Assembly (NCBI RefSeq): GCF_002892535.1
Contig: NZ_CP024847.1
Span: 744,001 to 808,000 of the forward strand
Direction: 5' to 3'
DNA from: Aquella oligotrophica
GTDB taxonomy: Bacteria > Pseudomonadota > Gammaproteobacteria > Burkholderiales > UBA11063
Length of the DNA stretch: 64,000 nt
Position 1 is the stretch's first letter. Every line of letters starts with the position of its first letter. The notes beneath the pieces are model-generated. The model was not told the origin of the DNA and made no database searches. It saw only the letters and a program-made list of their open reading frames with translations. Below are positions 1 to 64,000 of this stretch, piece by piece. The position numbers and the translations under genes were made by a program.

Positions 1-2
1 AT

Positions 3-1574
3 CGCTATAGTTATGAAGGTTTATATCACGAAGAGCGTGCGACTAACCCGATGATTAAGCAAGATGGTAAATGGATTAAAGTTGATTGGGAAACTGCTAT
101 TGACTACGCAGCAAAAAGTATGGCTGGCGTTAAACATGATCATGGTAGTGATGCAATCGGTGTTTTGGCATCAGCTATTTCAACTACTGAAGAGTTACAC
201 TTATTACAAAAAGCCATGCGTGGAATTGGAGTTAGCAATCTAGATTATCGTCTGGATATGATAGATTTCAATCTGGATGGTAAAGTTGAAGGTGTTAGTT
301 ATCTTGGTTCTAGTGTAAATGAACTAGCTAGTAGTAAGTCTGTATTGGTGGTAGGTAGTGTTCTTCGCGAAGAACAACCATTGATTGCACAACGCTTACG
401 TCAGGCAGCCAAAAAAGGAACCGAATTACACACAATCAATGTAATTAAAGAAGACCTTCTGGCAAAAGTGATGACACAGTCGGTAGTTGATCCACGTAAA
501 CTAAGCTATAAACTTGCTCAAGTTCTTAAATATGTAAGTGAGATTACTGGAAAATCAACTGAAATTAATTTGATGAATGTTGATACTTGTTCAAAAGCAA
601 AACAGATTGCTGAAAGTTTAGTTAAAAATCAAGGTACAATTATTTTGGGTCGTGTTGCACGGACTCTTCCTGACTATTCTAAAGTAGTAATTTTGGCACA
701 AGAAATAGCTAATTTTACTGGTGGACATTATGGAGTTTTACCTTCACTAGCAAATGAAGTTGGTGCGCAATTAGTTGGCTTTACGCCATATCGCGCTGCA
801 TTTAACGGCTATAATGCCAAAGGATTAAATGCTAGGGAAATGCTTGAAAGTCCACGCAAAGGTTATGTATTATTTAATACTGAACTTGAGCTAGATAGTT
901 TCAGTTCACAAGCTGCAATAGCCGCGCTTAGCAAAGCAGAATCAGTAATTGCTATGACAGCTTATATCAGTGAAGATATGCTTCAATATGCAGATGTGAT
1001 TCTTCCAGTTACTCCATTTACTGAAACCGCTGGGTCATATGTAAATATGGAAGGTAAATGGCAGAAATTTAATGGTGTAACTCGCCCAATGGGTGAAGCT
1101 AAGCCAGCATGGAAAGTAATCCGTGTTTTAGCTAATAAATTCAATCTTGATGGATTTGATCATAATAGCATTGAAGATGTCCGTTCGGAAATAGCTAATT
1201 TAAACGATACTGCAAGTTATTTGAATAATAAGGTAAAAGTAGAGCCAGTTTCGATAAATAAACCTGACTTAAATGGGTTAGTTCGTTTTGCAATTACTGG
1301 TATTTATAATGCAGATAGTATTACTCGTAGGGCAAATGCATTACAGCAAACTCCATGGGCTAAACTACCAACATTGACTGTATCACCAGTTTTAGCTGAA
1401 AAACTAAGTTTTAAAGCAGATGCTAATGTTACTGTTAAGCAGTCACACGCTCAGAAACAATTTAATCTGGCTGTATGTGAAACTATTCCGGAAACCATGG
1501 TGTTATTAGCTAAAAATCAAAGTACAATTGGGTTTGCTGGTACCTATGATCCAATTGAATTAAGTTTGGCTTAA
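3..1574 (+). CDS. nuoG: NADH-quinone oxidoreductase subunit G (C-terminal part, cut by window edge)
   Basis: This is the largest peripheral-arm subunit of complex I, carrying iron-sulfur clusters and a molybdopterin-oxidoreductase-like fold on the cytoplasmic side. The frame is open from base 3, so the ATG at 51 is internal; about 524 codons are visible. The N-terminal ferredoxin-like region with the cluster cysteines lies outside the window. The visible part begins with 'NPMIKQDGKWIKVDW', typical of NuoG, and includes the later 'ADVILPVTPFTETAGSYVN' segment of the molybdopterin-like domain. nuoH follows after 9 bases, and nuoH-N follow in the standard order. The identification rests on these motifs and on the gene order. 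Confidence 0.95.
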   Translation, partial: RYSYEGLYHEERATNPMIKQDGKWIKVDWETAIDYAAKSMAGVKHDHGSDAIGVLASAISTTEELHLLQKAMRGIGVSNLDYRLDMIDFNLDGKVEGVSYLGSSVNELASSKSVLVVGSVLREEQPLIAQRLRQAAKKGTELHTINVIKEDLLAKVMTQSVVDPRKLSYKLAQVLKYVSEITGKSTEINLMNVDTCSKAKQIAESLVKNQGTIILGRVARTLPDYSKVVILAQEIANFTGGHYGVLPSLANEVGAQLVGFTPYRAAFNGYNAKGLNAREMLESPRKGYVLFNTELELDSFSSQAAIAALSKAESVIAMTAYISEDMLQYADVILPVTPFTETAGSYVNMEGKWQKFNGVTRPMGEAKPAWKVIRVLANKFNLDGFDHNSIEDVRSEIANLNDTASYLNNKVKVEPVSINKPDLNGLVRFAITGIYNADSITRRANALQQTPWAKLPTLTVSPVLAEKLSFKADANVTVKQSHAQKQFNLAVCETIPETMVLLAKNQSTIGFAGTYDPIELSLA

Positions 1575-1583
1575 GGGGGCAAT

Positions 1584-2630
1584 ATGGAATTTTTACAACA
1601 TTATTTAGGACATGATCTTGCTTTTGCCATCTGGCATTTGATCAAGGCTGTACTGACCATTGTACCCTTAACTCTATCTGTTGCTTACCTTACTCTGGCA
1701 GAACGTCGGATTCTGGCATTCATGCATGCGCGGATTGGAGCTAACCGAGTTGGACCATTTGGGTTATTTCAGCCATTTGCTGATTTATTCAAATTTGTGT
1801 TTAAAGAAATTATTGTTCCTTATAAAGCGTCACGTGGTGTATTTTATTTTTCACCGATTATTATTCTTTTTTGTGCGCTTTCGTGTTGGGCTGTAATTCC
1901 TTTTAACCCTGAATTATATTTTACTGATGTAAATGCTGGTTTACTTTATGTTGTTGCAGTATCCTCTCTTGGTGTTTATGGAATTATTCTGGCGGGATGG
2001 GCAGGTAATTCAAAATACTCGTTCCTTGGTGGAGTTCGGGCTACGGCACAAATGATTTCATATGAATTAGCAATGGGCTTTGCTTTGATTGCGGTAATTA
2101 TGGTATCAGGTAGCTTAAATTTTATTGATATAGTAAATAGTCAGGCATATGGCAAATTTGCTGGATCAATTCTTTCTTGGAATCTTATTCCTTTATTTCC
2201 AATGTTCTTGGTTTATCTTATTTCAGGTGTTGCTGAGACTAATCGTGCTCCGTTCGATGTTTGTGAAGGTGAGTCAGAGATTGTTGCTGGGTTCCACGTT
2301 GAATATTCGGGTACTCCGTTTGCCTTATTTATGTTAGCCGAATATGCTAATATGTTCTTAGTTTCAACTTTGACTGTAATAATGTTTCTTGGTGGTTGGT
2401 TATCACCATTCCCTCGGAATTGGGGTATACTTGGACATGAATCAATGGCATGGTTGGTAATTAAGGTATTAATACTATTATTTGGTTTTATCTGGTATCG
2501 TGCAACATTTCCACGTTATCGCTACGATCAGATTATGCGTTTAGGTTGGAAAATATTTTTACCAATTACCCTAGTCTGGATTTTTGTTATAGCTGTATGG
2601 ATGGTTTCTCCATTCACTATTTGGAAGTAA
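1584..2630 (+). CDS. nuoH: NADH-quinone oxidoreductase subunit H
   Basis: This membrane subunit of complex I forms, with the peripheral arm, the quinone-binding site and the start of the proton path. The protein has 348 residues, the usual family length, with about eight hydrophobic segments. Conserved stretches include '[18 protein letters not shown]' near residue 50 and '[15 protein letters not shown]' near residue 215, the charged quinone-site loop. The sequence AAGGGGGC lies just upstream of the ATG. nuoI starts 4 bases after its stop, so it is surely co-transcribed and probably co-translated. Confidence 0.97.
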
Positions 2631-2634
2631 AAGT

Positions 2635-3114
2635 ATGAAGAGATTTTTTAAAACTTTTTTGCTTGGTGAGTTATTAAAAGGGATGGCAGTAACTTGGCGT
2701 GTCATGTTACGTCCAAAGCCAACTATTATTTATCCAGAGGAAAAAACTCCACAATCTCCTCGCTTTCGTGGATTACATGCATTACGTCGCTATCCAAATG
2801 GTGAAGAGCGCTGCATCGGTTGTAAACTTTGCGAGGCAGTATGTCCGGCACTAGCAATCACGATTGATATTCATGAACGGGATGATGGTACTCGTCGCAC
2901 TACTCGCTATGATATTGATCTGATTAAGTGTATTTATTGTGGTTTTTGTGAAGAAGCGTGTCCTGTTGATGCAATTGTAGAGACACCAATTCACGAGTAT
3001 TACGGTGAAAACCGTGGTGATTTGCATTATACCAAAGAAATGCTTCTAGCTATTGGTGATAAATACGAAAGTGTTATTGCTAAAGTTAAAGAAGCAGATC
3101 ATAAGTATCGCTAA
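2635..3114 (+). CDS. nuoI: NADH-quinone oxidoreductase subunit I (2x[4Fe-4S])
   Basis: This ferredoxin-like subunit passes electrons from the peripheral arm towards the quinone site through clusters N6a and N6b. The protein has 159 residues. Two clean cluster motifs are visible: [12 protein letters not shown] (Cys60, 63, 66, 70) and [12 protein letters not shown] (Cys99, 102, 105, 109). The N-terminal stretch is basic and amphipathic, as expected for a subunit lying on the membrane face. It sits between nuoH and nuoJ with gaps of 4 and 9 bases. All ligands are intact. Confidence 0.97.
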
Positions 3115-3123
3115 GAGGTTAAT

Positions 3124-3771
3124 ATGGATATAGTAAGTGTATTATTTTATGTTTTTGCAGCGATACTGTTATTTAGTGGTTTTAGGGTTATTACTGCTAA
3201 AAATCCGGTTCATGCTGCGTTATTTCTAGTTTTAGCATTTGTAACTTCAGCCTGCCTATGGATGATGTTAAATGTTGAGTTTTTGGCACTAACATTGATT
3301 CTAGTTTACGTTGGTGCTGTAATGGTACTATTCTTATTTGTGGTCATGATGCTTGATGTTGATCTTGAGTCATTACGCAAAGGATTCTGGAAAAATATGC
3401 CATTAGCATTGGTTTTGGGGGTAGTTGTACTACTTGAGATGTTACTCGTGATAGTAAAAAACCCAGTTGTAACAAGTGTTGCTAATGTTGATCCAGAAAG
3501 TAAAATCAGTAATGCTAATAAGCTTGGTTGGGTGTTATATACACAGTATTCGTACCCGGTTGAATTAGCTTCAATGATTCTTTTACTAGGTTTGGTAGTT
3601 GCAGTAGCTCTTACCCTACGTAAGACTGATAAGCAAGCTAAATATCAAAATATTGCCGCACAGGTTGCGGTTGATAGCAAAACTAGGTTTACAATGGTTA
3701 AGATGGCAGCAGAAGTTGAAGAAATTTCTAGCGAAGAAAATAAACAGGAAACAGCAGGAGACAAACAATGA
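3124..3771 (+). CDS. nuoJ: NADH-quinone oxidoreductase subunit J
   Basis: This small membrane subunit of complex I takes part in coupling electron transfer to proton pumping. The protein has 215 residues with about five membrane segments, and contains the family stretch '[17 protein letters not shown]' near residue 60. After the last membrane segment there is a soluble, mostly acidic tail ('[13 protein letters not shown]'), poorly conserved in this family. Its stop overlaps the nuoK start by 4 bases (ATGA), suggesting translational coupling. Confidence 0.95.
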
Positions 3772-4073
3772 TAGGAATGAATCATTATCTTATTTTGTCG
3801 GCAATACTGTTTGCTATTTCGGTTATGGGTATTTTTCTAAACCGTAAAAATATCATAGTAGTATTACTATCAATTGAATTAATGCTTCTTGCGGTTAATT
3901 TCAATTTTGTTACTTTCTCGAGTTTTTTACATAATGTTGCTGGACAAATATTTGTCTTTTTTACTTTAACGGTGGCAGCAGCAGAATCAGCGATTGGTCT
4001 TGCAATATTGATTATCCTTTTCCGTAACTTACGGTCAATCAATGTTCGCGACATGGATCAGCTTAAGGGTTAA
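3768..4073 (+). CDS. nuoK: NADH-quinone oxidoreductase subunit K
   Basis: This MrpC-like membrane subunit of complex I has 101 residues and three membrane helices. The two buried glutamates expected for proton transfer are present: Glu38 in '[10 protein letters not shown]' and Glu73 in '[10 protein letters not shown]'. I keep the ATG overlapping the nuoJ stop because AGGAG lies 7 bases upstream; an in-frame ATG three codons later (3777) is an alternative. The function and the position in the operon are canonical. Confidence 0.96.
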
Positions 4074-4090
4074 TTTTTAAGGGTAGCAAA

Positions 4091-6097
4091 ATGAATAGCA
4101 TGCATTTATATTTGACGATTATACTGGCTCCCTTAGTTTCATCAACTCTGGTTGGGCTTTTTGGCTGTGCACTTGGCAAAAAACTAAGTCAGCTGTTATG
4201 TATTTTGGGTGTACTGATTTCAACAGTATGTTCTGTAATGGTTTTAAATCAAGTTTTGAGTAATGGCTTATATTTTGATGGTCCATTATACACTTGGTTG
4301 ACTGTTGGTAATCAAACTTATTCAGTAGGTGTATTGATTGATAGTCTGACTGCAACGATGCTTACAGTTGTAACTTCTGTATCGTTGATGGTACATATTT
4401 ATACTATCGGTTATATGGCTGGTGAAGATGGTTATACCAGATTCTTCAGTTATATTTCATTATTTACTTTCATGATGATCATGCTAGTAATGTCTAATAA
4501 CTTTATCCAGCTATTTTTTGGTTGGGAAGGTGTTGGTTTAGTATCTTATCTTCTGATCGGATTTTACTTTAAGCGTGAATCAGCGATTTTTGCCAATTTG
4601 AAAGCATTCTTGATTAACCGTATTGGTGACTTGGGATTCTTGCTAGGAATTGGGCTAGTGCTTGCTTACTTTGGTACTTTGAATTATGCTGAGGTTTTTG
4701 CAAAATTAAATGAAATTACTGGACAAACTTTCCTAGGCACTGGTTGGAGTGTTATAACTGTAATTTGTTTACTACTTTTTGTTGGTGCAATGGGTAAATC
4801 TGCGCAGTTTCCATTACATGTTTGGCTTCCTGACTCAATGGAAGGTCCGACACCGATTTCAGCATTGATCCATGCGGCAACAATGGTAACAGCTGGAATA
4901 TTTATGGTTGCACGTTTGTCGCCAATGTATGATTTATCAGAAACAGCTTTGTCGTTTATCGCCATAGTTGGTGCAATCAATGCCTTGTTTCTTGGTTTAC
5001 TTGGGCTTATTCAGACTGATATTAAACGAGTTGTGGCTTATTCGACATTATCTCAGTTAGGTTACATGGCAGTTGCTTTAGGCTGTGGAGCATACTCAGT
5101 AGGTATTTTCCATCTGATGACACATGCTTTCTTTAAAGCGTTGTTATTTTTGGCTGCAGGTTCAGTAATCGTGGGTATGCACCATGAACAGGATATGCGT
5201 AAGATGGGTGGTTTGTGGAAATACATGCCAATTACTTATCTAGTAACCATAGTTGGTAATCTGGCACTGGCTGGTGTTCCGCCTTTTGCTGGGTTTTTCT
5301 CAAAAGACATGATTCTTGAAGCTGCAGAAAATGCACATCATCATGGACTATACGGTAGTTCTTTTGTGGTATTCTGTGTATATGCAGCGGTATTTGTAAC
5401 TGCATGCTATAGTTTCCGCCAGTTATTCATGACTTTCCATGGTGAGGAAAGATTCCGTCATGCACATGATGATCACCATAGTCATGATGATCATGGACAT
5501 CATGGTCCGGTAGAACCGCATGAATCTCCTTGGGTAATTACTGTTCCATTGATACTTTTGGCTATTCCATCTGTTATCATTGGTTGGATTGCATTTAGCA
5601 AGTTCGTTCCGGGTGATTTTTATCAAAATGTTATTTTTAATGCTGACTTCTTTAAAGAATTTACTGGTGAGGCAATGGCAAAAGGAGAGTTATCGCCAAT
5701 TGCAATGATGATGCATTCATTATCTACTCCGCCAGTTTATCTAGCATTATCAGGTATTATTGCTGCGTACATTGCACATAAATCACCTGCGTTTGTGTCT
5801 GCTATTAAAGCAATCTTCAAGCCAGTAATTTATGTAATGGAACGTAAATATTTTATGGATGATTTATTTATAAATCTCTTAGCTCCTCTTGGACGTGGAA
5901 TCGGTAAAGTTCTATGGTCAATTGGGGATGTTTTATTGATTGATGGGCTAATTGTTAATGGTTCAGCAAGAGTTATTGGGGTATTTTCTAAGATATTCCG
6001 CCGTGCTCAGACTGGATATGTAAATAGTTATGCAACATTTATGGTACTAGGTATATTGATTCTTCTTACCTTTTGTACCGGTTTAATCTTGCATTAA
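4091..6097 (+). CDS. nuoL: NADH-quinone oxidoreductase subunit L
   Basis: This antiporter-like proton-pumping subunit sits at the far end of the membrane arm and carries the long lateral helix. The protein has 668 residues, close to the usual family length. 'FFGWEGVGLVSYLLIGF' (about 146-162), 'LPDSMEGPTPISALIHAATM' (about 247-266) and 'AGVPPFAGFFSKD' (about 395) are all present and carry the conserved Glu and Lys of the channel. A His/Asp-rich loop ('HAHDDHHSHDDHGHHG', about residues 456-472) interrupts the C-terminal half. Loops of this type are known from other betaproteobacterial NuoL proteins and may bind metal, but that is inference. The gene is followed after 10 bases by nuoM. Confidence 0.97.
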   Translation: MNSMHLYLTIILAPLVSSTLVGLFGCALGKKLSQLLCILGVLISTVCSVMVLNQVLSNGLYFDGPLYTWLTVGNQTYSVGVLIDSLTATMLTVVTSVSLMVHIYTIGYMAGEDGYTRFFSYISLFTFMMIMLVMSNNFIQLFFGWEGVGLVSYLLIGFYFKRESAIFANLKAFLINRIGDLGFLLGIGLVLAYFGTLNYAEVFAKLNEITGQTFLGTGWSVITVICLLLFVGAMGKSAQFPLHVWLPDSMEGPTPISALIHAATMVTAGIFMVARLSPMYDLSETALSFIAIVGAINALFLGLLGLIQTDIKRVVAYSTLSQLGYMAVALGCGAYSVGIFHLMTHAFFKALLFLAAGSVIVGMHHEQDMRKMGGLWKYMPITYLVTIVGNLALAGVPPFAGFFSKDMILEAAENAHHHGLYGSSFVVFCVYAAVFVTACYSFRQLFMTFHGEERFRHAHDDHHSHDDHGHHGPVEPHESPWVITVPLILLAIPSVIIGWIAFSKFVPGDFYQNVIFNADFFKEFTGEAMAKGELSPIAMMMHSLSTPPVYLALSGIIAAYIAHKSPAFVSAIKAIFKPVIYVMERKYFMDDLFINLLAPLGRGIGKVLWSIGDVLLIDGLIVNGSARVIGVFSKIFRRAQTGYVNSYATFMVLGILILLTFCTGLILH

Positions 6098-6107
6098 GGA
6101 TAGAGTA

Positions 6108-7595
6108 ATGATGAATTATTTGCTAAGTTTAACGATATGGACACCAATTGTATTTGGACTCATTACTTTATTAATAAATAAGAATGACTGTCTGGCGCGC
6201 TATTTTGCGCTTTTGGGTTCGATAATTGCCTTTCTGTTTTCACTACTGATTTTCTTTGGTTTTGATTCTAGTGCTACTAGCATGCAGTTTCAAGAAATGT
6301 GGCCTTGGGTTGGTAGCCTAAATATTAATTATCACTTAGGTGTAGATGGTATATCAATGCCTTTTGTGGTACTAAATAATTTTATTACTGTATTAGTAAT
6401 TCTTGCTGGCTTCAAGGTTATTAAACATAAAGTATCTTTGTATAATAGCATGTTCCTGATGATGACTGGTTTCATCTCTGGTTCGTTCTGTGCGCTAGAT
6501 GCAATTTTGTTTTATGTATTCTTTGAGGCGATGCTTATTCCTATGTACCTGATTATTGGGGTATGGGGAAGCTCAAACCGCGTTTATGCAGCGATTAAAT
6601 TTTTCCTTTATACGCTGATTGGTTCATTGCTAATGTTAGTTGCCTTGATCTATTTATATTTCAAGAGTAATGGTAATTTTGAGATTCTTAGTTACTACAA
6701 ATTGCCATTAAGTATTACTGCACAAACACTTATTTTTATTGCTTTCTTTATGTCTTTTGCAGTAAAAGTTCCAATGTGGCCATTACATACTTGGTTACCG
6801 GATGCCCATCCAGAAGCACCGACTGGTGGTTCAATGGTACTTGCGGCAATTACACTTAAAATTGGTGGTTATGGCTTCTTACGGTTTATTTTACCAATTG
6901 TTCCAGATGCTTCACGTGAACTTGCTGGATTGATGGTAGTATTGTCATTGATTGCTATAGTTTATATTGGATTAGTTGCAGTCGTTCAGAAAGATATGAA
7001 AAAGCTAGTGGCTTATTCATCAATTTCACATATGGGGTTTGTAACTCTAGGTTGCTTCTTATTTGCTAATGGCACATTAAATACTTGGGCAGTTGAAGGT
7101 GCGATTACTCAAATGATTTCTCATGGTTTTGTGTCGGCGGCTATGTTCTTCTGTATCGGTGTAATGTATGATCGAGTTCACTCTCGGAATATAGCTGATT
7201 ATGGTGGTGTTGTTAACAAAATGCCTGTATTTGCTGCATTCTTTATGCTATTTGCAATGGCTAACTCAGGACTACCTGGTACCTCTGGTTTTGCTGGTGA
7301 GTTTATGGTAATCATGGGGGCAGTTGAGACTAATTTTGTGGCAGCAATTCTTGCCGGGCTTACCCTGATCTTGGGTGCGGGCTATACTTTATGGATGTAT
7401 AAACGAGTTGTGTTTGGTGACGTTGTTAATAGTCATGTAGCTGAAATGGATGACGTTAGTAAGCGTGAGTTTTTGATTCTGGCTATCTTGGCTATAGCCG
7501 TGATTGTAATGGGTGTATGTCCAAATATATTTGTAGCCAAAATGCATGCTAGCGTTGAGCAGTTATTGACTCAAGTTACATTAAGCAAAATTTAA
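6108..7595 (+). CDS. nuoM: NADH-quinone oxidoreductase subunit M
   Basis: This is the second antiporter-like proton-pumping subunit of complex I. The protein has 495 residues with about 14 membrane segments. 'FFEAMLIPMYLIIG' (about residue 143, conserved Glu), 'VPMWPLHTWLPDAHPEAPT' (about 222-240) and 'LVAYSSISHMGFVTLG' (about 300) are diagnostic and carry the pumping Glu, Lys and His residues. It starts 10 bases after nuoL and ends 9 bases before nuoN, in the standard order. Confidence 0.97.
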   Translation: MMNYLLSLTIWTPIVFGLITLLINKNDCLARYFALLGSIIAFLFSLLIFFGFDSSATSMQFQEMWPWVGSLNINYHLGVDGISMPFVVLNNFITVLVILAGFKVIKHKVSLYNSMFLMMTGFISGSFCALDAILFYVFFEAMLIPMYLIIGVWGSSNRVYAAIKFFLYTLIGSLLMLVALIYLYFKSNGNFEILSYYKLPLSITAQTLIFIAFFMSFAVKVPMWPLHTWLPDAHPEAPTGGSMVLAAITLKIGGYGFLRFILPIVPDASRELAGLMVVLSLIAIVYIGLVAVVQKDMKKLVAYSSISHMGFVTLGCFLFANGTLNTWAVEGAITQMISHGFVSAAMFFCIGVMYDRVHSRNIADYGGVVNKMPVFAAFFMLFAMANSGLPGTSGFAGEFMVIMGAVETNFVAAILAGLTLILGAGYTLWMYKRVVFGDVVNSHVAEMDDVSKREFLILAILAIAVIVMGVCPNIFVAKMHASVEQLLTQVTLSKI

Positions 7596-7604
7596 GCAAG
7601 GTAG

Positions 7605-9056
7605 ATGATGATGTTGACTTATCCGAATTTAATTCCGGTTTTACCCGAACTGTTTATGGCATTTATGATCGTATTAATTCTGATCGTTGATGCTTTTACT
7701 TCAGAATCGAAAAAAGGTATTAATCTAGTTCTTACCTTGTTGACACTGGCTGGATGCTTCGTTATCCAGAAAGTTATTGATCGTGGTGTTACTCAGCTTA
7801 CCTTCAATAATATGTTTATTCTTGATGGTATAGCTACTGGTACCAAGATGTTTACCTATCTGTTTTCATTTGTGGCTGTTTTATATGTAAAACGCTATGT
7901 TTGTGATAAGCAAATGCTTAAAGGTGAGTTCTACGCAATTTTCCTATTTGCAGTGCTTGGTATGATGGTAATGATTTCTGCTGATAATATGCTAGTTTTA
8001 TACGTTGGACTAGAACTATTATCATTGGCGTTGTACGGTTTAATTGCTTTACAGCGTGATAGTGTAAAAGCCACCGAGTCGGCAATGAAGTTTTTCATTC
8101 TTGGTGCATTAGCTTCAGGGATGCTACTTTTTGGTATTTCATTTATTTATGGCGGTACTGGTGGATATTTACAGCTTGAGTATATATTAAAAGCTATGTT
8201 GAGCCAAAATGATACCAATGGTGCATTACTAGTCTTTGGTTTGGTATTTATTGTAGCGGGTTTAGTATTTAAACTTGGCTTGGTACCATTTCATATGTGG
8301 GTGCCTGATGTTTATGAAGGTTCTCCTTTAGCGGTTACGACTATTATTGGTAGTCTGACTAAAATTGCTGCTGTTGTGTTTATTATCAGATTTTTGATTG
8401 GTGGCTTAGTATTATTAAATCCATACTGGTCAATAATGTTGCTACTATTGGCGTTATTGTCTTTATTTTTTGGAAATATTATTGCTATAGCCCAGACTAA
8501 TATCAAACGTCTATTAGGCTATTCAACTGTATCGCATATGGGGTTTGTTGCATTAGGTTTAGTTACAGTTAATGTCGATGGGGTTTCAGCTACTTTATTC
8601 TATATAGTAACTTACTCTCTAACCGCACTTGCTGGATTTGGTGTTTTGACCATGCTTTCTCGTGATGGTTTTGAATGCGAGAATCTAGATGACCTTAAAG
8701 GACTAAGCAAAACTAATCCGGTTTATGCTGGTTTATTATTACTTGTGATGTTCTCAATGGCTGGTATTCCACCATTAGTTGGTTTCTATGCTAAATTGAA
8801 GATATTATCGGCTTTGGTAGCTAGTGGTTATATTCCTGCTGCGGTATTTGCCGTAGTAATGTCATTGATTGGTGCGTTCTATTATATCCGAGTGGTTAAA
8901 GTAATGTACTTTGATGAGCCAGTTAAGGAAATAGTTCCAGCTGACACTTGTGTTTTTAGTCGGACGATTTTATTGGTTAATGGGGCATTATTGGTGATAA
9001 TTGGTATATTCCCAACTATGGTTATGATGTATTGTAATCAGTTGATAACTGGCTAA
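7605..9056 (+). CDS. nuoN: NADH-quinone oxidoreductase subunit N
   Basis: This is the third antiporter-like subunit of complex I and the last gene of the operon. The protein has 483 residues with about 14 membrane segments. 'LVLYVGLELLSLALYGLIAL' (about 129-148, conserved Glu), 'VPFHMWVPDVYEGSPLAVT' (about 227-245) and 'LLGYSTVSHMGFVALGLV' (about 302-319) identify it. The ATG at 7605 is followed by a second in-frame ATG at 7608; either may be used. An intrinsic terminator follows about 25 bases after the stop. Confidence 0.96.
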   Translation: MMMLTYPNLIPVLPELFMAFMIVLILIVDAFTSESKKGINLVLTLLTLAGCFVIQKVIDRGVTQLTFNNMFILDGIATGTKMFTYLFSFVAVLYVKRYVCDKQMLKGEFYAIFLFAVLGMMVMISADNMLVLYVGLELLSLALYGLIALQRDSVKATESAMKFFILGALASGMLLFGISFIYGGTGGYLQLEYILKAMLSQNDTNGALLVFGLVFIVAGLVFKLGLVPFHMWVPDVYEGSPLAVTTIIGSLTKIAAVVFIIRFLIGGLVLLNPYWSIMLLLLALLSLFFGNIIAIAQTNIKRLLGYSTVSHMGFVALGLVTVNVDGVSATLFYIVTYSLTALAGFGVLTMLSRDGFECENLDDLKGLSKTNPVYAGLLLLVMFSMAGIPPLVGFYAKLKILSALVASGYIPAAVFAVVMSLIGAFYYIRVVKVMYFDEPVKEIVPADTCVFSRTILLVNGALLVIIGIFPTMVMMYCNQLITG

Positions 9057-9080
9057 TTCGCCTAAATATACACTGTTATA

Positions 9081-9106
9081 AAAGTCGTACATTTGTACGG
9101 CTTTTT
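9081..9106 (+). terminator. Intrinsic terminator of the nuo operon
   Basis: The hairpin arms AAAGTCGTAC and GTACGGCTTT pair over 10 positions with one G-U, around the loop ATTT, and run into a T tract. It lies just after nuoN and before an unrelated operon. Confidence 0.85.
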
Positions 9107-9169
9107 GTTTGTATATTGGTTTAAAAATTATCAACATATATTCAACTCTAAGTTAAGGTCTATTCCAAA

Positions 9170-9198
9170 TTTCAAAGATCTTCTGTATGTAGTATAAT
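9170..9198 (+). promoter_or_regulatory. Likely promoter of the sugar-nucleotide operon
   Basis: A perfect -10 hexamer TATAAT is at 9193-9198, with a weak -35 (TTTCAA at 9170-9175, 17-base spacer). Transcription would start about 25 bases before the first gene. The sequence AGGAAAGCTAGG just before the ATG at 9231 supplies the ribosome binding site. Confidence 0.55.
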
Positions 9199-9230
9199 TA
9201 TGCAAATTAAATTATTTCAGGAAAGCTAGG

Positions 9231-10292
9231 ATGCTACAAAAATATAAACCGATAACTGGAAGAAAGATTAAATTCGCATTGGTAGGCTGTGGGCGCATAG
9301 CGGCAAACCATTTTGGTTCTATAAGTCAGCATGCGGATAACTGTGAATTGATTGCAGTCTGTGATGTTAATCCTGAGCGTGCCAATAAGGCAGCTAGTGA
9401 AAATAATGCCAAAGCTTATTACAGCTTGGATGAAATGCTTGAAGCTGGTGGCTTCGATGCTGTTATTCTTACTACTCCAAGTGGCTTACATCCAGTACAG
9501 GCAATAGCCTGTGCCGAAGCGGGTTTTCATGTGCTTACTGAAAAACCAATGGCTACTAGAATGTCAGATGGTATAGAAATGGTTAAGGCTTGCGATAAAG
9601 CTGGAGTTCGCCTTTTTGTGGTTAAACAAAACCGTCAAAATGCAACCATTCAGATGGTGAAAAAGGCTATCGATGATGGGCGTTTTGGACGGATTTATTC
9701 TGTTGCCTGTAATGTCTTTTGGACTAGACCACAGGCATATTATGATCAAGATGCTTGGCGTGGAACTTGGGAGTTTGATGGCGGAGCATTTATGAATCAG
9801 GCTTCACATTATGTTGATTTGATGGAGTGGCTAATTGGTTCGGTAGAGTCAGTTCAAAGCTATACTGCTACGCTTGCAAGAAATATTGAAACTGAAGATA
9901 GTGGCGTAGTGGCAATAAAATATCGTAGTGGAGCATTAGCAACCATGAATGTATCTATGCTAACCTATCCGAAAAATTTAGAAGGTTCATTAACCATAAT
10001 TGGCGAAAAAGGAACCGTGAAAATTGGTGGTGTGGCAGTAAATAAGATTGAGCATTGGGAGTTTGAAGATAAACGTCCGGAAGATGATTCAGTAATGGAA
10101 GCAAGCTATGCTACGACTTCTGTCTATGGTTTTGGGCATCCGCTTTATTATGATAATGTAATTGCAACATTACAGGGTAAGGCGCAGCCACTAACCGATG
10201 GGCGAGAAGGGTTACGTTCGCTTGAGTTACTAATTGCAATTTATATGTCGGCCAGAGATGGCAAAAAAATATCATTACCGTTAGTTTATTAA
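9231..10292 (+). CDS. Gfo/Idh/MocA-family NAD(P)-dependent oxidoreductase, probable sugar-nucleotide 3-dehydrogenase
   Basis: This is an NAD(P)-dependent sugar oxidoreductase of 353 residues. The N-terminal Rossmann fold shows 'FALVGCGRIAANH' (about residues 15-27), and the family motif 'TEKPMATR' is at about 103-110; Lys105 is the expected catalytic lysine. The second half ('GGAFMNQASHYVDLMEWL') fits the WlbA/WbpB type, which oxidises UDP-N-acetylglucosaminuronate at C3 on the way to diaminouronic acids. It leads an operon with the dTDP-rhamnose genes and ends with a UDP-sugar dehydrogenase, which supports a sugar-nucleotide substrate. The partner aminotransferase and acetyltransferase are not in the window, so the exact substrate is inference. 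Confidence 0.8.
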   Translation: MLQKYKPITGRKIKFALVGCGRIAANHFGSISQHADNCELIAVCDVNPERANKAASENNAKAYYSLDEMLEAGGFDAVILTTPSGLHPVQAIACAEAGFHVLTEKPMATRMSDGIEMVKACDKAGVRLFVVKQNRQNATIQMVKKAIDDGRFGRIYSVACNVFWTRPQAYYDQDAWRGTWEFDGGAFMNQASHYVDLMEWLIGSVESVQSYTATLARNIETEDSGVVAIKYRSGALATMNVSMLTYPKNLEGSLTIIGEKGTVKIGGVAVNKIEHWEFEDKRPEDDSVMEASYATTSVYGFGHPLYYDNVIATLQGKAQPLTDGREGLRSLELLIAIYMSARDGKKISLPLVY

Positions 10293-10301
10293 GAGAAAGA
10301 A

Positions 10302-11174
10302 ATGGCAAATAATTATAAGGGAATTATTCTAGCTGGTGGTAGTGGAACACGCTTACATCCGGCTACACTTGCAATGTCCAAGCAGTTACTTCCGGTTTAT
10401 GATAAGCCAATGATATATTATCCTTTATCAATATTGATGCTAGCAGAAATTCGCGAGGTGTTGATTATTTCAACGCCACAAGATATTCCTCGTTTTGAGC
10501 AATTGCTCGGTGATGGTAGTCAGTGGGGAATTAGCATTTCTTATGCGATTCAACCGAGCCCAGATGGTTTAGCCCAAGCATTTATAATTGGTGAAGAGTT
10601 TTTAAATGGTAGTCCAGCATGCTTGATCCTTGGCGATAATCTATTTTATGGTAGTGGAATGACAGAGTTGCTCATTTCTGCCCAGAATGCTAATGGGGCA
10701 ACGGTTTTTGCTTATCAGGTAGCTGATCCAGAGCGTTATGGCGTAGTTGAATTTGATACTGCAAAGAAAGTAATCAGTATTGAAGAAAAGCCCAAAGAGC
10801 CTAAATCAGATTTTGCGGTAACAGGTTTATATTTCTATGATAGTAGTGTAGTTAGCTTAGCCAAAGAAGTAAAGCCATCAGCACGTGGTGAACTTGAAAT
10901 TACTGATCTAAATCGCCTCTATTTGGAGCGAGGTAAATTAAATGTTATCACGATGAAGCGTGGTTTTGCTTGGCTTGATACTGGTACTCATGATTCATTA
11001 CTTGAAGCATCCAATTTTATCCAGACAGTTGAACATCGACAGGGAATCAAAATAGCTTGTTTGGAGGAAATTGCCCTTCATAAAGGTTGGTTGACAAAAG
11101 ATACTCTTCTTGAGCGCTTATCTGCTATGGGTAAAAGTACCTATGCTGAATATTTACGCCGGATAATAAAATAA
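10302..11174 (+). CDS. rfbA: Glucose-1-phosphate thymidylyltransferase
   Basis: This enzyme makes dTDP-glucose from dTTP and glucose-1-phosphate, the first step of dTDP-L-rhamnose synthesis. The protein has 290 residues, the normal RmlA length. The nucleotide-binding signature '[11 protein letters not shown]' is at about 12-22, followed by '[17 protein letters not shown]', 'GDNLFYG' and the sugar-site 'EEKPKEPKS'. It starts 9 bases after the preceding oxidoreductase and has GAGAAAG before the ATG. The family assignment is secure. Confidence 0.97.
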
Positions 11175-11184
11175 GGTTTAGATT

Positions 11185-11751
11185 ATGGAATTTATAAAAA
11201 GCGCGATTCCGGAAGTAATTCTTATCAAGCCCAAAGTGTTTGGCGATGATAGAGGATTTTTCCTAGAGTCATATAAGAAACCACTCTTTGTAGCGAATGG
11301 TATTGATTATGATTTTATTCAGGATAATCATTCTATGTCGGCTAAAGGTGTTTTACGTGGCTTACATTATCAGTTAAATCCAAAAGCACAGGGGAAGCTG
11401 GTGCGTTGCGTTAGTGGCAGTGTTTTTGATGTGGCGGTTGATATTCGTCGAGGATCGCCAACATTTGGGCGATGGGTTGGTTATGAATTAAGTGCTACTA
11501 ATAAGCAAATGTTATGGATTCCTCCGGGATTTGCCCATGGCTTTATTACCCTAGAAGATAATACTCAATTCCTATATAAGACGACTAATGATTATGCACC
11601 AGAATATGATCGTGGGATTAAATATGATGATCCAGCAATTAGTATCGTTTGGCCAGAGATAGGGGAGTTGCTTCTATCGGGGAAAGATCAAGCGCAACCA
11701 TTATTGAAAGATGCAGAGATAAATTTTGTATTTGGAAAAGAGAATGACTAA
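11185..11751 (+). CDS. rfbC: dTDP-4-dehydrorhamnose 3,5-epimerase
   Basis: This cupin-fold enzyme epimerises dTDP-4-keto-6-deoxyglucose at C3 and C5, the third step of dTDP-rhamnose synthesis. The protein has 188 residues. The catalytic region is visible as '[12 protein letters not shown]' (the active His is in RGLHYQ), with '[15 protein letters not shown]' later. Unlike the common rfbBDAC order, the order here is A-C-B-D. Its last 8 bases overlap rfbB. Confidence 0.96.
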
Positions 11752-12814
11752 AACATTATTAGTTACTGGTGGAGCCGGGTTTATTGGTTCAGCAGTAGTC
11801 AGGGAACTGATTCAAAATTCAGACTATACGGTGATAAATATTGATAAGCTTACTTATGCTGGTAATCTTGAATCATTAAAAAGTGTAGAAAATAGTTCAA
11901 GATATAAATTTGAGCAAGTGGATATTTGTGATAAGGCGAATATTCAGCGGATTTTTAATGATTATCAACCAGTTGGAATTTTACATTTGGCTGCGGAAAG
12001 TCATGTTGATCGTTCAATCGTTGGTCCCGGTGAATTTATTGAAACAAATATAGTTGGAACTTATAATTTACTTGAGTGTGCAAGGGAATATTATAATCAG
12101 CTTACGGACAAGAGCCAGTTTAAGTTTGTTCATATCTCAACCGATGAAGTATTTGGTTCACTTGGTGATACTGGTTATTTTAGTGAGCAAACACCTTATG
12201 ATCCGCGTAGCCCGTATTCAGCATCTAAGGCAAGTAGCGATATGCTAGTGCGTGCTTGGTATCATACCTATAATTTGCCAATAGTTATAACTAATTGTAC
12301 CAATAATTATGGTCCATACCATTTTCCGGAAAAATTAATTCCCTTGGTAATTAATAATGCCTTGCAGGGTAAGCCACTACCGATTTATGGTAAGGGTGAT
12401 AATGTTCGTGATTGGCTCTATGTTGATGATCATGCTCGGGGTATTATTCTTGCCTTTGAAAAAGGTCGGGTTGGTGAAAGTTATTGTATCGGTGGGCATA
12501 ATGAACGGACTAATCTACAAGTGGTAGAAACCATTTGTCGGATTCTTGATGAATTACAAGCAAAAGTAGATAAAACTTCATACTCAGAGCAAATTACGTA
12601 TGTCACAGATCGTGCTGGACATGATTACCGCTATGCAATGGATCCAGCAAAAATTCAGGCTGAATTAGGCTGGCAGCCACAGGAAGATTTTGATTCCGGA
12701 ATCAGGAAAACAGTTAAATGGTATCTGGATAATCAAGAGTGGGTAGCACATGTAATTAGTGGTGAATATCAAAGCTGGATTAAACAGAATTATTCAGGAC
12801 GTGATAATGGCTAA
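11744..12814 (+). CDS. rfbB: dTDP-glucose 4,6-dehydratase
   Basis: This short-chain dehydrogenase-like enzyme performs step two of dTDP-rhamnose synthesis. The Rossmann motif '[10 protein letters not shown]' is at the N-terminus, the catalytic '[10 protein letters not shown]' lies in the middle, and the Tyr/Lys pair is in '[11 protein letters not shown]'. The open frame reaches back to 11726, but I place the start at 11744 ([10 protein letters not shown]) because homologues begin there and an AAGAG lies directly upstream. This gives 356 residues and an 8-base overlap with rfbC, matching the 8-base overlap with rfbD. Confidence 0.95.
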
Positions 12815-13676
12815 AATCTTGGTGCTGGGGGCAAATGGGCAGCTTGGTAGCGATTTGATAAAGATATTTGCTAATTCTACACATGAAGTTTGTGGATTAA
12901 CCCAACTAGATTTGGATGCAGCATCAGCTGATGTGAGTATACAATTAGCCAAATATATTGCTTATGATTATATTATTAATTGTATTGCGACAACCAATGT
13001 TGATGGTTGTGAAGATAATCCAGATCTGGCGTTTATCTTAAATAGTGCCTTTGTTGTAAAGCTAGCAAAGTTCTGTCAGGAACAACAGTCTATATTGATT
13101 CAAGTATCTACTGATTATATCCTTGATGGTATAGCTAATAAGCCAATTCTGGAAACTGTTACAGCAAATCCGTTAAATGTTTATGGCTTATCCAAATATG
13201 CTGGGGAAATTGCAGTAAGTTCTAATTGTGACAAATATTTTATCTTACGCGTGGCTTCATTATTTGGTATTGCTGGGGCAGCTGGTAAGGGTGGTAACTT
13301 TATTAATACCATGCTAAGACTTGCGAATGAAAAAGATAGCTGGCAGGTGATTGATGATCAGTTTAGCTGTCCAACGCACACTCTTGATGTTGCGCGGGCT
13401 ATTTGTCGCCTAATTGATGATAAAATTACGGATTTTGGTATTTATAATTGTGTAAGTAGTACAGGTTGTAGTTGGTATGAATTTACTCAAGAGATTCTTA
13501 GTCTAAGTGGATTAAACCCGGATAAAGTTAAGCCAGTTAGCTATAAAGATTATCAATTTAAGGCTAAACGACCACAATATACAATACTTGATAATTCTAA
13601 ATTAGCTAAGTATTATGTAATGCCAGATTATAAACAGGCATTAGGTGAATATTTACAATTAAAGTATAATAATTAA
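12807..13676 (+). CDS. rfbD: dTDP-4-dehydrorhamnose reductase
   Basis: This NADPH-dependent reductase completes dTDP-L-rhamnose. The start at 12807 ([15 protein letters not shown]) has AGGA nine bases upstream and places the Rossmann GxxGxxG at the N-terminus; the longer open frame from 12759 would add an unlikely N-terminal extension. The protein has 289 residues, with 'VSTDYILDG' and the catalytic 'YGLSKYAGE' visible. It overlaps rfbB by 8 bases and ends one base before the next open frame. Confidence 0.94.
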
Positions 13677-13695
13677 TATGAGTGAAGAGACATAT

Positions 13696-14979
13696 ATGCA
13701 TAATAGAATAGTATCATTAGTTGGGCTTGGATACGTTGGCTTGCCCGCAGCGGTTGCCTTTGGTAAACAAAAGCAGGTTATTGGTTTTGATATTAATCCA
13801 CAGCGGATACTTGAACTAAAGCAGGGGATTGACCGAACCGAAGAAACTACAAAGGAAGATCTTGAATCGGCAGACATTCTTTTTACTTGTGATATTCACG
13901 ATTTGAAAAAAGCTGATTTTCACATAGTGGCTGTACCAACTCCGGTTGATGATGCACATGTACCAGACTTAACTCCAGTAAAAAAAGCTTCAGAAACTGT
14001 TGCTAAGGCACTTAAAAAAGGTGATATAGTCGTTTATGAATCTACTGTTTATCCGGGTGTTACCGATGATATTTGTGTTCCGATTCTTGAACATATTTCG
14101 GGGTTGCGTTGTGGTGAAGATTTTACAGTTGGCTATTCTCCAGAACGGATAAATCCGGGTGATAAAGAGCGTAGTTTTACTACCATTCATAAGATTGTTT
14201 CTGGTTCTGATCAGAAAACTCTAGAGATTGTTGCCGATGTTTATGCGAGTGTAGTCACTGCCGGAGTACATAAAGCTAGTTCCATCAAGGTTGCTGAAGC
14301 TGCTAAAGTAATTGAAAATTCCCAGCGTGATTTAAATATCGCTTTTATGAATGAATTGGCAGTCATTTTTGATCGGATAGGAATTGACACGGAAGAGGTG
14401 CTTCAAGCAGCTGGTACCAAGTGGAATTTTCTGCCATTTCGTCCAGGGCTAGTTGGCGGGCACTGCATCGGTGTTGATCCGTACTATCTTACCTATCGTG
14501 CTGAACAAATTGGTTATATTCCACAAGTAATCCTTGCTGGGAGAAGAATCAATGATAATATGGGGCGTTATGTCGCGCGTAAAGGGATTAAACTACTTCT
14601 TAAACATGGCTTGGCTATTGATAATCTTGAAGCGGTAGTGCTTGGGTTTACCTTTAAGGAAGATTGTCCGGATGTTCGTAATACCAAGGTAATTGATATA
14701 ATCCGTGAACTTGAAGATTATAATGCTAAGGTTTATACGCATGATCCGGTAGCGGATAAAGAGGATGCCTTACATGAGTATGGTATTAAATTCACTGATT
14801 TTAAAGATCTGCCGCAAACACCATTATTGATTTTGGCAGTTTCACATCGTGAATTTAAGGAAATTGAACTTGAGAATTTACTGGCGAAAGTCAAACCAGG
14901 TGGAATAATTTTGGACGTTAAATCTGCATTGCCAAAAGATGAGATTCTTAGTCGTAGATATAGATTGTGGCGTTTATAA
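13696..14979 (+). CDS. UDP-N-acetylhexosamine 6-dehydrogenase (TviB/WbpA/WbpO type)
   Basis: This nucleotide-sugar dehydrogenase oxidises C6 of a UDP-N-acetylhexosamine to a uronate in two NAD-dependent steps. The N-terminal 'SLVGLGYVGLPAAVAFGK' is the NAD-binding motif. 'VGGHCIGVDPYYLTYRA' carries the catalytic cysteine (Cys257 from this start), and 'GFTFKEDCPDVRNTKV' opens the C-terminal domain. The subfamily features ('YESTVYPGVTDD', 'GYSPERINPGD') are of TviB/WbpO/WbpA rather than UDP-glucose dehydrogenases. I prefer the ATG at 13696, which has GAAGAGA upstream; an in-frame ATG at 13678, one base after rfbD, lacks a ribosome binding site. Together with the first gene it suggests a uronic-acid sugar in the surface polysaccharide. 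Confidence 0.88.
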   Translation: MHNRIVSLVGLGYVGLPAAVAFGKQKQVIGFDINPQRILELKQGIDRTEETTKEDLESADILFTCDIHDLKKADFHIVAVPTPVDDAHVPDLTPVKKASETVAKALKKGDIVVYESTVYPGVTDDICVPILEHISGLRCGEDFTVGYSPERINPGDKERSFTTIHKIVSGSDQKTLEIVADVYASVVTAGVHKASSIKVAEAAKVIENSQRDLNIAFMNELAVIFDRIGIDTEEVLQAAGTKWNFLPFRPGLVGGHCIGVDPYYLTYRAEQIGYIPQVILAGRRINDNMGRYVARKGIKLLLKHGLAIDNLEAVVLGFTFKEDCPDVRNTKVIDIIRELEDYNAKVYTHDPVADKEDALHEYGIKFTDFKDLPQTPLLILAVSHREFKEIELENLLAKVKPGGIILDVKSALPKDEILSRRYRLWRL

Positions 14980-14987
14980 TTTTGGAG

Positions 14988-15097
14988 ATAACTGCTCGGG
15001 CTATCTTGCAATAGTTGCGCTGTAAGGCTCCTTATTTACTTCTTATGTAAACCGCGTCGCCTTGTGCCCTGCTCTTGCTAGATATTCCGGCAGTTAT
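14988..15097 (+). promoter_or_regulatory. Structured intergenic element before guaC
   Basis: An inverted repeat, ATAACTGCtCGG at 14988-14999 and CCGGCAGTTAT at 15087-15097, encloses about 87 bases of sequence that looks richer in G+C than the neighbouring intergenic DNA. Transcribed from either strand it would fold into a closed multi-branch shape. It could be a leader controlling guaC or a short mobile repeat. I do not recognise it as a known riboswitch. Confidence 0.4.
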
Positions 15098-15141
15098 ATG
15101 GGTTACTCAGTATGAGTAATTACTTTTGGAGAAAATTTAAT

Positions 15142-16125
15142 ATGTTTAAAACAGTTGTTGCTCGTGAATATAATTATCAGGATGTGTATTTAAGACCTCG
15201 TCATACAGTGGTTAATAGCCGTAAAGAGTGTGATACCTCAGTAACTCTGGGTCGGCATAAATTTATTATGCCCGTTTATCCTTCAAATATGAAATCAGTA
15301 GTTAATGTGGATACTTGTGAATTTCTTGCCCGACGTGGCTGGTTTTATACCATGCATCGCTTTAATGTTGAGCAGGTTGAATTTGTAAGTTATATGCAGG
15401 AAAACGGGTTGGTGGCTTCGATTAGTATTGGAGTTAACGATGATACGATTGCACAATTAAAGCAGCTACAGGTAGCTGGGCTTACTCCTGAATTTATGAC
15501 ACTGGATATTGCTAACGCTTGGTGTCCAAAAGCTGAACGGATGATAAAATATGTAAAAGACCACTTTGAGTCATTTTTGATTGTTGGAAATATTGCTGGT
15601 AGTGATGCTGCTAGGGACGTTCATGCTTGGGGAGCTGATGCAATTAAAGCTGGGATTGCTGGTGGTAAAGTTTGTATTACCAAAAATAAAACCGGATTTC
15701 ATCGTCCAATGGTATCTACTATTTTGGATTGTGCTAGCTACACCCGTGAAGCTGGAGTGCCACTGATTGCTGATGGTGGCATAGTTGAACATGGCGATAT
15801 TGCCAAAGCGTTTGCCTGTGGTGCCAATTTGGTAATGGCAGGTAGCCTTTTTGCTGGGTATGATCAATCAGCTGGTAATATTATTGAAGTTACTATTGAT
15901 GGTCAAGCTTCACCACGCGCGTTTAAAGAGTATTATGGTTCAGCTTCTCAGTATAATAAGGGTGAATACAAGAATGTTGAAGGGAAGAAGATTCTGATCG
16001 ACTATCGTGGAAATATAGAGCGACTTCTTAATGAGCTTAAAGAAGATCTTCAATCCTCAATTAGTTATGTGGGTGGAACCAAAGTTGATGATTTAATTCA
16101 TGCTGAAATTATTTCTATCAGCTAA
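15142..16125 (+). CDS. guaC: GMP reductase
   Basis: This enzyme reductively deaminates GMP to IMP with NADPH, returning guanine nucleotides to the purine pool. The protein has 327 residues in the IMPDH/GMPR barrel fold. '[13 protein letters not shown]', '[19 protein letters not shown]' (catalytic Cys178) and '[16 protein letters not shown]' (phosphate site) support GuaC; there is no CBS pair, which argues against IMP dehydrogenase. The open frame starts at 15112, but GGAG lies ten bases before the ATG at 15142 and the protein then begins in the conserved region. A terminator follows. Confidence 0.9.
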
Positions 16126-16146
16126 TTTGATCGGTTCTACTTATTC

Positions 16147-16179
16147 AAGAGAGTTGGATTTTGTACCAGCTCTTTTTTT
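16147..16179 (+). terminator. Intrinsic terminator after guaC
   Basis: The arms AAGAGAGTTGG and CCAGCTCTTTT pair over 11 positions (two wobbles), followed by a T tract. It lies about 20 bases after the guaC stop. Confidence 0.8.
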
Positions 16180-16192
16180 ATTGGGCAATAAA

Positions 16193-16371
16193 AAACCCCA
16201 CTATGTCGTATGATGAATATTCATGATGAACCTAGTCAAAATTTTAGGTCGGCTTGTGGTTTAATGGGATCATCCGCAAGGAACGATACACGCTCACCAC
16301 ATGAAAGCTAACCTATCTAAGAGCATCATTGGTTCAAGAATATTACTTCAACTACGCGAGCACTGTAGGGC
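16193..16371 (-). ncRNA. ssrS: 6S RNA (candidate)
   Basis: On the minus strand about 180 bases can form one long rod. The ends pair (CCCTACAGTG with CATAGTGGGG). Inside, GGTTAGCTTTCATGTGGT pairs with ACCACAAGCCGACC around a central open region, and TGAACC/GGTTCA pair further out. The length, the opening 'TGCTCGCG' and the closing 'CGACATAGTGGGG' resemble proteobacterial 6S RNA, which binds sigma-70 RNA polymerase in stationary phase. A -10 hexamer TAAAAT (16379-16384, minus) sits 7-8 bases before the predicted start, and the 3' end runs into TTTTTT. No protein frame is present. This is pattern recognition; a covariance-model search was not possible. Confidence 0.65.
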
Positions 16372-16497
16372 AATAATTATTTTACCCTAGAAACTTATTA
16401 GTGTGTATTAAATTATTCTATTATTTTTTTAATAAAAATTTTACTTTAAATAATTCGAAATAAGTCAGTGTGATAATTTTTTATTTAATCCTACAAT

Positions 16498-17379
16498 TTA
16501 AACCGTGATTTGATTAAAACACTGCTCAATAAACTGAATGAAAGCCTGAGCCTTCTTATTATGTTCGCTACTATTTGACATTAAGTAGTAATTCACTATA
16601 CCAAAGTGGTATTCAGGTAATACTTGAATGAGCTTGCTATGTTTATAATGTTCTTCAAGACAAACTGCAATTGCATGATGAGCTTTTGCTACTTCAATTG
16701 TTTGATAGCAGCTATTCAATAACATTTTGCTTTTGGCAACAAATGGTGCAGCTTCATCACCCTCTATATTGTAAGCAATCGTGCTTGATGGTAAATCATT
16801 ATTTTTAAGAATAATGTGATGCTTAGATAGGTCATCAAGTGATTTAACTTTGCCATACTTCTTAATGTACTTATCTGAGCAGCAGGCGATTAATTTTGCC
16901 GAATAAAGTTTGCGGACTTTTTGGGTTGGTCGCTCTGGTAGATGTGAAATTATCGCGATATCATAGTCGCTTCTTAGCATATCGAAATCGGTATTTATAT
17001 AATCAACATCTAATTCAAGCTCCGGGTTATCCTGCATGAATTTACCTAGGTATGGGTTAATTATTTCAATTGATATCGTTATTGGTAATGCAACTCTTAG
17101 TCTGCCCGAAATACTATTTTCTTTCTGTTTTAGGTATTCAATAACATTTTCGATATAGTGCGCGTGATCCTTAAATTTATGAAATAGAGTAGTTCCTGCA
17201 TCAGTGAGTGAGAAATTATGGGTATCTCTTTTTAGTAGTGATACTCCTAGTGCCTCTTCAAGGTTTTTTATTCGCCGACTAATTGTTGGTTGTGGAATTT
17301 TTAAGATTGTAGCGGCGGTACTATATGAACCGCATTTTACTAATTGGGCAAATAATATTATGTCATCATACATGAACAA
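16498..17379 (-). CDS. LysR-family transcriptional regulator
   Basis: The protein has 293 residues. An N-terminal winged helix-turn-helix is visible ('GSYSTAATILKIPQPTISRRIKNLEEALG', here in two overlapping parts about residues 17-45), followed by a substrate-binding domain from about residue 90. The C-terminal 'VLPEYHFG' recurs in three other LysR proteins of this window, so they form a paralogous set. It lies 50 bases downstream of rapZ on the same strand and may be read from the same transcript. Its effector and targets are unknown. The stretch 16385-16497 beyond its stop holds nothing recognisable apart from the upstream side of the 6S promoter. Confidence 0.92.
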   Translation of the reverse strand: MFMYDDIILFAQLVKCGSYSTAATILKIPQPTISRRIKNLEEALGVSLLKRDTHNFSLTDAGTTLFHKFKDHAHYIENVIEYLKQKENSISGRLRVALPITISIEIINPYLGKFMQDNPELELDVDYINTDFDMLRSDYDIAIISHLPERPTQKVRKLYSAKLIACCSDKYIKKYGKVKSLDDLSKHHIILKNNDLPSSTIAYNIEGDEAAPFVAKSKMLLNSCYQTIEVAKAHHAIAVCLEEHYKHSKLIQVLPEYHFGIVNYYLMSNSSEHNKKAQAFIQFIEQCFNQITV

Positions 17380-17429
17380 CTTCTCATTTCTTAGTCTTTT
17401 TGGCTTTTATATTGTAAATATTGGGGGAA

Positions 17430-18296
17430 TTACTGCGGAATATCGGTTTCCTGTTTAAGTAGCTGTCGATGGCGGGTTATTACATTATAGGGGAAATTAT
17501 GTTTGATAAGGTGCCCAAGTTTTTCTGTTAAATATACAGAACGATGCTTTCCACCTGTACAGCCAATCGATATTGTCAAGTAGTTACGATTATCCCTACT
17601 AAATTCATCAAACCAGCGGCTTAACATTTTATATATATCGCCAAGCATATTTTGAACTGAAGATTCTTTATCGAGAAACTCAATTATTGGCATTTGTGTT
17701 CCGTTAAAATCACGAATATTTCTATCATAATGAGGGTTTGGTAAACAACGGACATCAAATACGAAGTCAGAATCAATCGGAAGATGGTATTTAAAGCCAA
17801 AAGATTGGATAATTATATTTAATTGATTAAAATCTGCTTCAACAAACTCTTTTACCAGTTTGCGTAAATCATTGGCTGATAAATGGCTGGTATCTATCCT
17901 ATGAGATATCATTGCAATTTCAGCCAGTAAATCGCGCTCTAGCTCTATACTTTCTTCAATGGTGCGTGTTGCTGTAGTAAGCGGGTGTTTGCGGCGTGTT
18001 TCTGAGAAACGAGTTAGTAAAGATGTATTATTGGCATCGAGATAGATTAAGCGGGTATCAATTCCATTATCGCGTAATGTTTTGATTGATTCTGGTAGTC
18101 TATCTAGTAAAGGGCTAGTTTTTATATCAACCCCGACAGCAATCTGATTATAGCCATATTGCTGATAGATTTGTGCCAGTTGCTCCAGCATGGAGAGTGG
18201 CAGGTTATCAATACAGTAATACCCACTATCCTCAAGAATTCTTAATGCTGTTGATTTTCCTGCTCCAGATAAACCACTAACGAGAATAATTTGCAT
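17430..18296 (-). CDS. rapZ: RNase adapter protein RapZ / nucleotide-binding YvcJ family
   Basis: The protein has 288 residues. The P-loop 'LVSGLSGAGKSTALRILED' is at the N-terminus, and the family signature 'SIGCTGGKHRSVYLTEKL' is at about 250-267. In enterobacteria RapZ guides RNase E to the sRNA GlmZ to control glucosamine-6-phosphate synthesis; that role is not shown for this lineage. It begins directly after the hprK stop, as in many proteobacterial PTS-linked clusters. The usual neighbours rpoN, ptsN and ptsH are absent here. Confidence 0.94.
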   Translation of the reverse strand: MQIILVSGLSGAGKSTALRILEDSGYYCIDNLPLSMLEQLAQIYQQYGYNQIAVGVDIKTSPLLDRLPESIKTLRDNGIDTRLIYLDANNTSLLTRFSETRRKHPLTTATRTIEESIELERDLLAEIAMISHRIDTSHLSANDLRKLVKEFVEADFNQLNIIIQSFGFKYHLPIDSDFVFDVRCLPNPHYDRNIRDFNGTQMPIIEFLDKESSVQNMLGDIYKMLSRWFDEFSRDNRNYLTISIGCTGGKHRSVYLTEKLGHLIKHNFPYNVITRHRQLLKQETDIPQ

Positions 18297-18947
18297 CTAT
18301 TGGTTATCCTGTTCAATCATTTTACTCTGTTCTTCAATGAAGAAATTATGGGAATCATAGCCTATTTCTCTTGAAGTTGCATACTTGACAATTAATTCAA
18401 CCAAAACAGGTAGATTTCGATTAGCACCAATTGGGAGTTTATAAAGTGGTATCTTTACGCCAAGAACATCAACTTCACTAATTAGTTGCATTAATCGGTC
18501 TTTATTTACAATATCGAGCATACTGTTATCAACAAGCTCAATTACTAGTGCAAGTCTTTGTTGCTGGCAAAGCGCCTGCATTCCGTAAAAACGTCCAATG
18601 TCAACAAAACCGATACCTCGAATTTCCATAAAGCCGATGCCAAATGATTGCGGTGCAGAAAGGATAATTTCCTGATTTATCAATTGCCCCGAAACAAGAT
18701 CATCGCAAATCAGCCGATGACCGCGATCAATTAATTCTAGCCCCAGCTCACTTTTCCCAACTCCACTTTTGCCGATAATTACTACGCCTTGATTAAAGAT
18801 TTCAAATGCAATTCCATGGTGAGCGATAGAGTCCTGAGTTGATTTCCATTCCCGCTTGTTTGGGCTTGTATGGTTTGATTCAGCAAATAAATCATTTTGA
18901 TAGGTATTACTCTGGTCGTTGACCATTCCAGAGGCTCTCCAAATCAT
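18297..18947 (-). CDS. hprK: HPr kinase/phosphorylase, C-terminal catalytic domain only
   Basis: The protein has 216 residues against about 310-320 in the full-length family. The catalytic domain is complete: 'HGIAFEIFNQGVVIIGKSG' leads into the P-loop GKSGVGKS (about residues 60-67), 'GHRLICDDLV' follows, and the HprK signature is present as 'MEIRGIGFVDIGRFYG'. The N-terminal domain is missing and is replaced by about 40 unrelated residues. It phosphorylates and dephosphorylates a serine of the PTS protein HPr in known systems. Short HprK proteins are established in alphaproteobacteria. The start overlaps rsfS by 41 bases; an ATG at 18926 is an alternative. It abuts rapZ directly. Confidence 0.88.
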   Translation of the reverse strand: MIWRASGMVNDQSNTYQNDLFAESNHTSPNKREWKSTQDSIAHHGIAFEIFNQGVVIIGKSGVGKSELGLELIDRGHRLICDDLVSGQLINQEIILSAPQSFGIGFMEIRGIGFVDIGRFYGMQALCQQQRLALVIELVDNSMLDIVNKDRLMQLISEVDVLGVKIPLYKLPIGANRNLPVLVELIVKYATSREIGYDSHNFFIEEQSKMIEQDNQ

Positions 18948-19242
18948 AGTATGCTCTTACTTGTGGTAACATTATATGTACAACCAAATCTCCACTATCT
19001 ACTAATACCCATTCACCACCTTGTTCTCCCTCTACACCAACTATTTCAATCTGGTTTTTTTTGAATTCTTCGGTAACGTTATTGGCTAGTGCTTTAACTT
19101 GACGATTTGAATTTCCGGTACAGACTATCATTCTGCTAAATAATGGTGATAGTTCCTCTGTATCAAGAACAACTATGTTTTCGCCTTTTACATCCTCTAA
19201 TGCGTTTACTGCTATCTTGGCAATTTCTTCTATACTTATCAT
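18907..19242 (-). CDS. rsfS: Ribosomal silencing factor RsfS
   Basis: The protein has 111 residues of the RsfS/Iojap family, which binds ribosomal protein uL14 and blocks subunit joining when nutrients are short. Family stretches are 'VVLDTEELSPLFSRMIVCTG' (about 24-43) and 'GGEWVLVDSGDLVVHIM' (about 75-91). AAGGA lies upstream of the start, and a possible extended -10 (TGCTAAAAT, about 19272-19280, minus) lies 30 bases further. It is the first gene of a rsfS-hprK-rapZ run. Its usual neighbour nadD is not here. Confidence 0.92.
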   Translation of the reverse strand: MISIEEIAKIAVNALEDVKGENIVVLDTEELSPLFSRMIVCTGNSNRQVKALANNVTEEFKKNQIEIVGVEGEQGGEWVLVDSGDLVVHIMLPQVRAYYDLESLWNGQRPE

Positions 19243-19448
19243 TATCTTCCTTCATTAAGGGTTAATTTATTATTTTAGCACATCTCTAGCTAAGCAGTCA
19301 TAAGTTCGTAGATTACCATTCTTCTATTATCAATAAATATTAAGTTTAAAATGTTTTTATACCCACGCAAAAGTGTGGTTGTAATAAATACCATGATGAA
19401 TTATTATCTGGTTCTTAATGGTAATTAATTCAGTTGTTGGAGAATAAA

Positions 19449-20294
19449 GTGTTAAGTAAAAGTGAGATCAAACAATATCAAGAATCAGGTTTTGTTATTA
19501 AAGAGGTTTTATCAGACTTAGAGCTTGAGTATTATAAAGATCAGATTAATAACTCACATTTGGCAAAACTGGTAAAAGTATCAAATAAGATGATAAATGC
19601 TCAATTTTTACAACCAAGGAATGCTATTCTTGGGTTACAACAGATTATTTGTAACAAAAAAATACATAATGTTTGCACAGATTTACTGAGTGGCGGAACA
19701 GCTGTTCTTGATGGCGCATCGGTTTTATGTGGTAGGGTAGGGGTGGATTATCGTCAGGGATGGCATCGTGATATTCTGCCGATTCCATATCGACAAATAA
19801 ATACTGGATGGTTTACTAGAAATCACTTTCATAATAATGTGCAAGCTAGCATAGCTCTATTGCCAGACTCTTGTTTATGGCTAGTGAAGGGGAGTCATAA
19901 ACGAAACTTTACTAAAACTGAAGCAGAAGCTTTTGCGGGTTCTTTAAAAATTGCGCCCATCTCTGACACTGACTTGCCAGACTCTCTGCAAATAAGGCTT
20001 AAGCCGGGTGAAGCAGTATTTTACAATAACTATACTATTCATCGTAATTATACCGAGGCTTTAGCTGCGGAGCGCATGACAATCCAGCTGGGCTATCATT
20101 CGGATTTATTTGCGCCAACTGCACATTTTGGTGTTATTAATTATCATGAATTTACTGATGACTATTTGAAATCATTATTTCCGGGTGTAAGAAAGCAACT
20201 AATGAAACATATTGTTGAACGAAATAAATATCCGGAATCTGAACAGCATCATCAGCAATATCAGGATTTTATTATGCATGCATTCCGGGTTTAA
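19449..20294 (+). CDS. Phytanoyl-CoA dioxygenase (PhyH) family protein
   Basis: This is a probable Fe(II)/2-oxoglutarate-dependent oxygenase of 281 residues. 'QGWHRDILPIPY' supplies the HxD iron ligands (about residues 103-114), and 'NYTIHRNYTEALAAERMTIQ' supplies the distal His and the oxoglutarate-binding Arg. The open frame starts with TTG at 19434, but GTG at 19449 is preceded by GGAGA at ideal spacing and gives the family-like start 'MLSKSEIKQYQESGFVI'. Substrates in this family range from lipids to small antibiotics and cannot be deduced here. It stands alone, convergent with nrdA. Confidence 0.85.
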   Translation: MLSKSEIKQYQESGFVIKEVLSDLELEYYKDQINNSHLAKLVKVSNKMINAQFLQPRNAILGLQQIICNKKIHNVCTDLLSGGTAVLDGASVLCGRVGVDYRQGWHRDILPIPYRQINTGWFTRNHFHNNVQASIALLPDSCLWLVKGSHKRNFTKTEAEAFAGSLKIAPISDTDLPDSLQIRLKPGEAVFYNNYTIHRNYTEALAAERMTIQLGYHSDLFAPTAHFGVINYHEFTDDYLKSLFPGVRKQLMKHIVERNKYPESEQHHQQYQDFIMHAFRV

Positions 20295-20400
20295 TGCCTT
20301 GAGAGATATACTTAATCAGATTTAATATTCATTGTCAAGTATAAATATTACCTGATTTTAATTCGATACTGATGATTTAAATCTAAGTTCCATTTTAAAT

Positions 20401-20431
20401 GAATTACCCCAAGCTAGCCTTGGGGTAATTC
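20401..20431. terminator. Bidirectional hairpin between phyH-type gene and nrdA
   Basis: A perfect 13-base-pair inverted repeat (GAATTACCCCAAG / CTTGGGGTAATTC, loop CTAGC) lies between two convergent genes, 9 bases beyond the nrdA stop. The T tracts are poor on both sides, but position and strength fit a shared terminator. Confidence 0.7.
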
Positions 20432-20440
20432 ATGATTATA

Positions 20441-23299
20441 TTACTGACAGCTTTCGCAATCAGGATTGTCAATGGAACAGAATTTGGCATCAGTAGCTGG
20501 AGCTGCTGTATCCACATTTACCCGAGAACTAAACTGACCAGCACTACCATCGGCAGAAACAGCATTTAATTCACCACCACGTCCTGTTGACTTCTCGGCT
20601 GAAGTTGCACCAAGAGTACGTAGATAATAAGTGGTTTTAAGCCCACGAATCCATGCTAAACGATACAATTCATCAAGTTTGCGTCCTGATGCTTGCGCCA
20701 CATATAAATTCAATGACTGCGCCTGATCAATCCATTTTTGACGACGGCTAGCTGCTTCAACAAGCCAGCTTGGGTCCATCTCAAAAGCAGTTGCATAAAG
20801 CTCACGTAAATCAGCAGGAATCCGCTCAATCCGTGCCAAAGAGCCATCAAAATATTTGATATCCGATAGCATAACTTCATCCCATAAACTACGTTGTTTC
20901 AAATCACGAACCAAATATTCATTTACCACGGTAAATTCACCAGATAGATTTGATTTAACAAAAATGTTCTGATAAGTAGGTTCAATACATGCTGAAACCC
21001 CAATAATATTTGAGATCGTAGCAGTTGGTGCAATCGCCAGACAATTTGAATTACGCATTCCCTGCTCTTGAATTTTTTGACGTAAAGCATCCCAATCAAG
21101 AGTTGCTGAAGTATCAACTTCAATATACTGACTGCCACGCGCATCGGCCAATAATTTTAATGAATCAAGAGGCAAAATACCTTTTGACCAAAGGCTACCC
21201 TCATAGCTAGAATAACGTCCCCGTTCAACCGCAAGATCAGTTGATGCCATATATGCATAATAAGCAATTGCTTCCATCGATTTATCGGCAAAATCCACTG
21301 CTTCATTCGATGAATATGGAATCCGTAACATATGTAAGGCATCCTGAAAGCCCATAAAGCCAAGCCCAACTGGACGATGTTTAAGATTTGAATTACGCGC
21401 CTTAACTACCGGATAGAAATTAATATCAATCACATTATCTAGCATACGCATTGCTGTAGCAATAGTACGTTTTAACTTATCTAGATCAAGACCTTTATCG
21501 GTTAGATGATTAACTAAATTTACTGAACCAAGATTACAAACAGCAATCTCATTGGCATTAGTATTTAGGGTAATCTCAGTACATAAATTCGAACTATGGA
21601 CTACACCAGTATGTTGTTGTGGCGAACGAATATTACATGGATCTTTAAAAGTAACCCATGGATGCCCAGTTTCAAAAAGCATAGTTAGCATTTTTCGCCA
21701 TAACTGTAATGCTGGGATTTTTTTGTAAACACGTAATTTGCCTTCAGCTCCTAGCTGTTCATATTTTAGGTAAGCTTCTTCAAATTCTTTACCATATTTA
21801 TCATGTAAATCAGCTACTTCATTTGGTGAAAATAATGACCACTCGCCCTGTTCATGTACCCGTTTCATGAATAAATCAGGAATCCAGTTTGCAGTATTGA
21901 TATCATGACAACGACGACGATCATCACCGGTATTTTTACGTAAATCCATAAATTCTTCGATATCAGCATGCCAGCTTTCCAGATATACACAAGCAGCACC
22001 TTTACGTTTTCCACCCTGATTTACGGCAACACAAGTATCATTGACTACTTTCAAGAATGGTATAACACCCTGCGATTTACCATTGGTACCCTTGATATGC
22101 GCACCAAGAGAGCGAATTGGCGTCCAGTCATTTCCCAAACCGCCTGCAAACTTAGATAACTGGGCGTTTTCTTTGATTGCATCATAAATACCAATCAAAT
22201 CATCAGATACGGTACTTAAATAGCAGCTAGATAATTGCGAATGTAGCGTACCAGAATTAAATAATGTTGGAGTTGATGACATAAAATCAAAGCTTGATAA
22301 TAATTTGTAAAATTCTATCGCCCGTTTTTCACGCTCAACTTCATTAATTGCAAGCCCCATCGCTACGCGCATAAAGAAAATTTGTGGTAATTCGATCCTA
22401 CGTCCACGAATATGAATAAAATAACGATCATAAAGCGTTTGTAAGCCAAGATATTTAAACTGATAGTCACGTTTAGCTTCAAGAGCCGCAGCTAGTACTG
22501 ATAAATCAAATTCAGCAAGACGCGGGTCAAGTAACTCTGCTTCAATCCCTTTTTTTACATACTCAGGAAAATAGCTGCGATATACCTCGGTCATTTCAAG
22601 CTGACTTACTTCACGTCCGATTACTTCGTGACGGATTGAATGGAGTAATAATCTAGCTGTTACAAAATTATAGGCTGGCTCATTTTCAATCAATTGGCGC
22701 GCAGCAAGAATTACTGATTTAAATACCTCATCTTCACTGACACCATCATAAAGGTTTTTTAACGCTTCATCAAGGATGATTTTTGAATTTACTTCGAGAA
22801 GCCCTTCACATGCCGCCTGAATCACACCATAAATGTATTTTATATTTAGCTCTTTGCTTGAACCATCTTTATAGTTTACATTGATTTTTTGTTCTGGCTG
22901 TTTTACACCCTCAAGTTCACGCTCATGACGGCGCTCTTCACGATAAAGAATATATGAACGGGCAACTTCATGTTCGCCACTACGCATTAATGCCAGCTCT
23001 ACTTGGTCCTGTATCTCTTCAAGGTGAATGCCACCACCAGCAGGTTTTCTGCTTTGCAGGGCATGGACTACCATATTGGTCAATTGAGATACTTGATCGC
23101 GAACACCAACCGACGACATACTATTGTGACCGTGGACGCCAATATAGGCTTTGGTAATCGCAACAGCAATCCGGCTGGCATCAAATGGCACAACTTCACC
23201 ATTACGCCGAACTACATGATATAAAGAGTAATCTCCAAATGGAGCAAGATTGTGCCCAATTTTGGATGCAAAAGAATTAGCCTCGCTGCCTAACTGCAT
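20441..23299 (-). CDS. nrdA: Ribonucleoside-diphosphate reductase, alpha subunit (class I)
   Basis: This is the large subunit that reduces NDPs to dNDPs. The protein has 952 residues. An ATP-cone is at about 28-120 ('VVRRNGEVVPFDASRIAVAI'), and a second, weaker cone-like region follows at about 140-230, as in the two-cone NrdA of Pseudomonas. Catalytic regions include 'SQLSSCYLSTV', 'SSNLCTEITLNTN' and 'VCNLGSVNLV', and the C-terminal redox pair is visible as 'CSIDNPDCESCQ'. nrdB is not in the window. Two predicted NrdR boxes and a TATAAT lie upstream. Confidence 0.96.
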   Translation of the reverse strand: MQLGSEANSFASKIGHNLAPFGDYSLYHVVRRNGEVVPFDASRIAVAITKAYIGVHGHNSMSSVGVRDQVSQLTNMVVHALQSRKPAGGGIHLEEIQDQVELALMRSGEHEVARSYILYREERRHERELEGVKQPEQKINVNYKDGSSKELNIKYIYGVIQAACEGLLEVNSKIILDEALKNLYDGVSEDEVFKSVILAARQLIENEPAYNFVTARLLLHSIRHEVIGREVSQLEMTEVYRSYFPEYVKKGIEAELLDPRLAEFDLSVLAAALEAKRDYQFKYLGLQTLYDRYFIHIRGRRIELPQIFFMRVAMGLAINEVEREKRAIEFYKLLSSFDFMSSTPTLFNSGTLHSQLSSCYLSTVSDDLIGIYDAIKENAQLSKFAGGLGNDWTPIRSLGAHIKGTNGKSQGVIPFLKVVNDTCVAVNQGGKRKGAACVYLESWHADIEEFMDLRKNTGDDRRRCHDINTANWIPDLFMKRVHEQGEWSLFSPNEVADLHDKYGKEFEEAYLKYEQLGAEGKLRVYKKIPALQLWRKMLTMLFETGHPWVTFKDPCNIRSPQQHTGVVHSSNLCTEITLNTNANEIAVCNLGSVNLVNHLTDKGLDLDKLKRTIATAMRMLDNVIDINFYPVVKARNSNLKHRPVGLGFMGFQDALHMLRIPYSSNEAVDFADKSMEAIAYYAYMASTDLAVERGRYSSYEGSLWSKGILPLDSLKLLADARGSQYIEVDTSATLDWDALRQKIQEQGMRNSNCLAIAPTATISNIIGVSACIEPTYQNIFVKSNLSGEFTVVNEYLVRDLKQRSLWDEVMLSDIKYFDGSLARIERIPADLRELYATAFEMDPSWLVEAASRRQKWIDQAQSLNLYVAQASGRKLDELYRLAWIRGLKTTYYLRTLGATSAEKSTGRGGELNAVSADGSAGQFSSRVNVDTAAPATDAKFCSIDNPDCESCQ

Positions 23300-23354
23300 A
23301 ACAATATCCTTATTATTATCAAATCACTATGGTTGTATTGTTTTTATCTATAAA

Positions 23355-23402
23355 ACACTATTGGTAGTGGTTATATGCTGGATTATAACCTAGATATAGT
23401 AC
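23355..23402 (-). promoter_or_regulatory. Tandem NrdR boxes and promoter of nrdA
   Basis: Two 16-base sites match the NrdR consensus (acaCwAtATaTwGtgt): 23355-23370 (ACACTATTGGTAGTGG) and 23387-23402 (core CTAGATATAG). Their centres are 32 bases apart, three helical turns, the spacing known for NrdR sites. A -10 TATAAT (23382-23387, minus) lies between and touches the distal box. NrdR would repress nrdA when dATP is plentiful; the nrdR gene is not in the window. Confidence 0.75.
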
Positions 23403-23632
23403 ATGATGGCAAATAAAACATAGTAAAAAAGGTAAATTTTTGGGTTGACAAATAGCAAATTATTGTGGGCATTGGCTTAATCAAATTTGTTGCAAAATGA
23501 AAATTTTTAGAGAATTATTTTTTCCAATAAGAAGATAGTTTATCAATAATTATGGTTTATATAGTACCAGAGGTATAACTTATTTCTATATGACCCGAAT
23601 CGTAAGGGTTTATGTATAATATGAATTTATTT
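23403..23632. other. Gene-free AT-rich stretch upstream of nrdA
   Basis: No coding frame of note is present. A TTGACA (about 23444) has no matching -10 at normal distance. A TATAAT followed by a possible 10-codon frame (from about 23621) lies near the end; I see no support for its use. Confidence 0.5.
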
Positions 23633-23673
23633 AAAAAGCTGAGATTTGTATAAATTATTTTTTCCAGCTTTTT
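23633..23673 (-). terminator. Terminator straddling the end of a LysR gene
   Basis: AAAAAGCTG and CAGCTTTTT are perfect complements (9 base pairs) enclosing about 23 bases that include the LysR stop codon. On the minus strand the downstream arm ends in TTTTT. Confidence 0.5.
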
Positions 23674-24560
23674 ATCACATTTTCCATAAATCGGATAAAT
23701 TCCCGTTCTGCCGGATTGCTAGCAGAGCCACACCGAATTAGATAAAGACTTAAATCAGAAAAGCTGTATTCGGGTAGTACTTCAATCATCCTTCCGGCTA
23801 CAACTTCCTCATTGACGAACTCGGGAATTCCTAGCGAGATATAATGTCCTGCCTGAGTAACCAGATTACCAAAAATAGTATCGCGAATGTATAGTGCGCC
23901 AGGGAAAGCAATAAGCTGCTCTTCGGTTGTTAGGTCTTCATGCTTTGCCATATAATATTCAACAGGAGTCCCGGCATCAGCAAAATGTTTCAATAAATGA
24001 TGTTCTTTCAATTCTTCAAGTGTTTGTGGCTTACCATAAGTTTTAATATAGTCTTCCGAACAATATAGCTTAAGTTTGGTTTTAAAAATTACTTTCACTC
24101 TGGCTATTTCTGAATTAGGCAGCATCGGGCTAATTACTAAGTCAAATTTATCGCGAATTAAATCCACTGATTTATTGATAATACGGACAATTACTTTAAC
24201 TTGTGGATGTTTATAAGTAAACTCATGGATATGCGGTAGTAAAACCTTATGCATAAATGCAGAAAAGATTGCAATATTGAGGGTGCCCTTTAGCTCTCGC
24301 TTGTTTGATAAGATACTAGATAGATCATTCTGTAGTATCTTTCCTAAGCCTTCGAATTTGGCATATAATTCGTTCCCAGCCTGACTTAGGGTAAATCCAC
24401 GAGAATTTCTGATTAATAGTTGCTGTTGAGTAGCTTCTTCTAAAGATTGAATCCGTCTAGAAATGGTTGCCTGAGTGGTATTTAGAGCAACGGCAGCTTT
24501 ATTGAATGAGCCAGCTTTGACTACATCAACAAAAAATAACACATCATCACAGCTAATCAT
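23655..24560 (-). CDS. LysR-family transcriptional regulator
   Basis: The protein has 301 residues. The N-terminal helix-turn-helix 'GSFNKAAVALNTTQATISRR' is at about 17-36, and a periplasmic-binding-like effector domain follows from about residue 90. The C-terminal stretch 'MIEVLPEYSFSDLSLYLIR' is shared in outline with the other LysR proteins here. It overlaps the upstream LysR gene by 8 bases, so the pair is one transcript. No metabolic gene lies divergently next to it, so its target is elsewhere or it is autoregulatory only. Confidence 0.92.
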   Translation of the reverse strand: MISCDDVLFFVDVVKAGSFNKAAVALNTTQATISRRIQSLEEATQQQLLIRNSRGFTLSQAGNELYAKFEGLGKILQNDLSSILSNKRELKGTLNIAIFSAFMHKVLLPHIHEFTYKHPQVKVIVRIINKSVDLIRDKFDLVISPMLPNSEIARVKVIFKTKLKLYCSEDYIKTYGKPQTLEELKEHHLLKHFADAGTPVEYYMAKHEDLTTEEQLIAFPGALYIRDTIFGNLVTQAGHYISLGIPEFVNEEVVAGRMIEVLPEYSFSDLSLYLIRCGSASNPAEREFIRFMENVIKSWKK

Positions 24561-25461
24561 TATCTAAATCCTTACAATCATCAGCAAATAAGCTGAGAAT
24601 AAAATCAACTACTTCCTGTTCCAGCTGGTTTATTAAATGTGGATTACGAATCAAATATAGATGACTTTTGCCAAACTCCCATTTTGGTAAAACTTCTATC
24701 AGATTGCCACGCTCGATTTCGTGTTTTGCGAAATAATCCGGTGCAAGTACAATTACCTGATTGGAAAGCGCCATTGATAAACTCTGAGATCCATTACTTA
24801 ATAAAAATTGTGGCTGATAATTAATGACGGTTTGTTCACCCGTATTCAAATTGTGTGCTGCAAAATTATTAACCACTCGGTTATCTATTGTCTGCACAAC
24901 CCAATTATGGTTCATAAGCTCATCTATATCTTGTGGTAAACCAAATTGTTGGCAGTACGCAGGTGTGGCATAGAGCTTGGTAGCTATGCGACTTAAAATG
25001 CTTACTTTATGATCAGTTGAAGCCGGTTCACGCCGACTTATCGCTAAATCAAGCCCGTCTTTTAATAGATTAATTGAAGTAGCCATATAGCTTATAATTA
25101 GTCTTGATTCAGGGAAGCGATCTTTAAACCAGCTAATTAATGATGGTAGAATCAATTCAGCAACTGAATGCGGTAAAGCTAGCCTGAGAGTGTCTCGAAT
25201 TTTATCTTTGTTTTGCATAAAGCTGTTAATTTCATTGATAAAATTCCGCTTATGAATCACAAAGTGATCATATATTTTTTGACCATCAGTAGTTAAGTCG
25301 AAGTGGTGTGCGTGTGCTTTAAATAGTTTTATATTTAATTCTGCTTCAAGTTTCTGAATACTTCTAGTTACAGTGGAATTTGAAATATCTAGGCTTTGGG
25401 CTGTTTCCTTTATACTTTTCGTCTCGGCAAGCTTTACAAACAGAAAAATTTCATCAAACAT
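24553..25461 (-). CDS. LysR-family transcriptional regulator
   Basis: The protein has 302 residues. The helix-turn-helix is visible as 'KSIKETAQSLDISNSTVTRS' (about 15-34); the Q-A-T-I-S-R core of its neighbours is replaced by N-S-T-V-T-R, so the DNA target probably differs. The effector domain ends with 'LIEVLPKWEFGKSHLYLIRN'. A TATAAT (25506-25511, minus) sits about 45 bases before the start. The gene is first in a two-regulator transcript with the downstream LysR. Confidence 0.9.
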   Translation of the reverse strand: MFDEIFLFVKLAETKSIKETAQSLDISNSTVTRSIQKLEAELNIKLFKAHAHHFDLTTDGQKIYDHFVIHKRNFINEINSFMQNKDKIRDTLRLALPHSVAELILPSLISWFKDRFPESRLIISYMATSINLLKDGLDLAISRREPASTDHKVSILSRIATKLYATPAYCQQFGLPQDIDELMNHNWVVQTIDNRVVNNFAAHNLNTGEQTVINYQPQFLLSNGSQSLSMALSNQVIVLAPDYFAKHEIERGNLIEVLPKWEFGKSHLYLIRNPHLINQLEQEVVDFILSLFADDCKDLDND

Positions 25462-25560
25462 AGTATCTTCTTACTGGATTATTGACAATAAGGGTTTGGT
25501 ACTCTATTATACCGTTTATCAACGTTAGGTTATTCGAAAATAGTTAAATACAAGTAAAAT

Positions 25561-26127
25561 TCAATTAATTGATTCTGTAATACTGGATTCATATATTGGT
25601 TTAAAAGGAGAACCTCCTATCATTGTATTTGTCCCAACATACTTTTCCTGATTAGACATAGGTTTTGATGGTTGGGTAGTGATTATTTGATTAGGGCATA
25701 GCCATTGAACTCCAAAGTTTGACTCTTTAGCAGACCTAAAAAACTCTTCCGGCATTGAGTAGCATTTTTTCTTGTCTAAAGTAATGCAATATACCTTCTG
25801 ATTAAAAAAATACTCTTCCGAAAGATAGCGACTACCATTACTAGCAATATTTTTGATAATGATCACTTGTACCTTACCGTTTGAGTTCTCAAGAACTACT
25901 TGCTTTCCAGAGGACTCCCCAACTATACCATTTTCAATATCCACATCTTTATTATCATAGCTATAAGTATAATCATGCATTTTTATTGGCTTTTTAGCTC
26001 TTATTACTTTATATAAAATGGGTGCAGAGGAGCAATTATGATTCTTAATCATAAAAATTTCTGTAGCAAAAATTGGAAAAATCAACATTAGTAGTATAAA
26101 CAATAATTTGTTTTTCTTTCTATTCAT
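25561..26127 (-). CDS. Hypothetical exported protein
   Basis: The protein has 188 residues and I do not recognise the family. Residues 1-25 form a basic start and a hydrophobic core ('LLFILLMLIFPIFA'), so it is exported or anchored. The rest is polar, mixed beta-type sequence with four scattered cysteines (for example 'YCITLDKKKCYSM' and 'VQWLCPNQ') that could pair in the periplasm. Its ATG overlaps the stop of the tiny lipoprotein gene upstream (TAATG), so the two are translationally coupled and probably act together. Confidence 0.7.
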   Translation of the reverse strand: MNRKKNKLLFILLMLIFPIFATEIFMIKNHNCSSAPILYKVIRAKKPIKMHDYTYSYDNKDVDIENGIVGESSGKQVVLENSNGKVQVIIIKNIASNGSRYLSEEYFFNQKVYCITLDKKKCYSMPEEFFRSAKESNFGVQWLCPNQIITTQPSKPMSNQEKYVGTNTMIGGSPFKPIYESSITESIN

Positions 26128-26243
26128 TATGAATTACCTTTTTTGAATTGTTTTTTTGGTAGATCTGAATTGCTACTACTTTTGTTGCATGCAACTAATG
26201 AAGAAATTAGTGTAACTAAAATCAGCGGGTATTTTAATTTCAT
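26127..26243 (-). CDS. Small lipoprotein (38 residues)
   Basis: This short frame encodes a signal peptide with a lipobox: after 'MKLKYPLILVTLISS' comes LVAC, with Cys19 as the lipidation site. The mature part is only about 20 residues, rich in Ser and Lys ('NKSSSNSDLPKKQ'). AGAGA lies directly before the ATG. The stop overlaps the next ATG as TAATG, the strongest evidence that it is a real gene. It resembles the entericidin or lysis-lipoprotein size class, but no homologue is recognised. Confidence 0.65.
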   Translation of the reverse strand: MKLKYPLILVTLISSLVACNKSSSNSDLPKKQFKKGNS

Positions 26244-26447
26244 TCTCTAATCTTATATTTTAGAAATGATTTCTATTTTCCATGACGTTATATTAGCAAT
26301 TCACACGCACAAATAAATACAGCCATCTATGCAATCTAGCTATACGTTTTTGTGGCATTTTAAGATGTTGATTTATCTAGCGGTTGTTAAGTATAGATGG
26401 GTGATAAGTAGTGTGAATCTTGAAAGTATATAGAGTTAATACAAAAA
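26244..26447. other. Intergenic stretch with palindrome
   Basis: No gene is seen. A perfect palindrome, TAGAAATgATTTCTA (26261-26275), lies just upstream of the small lipoprotein start and could be an operator. At 26430-26461, GAGTTAAT/ATTAACTC flank the stop of the following LysR gene and may form its terminator. Confidence 0.4.
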
Positions 26448-27380
26448 TTATAAAATTAACTCGCTATTAACATAACTATCTGCTCGGTAATAATCAAAGC
26501 AGCGCTCTATAAAATCAATAAATGCTGATTGTAGTGCTGTTGTTTCAAGCGATTGTCTAATCAGGTAGCATGGTATCTCACCAAATGAATATTCGGGTAG
26601 AATTTTTATAATTTCACCTGATTTCATGTATGGATCAAGAAGTGAATCCCAGCCAGCAACGATGATTTCACCAGATTGGGCAATCTCATATGCATGTAAA
26701 AGATTATTTATGCTTAATCTTGGGTTTAAGCTAATTTGCTGTTCTTCATGAGTAATTCTATTTTTAGCGATGACTTCCTTGATAATAGTACCTTCCGGAG
26801 TCAGGATTCCCATTTTTAATATATGGTTGTTACCAAGTTCGGCAAGTGAGTTGATATTTCCATATTTGTTTATATAAGCACTACTTGCATATAGATGTAT
26901 GTTGAAGCGGTGAAGAAGCTTGACAATATTATTCTGTGCTTTAGGTAGCACAATGCTAACCGCAAGATCAAAACCGTCCTTTACTAGCTCTATCTGACCT
27001 GTGATAAACGATGTAACCAGATTTACTTTGGGATAAGCGGCGAGAAATTTCGCTAGGTGTGGAGTTATTATTGTTCTCGAAATAGCAATTGGTAAAGCAA
27101 CTCTTAGCGTGCCAGATATTCCATGAGACGAGTGGACTGTCTCTTCAATCAAGGAGCTCAGATGTGCTTCTTGATTGCGGAATTTCTCATAAATTTGTTT
27201 GCCAATATCAGTCACTTCCAGTCTGCGCGTATTTCTGTGAAAAAGCGACACTCCGAGATTTGTTTCAAGACTCTGAATCCGCCGACTGATTGTTGCCTGA
27301 GTCGTGTCCAGCTTACGTGATAATCCGCTAAATGAGCCAATCTCAACAAGTTTGACAAACATAAAAATATCATCATACAT
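26448..27380 (-). CDS. LysR-family transcriptional regulator
   Basis: The protein has 310 residues. The helix-turn-helix 'GSFSGLSRKLDTTQATISRR' is at about 17-36, followed by the effector-binding domain ('GTLRVALPIAISRTIITPHL'). The C-terminal 'IIKILPEYSFGEIPCYLIRQ' matches the set of paralogues here. A near-consensus promoter lies 35-65 bases upstream (27415-27444), one of the strongest in the window, which is unusual for a regulator gene. Confidence 0.92.
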   Translation of the reverse strand: MYDDIFMFVKLVEIGSFSGLSRKLDTTQATISRRIQSLETNLGVSLFHRNTRRLEVTDIGKQIYEKFRNQEAHLSSLIEETVHSSHGISGTLRVALPIAISRTIITPHLAKFLAAYPKVNLVTSFITGQIELVKDGFDLAVSIVLPKAQNNIVKLLHRFNIHLYASSAYINKYGNINSLAELGNNHILKMGILTPEGTIIKEVIAKNRITHEEQQISLNPRLSINNLLHAYEIAQSGEIIVAGWDSLLDPYMKSGEIIKILPEYSFGEIPCYLIRQSLETTALQSAFIDFIERCFDYYRADSYVNSELIL

Positions 27381-27414
27381 AGCTAAACCAATATCAATAG
27401 TTAATTGTGGTTAA

Positions 27415-27444
27415 ATTATAATTGGCAAACTATAGCTGTGTCAA
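27415..27444 (-). promoter_or_regulatory. Sigma-70 promoter of a LysR gene
   Basis: On the minus strand TTGACA (27439-27444) and TATAAT (27415-27420) are both perfect and are separated by 18 bases. The predicted start lies about 27 bases before the LysR ATG. Confidence 0.75.
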
Positions 27445-27596
27445 TTATTTATCAGAATAAAGCTTATCTTAATTTTGGCAAATATGATCTTATGACTTAA
27501 AAATTAAGGTTAGTACGCGAAATTTAAGCTGATTGACTAATACTGTACTATACTAGTGGTCTGAAGTAACAGATAAGGATTTGAGGATTCTGGTTC

Positions 27597-30344
27597 ATGG
27601 ACAATACTATATTATTGATCGACGGTTCATCTTTTATTTTTCGCGCGTTTTATGCAGTTAAAAACCTGACTGCTCCATCAGGGATTCCTACTAATGCGAC
27701 TTATGGCATAATCAATATGCTAAAGCAAATGGAGAAAAAATATACTACAGCTCATTGGGTATGTGTTTTTGATGCCAAAGGCAAAACTTTTCGTGATGAT
27801 ATTTATCCAGAGTATAAAGCAACTCGCCGTGAGACGCCGCCGGAATTGGTGCTTCAGATTCCATATATTCATGATATTATTGACAAGCTGGGAATACCTG
27901 TTATTGTAGAAGAGGGTGTAGAAGCTGATGATGTGATTGCAACAATAGCTAAGAAATATGCGCGTGAAGGACATGATATTCTAATTGCGACTGGTGACAA
28001 AGATTTTGCTCAGGTAGTTGATGATAAAATAACTCTGGTAAATACCATGACGGGAGAAATACTTGACATAGCTGGTGTTGAAGCAAAGTTTGGAGTAAGA
28101 CCAGATCAGATAATTGATTATCTGTCATTGATTGGTGATACAGTAGATAATGTACCGGGAGTTCATAAGTGTGGACCGAAAACGGCACAGAAATGGCTTA
28201 ATGAATTTGGTTCTATCGATGCCCTTATTGCCAACAAAGATAAACTAACCGGTGCTGTGGGAGATAATTTTAGAAGCGCAATTGATTGGTTACCAACCGC
28301 AAAACGCTTAATTACCATTGATGATCAGGTTAATGTCAAGCATGTTGATATTAATAGTCTTATTAACCTTACGCGAAAAGAACCGCGACATCATGAACTC
28401 GTTCCAATTTTCCGCGAGTTAAATTTTAGAACTTGGCTCAAAGAAAGTGAGTTTGCATTAAACAATAATCCACAGAGTGGAACTATAGCTAATGAAGCTA
28501 ACGAGGACTTATTAACTAAGCAAGAGTTTAAGGCAAAGCCTTTGCATGTTGTTAATAAACCAGATGATATTAGCAAACTTATCCAGAAGATTATAAATAG
28601 CAATAAATTAACTAGTTATAGCCTGATTACTTCTGATTATACAGATATTCTGTCACCGCTGATGGCAATGGTAATTACCGATGATGATAATATTTATCTA
28701 ATTGAATTAGCTACAGAGCATAATCAAAATAATGAATTATTTTTATCTGAGACTACTGACCTTAGTTCATTGGTTATTGCTTATTTTCAAGCAAATTGTC
28801 CTAAAATATGTATAAATCTTAAAAATAATCTGAAGACTTTATCCAAATATCTTGATGTCATTAATGGTATTGAAGGCGACATTGCGCTAGCTAGCTATAT
28901 TCGTGAATCACAACAAAATCAGTCATTAACAGCGATACTTGAGCGCTACGGTCAAACACAGGGAAGTATTGATGGCTTTGAAACTGTTTGTGGTAAAGGT
29001 GCCAAACGTCTTTTATGGCATGAGCTTGATTCTACGCAAAAAAATCATTTGGCTAAATCGCTGAATGAAGAATTATTATCGGCATATTCTGCAATTATTA
29101 AGGAGATGGATAGTAAAGAGCTAAATTTGTACCAAAATATAGAATTACCGTTGAGTATTGTTCTTGATAAAATTGAGAAGGCGGGTATGAAAATTGATTT
29201 GACGGCTTTTCAATTATTAAAAGGTGAATTACAGCAAAAAATCCGTTTACTTGAAGAGGCTGTTTTTCAAGAAGCGGGATGTGTTTTCAATCTTAATTCA
29301 CCAAAGCAGCTACAGGATATACTTTTTAATCAATTAAAATTACCTACCGATGGTATCAAAAGTAATACAACTGGTTATTCTACCGATGAGGAATCTTTAA
29401 GTATCTTGGCTGATCAAGGGATTGGAATCGCAAATCTGATACTTGAATTTCGGACACTAAGTAAACTACTAAATACCTATGTTGATAAATTACCTTTGGC
29501 AGCTGATAATCAGGAGCGGCTTCACACTACACTGGAACAGACTGTTGTTGCTTCAGGAAGGTTATCTTCAAAAGATCCTAATTTGCAAAATATCCCAGTA
29601 CGTACTGAATATGGACAAAAAATCCGTAAGTGCTTTATTGCTGAAGCTGGGCATCAGTTGGTTTGTGCCGATTATTCCCAGATTGAATTACGAATTTTGG
29701 CGCATATTAGTGATGATGCAAATTTGATTGATGCCTTTAATAAACGCTATGATATTCATCTGGCAACTGCGAGTCAAATTTTTCATAAACCGCAGGCAGA
29801 AGTTACCCGGGATGAAAGAAGCTATGCTAAATCAATTAATTTTGGCTTAATTTATGGCAAATCAGTATTTGGTTTGGCAAAAGAATTAAAAATTGAGCGA
29901 AGCGCTGCCAAACTTTATATCGATAACTATTTTGCCAAATATCCACAAGTAAAAGATTTTATGGATAGGATAAAAAAAGATGCCCATCGTGATGGTTATG
30001 TTTCGACGATTTATGGGCGAAAAATTTATCTGGCAAATATAAATAGTAGTAATAAAATCCTGAGTCAGGCGGAAGAGCGGTTGGCATTAAATGCACCGAT
30101 GCAGGGTAGTGCGGCGGATATAATAAAAATTGCGATGCTAAATGTTGATAAATGGCTGCGGGATAATCAATTACAATCAAAAATGATTATGCAGGTTCAT
30201 GATGAATTGATTTTGCAAGTTCCAAATAATGAAGTATCATTGATATTAGAAAATTTAGCAAACCTTATGATTGAAGGTATCAAACTTAATGTGCCTCTTG
30301 AAGTTGATGTTAAAGCTGCAGGCAACTGGTCGGCAGCTCATTAA
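27597..30344 (+). CDS. polA: DNA polymerase I
   Basis: The protein has 915 residues, full family length. The 5'-nuclease domain occupies about 1-290 ('LLIDGSSFIFRAFYA', 'GVEADDVIATIA', 'IGDTVDNVPGV'). The polymerase domain shows motif A 'ADYSQIELRILAHI', motif B 'RSYAKSINFGLIYG' and motif C 'MQVHDELI'. The central 3'-5' exonuclease region lacks the DxE motif ('LTSYSLITSD' stands there), and the usual NLKYD reads NLKNN, so proofreading is probably lost. GAGG lies 10 bases before the ATG. The gene has its own upstream region, shared with a divergent LysR gene. Confidence 0.96.
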   Translation: MDNTILLIDGSSFIFRAFYAVKNLTAPSGIPTNATYGIINMLKQMEKKYTTAHWVCVFDAKGKTFRDDIYPEYKATRRETPPELVLQIPYIHDIIDKLGIPVIVEEGVEADDVIATIAKKYAREGHDILIATGDKDFAQVVDDKITLVNTMTGEILDIAGVEAKFGVRPDQIIDYLSLIGDTVDNVPGVHKCGPKTAQKWLNEFGSIDALIANKDKLTGAVGDNFRSAIDWLPTAKRLITIDDQVNVKHVDINSLINLTRKEPRHHELVPIFRELNFRTWLKESEFALNNNPQSGTIANEANEDLLTKQEFKAKPLHVVNKPDDISKLIQKIINSNKLTSYSLITSDYTDILSPLMAMVITDDDNIYLIELATEHNQNNELFLSETTDLSSLVIAYFQANCPKICINLKNNLKTLSKYLDVINGIEGDIALASYIRESQQNQSLTAILERYGQTQGSIDGFETVCGKGAKRLLWHELDSTQKNHLAKSLNEELLSAYSAIIKEMDSKELNLYQNIELPLSIVLDKIEKAGMKIDLTAFQLLKGELQQKIRLLEEAVFQEAGCVFNLNSPKQLQDILFNQLKLPTDGIKSNTTGYSTDEESLSILADQGIGIANLILEFRTLSKLLNTYVDKLPLAADNQERLHTTLEQTVVASGRLSSKDPNLQNIPVRTEYGQKIRKCFIAEAGHQLVCADYSQIELRILAHISDDANLIDAFNKRYDIHLATASQIFHKPQAEVTRDERSYAKSINFGLIYGKSVFGLAKELKIERSAAKLYIDNYFAKYPQVKDFMDRIKKDAHRDGYVSTIYGRKIYLANINSSNKILSQAEERLALNAPMQGSAADIIKIAMLNVDKWLRDNQLQSKMIMQVHDELILQVPNNEVSLILENLANLMIEGIKLNVPLEVDVKAAGNWSAAH

Positions 30345-30370
30345 TATAGAATAAAAAAAATTATTGTGCA

Positions 30371-30399
30371 TTGCAAAAAAATCCTAACGGTGTTATAAT
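30371..30399 (+). promoter_or_regulatory. Strong promoter of the 56-residue gene
   Basis: TTGCAA (30371-30376), a 17-base spacer and a perfect TATAAT (30394-30399). Transcription would start near 30406, leaving a leader of about 128 bases. Confidence 0.75.
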
Positions 30400-30406
30400 T
30401 GTTTCC

Positions 30407-30533
30407 TAAATGTAAATATCTATATGAAATAGCTTGTTACATTTAGGTGTGAGTTTTATTTGGCTAACCAAGTCCAATCGTTGGGCAAGTTAGGTTCAAA
30501 TAAAAGTATAACAATTAATATCTGGAGGACATT
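30407..30533 (+). promoter_or_regulatory. Structured 5' leader RNA
   Basis: Two strong hairpins fill the leader. The first is perfect over 11 base pairs (CCTAAATGTAA / TTACATTTAGG). The second is compound: TTTTATTTG / CAAATAAAA outside, CTAAC / GTTAG inside, and CCAA-TCG-TTGG at the tip. They end just before the ribosome binding site GGAGG. This could be a cis-acting RNA, a stabilising leader or an independent small RNA; no known riboswitch class is recognised. Confidence 0.55.
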
Positions 30534-30704
30534 ATGTCATTTATAAAACAATTACTAAATAGTAAAATAATATCATCGTTTATTTCAACAAAAACTGATG
30601 AGCATAAATTTAGAAAAACCTTTGCTCAATTATGGAAAGATTATTGTCATGCTAGACAGCTATCTGTGGATGCATATTGCTGGGGGACACCAACTAAGAG
30701 ATAA
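30534..30704 (+). CDS. Small protein of unknown function (56 residues)
   Basis: This short frame has an excellent ribosome binding site (TGGAGGAC, 4-7 bases before ATG), a strong promoter and its own terminator, so it is probably expressed. The protein is basic, with an N-terminal amphipathic part ('MSFIKQLLNSKIISSFIST'), a middle 'KFRKTFAQLWKDYCHARQ' and the end 'DAYCWGTPTKR'. There is no signal peptide or membrane helix. Two cysteines (Cys38, Cys49) and two tryptophans are notable for its size. I recognise no family. The gap 30705-30804 to the terminator holds nothing else. Confidence 0.65.
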   Translation: MSFIKQLLNSKIISSFISTKTDEHKFRKTFAQLWKDYCHARQLSVDAYCWGTPTKR

Positions 30705-30804
30705 TTAATTGCATAAATCTTCATCTTTTTCAGTTTTCCCTTTATCTAAATAGATAGAATATTACGGAAAGTTTAAAAAAATGAATGGATATGCAGAATA
30801 GTTA

Positions 30805-30834
30805 AAAAAAGGAAGCTTGATTGCTTCCTTTTTT
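30805..30834. terminator. Bidirectional intrinsic terminator
   Basis: AAAAAAGGAAGC and GCTTCCTTTTTT form a perfect 12-base-pair stem around TTGATT, with A and T tracts on both sides. It serves the 56-residue gene (+) and the secreted lipoprotein gene (-). Confidence 0.9.
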
Positions 30835-30836
30835 GT

Positions 30837-32714
30837 TTAGTTACAGGAGTAAGGTGACCACGCATCACTCCAGTAAAGACCTGTACTAGGAGCGTATGCC
30901 CATGCTCCACCAACACTGTTACACCAACCAGCTATATTACATTTATAGAGTTTACCATCAGTTCCGGTGATTACAGTATTTGAAGTATAGCTTCCCCTAC
31001 CTGCTGGATATGTTCCGGTACTATTGATACAGTTGGTGCCACCTCCGCTATTACCACCTCCTGATGTTGCGCCAATTGTAGTTTGGGTTACTGCCCCAAA
31101 ATCAGTATTCAAACTGCTGGCAAGATTATTGATTGATTTATCTAATAAATCAAAAAATTTAACTTTATCTGCCGCCACACCAATATTCAAGAAACCATTA
31201 AGGCTTAACCCTAGGCTTGATAAGGCATTTTCATATGCGGTTTTGGCTATATTTTTGTCTACATATACATATTGATTAGAACTATTCACATATGCCAATG
31301 TTCCCATTGCATTTTGGAAAATATATTCAACATCAAGTAGGCTAAATCTTAAAACATTATTGCCTGTAATTGCTGCCGAATTATAGTTTTTTTGATTATG
31401 CATCTGATCCAAGTAAATCCGGATTTGACGTGGATATATGATAAATGTACTACCTGCAGCTTCTGATGTTCCAAATTGACTGCGATATTGTGTATCTGAT
31501 AGTGTATAATCAGCCATCAGATTAATTTGAGTATTTTCAGGGCTCTTACTATACATGCCAGCACATACTCGATAATAGTCTTTAAGAATAGTTGAATAAG
31601 TACCTGCATTATAGGCCGCATTTAATAACATATCATAAATATTGTATTTATATTGAGATGCCTGTGATGAAGACAAGTTATTCATGCAGCTTGTATAGTA
31701 CTGATATTGCGGACCCCATGTGTCGGCATTGTTCATCTTCATCCGGTTCATATCATTTAAATGGAAATAAGCTGCTGCCATTGGACCAAAATATTTATCA
31801 TCCAGTGAGTCTGGTCCTCTGCTTGTTGTTTGGGTTCCATTATCCTGTGCGTCTACCGTAAAGCCCAAACCTTTTTGTAGTGCGACGAAATTAATTAGCC
31901 CTATTCCAGCACTAGTTTCAAGGCGTTTAGAATAGTCATTAATTTGGTATGGTCCACCCTGTCCAGCAGCAAGCAACTGATTACGTGTTCCACTATCAGG
32001 ACTAATCCAGTTTGAATTGTTTTTATAGTTTGAGGTACTGATATTTTCTTGAAGTAATTGCCCCCATAATGAGCCATAGATGTAATCACGATTAAATTGT
32101 AAGTTTGGTTCTTTTTTATGTATCAAATGCCCCAATAATGCACCTGCTACATAGTTTGAAATGATTAGATCCGTGTAGTTGGCTGATAGTGCCATTGTTT
32201 CTACATTACCAGACCCATATGGTAAATTCAGATGATAGTAGAGAGTTCCTGAAGCCGTACTTAATGGCGAAAATGCAATGTGTGCAGGTAATCCTGCTGT
32301 TGCTGGGCTTGGTGTTGGAGTAGGGCTAGGAGTTGGTACCGGTGTAGGAGTGGGTGTTGGTACTGGGGTTGGACTTGGTGTAGGGGTGGGTGTTGGAGTG
32401 GGCGTAGGTGTTGAACTACAATTATCAACCTTTGTCCATGGTTGTCCACTTCCTGCCACTCCATTATTTTGGTCAGGACGTTGTCCTTGTGTCCACCAGT
32501 TATTTCTATATTGAATGTTATTATATACAACTTTTGTATTTGGCGCTGAATAAGCTGTGCCACTATTCCAAGTTGGGATACCTGTACATGAGACAATCTT
32601 AAGCCCAGAAGCATTCCCACTACCAATTGTATTGGCATTTGTTCCAGTATTACAGCCCGCTATGGTAATTATCCCTGCGGCAAGCAATAGGCATTGTAGT
32701 TTATTAGTTTTCAT
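30837..32714 (-). CDS. Secreted lipoprotein with two carbohydrate-binding modules and a lysozyme/transglycosylase-like domain
   Basis: The protein has 625 residues. A signal peptide ends in the lipobox IAGC (Cys21). Residues about 45-100 form a chitin-binding type 5/12-like module ('WNSGTAYSAPNTKVVYNN', later 'WWTQGQRPDQNN'). A Pro-Thr linker follows (about 102-137), then a large domain. In it, 'AAGQGGPYQINDYSKRL' and 'LLNAAYNAGTYS' resemble the motifs of lysozyme-like transglycosylases and GH19/GH23 enzymes, so a chitinase or muramidase activity is likely but unproven. The C-terminus holds a second binding-module-like piece ('TGTDGKLYKCNIAGWC'). AGGGA precedes the ATG. The stretch upstream has a TATAAT (32779-32784, minus). 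Confidence 0.75.
   Translation of the reverse strand: MKTNKLQCLLLAAGIITIAGCNTGTNANTIGSGNASGLKIVSCTGIPTWNSGTAYSAPNTKVVYNNIQYRNNWWTQGQRPDQNNGVAGSGQPWTKVDNCSSTPTPTPTPTPTPSPTPVPTPTPTPVPTPSPTPTPSPATAGLPAHIAFSPLSTASGTLYYHLNLPYGSGNVETMALSANYTDLIISNYVAGALLGHLIHKKEPNLQFNRDYIYGSLWGQLLQENISTSNYKNNSNWISPDSGTRNQLLAAGQGGPYQINDYSKRLETSAGIGLINFVALQKGLGFTVDAQDNGTQTTSRGPDSLDDKYFGPMAAAYFHLNDMNRMKMNNADTWGPQYQYYTSCMNNLSSSQASQYKYNIYDMLLNAAYNAGTYSTILKDYYRVCAGMYSKSPENTQINLMADYTLSDTQYRSQFGTSEAAGSTFIIYPRQIRIYLDQMHNQKNYNSAAITGNNVLRFSLLDVEYIFQNAMGTLAYVNSSNQYVYVDKNIAKTAYENALSSLGLSLNGFLNIGVAADKVKFFDLLDKSINNLASSLNTDFGAVTQTTIGATSGGGNSGGGTNCINSTGTYPAGRGSYTSNTVITGTDGKLYKCNIAGWCNSVGGAWAYAPSTGLYWSDAWSPYSCN
32304..32411 (-). repeat. 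Pro-Thr/Ser linker-coding repeat
   Basis: About 36 codons alternate proline with threonine, serine or valine, giving a degenerate six-base DNA periodicity. It is a flexible linker between the binding module and the catalytic domain. Such tracts can vary in length by slippage. Confidence 0.85.
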
Positions 32715-33205
32715 TTTATTTCCCTCGTTTAGTTATGACATTAAAACAGCAATTTAGTTTATATGCTGTGAATTATTTATTATATTTATGAAGATATTCT
32801 AACAAATCATTTTTAAAAAACATAGTTATAAAAATGTATAACATTTATACAAAAACCATGAAATGTTTATGAGCTATCTTAATTTGTAAATAGCCTATTT
32901 AGTTAGTATTTTGTTTTGATTGGATTTTTAGTTGGATTGGTATTGTTTGTGTTAATTATTTTATAACATATTGGTGTGATTTTATATATTTTGTGAAAAT
33001 CATATTATTCTATGCATGAGTAAATTTAGATTGATTTAAAAGAAGAGTATACACTAATGCTGACTTAATTGATCATTGTTTAAAAAATCGACACTTATTA
33101 AGCTGATCGGGTTGATCTAAAAGGGTTTTGGCGTTGCCATTATCTTGACTGTTTATATGTTAAAATAACGAGAACTTTATCCTTAGCTCTACTTATGGAG
33201 TAGCA
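32715..33205. other. Gene-free AT-rich divergent intergenic region
   Basis: No coding frame is supported. The left part carries the promoter of the secreted lipoprotein. GTTATA/TATAAC repeats lie near 32826-32843. The right end carries a weak promoter for the next gene (TTGCCA at 33134-33139, TATGTT at 33156-33161). Confidence 0.5.
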
Positions 33206-34093
33206 ATGAAAAAACTTATAATCACCAGTATGCTCGGGTTTATTTATCCGGCACTCGCATGCACAACTTTTGCAAGCTTTAATGGCGAAAATGACAGCAT
33301 CGTAATGGCAAAAAATCGTGATAATCGCCCAGATCGACAGATTATCCAAGTAGTGGCAGAAAAAGATAAATTCAAATACCTTGCTTTATCTAGGCAGGAT
33401 TATCCAAATTTTGTCTCGGCTGGGATCAATGAAAAGAATCTGGCAGTTTTTAATGAAGTAACCGTCGAGTACTCAGATAAAGCAGTTGGGGCTATAGATG
33501 ATGACTTTAGTAAAGATATTCTTCAGAATTATGCCACAGCTAAAGCTGTCATTCCCGATATTGCGAAGCTGGTAGCCAAATATCCTGACCCAGTTTTTTA
33601 TCAGGTAGCGGATAATAAACAGATTTTGTCGATAGAAGTAGCCCCAGATCATAAATTTACCTACAAGCTAACCGATAAGGGAACATTTACCCATACGAAT
33701 AATTATCAGGATGGCAGCTTGATCAAAGATTATCCATATACCGCGTCGGAGAAAGTGCGCTTGCAAGATAGTCAGATGCGTCTTTTTCGAACAAAAATGC
33801 TGGTTGGTAGCAAATCTGGAATGACTCTTGATGATATGCAAATAATCGCACTAGATCATAATAAAGGTGCAAATAATAGCATCTATCGTACAGGTGAGGG
33901 TAATGATCCAAGAAGTGTAAGAAGTCTGGCTTTTTTTGGAGTTGAAATCCCGAAAACTAAAGGAGAGGCAGCCCAGTTTAGTGCTAATTTATACAATATG
34001 GGTGAGCGTTATCGTTTTACACTCGATGATAGGTTTTGGTCGCAATATAAGGGGCAATACACCATACTTAGCCCAAATATTAAAAATAAATAA
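33206..34093 (+). CDS. Exported Ntn-hydrolase of the choloylglycine hydrolase / acyltransferase-like superfamily
   Basis: The protein has 295 residues. A signal peptide ends 'YPALA', and cleavage there would expose Cys19 ('CTTFASFN') as the N-terminal residue. That residue is the nucleophile of this superfamily (bile-salt hydrolases, penicillin acylases, NAAA-like enzymes). 'IVMAKNRDNRPDRQ' (about 33-46) gives the conserved Arg and Asp, and 'FVSAGINEKNLAVFNEV' fits the family core. The substrate is unknown; an amide or acyl-homoserine-lactone bond is possible. asparaginase follows 15 bases later, so both may be co-transcribed and release ammonia or acids from amides. Confidence 0.75.
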   Translation: MKKLIITSMLGFIYPALACTTFASFNGENDSIVMAKNRDNRPDRQIIQVVAEKDKFKYLALSRQDYPNFVSAGINEKNLAVFNEVTVEYSDKAVGAIDDDFSKDILQNYATAKAVIPDIAKLVAKYPDPVFYQVADNKQILSIEVAPDHKFTYKLTDKGTFTHTNNYQDGSLIKDYPYTASEKVRLQDSQMRLFRTKMLVGSKSGMTLDDMQIIALDHNKGANNSIYRTGEGNDPRSVRSLAFFGVEIPKTKGEAAQFSANLYNMGERYRFTLDDRFWSQYKGQYTILSPNIKNK

Positions 34094-34108
34094 GGTTTAA
34101 TCAAATAA

Positions 34109-35107
34109 ATGAAAAAAATATTAATTTTATATACTGGTGGTACTATTGGTATGGACTATACCGATGATGGATTAAAGCCAGTTAATGGCTTATTCAAATC
34201 ACAGATTGATACCCTAGACCCAGTAAGTAATATCAAGGTTGATCTGATCGAGTATGAACAGTTGATTGATTCCTCAGATGTCAGGTTGGAACACTGGCAA
34301 AGAATGATTGCAGATATTTCTAGCAATTATGAAAAATACGATGGTTTTATCGTTATTCATGGAACTGATACCATGGCATATACTGCTAGTGTGCTCGCTT
34401 TTGCCTTACGAGGGCTAGATAAACCAGTGGTATTGACTGGATCTCAATTGCCATTGGTACATAGACGAAGTGATGGCTGGAATAATTTGATTGATGCCGT
34501 ATTTGCTGCTTGTCGCGATGATCTAAACGAGGTGGCGATTGCATTTAATCATAAGCTACTTCGTGGTTGTCGGGCACAAAAGGTAAGTACTTATCGATTT
34601 TTCGGTTTTGATTCGGTGGATGAAGAGCCATTAGCAGAGTTTGGTATTCATATCAACTGGTTTACTCGCCGTTGGCTAAAAGCTACCCGGTTTAGCTTTG
34701 CCCCGGTGATGCCAAAAGCTGCCAAGATACTTGATTTAAGTATGCGTCCGGGATTTACAACCGATTTCATTGCCGATACCTTAATGAATACCGAGCTAGA
34801 TGCGGTTGTTTTACAGACTTATGGTAGTGGCAATATTCCGATTCATAATCAGAAGTTAGTGACTGCGCTAAAAGAAGCTGTAGCTCGGGGCGTGATAATT
34901 GTAAATATTACGCAAGTGATCGAAGGGCGTGTTTCTAATGATTATGCCAGTAGTTGCTTGCATGATCTGGGGATTGTTAGTGGCTGTGACATGACAATTG
35001 AAGCTGCATTAGCGAAGTTACTGGTATTATTATCAAGTAATATGAGTAAAGAAAGTATAAAAGTTGCTTTGAGTGAAAATCTTGTTGGGGAACTTACAGA
35101 GAATTAG
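34109..35107 (+). CDS. ansA: L-asparaginase, type I (cytoplasmic)
   Basis: This enzyme hydrolyses asparagine to aspartate and ammonia. The protein has 332 residues and no signal peptide. The catalytic threonines lie in 'ILYTGGTIGM' (about 6-15) and 'VIHGTDTMAYTASVLAFAL' (about 83-101). 'VVLTGSQLPLVHRRSDGWNN' is typical of type I enzymes. It follows the exported hydrolase gene after 15 bases. tRNA-Asn lies just beyond its stop on the other strand, a curious but probably accidental neighbour. Confidence 0.95.
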   Translation: MKKILILYTGGTIGMDYTDDGLKPVNGLFKSQIDTLDPVSNIKVDLIEYEQLIDSSDVRLEHWQRMIADISSNYEKYDGFIVIHGTDTMAYTASVLAFALRGLDKPVVLTGSQLPLVHRRSDGWNNLIDAVFAACRDDLNEVAIAFNHKLLRGCRAQKVSTYRFFGFDSVDEEPLAEFGIHINWFTRRWLKATRFSFAPVMPKAAKILDLSMRPGFTTDFIADTLMNTELDAVVLQTYGSGNIPIHNQKLVTALKEAVARGVIIVNITQVIEGRVSNDYASSCLHDLGIVSGCDMTIEAALAKLLVLLSSNMSKESIKVALSENLVGELTEN

Positions 35108-35118
35108 GAAGGTTGAAA

Positions 35119-35195
35119 TGGCGCCTCAAGTAGGATTCGAACCTACGACCTGCGGATTAACAGTCCGTCGCTCTAACCGACTGAGCTATTGAGGC
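35119..35195 (-). tRNA. tRNA-Asn (GTT)
   Basis: This is a 77-base cloverleaf with an encoded CCA. The acceptor stem GCCTCAA/TTGAGGC is perfect, the anticodon loop CTGTTAA gives GUU, and the T loop is GTTCGAAT. Confidence 0.97.
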
Positions 35196-35287
35196 GTTGT
35201 TTCAATTTGAGAACATGATTATATGTTCAAAATGCTATATCTGTCAACTATTATTTAACGAAAAATGAAGGGTTAGTAGCGGTAATT

Positions 35288-35887
35288 ATGGATTCTAAAA
35301 TTATATCAAAAATTTATCTGGCTTCAAAAAGTCCTAGACGACGTGAATTATTGGCGATGATGGGGGTGGACTTTGAGTTATTGGAGATAGATATTCCTGA
35401 AGAGGTCTTTCCGGGCGAGAGTTTTCGTGATTATTCGACGCGGATTTGTAATGAAAAAGCTGAAGCTGCATGGACGCATGTTTTGGCAAATAACTTAGCT
35501 ATGATGCCGGTATTGACGGCAGATACCGAGGTCGTCTTTGACAATGTAGTATTTGGTAAGCCGATTGACTATCAAGATGCATTTCGGATGTGGCGGACAC
35601 TTGCGGGCAATCATCATCTGGTAATCACCACTGTCACGCTAAAATACGGTGAATTTCATAAAACTGTGAGTAGTGAGAGCCGAGTTTATTTTGATCAGAT
35701 GACTGATGAGGATATCCATGCCTATCTGGCAACTGGGGATTATCAAGATAAATCAGGCGCATATGGTATCCATACTTTTGCCGGACAGTTTATTCAGAAG
35801 ATAGATGGCTGTTTTTATTCGATAATGGGCTTACCCCTAAATACGGTCAAGCATCTATTAGCTGAGTTAGCTAGATATGCAACTTAG
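35288..35887 (+). CDS. maf: Maf-family nucleoside triphosphate pyrophosphatase
   Basis: The protein has 199 residues of the Maf/YhdE type, which hydrolyses dTTP, UTP and modified nucleotides to monophosphates. 'IYLASKSPRRRELLAMMGV' near the N-terminus and 'VLTADTEVVFDNVVFGKP' (about 75-92, catalytic Asp) are diagnostic, and 'DKSGAYGIHTFAGQFI' closes the active site. It overlaps the following RNase E/G-like gene by 11 bases. The maf-RNase E/G pairing is also known from alphaproteobacteria. Confidence 0.93.
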   Translation: MDSKIISKIYLASKSPRRRELLAMMGVDFELLEIDIPEEVFPGESFRDYSTRICNEKAEAAWTHVLANNLAMMPVLTADTEVVFDNVVFGKPIDYQDAFRMWRTLAGNHHLVITTVTLKYGEFHKTVSSESRVYFDQMTDEDIHAYLATGDYQDKSGAYGIHTFAGQFIQKIDGCFYSIMGLPLNTVKHLLAELARYAT

Positions 35888-36941
35888 TCGAGTATTGGTT
35901 TATCAAACTGGGGAAACGGTCTATTCTTTTGTCTACGCTAATGATAAATTGGTTTATGTCTTACAGGATGATTTGAATGAGCCAGCTACCGAATCGCTAT
36001 TTAATGCGCGGGTAAGCCGTGTAAATCATAAATCAGGCTCGGCCTTTGTCGAGTACTTGCCGGGGCTTAGCGGTTGGATAAATCTAAAAGCTAGTAAAAC
36101 CGGAGTGCAAAATGGAAGTAATATCGTCTGTCAGTTAGCTTGGCATGGTGATACTCAAAAACAGGCAAAATTACGTCCCGGAGTACAGCTTGCTGGTAAA
36201 TATGTAGTCTGGCTTGATGATGATAAATTTGCTCTCCAGTCCAAAAAACTCTCCGAAGCTAAAAAGGATGAGCTGCTATCACGTACCGAGCTAAATCATG
36301 GGCGATGGATATTACGTAGCTCAGTCAATGATGAATCCGATCTGAGTTTAGTGATTAATGAAATAAAAATGATTAAGGAGCAGATACAAACCATCAAGGC
36401 TAGCAATAATCTGGGGTTAATATCTGCTGGTAAGCGGAATTATCTAAAACTATTACGCTCATTTCGCCTAGATAGTGGGTTTGAACTTACCACTAATAAC
36501 GAAACTATTTATGATGAGATCAGATATTGGCAAGATCTCTGGCAAATCGATGTGATAAGCTTCAACCCCAAGCTTAATCTGACTAGCAATATCGATGAAT
36601 ATAGCCAGCTTCTTAATCAATCGATAATCACATTAGCCAATGGGGCGACTCTGGCGCTCGCTTCATTACACGGTATTCATGTTATCGATGTTAATAGTGC
36701 TAGTCTTGATATGAATGCATTTACTCTGAATAACGCAGTTATCGAGCAGATTTATCAGCAAATATGCCTTAGAAACTTACTGGGGATAATTCTGATCGAT
36801 TTTGTTAAAAACATGAATCAAGAAGAGCAAGGGCGTATCATTACTAAACTAAATAAACTATTTGCTAGCGATGTGACAAGCACTAAGATACTTGGCTTTA
36901 GCCATGCCGGACTATGCGAGATAATCCGCAATAAATTTTAA
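35877..36941 (+). CDS. Short ribonuclease E/G family protein
   Basis: The protein has 354 residues against about 490 for RNase G. An S1-like N-terminal part is visible ('VSRVNHKSGSAFVEYLPG'). The two catalytic aspartates are present in 'IHVIDVNSAS' and 'GIILIDFVKNMNQEE'. The zinc-link CPxCxG motif and the small domain are missing, so tetramer formation as in RNase E is unlikely. It overlaps maf by 11 bases. A functional but trimmed RNase for rRNA or mRNA processing is the simplest reading. Confidence 0.8.
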   Translation: MQLSRVLVYQTGETVYSFVYANDKLVYVLQDDLNEPATESLFNARVSRVNHKSGSAFVEYLPGLSGWINLKASKTGVQNGSNIVCQLAWHGDTQKQAKLRPGVQLAGKYVVWLDDDKFALQSKKLSEAKKDELLSRTELNHGRWILRSSVNDESDLSLVINEIKMIKEQIQTIKASNNLGLISAGKRNYLKLLRSFRLDSGFELTTNNETIYDEIRYWQDLWQIDVISFNPKLNLTSNIDEYSQLLNQSIITLANGATLALASLHGIHVIDVNSASLDMNAFTLNNAVIEQIYQQICLRNLLGIILIDFVKNMNQEEQGRIITKLNKLFASDVTSTKILGFSHAGLCEIIRNKF

Positions 36942-36972
36942 CTATCAAACCTAACCAAATATAAGGTCAATA

Positions 36973-37434
36973 ATGGAAACTATACAATTAAACGAATTTA
37001 AGATAATCGGTATTATGGTCAGGACAAATAATAGCGATCTGGATAAATTAACTAATGATATGCAAGGGCTATGGGGGCGATTTATGGCTGAAGGAATCAT
37101 GCAAAAAATTCCGAATCGGGTTGATGATGAGATTTGCTGTATCTACACCGATTATGAGGGCGATCATACTAAGCCATATACCGCGCTCCTTGGCTGCCGG
37201 GTAAGCTCTCTCGATGAAATTCCTGATGGATTATGTGGACGGCATTATGCTGGTAGTAAATATGCTAAGAAAGTTTATACGGGTAATATCCTTGCTGGTG
37301 CGGTTTATGCTGCATGGAAAGAAATCTGGTCGCTAAATCTGGAACGCAGCTATGTCGCGGATCTGGAAATCTACGGGGCTAAAGCCGCAAATCCAGAGAG
37401 TGCTGAATTTGAAATAATGATCGGGGTTAAATGA
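36973..37434 (+). CDS. GyrI-like / AraC effector-binding domain protein
   Basis: The protein has 153 residues and is a stand-alone effector-binding domain. 'FKIIGIMVRTNNSD', 'CIYTDYEGDHTKPYTALLGC' and 'YAGSKYAKKVYTGNI' fit the GyrI-like fold of SbmC and the sensor half of AraC/MerR regulators. Stand-alone members bind small toxic molecules or act as gyrase inhibitors. There is no DNA-binding domain. It follows the RNase gene by 31 bases and may share its transcript. Confidence 0.8.
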   Translation: METIQLNEFKIIGIMVRTNNSDLDKLTNDMQGLWGRFMAEGIMQKIPNRVDDEICCIYTDYEGDHTKPYTALLGCRVSSLDEIPDGLCGRHYAGSKYAKKVYTGNILAGAVYAAWKEIWSLNLERSYVADLEIYGAKAANPESAEFEIMIGVK

Positions 37435-37557
37435 GGGTAAGCCACACCGGAGATGTAGTATTTTTATGAGTGGATAGGAATAAATGCATAAGGTATAACG
37501 TAAAAGGCATGCGGTTTATTGTTTAATAGCATTATCAATTCTCATGGTGATAAATGT

Positions 37558-37563
37558 TATAAT
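37558..37563 (+). promoter_or_regulatory. -10 element before the methyltransferase gene
   Basis: A perfect TATAAT lies about 31 bases before the methyltransferase ATG. No good -35 hexamer is seen at 16-18 bases. The surrounding 37435-37594 is otherwise empty. Confidence 0.45.
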
Positions 37564-37594
37564 TATGTATTAATCTATTAATAAAATTTGATCA

Positions 37595-39118
37595 ATGCAA
37601 GAAGAAATAATCGCAGTAGTTCAAGATGTTGGATATTGTAGTGAAAATGTATTAACATCTTATTCGATTGAAGCTCCGGGTAGCTTTGCTGAAAAGCAGG
37701 GATTAGTCTACCGGGAAACAGTCAATTCTGTGCATAAGAAAAGCAAAGGGCAGTTCTTTAGCCCGTTTGAACTAGCAAAATTCATGGCTTCATTCTGCTC
37801 AATTAAATCTTCTCACATCACAATCCTTGATCCAGGCTGTGGTACAGGTATTTTATGTTGTACATTGGTTGAACATTTGGTAGATAATAGTAAAGTTAAG
37901 TCCATTGAATTAACTTGTTATGAAAATGATCCAGATATAATTCCATATCTAAAAAAATCGTTACTAAACCTACAACGTTGGTTAAATAAACGTAATATAA
38001 AATTCCTAACTAAGATAGTCCCAGATGATTTTATTATTTGTGCTAGTCAGATTGTTAATGACAAAAATGCAGCAAAATATGATGTTGTTATTTCAAACCC
38101 ACCATATTTTAAATTGGATGTGACAGACACAAAAGTTGCCTTGACTGAGAAAGAAATTGGTCGCCAGTTTAATATTTATTCCATGTTTATGGCATATGCA
38201 GCCAAGCTACTTAATTCAGCAGGTGAGATGATATTTGTCACTCCTCGTAGTTTTGCCTCCGGGAAATATTTTAGGGGATTTCGTGATAAGTTTCTGCGGG
38301 TAGTTACTATAGAAAAAATTCATGTGTTCCGTTCTCGTCGTGCTATTTTTCGCCGAGATGGGGTGCTGCAGGATAACATTATCCTTAAAGCAGTAAAAAA
38401 ATCTGATATTACTGGCGATGTAATTATTACTACATCGAATGACCTGCAGGATATAAATCAGCAGGAACATATGCGAATTGCACTCAGTAAGATTGTAAAC
38501 TATAGTTCAAGTGAAAAAATTCTTCATATCCCTACCACACGTGAAGAAGAAAAGGTTTTGGAGATATTCTCTAGTTGGGAAAATAAACTTTCTGATTTTG
38601 ATATTAAGGTTTCTACTGGTCGGGTGGTATATTTTCGGGCTAAAGAATTTCTCTTGCCGGAAGATTCTGAGAACTGCCAAAAAGTTCCGTTAATCTGGCT
38701 TCATAATGTTAATAACATGCTATTCGATTGGCCGTTAAATTATAAACAATGTCATCAATACCTTAAACTTGATGCAAAATCGCAACGCTTAACTATTCCA
38801 AATGGAAACTATATTTTTGTAAGACGCTTTAGTAGTAAAGATGATAAGCATCGCTTAATTGCTGCACCGTACATAAATAATAATCCCGAGTTTCCTGCTT
38901 TGGGAATTGAAAATCGGGTAAACTATTTATATAAAGCTAACGGTATGTTTACGCCTGAAGAGGTAATGGGATTATCTGAATTATTAAATAGCGAAATATA
39001 TAATCAATACTTCCATACTTTTAGCGGTAGCCTAAATATTAGTGCAACAGAATTGAGGGAGTTATCTATCCCAAATTTTGAAGAAATAAAATTAATAAAC
39101 AATCAAATATTTAAATAA
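37595..39118 (+). CDS. N6-adenine DNA methyltransferase (Eco57I/HincII-like)
   Basis: The protein has 507 residues. Motif X 'GQFFSP' (52-57), the SAM-binding 'DPGCGTG' (79-85) and the catalytic NPPY (168-171, in 'VVISNPPYFKL') are in the order of gamma-class N6-adenine methyltransferases. The C-terminal 200 residues look like a target recognition domain, ending in 'FSGSLNISATELRELSIPN', which is typical of type I/II recognition domains. No classical restriction endonuclease is adjacent. Instead a DUF262 gene follows after 31 bases, then a HEPN nuclease gene. The start lacks a clear ribosome binding site. Confidence 0.88.
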   Translation: MQEEIIAVVQDVGYCSENVLTSYSIEAPGSFAEKQGLVYRETVNSVHKKSKGQFFSPFELAKFMASFCSIKSSHITILDPGCGTGILCCTLVEHLVDNSKVKSIELTCYENDPDIIPYLKKSLLNLQRWLNKRNIKFLTKIVPDDFIICASQIVNDKNAAKYDVVISNPPYFKLDVTDTKVALTEKEIGRQFNIYSMFMAYAAKLLNSAGEMIFVTPRSFASGKYFRGFRDKFLRVVTIEKIHVFRSRRAIFRRDGVLQDNIILKAVKKSDITGDVIITTSNDLQDINQQEHMRIALSKIVNYSSSEKILHIPTTREEEKVLEIFSSWENKLSDFDIKVSTGRVVYFRAKEFLLPEDSENCQKVPLIWLHNVNNMLFDWPLNYKQCHQYLKLDAKSQRLTIPNGNYIFVRRFSSKDDKHRLIAAPYINNNPEFPALGIENRVNYLYKANGMFTPEEVMGLSELLNSEIYNQYFHTFSGSLNISATELRELSIPNFEEIKLINNQIFK

Positions 39119-39149
39119 TTTGATTTTAATATTAGATTAGGTAACATAA

Positions 39150-40265
39150 ATGAGTCAAAAGCAAATGGAGTTATTAACAAGTCAAATTGAAAAAGAGCGA
39201 AAAATTATAAAAACTGATAGCTATGCGATTTCTATAGGTGAATTGATTGCTATGTATAAAGATAATGAACTTGAGCTAACTCCTAATTACCAACGGTTAT
39301 TTCGTTGGGATAATGATCATAAAACAAAATTCATCGAGTCTATTATTATTGGTATTCCCTTGCCGCCGATATTTGTAGCGCAAAAAAAGGGGGCTACATG
39401 GAATATTGTTGATGGTTTACAAAGGGTTTCAACCATACTACAGTTAAGTGGCGATCTCAAATTAAAACTGCCAAATGGTGAGGAGCAACCACCATTAACA
39501 TTTATCAAACCAGAAAAATTAACTGCCATGGAAGGATTAACATGGGAAACGCTAGATGATGATACAAAAAGAATAATTCGGCGAACAAAGTTAGATGTAA
39601 AAATAATTGTAGTTGAAGATAACTACGTAGCGCAGTATGAATTATTCAAGCGACTCAATACTGGGGCAGTCCATTTAGAGCCACAAGAAATAAGAAATTG
39701 TTTAATTATTATGCTTAATGAGGAGTTTTACGAGAAAATAAATGAATTAAAAGATTTTGAGCCTTTTAGGAATTGTATTGCATTACAGCCAAAGAAATAT
39801 GAGATAGAGTACCATATGGAGTTGATTTTACGATATTTAATTCTAAAGCATAATAATATTGATTTCGCACGTTATAATAGCTATACGTTATTAAGTGATT
39901 TTTTTGATGAAGAAGCAAAAAATTTGGTGCTAGATGGAAGTTTAAATTTAAATCTAGAAATTGAAACTTTTAAAAGAGTTTTTCGATTACTAGATTCATT
40001 GCTTCAGAGTTCGGTTTTTAGAAAATATAACTCAGATAGGTGTAATATAGAGGGTGGGTTTTCAACGACATTATTTGATGTGATTACCTTAGGCATTTCT
40101 TCCAATCTTGATAAGTACGAACAATTATCACCACAGTTAGTAATTGAGAAAATTAGAGGTATAACAAACGATTCACAATACAATCAAAATTCTGATAGAG
40201 GGATTAAAGCTATAACAAGAATAAAATCAATGATTGAATTTTCAAAAAATTATTTTACTGAATGA
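39150..40265 (+). CDS. DUF262 (GmrSD N-terminal-like) protein
   Basis: The protein has 371 residues. 'SIGELIAMYKDNELEL' leads to 'NYQRLFRWDNDHKTKFIESI' (46-65), 'GIPLPPIFVAQ' and 'WNIVDGLQRVSTILQL' (84-99). These are the DUF262 core motifs, with DGQQR changed to DGLQR. DUF262 is the ParB/Srx-related nucleotide-binding domain of GmrS-type restriction systems. The HNH domain (DUF1524) of complete GmrSD proteins is absent. Its last four bases overlap the HEPN gene (ATGA), so the two are translationally coupled. Confidence 0.88.
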   Translation: MSQKQMELLTSQIEKERKIIKTDSYAISIGELIAMYKDNELELTPNYQRLFRWDNDHKTKFIESIIIGIPLPPIFVAQKKGATWNIVDGLQRVSTILQLSGDLKLKLPNGEEQPPLTFIKPEKLTAMEGLTWETLDDDTKRIIRRTKLDVKIIVVEDNYVAQYELFKRLNTGAVHLEPQEIRNCLIIMLNEEFYEKINELKDFEPFRNCIALQPKKYEIEYHMELILRYLILKHNNIDFARYNSYTLLSDFFDEEAKNLVLDGSLNLNLEIETFKRVFRLLDSLLQSSVFRKYNSDRCNIEGGFSTTLFDVITLGISSNLDKYEQLSPQLVIEKIRGITNDSQYNQNSDRGIKAITRIKSMIEFSKNYFTE

Positions 40266-41005
40266 ATATAGAACTGCTTGAAGAGCTTCTTGCTGCTGAA
40301 TCCGCTTGGAGAAAAAAGGAGATTGCTGATTTAATTCTCATTTCTGAAGGTAATGATAATCCACCTGTTATTTTGAAGTCTATTCTTTTACAGTTATATG
40401 CTCACTGGGAAGGATTAATAAAACGTAGCGCTAAGCTATATTTGAGATATATAAAAGAGCGTAATCACAAATTTCATGAAGTTGAATTAAATTTTAAAGC
40501 CCTAGTGGTTAAGAATATCATTGCAGAATGCATAAAGAATCAAAATTCATTGCATCTAGCTAATGAAATGAATATAATACAAAAATTAGAGTTGGAAAAT
40601 CTTAAATATGCTGTTGGGATCAATGTAGATAATGATCAAGACAACTCGATTATAGATACTGAATCAAACTTAACTCCAGAAGTGCTAAGAAAAATTCTTA
40701 ATGTTATTGGGCTGACTTACAGGCAAGAGTATGAAGCCAAGAGTAGCTACCTTGATAAGAATTTTCTTCATAGGAGGCATACAATTGCTCACGGTAGTAA
40801 GATTGAAAATGATGAAAGTTTTTGTTTGGATATTGTAACAATACTAAATTTAAGAAAACTTGTTTTTTCAATATTAGATATTATTATAGATGAAATTCTT
40901 GAATATGCAATAAATGGGTTTTATCTGGTGGATAATAAAGATAAGTTAGAGCAATATTTACAGCAACAAAAATCTCGGATACAAGCTGTTTTTTCTGAGC
41001 TTTAA
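40262..41005 (+). CDS. HEPN-domain putative RNase (MAE_28990/MAE_18760-like)
   Basis: The protein has 247 residues, almost all helical. 'LLQLYAHWEGLIKRSAKLYL' (about 43-62) and the RxxxxH motif 'RRHTIAHG' (Arg172, His177) identify a HEPN fold with an intact nuclease motif, of the type seen in abortive-infection and toxin proteins. It overlaps the DUF262 gene by 4 bases. The stop is followed within 30 bases by an IS5-type element. HEPN proteins of this shape are known beside DUF262 genes, though I cite this from memory. Confidence 0.8.
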   Translation: MNIELLEELLAAESAWRKKEIADLILISEGNDNPPVILKSILLQLYAHWEGLIKRSAKLYLRYIKERNHKFHEVELNFKALVVKNIIAECIKNQNSLHLANEMNIIQKLELENLKYAVGINVDNDQDNSIIDTESNLTPEVLRKILNVIGLTYRQEYEAKSSYLDKNFLHRRHTIAHGSKIENDESFCLDIVTILNLRKLVFSILDIIIDEILEYAINGFYLVDNKDKLEQYLQQQKSRIQAVFSEL

Positions 41006-41041
41006 TTTATATTAAAGGAGGAAAGTTTTCTAAGAACCTGT

Positions 41042-41563
41042 TTAGAATCTTTTCAAAATTAAGCCTACAAAAGCAAGAGATACCATTTGTAGGCTAGTAC
41101 CTAAGTATCTCTCACAATTTTTCCATAATCTACGGCATTTCTCAAGCCAGCTAAAGGAACGCTCAACAATCCATCTCTTGGGTAAAACCACAAACTGATG
41201 CAGCTCATTTCTTTTAACAACTTCAACTCTAGCATTTAATATTCGATGGACTTCGGTTGCAAAGCTATCGCCTCTATAACCTCCATCTACCAATATATTC
41301 TGTACCCCAGCCAGATTACGTTTGGCTCCTTCAAACATTAATATTGCTCCTGCGCGGTCAGTTACATTTGCAGTTGTAACATGAATAGCATGTGGTAGTC
41401 CCTGCGTGTCTACTGCAATGTGACGCTTTATTCCTGATACTTTTTTACCCGCATCATAGCCCTTATTCTCGGCTGTATTAGTATTCTTCACGCTTTGTGC
41501 GTCTACTATGCAGAAACTCGTCATTGCGTTCCTGCCATTTTCGGTACGTACTAAGCCTACCAA
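41042..41563 (-). CDS. IS5-family transposase, downstream frame (OrfB)
   Basis: The frame of 173 codons carries the DDE core: 'CIVDAQSVKNT' (first Asp), 'LVDGGYRGDSF' (second Asp) and 'RWIVERSFSWLEKCRRL' (the Glu). The displayed start is a TTG beside the slippery A run; the real product is the OrfA-OrfB fusion. Confidence 0.88.
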   Translation of the reverse strand: MVGLVRTENGRNAMTSFCIVDAQSVKNTNTAENKGYDAGKKVSGIKRHIAVDTQGLPHAIHVTTANVTDRAGAILMFEGAKRNLAGVQNILVDGGYRGDSFATEVHRILNARVEVVKRNELHQFVVLPKRWIVERSFSWLEKCRRLWKNCERYLGTSLQMVSLAFVGLILKRF

Positions 41564-41834
41564 TTTTTTTTAAGACTATCTCTATAATACTGTCTTCATT
41601 GCTTTCTGGCTTTTTTGCCCACATGTTAAAGTAAAAATAAACTGTTTCCCATTTTGGAAAATCACTTGGTAACATTCGCCATTGGCAACCACTTTTGAGA
41701 ACATAGTAGACTGCGCAAAATACATCGTACAGATCTATTTTGCGAGGTTTTGTCTTTTTACGTGCTAATTCTAATTCTGGCAATATTAACTCAAATTGTT
41801 CTCTGCTTACGTCGCTTGGATATGATTTTCTCAT
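41478..41834 (-). CDS. IS5-family transposase, upstream frame (OrfA)
   Basis: This frame of 118 codons starts 'MRKSYPSDVSREQFELI' and contains the DUF4096-like N-terminal region ('CAVYYVLKSGCQWRMLPSDF'). The frame overlaps OrfB around an A8 run (41564-41571, minus), where a ribosomal frameshift joins them into one transposase. The tail after the run is the unshifted by-product. Confidence 0.88.
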   Translation of the reverse strand: MRKSYPSDVSREQFELILPELELARKKTKPRKIDLYDVFCAVYYVLKSGCQWRMLPSDFPKWETVYFYFNMWAKKPESNEDSIIEIVLKKIGRLSTYRKWQERNDEFLHSRRTKREEY

Positions 41835-41905
41835 TGTACTCGCTCTTTATTACTAACAGCCAGTAGTTTAATCCTTTTGGCAATTTAATTCCAAACAGGT
41901 TCTAA

Positions 41906-42624
41906 GACAGTAGCTTTCTGTAGATCATCAAGTTCCAGAGTAATTAAATTAGGTAAGTGTGCACCCAGCTAGCCAGTTCACACCCAAGCTAGTTATCAAC
42001 TCGATAGTTGTAGTTGTTAGTATGAAAGTTCTCATATATCCCCCTTTTCCGCTAGTCTGATCTAGCTTAGATTTTATTGTAAGCAAAGAATTTTTAATAT
42101 AAGATAATATAAAAATCAGCAATAAAAAGAATAGTAACGGGTGAGAACATAGCTGTATAGGAGTTGAACCTATTAACTTACCCACTTGCATAATTTAACT
42201 ATCCCCAAATTATATCCGTTTCACTTAAAATAGTCAAAATTATATTACGATAAAAACATTGGTGTATCTCTTTACCAACATAAAAACCAATTCATTCAGC
42301 CAATAGGGCAACCATTAACTACACTCATAATGCTAAAATAAGACCCTATTAATATTCATAAATAATTAAAGAGTTACAATTAATGAAAAAGTATCATTCG
42401 CAAGTGTTTATACTAAGAAGCATGATTGCAATAGGTTGGTAGGGCGCATTTTTAGCCTTGAAGAAGTAGCATGGAATTGCTAGGTGTTATGTAGAAAAAG
42501 AATCGTCATATTTGGCTTCTGTAGCGGTTAGAGATAGATTCTGATGGGGTAATAGGTTAATTTGACGACACAATATAAGTAACGCTAAACTGCAATTATC
42601 TTCATTTAACTTCTTTAATTATGC
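41906..42624. other. Gene-free decayed region between IS element and pyr leader
   Basis: No intact gene is supported. Next to the IS, a minus-strand frame (41906-41968) reads 'LPNLITLELDDLQKATV' and looks like the tail of a lost gene. A tRNA-like fragment is at 42149-42202. A 19-codon frame from 42383 has no support. The rest is AT-rich. Confidence 0.5.
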
Positions 42625-42630
42625 TATAAT
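42625..42630 (+). promoter_or_regulatory. Promoter of the pyr operon
   Basis: TATAAT at 42625-42630 is preceded by TGC, making an extended -10 (TGnTATAAT). The -35 region is weak, as is usual with extended -10 promoters. The transcript would start near 42637 and reach the leader ORF about 20 bases later. Confidence 0.75.
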
Positions 42631-42656
42631 TTGCGGATTTTAAAAAAGGTAACCTA

Positions 42657-42734
42657 ATGCTTAAACCTAAATTTATTCAAGCCATCAATCTGATCCAGAT
42701 TGATTTATTGGCTCTTTTTGCATTGGTACCGTGA
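42657..42734 (+). CDS. pyr operon leader peptide (25 residues)
   Basis: This short frame begins 'MLKPKFIQAINLIQ' and ends 'LLALFALVP'. AAAGG lies 7 bases before its ATG. It has no protein-level function that can be seen; its role is inferred to be to let a ribosome follow RNA polymerase. It covers a hairpin followed by a T-rich tract and stops 12 bases before the terminator stem. This matches the arrangement before E. coli pyrBI and pyrE, where UTP level sets coupling between ribosome and polymerase. Confidence 0.75.
   Translation: MLKPKFIQAINLIQIDLLALFALVP
42684..42704 (+). promoter_or_regulatory. Transcription pause hairpin in the pyr leader
   Basis: ATCAATCTG and CAGATTGAT form a perfect 9-base-pair stem with the three-base loop ATC. 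A T-rich stretch (42705-42719, including CTCTTTTT) follows, where scarce UTP would hold the polymerase. Confidence 0.7.
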
Positions 42735-42745
42735 ATAACAGATTT

Positions 42746-42779
42746 AAAAACTCACTATTTTATTAGTGAGTTTTTTTTT
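42746..42779 (+). terminator. pyr attenuator
   Basis: The arms ACTCACTA and TAGTGAGT (8 base pairs, extendable by A-T pairs) around TTTTAT are followed by nine T residues. It lies between the leader peptide and pyrE, so it must be read through for expression of the operon. Confidence 0.9.
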
Positions 42780-42809
42780 GCCTGAATATAATTTAATAAG
42801 GATTTTTAG

Positions 42810-43397
42810 ATGCTGGAAAAATTAATTTTGGATATGTATGATGTCGGAATGATTAAATTTGGTGAATTTACGCTTAAATCAGGCAAACAATCTTATGTCT
42901 ATGCAGACATTCGCACCGCAATCTCACATCCAACAATCTTTACCACTTTGTGTGATTTACTTTATAGCAAAATGACGGGGTTAAACTATGACTTAATTTG
43001 TGGTGTTCCATATTCTGCGCTGACTTTTGCCAGTGGAATAGCTTATGCCCACAAAATCCCTATGTTGCTTAAACGCAAAGAAGCTAAGGATTATGGCACA
43101 AAAAAAATCCTTGAGGGTAATTATAAATCTGGTGATCGCTGCTTAATAATTGAAGATGTAATCACAACTGGAATGAGTATCAGTGAAACTACTACAGTTA
43201 TTGAAGAAGCCGGAGTTAAGGTAAGCGATATTGTCTGCTTTGTAGATAGAAATCAAGGTGGGCGAGAAAGAATGCAATCTCAGGGATATACCTTACATAG
43301 CATTATTGATTTATATCAGCTGATTGATATTTTATTAGAACATGGCAAAATAAGTACAGAAGATAAAGCTAAAGCCGTAGCTTTGATTGGGGTGTAA
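42810..43397 (+). CDS. pyrE: Orotate phosphoribosyltransferase
   Basis: This enzyme joins orotate and PRPP to give OMP, step five of UMP synthesis. The protein has 195 residues. The PRPP-binding motif is 'CLIIEDVITTGMSISET' (about 112-128), and 'FTLKSGKQSYVYADIR' (about 21-36) covers the orotate side. ATAAGGA precedes the ATG. It is the first structural gene of the operon, directly behind the attenuator. The carA start lies one base after its stop. Confidence 0.94.
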   Translation: MLEKLILDMYDVGMIKFGEFTLKSGKQSYVYADIRTAISHPTIFTTLCDLLYSKMTGLNYDLICGVPYSALTFASGIAYAHKIPMLLKRKEAKDYGTKKILEGNYKSGDRCLIIEDVITTGMSISETTTVIEEAGVKVSDIVCFVDRNQGGRERMQSQGYTLHSIIDLYQLIDILLEHGKISTEDKAKAVALIGV

Positions 43398-43398
43398 G

Positions 43399-44466
43399 AT
43401 GCAAATGCAAAAAGCTTATTTAAAATTAGCAAATGGACGAATTTTTGAAGGACTAGCACCAGACTGGCAAACAGATAGCAGTTATGGTGAAGTGGTTTTT
43501 AATACCGGGATGACCGGCTATGAAGAAACCCTAACTGACCCATCATATTCAGGGCAGATTCTGACTTTCACCTTTCCCATCTTGGGTAATTATGGCGTAT
43601 CGGCTGGCAAACGTTGGGAGTCAGAGAAAATACATGCCAAAGGCGTAATTTGTGAGACTGTTTTTGATGAGCCAGCACATCATTCACAACGACAAACATT
43701 TTTAAGCTGGCTTAAACAGAATAATATACCACTTATTTGCGGGGTTGATACTCGTGAACTTACCAAAGTTATTCGTGAATATGGTGTTTTAAGCGGTGTT
43801 ATCACCACAAAAGCTGATTTAGAGCCAGATTTTAGCGATAGTATGACTCATGACTGGGTTAAGGAAGTTTCCCCTAAAGAGGTACAAACTATTGGTAATG
43901 GAAAATATAAGGTGATTTTGGTCGATTGCGGCGCTAAAGAAAATATTATCCGTTGTCTATTAAATTTCGATATTACCCTAAAAAGAGTCCCATTCGACTA
44001 TGACTATAGTAATGAAGATTATGATGGAGTGATGTTATCCAATGGTCCGGGCGACCCCAAATTATGTAATCAAACAGTAGCAGTTTTGGCTAAAGCAATG
44101 ACTAGAAACAAACCGATATTTGGTATTTGCCTTGGTTCACAACTTATGGCTCTTGCAATCGGTGCTAATACCTATAAACTCAAATATGGACATCGCGGAC
44201 ATAATCAGCCATGTATTGATTTAAAACGTGATCGCTGTTATCTGACTTCACAAAATCATAGCTATGCGGTTGATGATAAAACTTTGCCTAGTGATTGGGA
44301 AGTAACATTCCGTCATCTTAATGATAATACTGTCGCTGGTATAGCACACACAAGTGGCATGTATAGCGCAGTTCAATTCCATCCGGAAGCAAGTAGTGGA
44401 CCACAAGATACATTTTATCTGTTTGAACAGTTTTTTAACCAGATTCAGGCTGGAGGTAGCAAATAA
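43399..44466 (+). CDS. carA: Carbamoyl-phosphate synthase, small (glutaminase) subunit
   Basis: This subunit releases ammonia from glutamine for CarB. The protein has 355 residues. The N-terminal domain shows 'TGMTGYEETLTDPSYSGQI', and the glutaminase domain carries the nucleophile in 'IFGICLGSQLMALAIG' and the His-Glu pair in 'AVQFHPEASSGP'. The frame runs back into pyrE (43387), but the ATG at 43399 follows the pyrE stop with GGGGTG upstream. An ATG at 43405 is also possible. It overlaps carB by one base (TAATG). Confidence 0.96.
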   Translation: MQMQKAYLKLANGRIFEGLAPDWQTDSSYGEVVFNTGMTGYEETLTDPSYSGQILTFTFPILGNYGVSAGKRWESEKIHAKGVICETVFDEPAHHSQRQTFLSWLKQNNIPLICGVDTRELTKVIREYGVLSGVITTKADLEPDFSDSMTHDWVKEVSPKEVQTIGNGKYKVILVDCGAKENIIRCLLNFDITLKRVPFDYDYSNEDYDGVMLSNGPGDPKLCNQTVAVLAKAMTRNKPIFGICLGSQLMALAIGANTYKLKYGHRGHNQPCIDLKRDRCYLTSQNHSYAVDDKTLPSDWEVTFRHLNDNTVAGIAHTSGMYSAVQFHPEASSGPQDTFYLFEQFFNQIQAGGSK

Positions 44467-47400
44467 TGAAGAATATTCTGATTTTAGGCTCAGGTGGTTT
44501 ACGCGTTGGTCAGGCCGGAGAGTTTGATTACTCTGGTTCACAAGCAATCAAAGCCTTCAAAGAAGAAGGCTATCGAGTAATTTTGGTAAACCCTAATATC
44601 GCTACAGTGCAGACAGATAAATCAATGGCAGATGAGATTTATTTTGTGCCGCTACAGCAGGAGTTTGTTGCACCAATTATTGAAAAAGAGCAGATAAACC
44701 TGATTGCTCTAGGCTTTGGCGGACAAACTGCACTTAATCTTGGTTTAGAACTATATCATAGTGGCATCTTAGATAAACATAATGTAAAAGTATTAGGCTC
44801 AAGTGTAGAAACGATTGAAGCAACCGAAGATCGTGATATTTTCCGTGACTATCTGGAAAAAAACAAGGTAAAAACGCCAAAAAGTAAATCGGCAACTAGC
44901 ATTGATGAAGCAATTGCGGTTGGCCGCGAATTTGGCTATCCGTTAATGCTCCGTGCTGCGTTTTCTCTGGGCGGACTTGGTTCGGGTAAAGTTTTTAACG
45001 AAAAAGATCTGATTGATAAAACTAGTAAAGCATTAAGTACAACACCACAGGTATTACTTGAAGAATATCTGACTGGCTGGAAAGAGTTTGAATACGAGAT
45101 TGTCCGTGATATGAAAGGGAATAGCCTAACTATCTGCAATATGGAAAATCTTGATCCAATGGGTATCCACACTGGTGAAAGTATCGTAATTGCCCCAGCG
45201 CAAACTCTTAATGATGAAGAACATCAGAATCTACGCAATATTGCGCTTCAATGTGCCGAGATTTTTAATATCATTGGCGAATGTAATATTCAGTTTTCGG
45301 TAAATCCGGCTAATGGCGATTACCGGGTAATTGAGATGAATCCGCGCCTATCTCGTTCTTCAGCATTGGCATCAAAAGCAACTGGTTATCCACTCGCATT
45401 TGTGGCTGCCAAACTATGCCTTGGCTTTAGCCTCAACCAATTAACCAATCAAGTTACTAAAAAAACTACTGCTTTCTTTGAACCTGCACTTGATTATGTA
45501 GTGGTAAAAATTCCGCGTTGGGATACCCATAAATTACGCCTAGCAGAACGCACCATTGGTACTGAAATGAAATCAGTTGGTGAAGTGATGGGAATTGGAA
45601 GAACCTTCCCCGAAGCCTTACAAAAAGCAGTACAAATGTTAAATATTGGTGCTTCAGGCTTACATGACTATATCTGGCCAATTTTGAACCTGAAAAATGA
45701 AGTCGAATTTGCTACCGACCGCCGGATATTTGCCTTATATCGCTGGTTTTATGAAGGTGGTACAGTCAATGAAGCGCAACAGTTATCAAGAATTGATCCA
45801 TGGTTTTTGACACAAATTAAGCAGATTGCAGATATTGCTTTAGAAGTGAAATCTAGTCAATTAAATTCAGAACTATTACTTAAAGCTAAAAAATTTGGCT
45901 TTAGTGATAAAACTATTGCCAAACTTACAGAAGCAAATGAAGAGGCAATTCGGGCTAAGCGGTTGGAGTATGCTATTACGCCAGTAGTGAAACAGATTGA
46001 TACTGTTGCCAATGAGTTTACTGCCGAAACCAATTATCTTTACACGACTTACCATGGTAAATATCATGATATTAGTCCAACTGAAGCCACAGATAATCTA
46101 ATCTCCAATGGAGCTTATGTAATTATTGGTTCTGGACCATATTCAATTGGTTCATCAGTTGAATTTGACTGGTGTACTGTTAATTTGGCACGTCAGTTAC
46201 GTGCTCATGGTAAAAAAGTTATCATTCTAAACTCCAATCCTGAAACAGTATCAACCGATTATGATGAATCAGATCGGCTTTATTTTGAAGCATTGACTCT
46301 TGAACGGGTTTGCGATATTCTCGATTTTGAAAATGTGGCTGGTGTATGTGTTAGTGTTGGTGGACAAATTGCCAATAATTTAGCTTTAGCTTTGCATAAA
46401 CGTGGTTATCCAATTTTGGGTACTTCACCACTGGATATTGATAAAGCCGAAGATCGGGCTAAATTCTCCTCTATGCTAAATGAATTAAATATCGATCAGC
46501 CACGCTGGATTAATGCTACTAGCAGTGAAGAGATTCAGGCGTTTATCGCCGAAGTTGGTTTACCAGTATTAATTCGCCCATCATATGTATTATCTGGTGC
46601 AGCAATGAAAGTGGTTTCTGACCAAAACACCCTCAATAGTTACCTTAATGATGCGATGCTAATTTCCAATGAGCATCCGGTCGTGATTTCACAGTTTATC
46701 GAAAACGCTAAAGAATTGGAAATTGATGGAATTGCCCAAAACGGACGGATTGTTATTGATTCAATAAGTGAACATATTGAAAATGCAGGGGTACACTCCG
46801 GTGATGCAACGTTGGTATTTCCACCAGAACGCTTATATCTGAAAACTGTCAATCGTGCCCGTGATATTGCACGTAAAATAGTTAAAGCATTAAATATCAG
46901 CGGCCCATTTAATATGCAGTTTATTGCGCGGAATAATGAATTAAAGGTAATCGAATGTAATGTTCGTGCCTCGCGCTCATTCCCGTTCATTTCAAAAGTT
47001 AGTGGACAAAATCTGGTTGAATTGATGGCAAAGGTGTTCTTAAATCAGGAAATTACTCAAACCTATAATACTCTTGATTGTGGCGTAGTTGGCGTTAAAA
47101 GTCCAGTATTCTCGTATAGCCGCTTTAAAGGTTCGGATCCGGTGGCTCAGGTAGAGATGTCATCAACTGGTGAAGTTGCCTGTATTGGTAAAGATATGCT
47201 TGAGACATTCTATCAATCTTGGTTATCGGTGGGGCAGCGGATTAATAAAAAAGCTATTCTCCTAAGTGTCGATGATAAATATAAACAAAAAATCCTGCCA
47301 ATAGTTAAACAACTAAGTGATCAAGGTTGGCAGTTTGTTGCCACTGGTTCAACCCATGATATGCTTGTTGAAAGTGGGATTCAGTCAAAATTTGTCTTTA

Positions 47401-47669
47401 AATTATCGGAACAGGTAGAACCAAATATTGAACGTCCAATTATCAATAAAGAAGTTGGGCTAATTATTAATTTGCCAGGCGATAGCTTTAATACCAGCCA
47501 GCATTCCGATGGCTTCAAAATTCGTCGTCTCGCAATTGACTATCACATCCCGTTAGTAACTAATTTCCAATTAAGTGAAATACTACTAGAAAGTTTAACT
47601 GTAATATTCGATAAACCAATGACAGTTTATTCTTATAATGAATTATTAAAAGGTGCCAATAATGCTTAA
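44466..47669 (+). CDS. carB: Carbamoyl-phosphate synthase, large subunit
   Basis: This subunit makes carbamoyl phosphate from bicarbonate, ammonia and 2 ATP. The protein has 1067 residues, the full length. It holds two homologous ATP-grasp halves: 'LILGSGGLRVGQAGEFDYSG' opens the first, and 'IIGSGPYSIGSSVEFDWC' opens the second (near residue 552). 'MNPRLSRSSALASKATGYPL' and 'ECNVRASRSFPFISKVSG' are the matching metal-site regions. The C-terminal MGS-like allosteric domain ('LSVDDKYKQKILPIVKQL') would bind UMP and ornithine in known enzymes. It overlaps pyrB by 8 bases. Confidence 0.97.
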   Translation: MKNILILGSGGLRVGQAGEFDYSGSQAIKAFKEEGYRVILVNPNIATVQTDKSMADEIYFVPLQQEFVAPIIEKEQINLIALGFGGQTALNLGLELYHSGILDKHNVKVLGSSVETIEATEDRDIFRDYLEKNKVKTPKSKSATSIDEAIAVGREFGYPLMLRAAFSLGGLGSGKVFNEKDLIDKTSKALSTTPQVLLEEYLTGWKEFEYEIVRDMKGNSLTICNMENLDPMGIHTGESIVIAPAQTLNDEEHQNLRNIALQCAEIFNIIGECNIQFSVNPANGDYRVIEMNPRLSRSSALASKATGYPLAFVAAKLCLGFSLNQLTNQVTKKTTAFFEPALDYVVVKIPRWDTHKLRLAERTIGTEMKSVGEVMGIGRTFPEALQKAVQMLNIGASGLHDYIWPILNLKNEVEFATDRRIFALYRWFYEGGTVNEAQQLSRIDPWFLTQIKQIADIALEVKSSQLNSELLLKAKKFGFSDKTIAKLTEANEEAIRAKRLEYAITPVVKQIDTVANEFTAETNYLYTTYHGKYHDISPTEATDNLISNGAYVIIGSGPYSIGSSVEFDWCTVNLARQLRAHGKKVIILNSNPETVSTDYDESDRLYFEALTLERVCDILDFENVAGVCVSVGGQIANNLALALHKRGYPILGTSPLDIDKAEDRAKFSSMLNELNIDQPRWINATSSEEIQAFIAEVGLPVLIRPSYVLSGAAMKVVSDQNTLNSYLNDAMLISNEHPVVISQFIENAKELEIDGIAQNGRIVIDSISEHIENAGVHSGDATLVFPPERLYLKTVNRARDIARKIVKALNISGPFNMQFIARNNELKVIECNVRASRSFPFISKVSGQNLVELMAKVFLNQEITQTYNTLDCGVVGVKSPVFSYSRFKGSDPVAQVEMSSTGEVACIGKDMLETFYQSWLSVGQRINKKAILLSVDDKYKQKILPIVKQLSDQGWQFVATGSTHDMLVESGIQSKFVFKLSEQVEPNIERPIINKEVGLIINLPGDSFNTSQHSDGFKIRRLAIDYHIPLVTNFQLSEILLESLTVIFDKPMTVYSYNELLKGANNA

Positions 47670-48573
47670 TTTAGCCAAAGGATTAATCGCACTACAGGAT
47701 TTAAGTAAGGCGGATATCCTCTCAATTCTTACTCATGCACGTAGTTTCAAACAAGGGTTACGTAAAAATACTCTCGAAGGCAAAGTAATTGCTTCCTGTT
47801 TTTTTGAAGCTTCAACGCGTACCCGGCTGTCTTTTGAATCAGCCGTTGCTTACTTAGGTGGTAAAACCATTGGTTTTGCAGATAGTAGCGCTACCTCACA
47901 AACAAATAAAGGTGAAAGCTTTGTTGATACGCTACGAATGTTAAATTGTTATGCTGATGGTTTTATAATGCGTCATCCCAATGATGGTGCTGCCCGTTTG
48001 GCTTCCGAAATCATGTCAATCCCAGTGATTAATGCCGGCGATGGAGCGAATCAGCATCCGACCCAGACTCTACTTGATTTATTTTCAATACAAGATAGTC
48101 AGGGACAATTAGAAGAAATACATCTTGGTTTAATGGGCGATCTGAAATATAGCCGAACAGTCCACTCATTGATAGATGCCAGTAAATTATTCAATATGCG
48201 TCTATATTTGATTGCTCCTGCACCACTTAGAATACCTAGTGAGGATCTGATTGAGCTAAAACGTCATGGCATTAGTTATTCTTTTCATAATAGCCCAGAA
48301 GACGTAATTGATAAACTGGATTGTCTATACCTTACTCGCTTACAAAAAGAGCGCTTTAGTAGCGAAATTGATTGTAATTATAGGATTAATCTGGAGTTAC
48401 TCGCAAAAGCTAAGCCAAATCTACGGATACTTCATCCATTGCCAAGACTAGAGGAGTTACCAACAGAAATCGATAATACGCCATATGCTTATTATTTTGA
48501 ACAAGCAAGGAATGGACTTTTTGTGCGGCAGGCATTATTAGACATAATTTTTGGAGGCTATGATGGCAAATAA
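47662..48573 (+). CDS. pyrB: Aspartate carbamoyltransferase, catalytic chain
   Basis: This enzyme joins carbamoyl phosphate and aspartate, the committed step of pyrimidine synthesis. The carbamoyl-phosphate motif 'EASTRTRLSFESAVAYLGG' is near residue 50, 'QHPTQTLLDLFSIQ' near 130, and 'LHPLPRLEELP' near 265. I place the start at the ATG 47662, with AAAGG upstream; a GTG at 47653 opens the longer frame. This gives 303 residues. It overlaps pyrI by 11 bases, fitting the joint holoenzyme. Confidence 0.96.
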   Translation: MLNLAKGLIALQDLSKADILSILTHARSFKQGLRKNTLEGKVIASCFFEASTRTRLSFESAVAYLGGKTIGFADSSATSQTNKGESFVDTLRMLNCYADGFIMRHPNDGAARLASEIMSIPVINAGDGANQHPTQTLLDLFSIQDSQGQLEEIHLGLMGDLKYSRTVHSLIDASKLFNMRLYLIAPAPLRIPSEDLIELKRHGISYSFHNSPEDVIDKLDCLYLTRLQKERFSSEIDCNYRINLELLAKAKPNLRILHPLPRLEELPTEIDNTPYAYYFEQARNGLFVRQALLDIIFGGYDGK

Positions 48574-49012
48574 AAAGATTGGCGCGATTGAAAATGGTAT
48601 AAATCTGGATCATATTCCTCAGGGTAATGCGTGGTATATTATTAAGTTACTTAAACTGGAGCGCAAATATCCAGTCGGAATTGGGCTTAATCTCTTGAGT
48701 AAACGGATGGGAGTTAAAGATCTAGTAAAGGTAGAAAACTACTTCCTGACTGATAAGCAATTAAAGGCTGTAAGTGTTTTTGCACCGGGTGCAACTTATA
48801 GCGAAATTCGTAATTATGAGGTAGTCCGCAAAATCCAGTTAACACTGCCGGAAAGTATCGATGAGCTGATCATATGTCCGAATCACCGTTGTATTTCCCA
48901 TCAGTATCGTTCCTTGTTTAGATTAAGTTACAGTAATGAAAATGCGATTGCTCAGTGTCATTACTGTGAACATCATTTTAACTTGTCAGATTTGAATGCG
49001 TTCCAGTTGTAA
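48563..49012 (+). CDS. pyrI: Aspartate carbamoyltransferase, regulatory chain
   Basis: This chain binds CTP or ATP and makes the catalytic chain allosteric. The protein has 149 residues. 'GAIENGINLDHIPQGNAWYI' forms the nucleotide-binding start, and the zinc domain shows four cysteines in 'CPNHRCISH' and 'AQCHYCEHHF'. The start at 48563 has GGAGG at a 5-base spacing; the ATG at 48560 is too close, and 48551 is a TTG. It closes the pyrE-carA-carB-pyrB-pyrI operon. Confidence 0.95.
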   Translation: MANKKIGAIENGINLDHIPQGNAWYIIKLLKLERKYPVGIGLNLLSKRMGVKDLVKVENYFLTDKQLKAVSVFAPGATYSEIRNYEVVRKIQLTLPESIDELIICPNHRCISHQYRSLFRLSYSNENAIAQCHYCEHHFNLSDLNAFQL

Positions 49013-49068
49013 TTCTTTGAAGTAGTTGATAAAATTTCTTATTTGATTTTTAAGGTGGATTCTAGATG

Positions 49069-49111
49069 TAGCCATTCATATTTCTCCTGATTGGAATATG
49101 GGCTAGTTTTT
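49069..49111 (+). terminator. Probable terminator of the pyr operon
   Basis: TAGCC...CATATTTC and GGAATATGGGCTA form an interrupted stem, followed by GTTTTTC, about 55 bases after pyrI. The remaining 49112-49249 holds a TATAAT (49221-49226) that may serve the next gene. Confidence 0.5.
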
Positions 49112-49249
49112 CAGAGGTGTTTTTCTTTAAGGAAAGTATATAAAACAAGAGAGTATGCTTGGTAAGTAGGATTAAGTTATTATATAATTGTTATCTGGAC
49201 AATTTTCACAATTCGGAGATTATAATCTTTTAGAGTAAGGGAGAATACC

Positions 49250-49513
49250 ATGCATAAATTATTAGTAACTTCACTAGGCCTTTTAGTTATTGGTTGCTCA
49301 TCACTTGACATGAGCACTCTAAAATGCCGGAATATGCAGATTACCAACAAAACAACGTTGAAGCAAGTTCAGGATATGTGCCTGATTTCAAGCCAAAGTT
49401 CGCGGTCTTCGGGGTTGTACGAGGTTCAGTTTAGAAATGATACTACCGAGAAAAGTGTCAAGTGTGATTTCGCAACCAATTCACCTGACGCTGTAGTTAA
49501 TGGATGTCGTTAA
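49250..49513 (+). CDS. Small lipoprotein of unknown function
   Basis: The protein has 87 residues. The signal peptide 'MHKLLVTSLGLLVIGC' ends in the lipobox VIGC (Cys16). The mature part has four more cysteines spread through it ('LKCRNMQITNKTTL', 'DMCLISS', 'KCDFATN', 'NGCR'), so two disulfides in the periplasm are plausible. The 'ITNKTTLKQVQDMC' stretch recalls SmpA/BamE-like small lipoproteins but is too weak for a name. GGGAG precedes the ATG. A hairpin follows the stop. Confidence 0.75.
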   Translation: MHKLLVTSLGLLVIGCSSLDMSTLKCRNMQITNKTTLKQVQDMCLISSQSSRSSGLYEVQFRNDTTEKSVKCDFATNSPDAVVNGCR

Positions 49514-49532
49514 CGTATATTTAATTAATAGT

Positions 49533-49560
49533 AAGCTGGAATGTTAAGTCATTCCGGCTT
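49533..49560. terminator. Hairpin between convergent genes
   Basis: AAGCTGGAATG and CATTCCGGCTT pair over 11 positions (one wobble) around TTAAGT. It lies between the small lipoprotein (+) and the LysE-type exporter (-). The T tract is weak. Confidence 0.65.
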
Positions 49561-49581
49561 GTTATCTATAGCCATTTAATA

Positions 49582-50196
49582 TCAGCCAAATAAAACCCGA
49601 GTGCCAACTACAATTAGAATAAAGCCCAAAATACGGTTAATTAGCTGTTCACGTTTAAAATATCCTGTTTGAATTTTTGGATGACTTAAAACTAGTGCAA
49701 CACTGGCAAACCAACAAAAAACCATGATTGCATTACCAATAACTATCCCGGCATTGGTAAATACGCTCGGATGCTGTTGTTCGGTAAATGCCAGAATTGC
49801 CCCTGAGATTGTATAGAGCTTTGGGTTAAGCAAATTGGTAAAAAAACCATTGCGATAGTAAACAATTAGAGGCTCTGAGGGGGCTACTTCATAGCTAATT
49901 CGTTCATGATGACTTTTACTTTTTATACTCATTATCCCGAGATAAATAAGGTAAGTCCCACAAATTAGCCCTAATGCAAGCTTGACAAATTTATAGGTGA
50001 AAAGAAATTTCAAGCCACAAATCAGAATAGTAAATGAAATAAAGCAGCCTGTAGCTATTCCCGCAGCCGAAATTAACCCAGCCTTACGACCAAATGAAAG
50101 GGAGTTCCTAAGCACCATAAAAAAATCTGGTCCTGGAGAGATAACTCCCAAGAGCAAGATAATTAAGGTTTTAACTATCAATCCAGTATCAAACAT
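49582..50196 (-). CDS. LysE/RhtB-family amino-acid exporter
   Basis: The protein has 204 residues with about six membrane segments. The family N-terminus is clear: 'LLLGVISPGPDFFMVLRNSL' (about 14-33), and the second half shows 'FFTNLLNPKLYTISGAILAF'. The family exports amino acids such as homoserine, threonine, lysine or leucine; the substrate here is unknown. AAGGAAAA lies before the ATG. It starts 8 bases after an MFS exporter gene on the same strand, so the two are one transcript. Confidence 0.88.
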   Translation of the reverse strand: MFDTGLIVKTLIILLLGVISPGPDFFMVLRNSLSFGRKAGLISAAGIATGCFISFTILICGLKFLFTYKFVKLALGLICGTYLIYLGIMSIKSKSHHERISYEVAPSEPLIVYYRNGFFTNLLNPKLYTISGAILAFTEQQHPSVFTNAGIVIGNAIMVFCWFASVALVLSHPKIQTGYFKREQLINRILGFILIVVGTRVLFG

Positions 50197-50204
50197 ATTT
50201 TTCC

Positions 50205-51461
50205 TTAATTCATTTCATCAAATTGTTTAGGTTGGAAGATTAGCCAAAATAAGAGTCCGCCACAAAGTATAATTAATGAACCAACTAGTATTGGTAGTTT
50301 TGCATGATGGGCGGCAACGTAGCCTGCGAGCATTGCCGGAATTGCTTGTGCCAGTGCTGATGAACTTGAGCTGATGCCCATTGCCTCACCACGAATATTT
50401 GCTGGAGTTACTCGAGTAATCAGTGCTGTGCTAAATGCCATAGTGAGAGCATTTCCTAATGCCATAAAAGGAGGTATGAGATAGATAAGTCCAATGTGAC
50501 TAAATGGTATAAAATAATATACTCCAACACATATACCGGTGATAAATAGAGAAATTCTAAGTATCTGGAAATCTGCCACTCGTCCGGATAATCTACGAAC
50601 TATCATACCCTGAGCAAAAACAATCATTATTCCAATATACGCATAGAAATTACCAATTTTACCCTGACTAAATCCAAATTCATCAGCAAGTACTACTGCC
50701 CAGAAAGTAGTGAAGAATGTAAATCCTGCGTTAAATAGAAAAGTTGTTGGAATTATATTCCTAAGTCCGGGAGTTGAAAAAGCTTTATTTATATTATGAA
50801 AGGGCTTGGAGAGATCAATTTGCTTATCACTTGCAACTTTTAGTGTTTCTGGTAACAAAGCAAGTACTAAAAGCACATTAATAAAACTTAAGATGGCGGC
50901 AAACCAGAATGGAGTTGAGCTATTAAACCAGCTGACCACTGCTGGGTCTGAGAGCTTACCTCCCAAAAAAGGTCCCATAATGAAGCCAATTCCAAATGAC
51001 ATGCCAATCAAGCCAAAGTTTTTTGCTCGGTTTTGTGGCGTGCTTATATCTCCGATAACTGCTTGAGCAACTGATATATTGCCTCCAGAAGCACCATCTA
51101 GTGCCCGTGAAATAAACATTAACGGGATATTCTTGCTAACTATACCAATAGCAAACAAAATATAAGAAATACAAGTACCACTGATTGATAAGGCAAGAAT
51201 TTTACGTCGCCCATAACGGTCTGCTAATTGTCCTAGGATCGGTGCACACAAAAATTGGGCTAATGGAAAGCAGGTTAATAGCCAGCCAAGCATTATAAAT
51301 CCTTCAGCAGTTGTCCAGCTATCAGGGATAACCCTAAATGTAGAATGTGGAACTACCAACATTGGGAACACAGGGATTAGTATACCTACTCCCAACATAT
51401 CAATGAGTATGGTTAAAAATATTGTCCATAGAATTTTGTTACTGTTTTTATTTGTTGACAT
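50205..51461 (-). CDS. MFS transporter, TetA-like drug:H+ antiporter family
   Basis: The protein has 418 residues with 12 predicted membrane segments. The motif-A-like 'GQLADRYGRRKILALSISGT' follows the second segment (about 78-97), 'SRALDGASGGNISVAQAVIG' covers segment 4-5, and 'GFIMGPFLGGKLSD' the antiporter motif region. It resembles the TCR/Tet branch but also general multidrug exporters, so tetracycline resistance must not be assumed. It leads a two-gene unit with the LysE-type exporter. Confidence 0.88.
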   Translation of the reverse strand: MSTNKNSNKILWTIFLTILIDMLGVGILIPVFPMLVVPHSTFRVIPDSWTTAEGFIMLGWLLTCFPLAQFLCAPILGQLADRYGRRKILALSISGTCISYILFAIGIVSKNIPLMFISRALDGASGGNISVAQAVIGDISTPQNRAKNFGLIGMSFGIGFIMGPFLGGKLSDPAVVSWFNSSTPFWFAAILSFINVLLVLALLPETLKVASDKQIDLSKPFHNINKAFSTPGLRNIIPTTFLFNAGFTFFTTFWAVVLADEFGFSQGKIGNFYAYIGIMIVFAQGMIVRRLSGRVADFQILRISLFITGICVGVYYFIPFSHIGLIYLIPPFMALGNALTMAFSTALITRVTPANIRGEAMGISSSSSALAQAIPAMLAGYVAAHHAKLPILVGSLIILCGGLLFWLIFQPKQFDEMN

Positions 51462-51567
51462 ATATATCGGATAGAATATTGATTAAAGGTAAATTATAGC
51501 ATAATCAATGCTTTTACGATAGCTCTACAATAATTCAGGGTTCTATTTTTTTAGACTTACATAATTC

Positions 51568-51576
51568 TGATATAAT
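51568..51576 (+). promoter_or_regulatory. Extended -10 promoter of marC-family gene
   Basis: TGATATAAT is an extended -10 (TGnTATAAT), about 35 bases before the gene start. No clear -35 is seen. Confidence 0.6.
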
Positions 51577-51610
51577 CAGGTCTCCGATTATTTATTCAAG
51601 AGAATAATGT

Positions 51611-52252
51611 ATGTCAAACTATTTGCAAATATTCATTTCTTTATTTAGTATTCTTAACCCAATTTTGGCGATAACGATTTATTTAGATGTAACAAATGGT
51701 CTTAAAAATTCAGAAAAACGCTCAGTTGCAATAGTTTGCGGAGCTTCGGTTTTTGGAATACTTACAGCCTTTCTTTTTGTTGGTCAACCCTTGATGGCCG
51801 TGCTCGGGTTACATGATTATTCCTTACAGCTTGCCGGAGGAGTGGTGGTTCTTCTTATCGGGATTTTTATGATCATGAAACCAAGTGATAAAGTAGAAGA
51901 AGGGAAGAGTACTGAAAAAACTATTAATCCGAACCGGATTAAAAGCCTTGGAATTAGCCCGCTTGCGCTGCCAATGATAGTTGGACCAGCTGCAATTGTT
52001 ATGGTAATTTTATATGGACAGCAGGAACATACTGTGCTCGGCAAATTTTTAATTGTCGGAATTCTGGGGTTGGTAAGTATTTCGGTAATAGTAGTTTTTA
52101 TGCTTGCTAATTATATTGCGCGTGCTTTGGGTGATATAGGAATAATTGTTCTTACAAAATTAATGGGATTAATAATTGCTGCAATCGCTTGTGAAATGAT
52201 TGTTTCTGGTTTAAAATCTGTTGTACCAATTCTTGTACATACTGTGAATTGA
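51611..52252 (+). CDS. MarC-family membrane protein
   Basis: The protein has 213 residues with six membrane segments. The family start 'LFSILNPILAITIYLDVT' and the middle 'LGISPLALPMIVGPAAIVMV' are characteristic. Despite the name, MarC proteins are not shown to confer multiple antibiotic resistance and their function is open. The gene is alone, followed by a terminator that was split by an IS element. Confidence 0.88.
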   Translation: MSNYLQIFISLFSILNPILAITIYLDVTNGLKNSEKRSVAIVCGASVFGILTAFLFVGQPLMAVLGLHDYSLQLAGGVVVLLIGIFMIMKPSDKVEEGKSTEKTINPNRIKSLGISPLALPMIVGPAAIVMVILYGQQEHTVLGKFLIVGILGLVSISVIVVFMLANYIARALGDIGIIVLTKLMGLIIAAIACEMIVSGLKSVVPILVHTVN

Positions 52253-52395
52253 TAATTATATATATAATGACCTGTTTTTGGTTTACAAATATGCTATTTT
52301 AGATAGTAAAAAAGCACCAGAGTGATCTGCTCCCTATAAAGTAGACAAGTATAAAGAAAGCCCTTTATACTTAACTACTCGTAGGGAGTTTTTTT

Positions 52396-52737
52396 ATGTA
52401 CACACAAAATAAACATCGCAAAACATATACCCGAGAATTTAAATTGCTTATTGTTAATAAGTATCTAAATGAGGGTAAAACAGGTCCCCAACTTTCTGTA
52501 GAATATGAATTAGAGATAAGCATAATAAAAGATTGGATAAGGAAGTTTCGACTTTATGGTGCTTCAGGTTTAGAAGATGGTCGTGGCAAGCATAACAACC
52601 ATAGCTCTCACGGCCGACCAAAGAAAGAAAGATTTAATTCAGAAGTTGAGGCGTTGCGTCATGAAAATATGAGGCTAAAAGGAGAGCTATTTCTACTAAA
52701 AAAGTTGAAGGAGCTAAGAGACAAACAGGAAAAATAA
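52396..52737 (+). CDS. IS3-family transposase OrfA
   Basis: The protein has 113 residues. A helix-turn-helix ('LSVEYELEISIIKDWIRKF', about 35-53) precedes a leucine-rich coiled coil ('LRHENMRLKGELFLLKKL'). The slippery AAAAAAG at 52698-52704 lies near its end; a -1 frameshift there continues into OrfB without a stop. Confidence 0.9.
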   Translation: MYTQNKHRKTYTREFKLLIVNKYLNEGKTGPQLSVEYELEISIIKDWIRKFRLYGASGLEDGRGKHNNHSSHGRPKKERFNSEVEALRHENMRLKGELFLLKKLKELRDKQEK

Positions 52738-52784
52738 AATCTCTGTCTTTTAGTGTTATTGAGAGCTATATTTCTACATCTGGT

Positions 52785-53612
52785 TTGTCTATTATATCTG
52801 CTTGCAAATTTTTTGGTGTATCCCGGAGCGGATATTACAAATATTTATTAGCCAACCGTAATAAAGCTGTGTTAACAGAAACTATGGTAATGGATAGTAT
52901 CAAAGCTATCTACATTAAAAGTAAAGGTCGCTATGGTTACCGTAGAATACGTGATACTTTAACATCAAAGCAAGGTATGGTAATAAGTTATAAGAAGGTT
53001 TTACGCTTAATGCGCAAACTTGGCCTAAAGTCTAGGATTAGAAAGAAGCGTAATTTTTTTGGAAATGAAAATTTACTGGCAGCTAATATTCTAAACCGGA
53101 AGTTTCAAAGCAATTTACCTAATAGAAAATTAGTTACTGATATTACTTATTTAAAGGTTAGAGGAGTAAATTATTATCTCTCCGTAATTTATGATTTATT
53201 TAACAATGAAGTAAAATCATATGAGCTAAGTAAATACAATGATAATCCGCTAGTAATAGAGACTATCAAACGAGCATTCCCAAGTATGAGTAATGATCAG
53301 CTTATTCTACATAGTGATCAAGGTTCACAGTACACATCTATTGCCTACACATCTTTATTAAAATCACTAGGTATAACAAAGAGCATGTCCAGGAGAGGTA
53401 ATTGTTTGGATAATGCATGTATTGAGAGTTTCTTTGGACATTTGAAAAGTGAGAGTATTTATTTAGAGCAAATAAGTACTTACGAAGAATTAAAATTATT
53501 AATTGATGAGTATATCTATTTTTATAATAATGATAGAATACAGCGCAAATTAAGAAAAATGGCTCCGATTGAATATCGAAACCATTTTGAATCTACCAGA
53601 GGCTTTTTATAA
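52785..53612 (+). CDS. IS3-family transposase OrfB (integrase core)
   Basis: The frame is 275 codons long and open upstream to the frameshift site, so the TTG start at 52785 is formal. The HTH_21-like region 'SRGRYGYRRI'-type sequence is present as 'KGRYGYRRIRDTL'. The DDE residues are in 'VTDITYLKVRG', 'LHSDQGSQYTS' and 'NACIESFFGHLKSE'. The expected product is the OrfAB fusion. Confidence 0.92.
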   Translation: MSIISACKFFGVSRSGYYKYLLANRNKAVLTETMVMDSIKAIYIKSKGRYGYRRIRDTLTSKQGMVISYKKVLRLMRKLGLKSRIRKKRNFFGNENLLAANILNRKFQSNLPNRKLVTDITYLKVRGVNYYLSVIYDLFNNEVKSYELSKYNDNPLVIETIKRAFPSMSNDQLILHSDQGSQYTSIAYTSLLKSLGITKSMSRRGNCLDNACIESFFGHLKSESIYLEQISTYEELKLLIDEYIYFYNNDRIQRKLRKMAPIEYRNHFESTRGFL

Positions 53613-53667
53613 TCTGTCCACTATTTGGGGAGCAGATCAGAGTGGTGCTTTTTTGTTATTATCTATT

Positions 53668-54036
53668 CTATTCCGCCACTGTGTGGAGTTCTTCCTTAAA
53701 TTTACGTGCACTACGAATATTTTTGGTATGTTCTTTATCCTTGTAATGTGCAATGTTATGTGCTAAATCATCTTTTAGCTGGTCAATTGCTGCATAAATA
53801 TCTTCAGATTCAACCAGTGCGCCAAAATTCTTTTCTGGGGTTTTTATACTGACCTCAGCATAAAAAATCTTACCCGAGTTATGACTGTTACTTACTTTAC
53901 CTAAGCGTAGATTAAATGATGCCGCAGCTCCAGCTTCTGGAAAATATTTATCTAATGCCGACATCTTTTCTGTTGCGTACAATTTGATTGCATCAGTTAA
54001 ATCAAAATCTTTGCATAAAATTGATAAATTTTTCAT
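53668..54036 (-). CDS. hpf: Ribosome hibernation promoting factor
   Basis: The protein has 122 residues of the short HPF/RaiA family, which stabilises idle ribosomes as 100S dimers. The N-terminal half 'LSILCKDFDLTDAIKLYATE' and 'ESEDIYAAIDQLKDDLAHNI' (about 77-96) match the family fold. The gene usually lies with rpoN, ptsN and hprK; here it is alone, far from hprK. AGGAA precedes the start. The upstream stretch 54037-54279 holds a GAGCTA-TTA-TAGCTC palindrome (54114-54128) and no gene. Confidence 0.9.
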   Translation of the reverse strand: MKNLSILCKDFDLTDAIKLYATEKMSALDKYFPEAGAAASFNLRLGKVSNSHNSGKIFYAEVSIKTPEKNFGALVESEDIYAAIDQLKDDLAHNIAHYKDKEHTKNIRSARKFKEELHTVAE

Positions 54037-54279
54037 GGACAGTTCCTTTCGTCTTTGATACTTGCCATAACTTTTAAAACATAGTTAGTCTTATGGAAAA
54101 CATAACCATTATAGAGCTATTATAGCTCGAAAATGATCAATTCGCGAATAAATTTATTATTGTTTTTAGCTATGGAAAATCTGATTATGCTACAATCCAT
54201 TCAATTGAAAAAGTTAAGGTGTGAAAACTTCTTTTCAGAATAAATAATTATATTAAACGTTTTAAGAAAAATTAATTTT

Positions 54280-55419
54280 ATGTTATTAGCATGTTTTGCA
54301 ACAACTGTGCGTGGGCTTGAAGAATTATTAGCTACTGAATTAAAAGAGCTTGGTGCTGAAGAAATTAGAATTGTTAATGCTGGAATGGAGTTTAATGCTT
54401 CATTGTCAAACATAATGGCAATGAATTTAAACTCACGTTTGGCAAGCAGAATTATGATTCGGCTTGGCTATTCTGGTTATCGCCATGAGGATGACATTTA
54501 CCGTCTGGCACGAAAGATAGACTGGCTTGACTGGTTTCATAGTGGTAATAGTATCAAGGTTGCTACTTCCGCAATTCAAAGCCCGTTAAAGAGTCTAGAC
54601 TTTGTGACATTAAAAGTAAAAGATGCTATTTGTGACTACTTTAATGAAAAAGTGGATTCGCGTCCAGATGTTAATAAAGTTGAGCCAGATATGCGAATTT
54701 ACAATTTTCTCACCAAAGACACGGTAACTATCTATCTAGATACTTCTGGTGATACTTTATTTAAGCGTGGCTATCGTAGGCTTAAACTTGAGGCACCAAT
54801 CCGCGAAAATCTTGCTTCAGGCTTGATCCAATTAAGTGGTTGGCAGCCTGATCAAGCTTTTTATGATCCCATGTGTGGCAGTGGAACTTTGGCTGTGGAA
54901 GCAATTGGGATTGGATTAAATCTAGCGCCTGGGCTTAACCGAAATTTTGCTTTTGAAAAGCTAGCTAATTTTGATTCTGATAATTATCAAAGAATACAGG
55001 CATTGGCAAAGAAAAAAGAGAATCGTGAACGCAAGTTAAAAATTTATGCTAGCGATATCAACCGTAAAGCTATTGAAATTGCTCGGCAAAATTTTCAGCA
55101 AATTAAGCTTGAAGAATATGTTGAATTTAGCTATGGGGATTTTTTATCTAAAAAAGCTCCTGCTGAAAGTGGTGTTTTACTTACTAACCCACCATATGGG
55201 GTTCGTCTTGAAGAACTTGATCGACTTACAGAATTATATCCTCAAATAGGCAATAAACTGAAGCAAAATTTTGCGAACTGGAATTGTTATTTCTTTACTG
55301 CTGATTTGCGGATGCCAAAATTAGTACGCTTAAAACCAAGTCGTAAAATACCTGTATATAATGGTGCACTAGAATGTCGGCTTTATGAATTTAAAATGGT
55401 TAGTGGATCTAACCGTTAA
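54280..55419 (+). CDS. rlmL: THUMP-domain 23S rRNA guanine-N2-methyltransferase (RlmL N-domain type)
   Basis: The protein has 379 residues and corresponds to the N-terminal half of E. coli RlmL (m2G2445). A THUMP RNA-binding region covers about 45-155, followed by a SAM-dependent domain with 'AFYDPMCGSGTLAVEAIGIG' (about 192-211) and the catalytic 'VLLTNPPYGVRLEELDRL' (about 302-319). The second methyltransferase half (RlmK) is absent, as in many bacteria where the two are separate. Its exact rRNA target is inferred from the family. Confidence 0.88.
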   Translation: MLLACFATTVRGLEELLATELKELGAEEIRIVNAGMEFNASLSNIMAMNLNSRLASRIMIRLGYSGYRHEDDIYRLARKIDWLDWFHSGNSIKVATSAIQSPLKSLDFVTLKVKDAICDYFNEKVDSRPDVNKVEPDMRIYNFLTKDTVTIYLDTSGDTLFKRGYRRLKLEAPIRENLASGLIQLSGWQPDQAFYDPMCGSGTLAVEAIGIGLNLAPGLNRNFAFEKLANFDSDNYQRIQALAKKKENRERKLKIYASDINRKAIEIARQNFQQIKLEEYVEFSYGDFLSKKAPAESGVLLTNPPYGVRLEELDRLTELYPQIGNKLKQNFANWNCYFFTADLRMPKLVRLKPSRKIPVYNGALECRLYEFKMVSGSNR

Positions 55420-55426
55420 TGACTAA

Positions 55427-55502
55427 TGGTGGAGCGGATGAGATTCGAACTCATGACCAACGGATTAAAAGTCCGCTGCTCTACCGGCTGAGCTACCGCT
55501 CC
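55427..55502 (-). tRNA. tRNA-Lys (TTT), copy 1
   Basis: A 76-base cloverleaf with encoded CCA, acceptor GGAGCGG/CCGCTCC and anticodon loop CTTTTAA. It is identical in sequence to copy 2 at 55951-56026. Confidence 0.97.
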
Positions 55503-55510
55503 GGTATAGA

Positions 55511-55586
55511 TGGCGTCCCTAAGGGGATTCGAACCCCTGTTACCGCCGTGAAAGGGCGATGTCCTAGGCCTCTAGACGATAGGGAC
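55511..55586 (-). tRNA. tRNA-Glu (TTC), copy 1
   Basis: A 76-base cloverleaf with encoded CCA, acceptor GTCCCTA/TAGGGAC and anticodon loop CTTTCAC. It is identical in sequence to copy 2 at 56061-56136. Confidence 0.97.
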
Positions 55587-55593
55587 AAAAGAT

Positions 55594-55932
55594 TTAATTT
55601 TTTGGATTCAGGCTATTCCAGATTTGATTGACTTTTTGATTTGCATTTGTAAAGTCTTTAGTTGCTTGAATCAAACTTGATTCTGCATTACTGCTTCTGG
55701 TCTGCGCTTGCTGATATTCCTGCTGAGCTTCTTTTAGCTTTTTTTGAGCATCTTCCATTTTACTTTTGGCTTTTGCTAATGCTTCTGAAGCAGCTTTTTT
55801 CTCATCTTTAGCTTGAGTTAACTTATCATTGGTTGCTTGGTACGTATATTGTGCGGACATTAAGTCTGTCTGCGTATAAGCATAAAGGCTGCCAATGAAG
55901 CAACTTAGTGCTAGTATCTGCTTAAATTTCAT
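55594..55932 (-). CDS. Exported coiled-coil protein of unknown function, inside a tRNA cluster
   Basis: The protein has 112 residues. Residues 1-18 form a signal peptide ('FKQILALSCFIGSLYA'). The rest is a continuous Ala/Lys/Glu/Gln-rich helix ('ALAKAKSKMEDAQKKLKEA') predicted to form a coiled coil, like small periplasmic or adhesin-stalk proteins. It lies between two copies of a tRNA-Lys/tRNA-Glu pair on the same strand, ending 7 bases before tRNA-Glu copy 1. No obvious promoter of its own is visible, so it may be cut out of the tRNA precursor. Confidence 0.7.
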   Translation of the reverse strand: MKFKQILALSCFIGSLYAYTQTDLMSAQYTYQATNDKLTQAKDEKKAASEALAKAKSKMEDAQKKLKEAQQEYQQAQTRSSNAESSLIQATKDFTNANQKVNQIWNSLNPKN

Positions 55933-55950
55933 AATGGAAACTTAATAGAA

Positions 55951-56026
55951 TGGTGGAGCGGATGAGATTCGAACTCATGACCAACGGATTAAAAGTCCGC
56001 TGCTCTACCGGCTGAGCTACCGCTCC
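55951..56026 (-). tRNA. tRNA-Lys (TTT), copy 2
   Basis: A 76-base cloverleaf with encoded CCA, acceptor GGAGCGG and anticodon TTT. It lies 18 bases upstream of the coiled-coil protein gene in the transcript. Confidence 0.97.
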
Positions 56027-56060
56027 ACAGTTTAAATATGTCCTACTATATAAATAGAAC

Positions 56061-56136
56061 TGGCGTCCCTAAGGGGATTCGAACCCCTGTTACCGCCGTG
56101 AAAGGGCGATGTCCTAGGCCTCTAGACGATAGGGAC
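56061..56136 (-). tRNA. tRNA-Glu (TTC), copy 2
   Basis: A 76-base cloverleaf with encoded CCA and anticodon TTC, the same as copy 1. It follows tRNA-Arg in the direction of transcription. Confidence 0.97.
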
Positions 56137-56151
56137 ACTATAGTTTTATTA

Positions 56152-56228
56152 TGGCGCGCCCGAAGAGATTCGAACTCCTGACCCCTTGGTTCGTAGCCAA
56201 GTACTCTATCCAGCTGAGCTACGGGCGC
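56152..56228 (-). tRNA. tRNA-Arg (ACG)
   Basis: A 77-base cloverleaf with encoded CCA, acceptor GCGCCCG/CGGGCGC and anticodon loop CTACGAA. A34 would need deamination to inosine by TadA. Confidence 0.97.
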
Positions 56229-56235
56229 ACATAAA

Positions 56236-56327
56236 TGGCGGAGAAAGAGGGATTCGAACCCTCGATACGCTTTTGGGCGTATGCTCCCTTAGCAGGGGAG
56301 TGCCTTCGACCACTCGGCCATCTCTCC
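56236..56327 (-). tRNA. tRNA-Ser (GCT)
   Basis: A 92-base tRNA with a long variable arm (CATACGCCC...), acceptor GGAGAGA, encoded CCA and anticodon GCT. It is the first gene of the cluster. Confidence 0.97.
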
Positions 56328-56361
56328 ATCCGAGACTAAGCTGTCTCGCTTAGAGTACGGT

Positions 56362-56390
56362 ATTATAGCCAAAGTGCCACATACTGTCAA
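56362..56390 (-). promoter_or_regulatory. Consensus promoter of the tRNA cluster
   Basis: TTGACA (56385-56390) and TATAAT (56362-56367) on the minus strand are both perfect with a 17-base spacer, about 28 bases upstream of tRNA-Ser. The sequence after the -10 (ACCG) resembles a stringent-response discriminator. Confidence 0.9.
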
Positions 56391-56562
56391 CTATTTTTAT
56401 AAAAAAGTTATTCCCATGAAGTATTGACATTATTAACTACTTGCTTTAATTTCTGATAATTTTAATTGGCGTATTTGTGATATTTTTATTGTCAAAATTT
56501 TATGAACCAGCTATAATAAGCACCTTTCTTTATGAGAATAATGATATAATTTAAATTAGTAT

Positions 56563-56601
56563 AATTATATTATCTAATTATATTATCTAATTATATTATC
56601 T
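56563..56601 (+). repeat. Three tandem 13-base repeats upstream of dksA
   Basis: AATTATATTATCT is repeated three times perfectly, 36 bases before the dksA start. Each unit contains TATATTAT, so copy number would move or duplicate a possible -10 region. Confidence 0.85.
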
Positions 56602-56636
56602 AATTTTACTTTTTGTTTGCATTTTTAGGGATTCAC

Positions 56637-57074
56637 ATGGTTAAACAATTTAATCCGGAAACTATGACAGATGATGATATATTGCAAATGGCAGATTCTG
56701 ATTACATGAATGAGGTTCAGTTAGCCTTTTTTAAAAAAAGATTGATTGCGCTGGAGTCTGAGATGGTCGAAAATGCTAAAAAGACAACGCAAGCCTTCCA
56801 GGAGCAAGAAACTAACTACATAGCGGATCCATCTGATCGTGCAACCATAGAGGAGGAGTACGCGCTTGAGCTAAGAACTCGAGATCGGGAGCGTAAGTTG
56901 CTGCAGAAAATTCGTTCTGCGCTTGAGCTTATAGGAAGTGGTGAATATGGTTTTTGTGAGGATACTGGAGAGCCTATTGGCTTGAAACGGTTGCTTGCCA
57001 GACCTACCGCGACTCTTAGTATTGAGGCTCAAGAGAGGCGAGAGAAAATGCAAAAACATTTTGCCGAGGATTAA
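56637..57074 (+). CDS. dksA: RNA polymerase-binding transcription factor DksA
   Basis: This coiled-coil protein enters the polymerase secondary channel and acts with ppGpp to repress rRNA promoters. It has 145 residues from the ATG at 56637, which has AGGGA five bases upstream; the longer frame would start at a TTG. The coiled-coil tip is in 'DPSDRATIEEEYALELRTRD' (the two Asp residues near the start). The zinc-finger region reads 'YGFCEDTGEPIGLKRLLARP' and then 'LSIEAQERRE', so only one of four cysteines remains, as in zinc-free DksA variants of other proteobacteria. It lies just before an rRNA operon. Confidence 0.92.
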   Translation: MVKQFNPETMTDDDILQMADSDYMNEVQLAFFKKRLIALESEMVENAKKTTQAFQEQETNYIADPSDRATIEEEYALELRTRDRERKLLQKIRSALELIGSGEYGFCEDTGEPIGLKRLLARPTATLSIEAQERREKMQKHFAED

Positions 57075-57088
57075 TTGGATTAATTGAA

Positions 57089-57120
57089 TTAGCCCGTATA
57101 TACGACGGGCTAATTTTTTT
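57089..57120 (+). terminator. Intrinsic terminator of dksA
   Basis: TTAGCCCGT and ACGGGCTAA form a perfect 9-base-pair stem around ATATACG, followed by a run of T residues. Confidence 0.9.
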
Positions 57121-57904
57121 GTTGTAATAGTTTTTATTGCTTTTATGGTGTGAAAGTAGGCAAATTTAGTTCGTTGGTTTTAATAACATGTATTGTATTA
57201 TATACTGTCGAAATGTCATGGGGTTTATTAATCTAATTTTTAAGTGGTTCTTTTAATATTGTATTAATTAAGTTAGTAAGTTTATCATTGCTTACCAAGT
57301 TAAGGTTGTGTACTGAGTTATCAGTGCAAAGAAATTAGCTTAGTAGCCCTTTCAGACTTTCTTGTTGTTTTGTTGTTTGTGTATTTTAGTGGGTAGGTGT
57401 AGAGGAGCTTATTAATTAATGGGTTATACTCTCTACGTTTGTTTTACGGGTCCTAGATATTAATTATGTCTTATTCGAATTCTATTGCCGTGCTTTCCTC
57501 GCTCTTTGCTTGGTATCTAGAGTTACGTACGCATAATATTTCTTTTCTTGGTTTTGATGTGAGCTTGTCCTTTTTGGGTAAAGTAATAAGCGCTGTGATA
57601 GAAACATGATGTTTGCAAAAAACATCTATTATTGCTTTTATCAATAACTTACTTTATCCTGAGTTTGTGTTTTAAGTTTAAATAGGTTTGATTATTTGGT
57701 CTATAAATTATTATCAGGTGGTTTTGAAATATTATGTTGCTGGTGATGGCTGAGTTTAATAGATTTCAATTTTTACTCCGCTTCTATGCTATTTAATATT
57801 ATTTTAGTTAGTATGGTTTTAAGTGATTTATTTTAAATGCTTTTGATTCTTCTCGGGATTTTAGTTGGTTGCTGAAATAATTAGTGTAAATTTGTTAAAA
57901 ACTT
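57121..57904. other. Gene-free AT-rich region upstream of the rRNA operon
   Basis: No coding frame with a ribosome binding site is seen. The stretch is very T-rich on the plus strand, as expected for UP-element-like and spacer DNA upstream of rRNA promoters. Nothing else is recognised. Confidence 0.5.
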
Positions 57905-57933
57905 TTGACATAGAAGTTTTGTTTGTGTAATAA
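57905..57933 (+). promoter_or_regulatory. rRNA operon promoter
   Basis: TTGACA (57905-57910) with a 17-base spacer and TAATAA (57928-57933). It lies about 245 bases before the 16S gene, with A/T tracts upstream. Confidence 0.8.
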
Positions 57934-57981
57934 TAACGTTCTCCCCAAAAGGAATCGATTGGGAAAAAGAGAAACAAAACA

Positions 57982-57992
57982 GATCTTTAACA
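57982..57992 (+). promoter_or_regulatory. BoxA antitermination site of the rRNA leader
   Basis: GATCTTTAACA matches the BoxA core (CTTTAACA) bound by NusB/NusE. The same sequence recurs before 23S at 60114-60124. Confidence 0.8.
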
Positions 57993-58003
57993 AGATAAAC
58001 AAT

Positions 58004-58021
58004 CAATAAATGTGAGGCATC
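58004..58021 (+). repeat. 16S precursor processing stem, left arm
   Basis: These 18 bases (CAATAAATGTGAGGCATC) are perfectly complementary to 59724-59741 beyond the 16S gene, forming the double-stranded stem cut by RNase III. Confidence 0.85.
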
Positions 58022-58179
58022 TAGCTATAGAAAAGGTAGTGCCGTGGAGTGGTTCTTAATTGAATTGTTTCATGGTGTTACAAAAAAAATAGCAGATGTC
58101 TAACGGGAAACCAAAGACGTCAAGCGAGTGTGTTCTAATGAATGCACTATAAAAAGAGTAGACTATAAGTCTAGGATTA

Positions 58180-59712
<1,533 letters not shown>

Positions 59713-59723
59713 GAGAATGGTTG

Positions 59724-59741
59724 GATGCCTCACATTTATTG
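59724..59741 (+). repeat. 16S precursor processing stem, right arm
   Basis: GATGCCTCACATTTATTG is the perfect complement of the left arm at 58004-58021. Confidence 0.85.
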
Positions 59742-59878
59742 GTTGTTTATAGTAGTTAAGATTAGAAGTACTGGGTAGAAATACAGAGTATAAAAAATGC
59801 GAGTAATGCGCGGAGCGAAATTGCAAAGTTTAGTGATCTAAATGAGCAATTGAGCGACAAAGTAGTACGAAGACATTT

Positions 59879-59954
59879 GGGGGATTAGCTCAGCTGGGAG
59901 AGCACCTGCTTTGCAAGCAGGGGGTCGTCGGTTCGATCCCGTCATCCTCCACCA
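59879..59954 (+). tRNA. tRNA-Ala (TGC)
   Basis: A 76-base cloverleaf with encoded CCA, acceptor GGGGGAT/ATCCTCC (one wobble) and anticodon loop TTTGCAA, in the 16S-23S spacer. It precedes tRNA-Ile, the reverse of the common order. Confidence 0.97.
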
Positions 59955-59971
59955 GGTATAGGTGAGATAAC

Positions 59972-60048
<77 letters not shown>

Positions 60049-60113
60049 AGACAGAGTGTCTAATGTAGATGAGATTAAGATTAAGTCATTTATATTAAGT
60101 ACTTTGGTACTAA

Positions 60114-60124
60114 GATCTTTAACA
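60114..60124 (+). promoter_or_regulatory. BoxA antitermination site before 23S
   Basis: GATCTTTAACA, identical to the leader BoxA. The remaining spacer 60125-60441 has no gene; its end (60442-60459, TAAAATAATAGAGTCAAG) pairs with 63426-63443 as the 23S processing stem. Confidence 0.8.
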
Positions 60125-60452
60125 AGATGGATAGAGTTAGATATTAAAAATTTACCAACGCGTATATTATTAATGCTAATAATCTTTGTAATTCCGAATA
60201 AATCGGACTTACAAATCTTATAAGCATAAACTAAATTCAAAGTAGGTAACTACTTTGGAGTAAAGGATTATATGCGGGTAGATTGCATATGTAAAAAACT
60301 TAAGCAAAAAGAAACTCATACAGTAAAAAATAAAATCTTAGAGGTTTGGAAACGAATCTTTGAGAATCAGCAGTTTACTTGAATTTTTTATCGCGTTAAC
60401 TAAGCTGACAAAGTTAGCTATTAATACGGTAAAGAGACTATTAAAATAATAG

Positions 60453-63434
<2,982 letters not shown>

Positions 63435-63675
63435 ATTATTTTAGTAGTTTTAGTAAAAATACTGCAAAAGCATATGAAGTAAAAACGAGACGCAAGATGA
63501 CGTGATTTACATGAAATTAAATGAGGAGTCTTGTAACGAAGTTATTACAAATAGGCATGGCAGTACTGCTGAGATAAGTGTGAGAAGAGCTTAAGTAAAT
63601 AAACATAGTTAATATCAAAACAAAATCCATCTGTTAAACCGAATTCGCATAGTTCAAAAGAACGTGCAAAAGAAT

Positions 63676-63793
63676 TGCTTGGTGACAATAGAGACCTGGA
63701 ACCACTCCTTCCCATCTCGAACAGGACAGTGAAACGGGTGATCGCCGATGATAGTGTGGGGTATACCATGCGAAAGTAGGACATTGCCAAGCT
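63676..63793 (+). rRNA. rrf: 5S ribosomal RNA
   Basis: About 118 bases with paired ends (TGCTTGG / CCAAGCT). Conserved internal parts TCGAACAGGACAGTGAAACG and GCCGATGATAGTGTGGGG are clear. The 23S-5S spacer (63444-63675) holds no tRNA. Confidence 0.95.
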
Positions 63794-63805
63794 CCCATAC
63801 AAGAG

Positions 63806-63831
63806 AAAGACCCGGATAATACCGGGTCTTT
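63806..63831 (+). terminator. Intrinsic terminator of the rRNA operon
   Basis: AAAGACCCGG and CCGGGTCTTT form a perfect 10-base-pair stem around ATAATA, 12 bases after 5S. Confidence 0.9.
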
Positions 63832-64000
63832 ACATTTGTGGAGCCGAAATAGTTGATAGTAGACAATACGGCAACACAATAGCGTAAGCTGGGTAGCTCA
63901 CGCCTACCATGCTTCTTCAATCTGATTGAGTATATAAGCATTGACACATCGTACATCGGACTTACGACAATTTCAATTAGCAACAAATTAGCTACAAAAC

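Follow-up and report, generated by a model that had tools for sequence, protein, structure and literature searches.

The segment at 42622–42779, upstream of pyrE in the freshwater bacterium Aquella oligotrophica P08, is very probably a transcription attenuator of the pyrBI type, which would sense UTP and adjust the expression of pyrE-carA-carB-pyrB-pyrI. Positions refer to the window, that is, the whole 64,000-nucleotide stretch of DNA that we analysed, which comes from a genome consisting of one 2,820,660-bp contig. Judged by the features that can be tested in a sequence, the leader belongs to the pyrBI kind, and both PyrR-type and amino-acid-type attenuation fail their own defining tests at this site. 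A preliminary description of the same DNA had proposed the logic of E. coli pyrBI, and this proposal is now supported by a promoter, open reading frame (ORF) and terminator geometry that recurs in relatives with unrelated leader peptides. The parts listed in that description are present, but it overlooked two others: a T run at the transcription start and a long-range helix over the ribosome binding site (RBS) of the leader.

All elements of the leader lie on the forward (+) strand. An extended -10 promoter (TGCTATAAT) is read directly at 42622–42630, its start being corrected here from 42625, and is identical or nearly so in all congeners with the leader. The seventh base past the -10 is the predicted transcription start, so the RNA would begin with ATTTT (42637–42641), whose U-tract at +2 to +5 is a candidate site of UTP-dependent reiterative transcription. 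A Shine-Dalgarno sequence, AAGG (42646–42649), stands 7 nt before the ATG of a leader ORF of 25 codons plus stop (MLKPKFIQAINLIQIDLLALFALVP; 42657–42734), which has counterparts in all nine dissimilar leaders of the genus. Inside this ORF, a perfect 9-bp hairpin (ATCAATCTG-ATC-CAGATTGAT; 42684–42704), a candidate pause hairpin, is followed by the U-tract CTTTTT (42714–42719), a predicted UTP-sensitive pause region. The attenuator itself is an intrinsic terminator at 42746–42779, recognized in both the sequence and the predicted fold, with a 12-bp stem (arms 42746–42757 and 42764–42775), a 6-nt loop and a T9 run (42771–42779). It sits between the promoter and the first pyr gene, and its stem begins 11 nt past the leader stop codon, which would bring a translating ribosome to the terminator foot. 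The 143-nt leader as a whole has a folding z of -6.3 against dinucleotide shuffles.

Downstream genes were identified with NCBIfam models, and the matches agree with the gene order given in the preliminary description. The genes pyrE (orotate phosphoribosyltransferase, 42810–43397; TIGR00336, 134 bits), carA (43399–44466; TIGR01368), carB (44466–47669; TIGR01369) and pyrB (47662–48573; TIGR00670), all on the + strand, are equivalog matches above cut-off. The fifth, pyrI (48551–49012, +, start codon uncertain), encodes the ATCase regulatory chain; it scores 128 bits with TIGR00240, slightly below the curated cut-off of 148.6, and is above cut-off with PF01948. Many congeners likewise have pyrE-carA-carB and then pyrB-pyrI. 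As a side observation, pyrBI has been relocated away from carB in three of them (L098 in G007, L110 in G005 and L101 in G004); the leader remains with pyrE-carA, and no leader of its own is visible at the relocated pyrBI. A separate leader was also sought at the relocated pyrB genes of G005, G007 and G020, and none was seen. Within the window genome, no leader of the pyrE type was found at pyrD, pyrF, the pyrC candidate, upp or uraA.

The surroundings of the operon deserve a brief mention. An IS5-family transposase in two overlapping minus-strand frames (41042–41834) lies ~0.8 kb upstream of the pyrE promoter, and 37595–41005 holds a row of methyltransferase-like, DUF262-like and unknown ORFs (assigned by eye), possibly a defence cluster. 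In G019, the closest relative, the sequence upstream of the leader is fully divergent and conservation begins right at the extended -10 (TTATGCTATAAT). Its locus (L093) carries a partial second copy of carA at 10850–11091, ~2.4 kb upstream of the pyrE leader; the flank upstream of this copy is unrelated to that of the window, identity starting exactly at TTATGCTATAAT. The PyrE of the genus (in the window, 42810–43397) scores best with PRK13809 (NF010382, slightly below cut-off) and not with the PRK00455 group, and other PyrE proteins of the order are only ~30% identical to it, so a foreign origin of pyrE is possible.

In the mechanism that we propose, plentiful UTP would let the polymerase cross the U-tract fast with no ribosome following closely; the terminator would then fold and transcription would stop before pyrE. 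Scarce UTP would slow the polymerase in the U-rich tract; a ribosome would enter the leader, advance as far as the stop codon and there cover the terminator foot, so letting the polymerase read through. This follows the accepted model for pyrL, in which the polymerase is slow at low UTP and the coupled ribosome prevents the terminator from forming (PMC10135430). In E. coli, a stop codon a few nucleotides before a terminator strongly lowers termination, which in one system is full only beyond ~27 nt; the stop-to-stem distances lie within the span over which intrinsic terminators of E. coli are repressed by a ribosome at the stop codon (PMC4824070). Two further steps may add to this core. At high UTP, the polymerase would stutter on the initial ATTTT and abandon the transcript. 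Moreover, the segment right after the U-tract, once transcribed, would pair with, and so close, the RBS and start codon of the leader. Slowing of the polymerase in the U-tract would keep the RBS open for longer, with the helix acting as a loading deadline, and the U-tract would thereby time both ribosome loading and ribosome catch-up.

Conservation was assessed in 23 genomes of what is the sole sampled genus of its family. A close PyrE is encoded in 17 of them, and 13 of these 17 have a leader terminator before pyrE; at loci L014–L017, pyrE has no attenuator. In every one of the nine dissimilar leaders of the genus, the ORF ends no more than 15 nt from the terminator or runs through it (Fisher 2e-4 with each leader shuffled, the criterion having been picked after the leaders were seen). 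The stop codon falls 0–15 nt before the stem in the window and in L004, L006, L007, L008 and L010, and the ORF continues into or through the stem in L011, L012 and L018, as it does in E. coli pyrL. The extended -10 is kept among all nine. In the clade A congeners, which form the stop-before-stem group, the stem begins between +111 and +121 even though the intervening sequences hardly align. The comparison of relatives' pyrE leaders that the preliminary description had put forward is thus borne out for the ORF and the terminator, which recur, but not for the pause hairpin, which does not. No relative was found in viral contigs.

What the ORF encodes appears to matter little. The nine dissimilar leaders of the genus have no residue run or codon run in common, and a conserved small protein was rejected as a reading because the peptides are unalignable between clades. 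In two of three close leader pairs, non-synonymous codon changes outnumber synonymous ones. Peptides that are unrelated between clades and change freely in close pairs indicate that translation is kept, not the peptide. This bears on an attenuator of the trp/his type, in which a ribosome stalling at tandem regulatory codons would switch alternative hairpins in response to an amino acid. A translated leader does precede the terminator, and Rfam returns Phe_leader below threshold, at 20 bits (cut-off 55; E 0.46). Yet the leaders share no amino acid or codon run, the predicted fold holds no competing antiterminator, and the target genes make pyrimidines. The carAB genes also serve arginine, and the window leader has no arginine codons. 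Amino-acid sensing is therefore highly improbable here.

Attenuation of the PyrR type, in which uridine nucleotides and the RNA-binding protein PyrR control the terminator, would equally place a terminator before a pyr operon. The preliminary description had recognized no PyrR-binding sequence, and the Rfam search agrees, returning no PyrR RNA site, whether at threshold or below it. The protein is missing as well: the genome has eight PRTase-family matches, and none resembles PyrR. These comprise PyrE, Upp and an HGPRTase above cut-off, and Prs, Apt, PurF-like and ComF-like proteins assigned by sequence. PyrR attenuation is already largely refuted by these results, and we give it next to no probability.

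The pyrBI-type reading gains a second recurring feature from the transcription start. In clade A, the predicted +1 mostly precedes a T run (ATTTT, ATTTTTT, ATTTTTTT, ATTTTT, GTTTTG), and the window, with ATTTT at the inferred +1, has at least three T directly after a purine. Such a start occurs at the 6th to 8th base past the -10 in 5/9 dissimilar attenuated leaders, against 7/115 other extended -10 sites of the same DNA with the pyrE sites left out (P 9e-5), and a search beyond the pyrE locus showed the motif to be essentially confined to pyrE. Among pyrBI leaders from f28 and f51, two further families of the order, the start almost always reads GTTTG, GTTTTG, ATTTTG or ATTTTTTTC, and none of the other -10-like sites at these loci (0/21 and 0/5, respectively) has such a start; it is also found in some leaders of a third family, f44. 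The E. coli upp and codBA promoters share the purine and T run, reading TATAATCCGTCGATTTTTTTTG and TAGAATGCGGCGGATTTTTTG, respectively, at the start, as does carAB P1; the Aquella start is a predicted one, and the window differs in having only T4. In these three E. coli cases, control acts at initiation and not through a leader-peptide attenuator. The carAB start is GUUUGC; pyrBI, codBA, upp and carAB are all established cases of UTP-dependent reiterative transcription (PMC6245113). The resemblance of the pyrE start to those of upp, codBA and carAB suggests UTP-dependent reiterative initiation in Aquella too. At two loci without an attenuator, L015 (G009) and L017 (G018), a T run still stands at the predicted pyrE start (ATTTTTT and GTTT, respectively), suggesting that initiation control can persist alone.

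Could initiation control be all there is? On that account, the terminator would be constitutive and partial, the ORF a product of chance, and pyrimidines would act only through reiterative transcription at ATTTT. The enriched T-run starts, which L015 and L017 also have, are in keeping with it, and a single ORF reaching the terminator is expected by chance in 13% of shuffles for the window leader alone. However, the ORF reaches the terminator in 9/9 dissimilar leaders, ORFs of other families also end at or in the stem, and the complementarity between the leader RBS and a downstream segment (described below) implies selection on leader translation. We consider initiation-only control improbable.

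The pause elements inside the ORF fare differently from the pyrBI-type geometry. The preliminary description had reported a pause hairpin and a T-rich tract there, and both are present in the window, but the hairpin is not conserved. A perfect stem of at least 9 bp appears in ~0.1% of shuffles of the window leader (p ~0.001), whereas the stems of relatives measure 4–6 bp, which is chance level, and folding energies of the ORF body are no better than those of shuffles (Fisher 0.25). The 9-bp hairpin is hence best seen as a detail of this species. For the pause in E. coli pyrL, independence from a hairpin has been reported (PMC9291695). A conserved mid-leader U-tract was also looked for, and the T-rich peak across relatives is not significant. 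T-rich positions are enriched 3–15 nt before the terminator stem in the leaders of relatives.

The predicted fold pairs the Shine-Dalgarno side and start codon of the leader with the segment directly after the U-tract. The RBS/start-codon arm (GGUAaCCuAAUGC; 42648–42660) appears in both the minimum free energy (MFE) and the centroid structure, and its partner, the anti-RBS arm (GCAUUGGUACC; 42720–42730), is backed by the predicted fold and by duplex energies compared with shuffles (p 0.015–0.05 for the window leader, varying with the zones used). Clade A congeners pair at the same place with different sequences, for example AGGUGAUAAUU/AAUUAUCACUU in L010. In E. coli pyrBI, CGGGAGGA pairs with TCUUCCCG inside the U-rich tract. 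The helix first drew attention in clade A and was then tested elsewhere by fixed rules, comparing the real 5′ zone with the last 55 nt before the stem and shuffling the 3′ zones. Combined by Fisher's method, the values are 3e-4 for clade A, 0.005 for f28, 0.001 for f44, 0.2 for f51, and 0.002 and 0.015 for the two gammaproteobacterial groups. Over 28 dissimilar pyr leaders, the helix exceeds shuffles at 4e-7, a figure that assumes independence, which leaders from one family do not fully have. Controls gave 0.91 overall for reversed sequences, 0.99 with the RBS taken from the first structural gene at the same loci, and 0.35, 0.08 and 0.24 when the RBS of one leader was set against the 3′ zone of another. 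When the 5′ zone is slid along the leader, the signal peaks at the RBS and weakens further into the ORF. Column-wise covariation is modest, with double changes in 2/10 pairs (one f61 leader set) and register shifts between leaders.

The helix is absent from L011, L012 and L018. In L012, L013 and L018, the leader RNA carries at its 5′ end a 9-bp hairpin (TTAATTTGA/TCAAATTAA), which ends just before the start codon and contains AATTTG, the start sequence of E. coli pyrBI. In that clade, this 5′ hairpin may replace the long-range RBS helix.

For pyrBI-type attenuators of beta- and gammaproteobacteria, including that of E. coli, we tentatively suggest, while thinking it rather doubtful, that a segment at or after the U-rich tract refolds onto the leader RBS, and that polymerase speed there, and hence UTP, would set how long the RBS stays open, besides setting the ribosome lag. 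A competing possibility, to which we give somewhat less than an even chance and which is compatible with the attenuator itself, is that the helix is no timing gate: it could shut off leader translation once an RNA is finished or terminated, or serve as a late pause-stabilizing hairpin before the terminator. By our estimate, the helix would close only with the polymerase ~14 nt past 42730 and all but at the terminator, leaving ribosomes that load late little scope to affect termination; the enrichment of T-rich positions shortly before the stem points the same way. Against this, the anti-RBS arm directly follows the U-tract here and its E. coli counterpart overlaps the U-rich tract, which is the order expected for timing by UTP. 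The RBS/anti-RBS element is apparently a shared and undescribed part of these leaders and E. coli pyrBI; no description of it was found in the literature searched, outside the primary pyrBI papers and a 2008 review.

The layout is not confined to this genus. PyrI occurs in a minority of the order (42/399 genomes), and of 29 pyrBI loci read outside the genus, 23 carry a -10 and a terminator 22–84 nt before pyrB, with an ORF whose end lies close to, within or past the terminator. These leaders recur in the families f28, f44 and f51; they resemble the Aquella leader in how the ORF ends, and differ from it in preceding pyrBI instead of pyrE. As a positive control, the same script recovered gammaproteobacterial leaders, mostly with AATTTG starts, an ORF at ~+19 to +26 and a stem at ~+108 to +136.

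Compared with E. coli pyrBI (pyrL; sequence read from MG1655), the Aquella leader has the same order of -10, start, RBS, ORF, U-rich tract and terminator, at nearly equal dimensions (ORF at +19 and stem at ~+110 in E. coli; ORF at +21 and stem at +110 to +114 in the window). Both have a U-containing start region (AATTTG in E. coli), and the E. coli RBS is likewise complementary to the U-rich tract (CGGGAGGA/TCTTCCCG). On the other hand, the 44-codon ORF of E. coli runs through the terminator whereas that of Aquella stops 11 nt before it, the leader peptides are unrelated, and E. coli controls pyrBI alone instead of pyrE-carAB-pyrBI. With E. coli rph-pyrE, Aquella shares pyrE as the controlled gene and, where rph is intact, an upstream reading frame whose translation stops a short way before the terminator. 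In E. coli that frame is the full enzyme gene rph (truncated in MG1655); in Aquella it is a 25-codon leader.

Taken together, these observations extend the textbook pyrBI mechanism to the lineage of Aquella and to three further families within the order. A single Aquella leader would command five genes, and with them the synthesis of carbamoyl phosphate, carbamoyl aspartate and OMP. Across 28 dissimilar natural leaders, only the start-site T run, the ORF-to-terminator geometry and the RBS complementarity persist, and neither the peptide nor the pause hairpin does. Should the RBS/anti-RBS helix prove functional, a step would be missing from the accepted pyrBI model.
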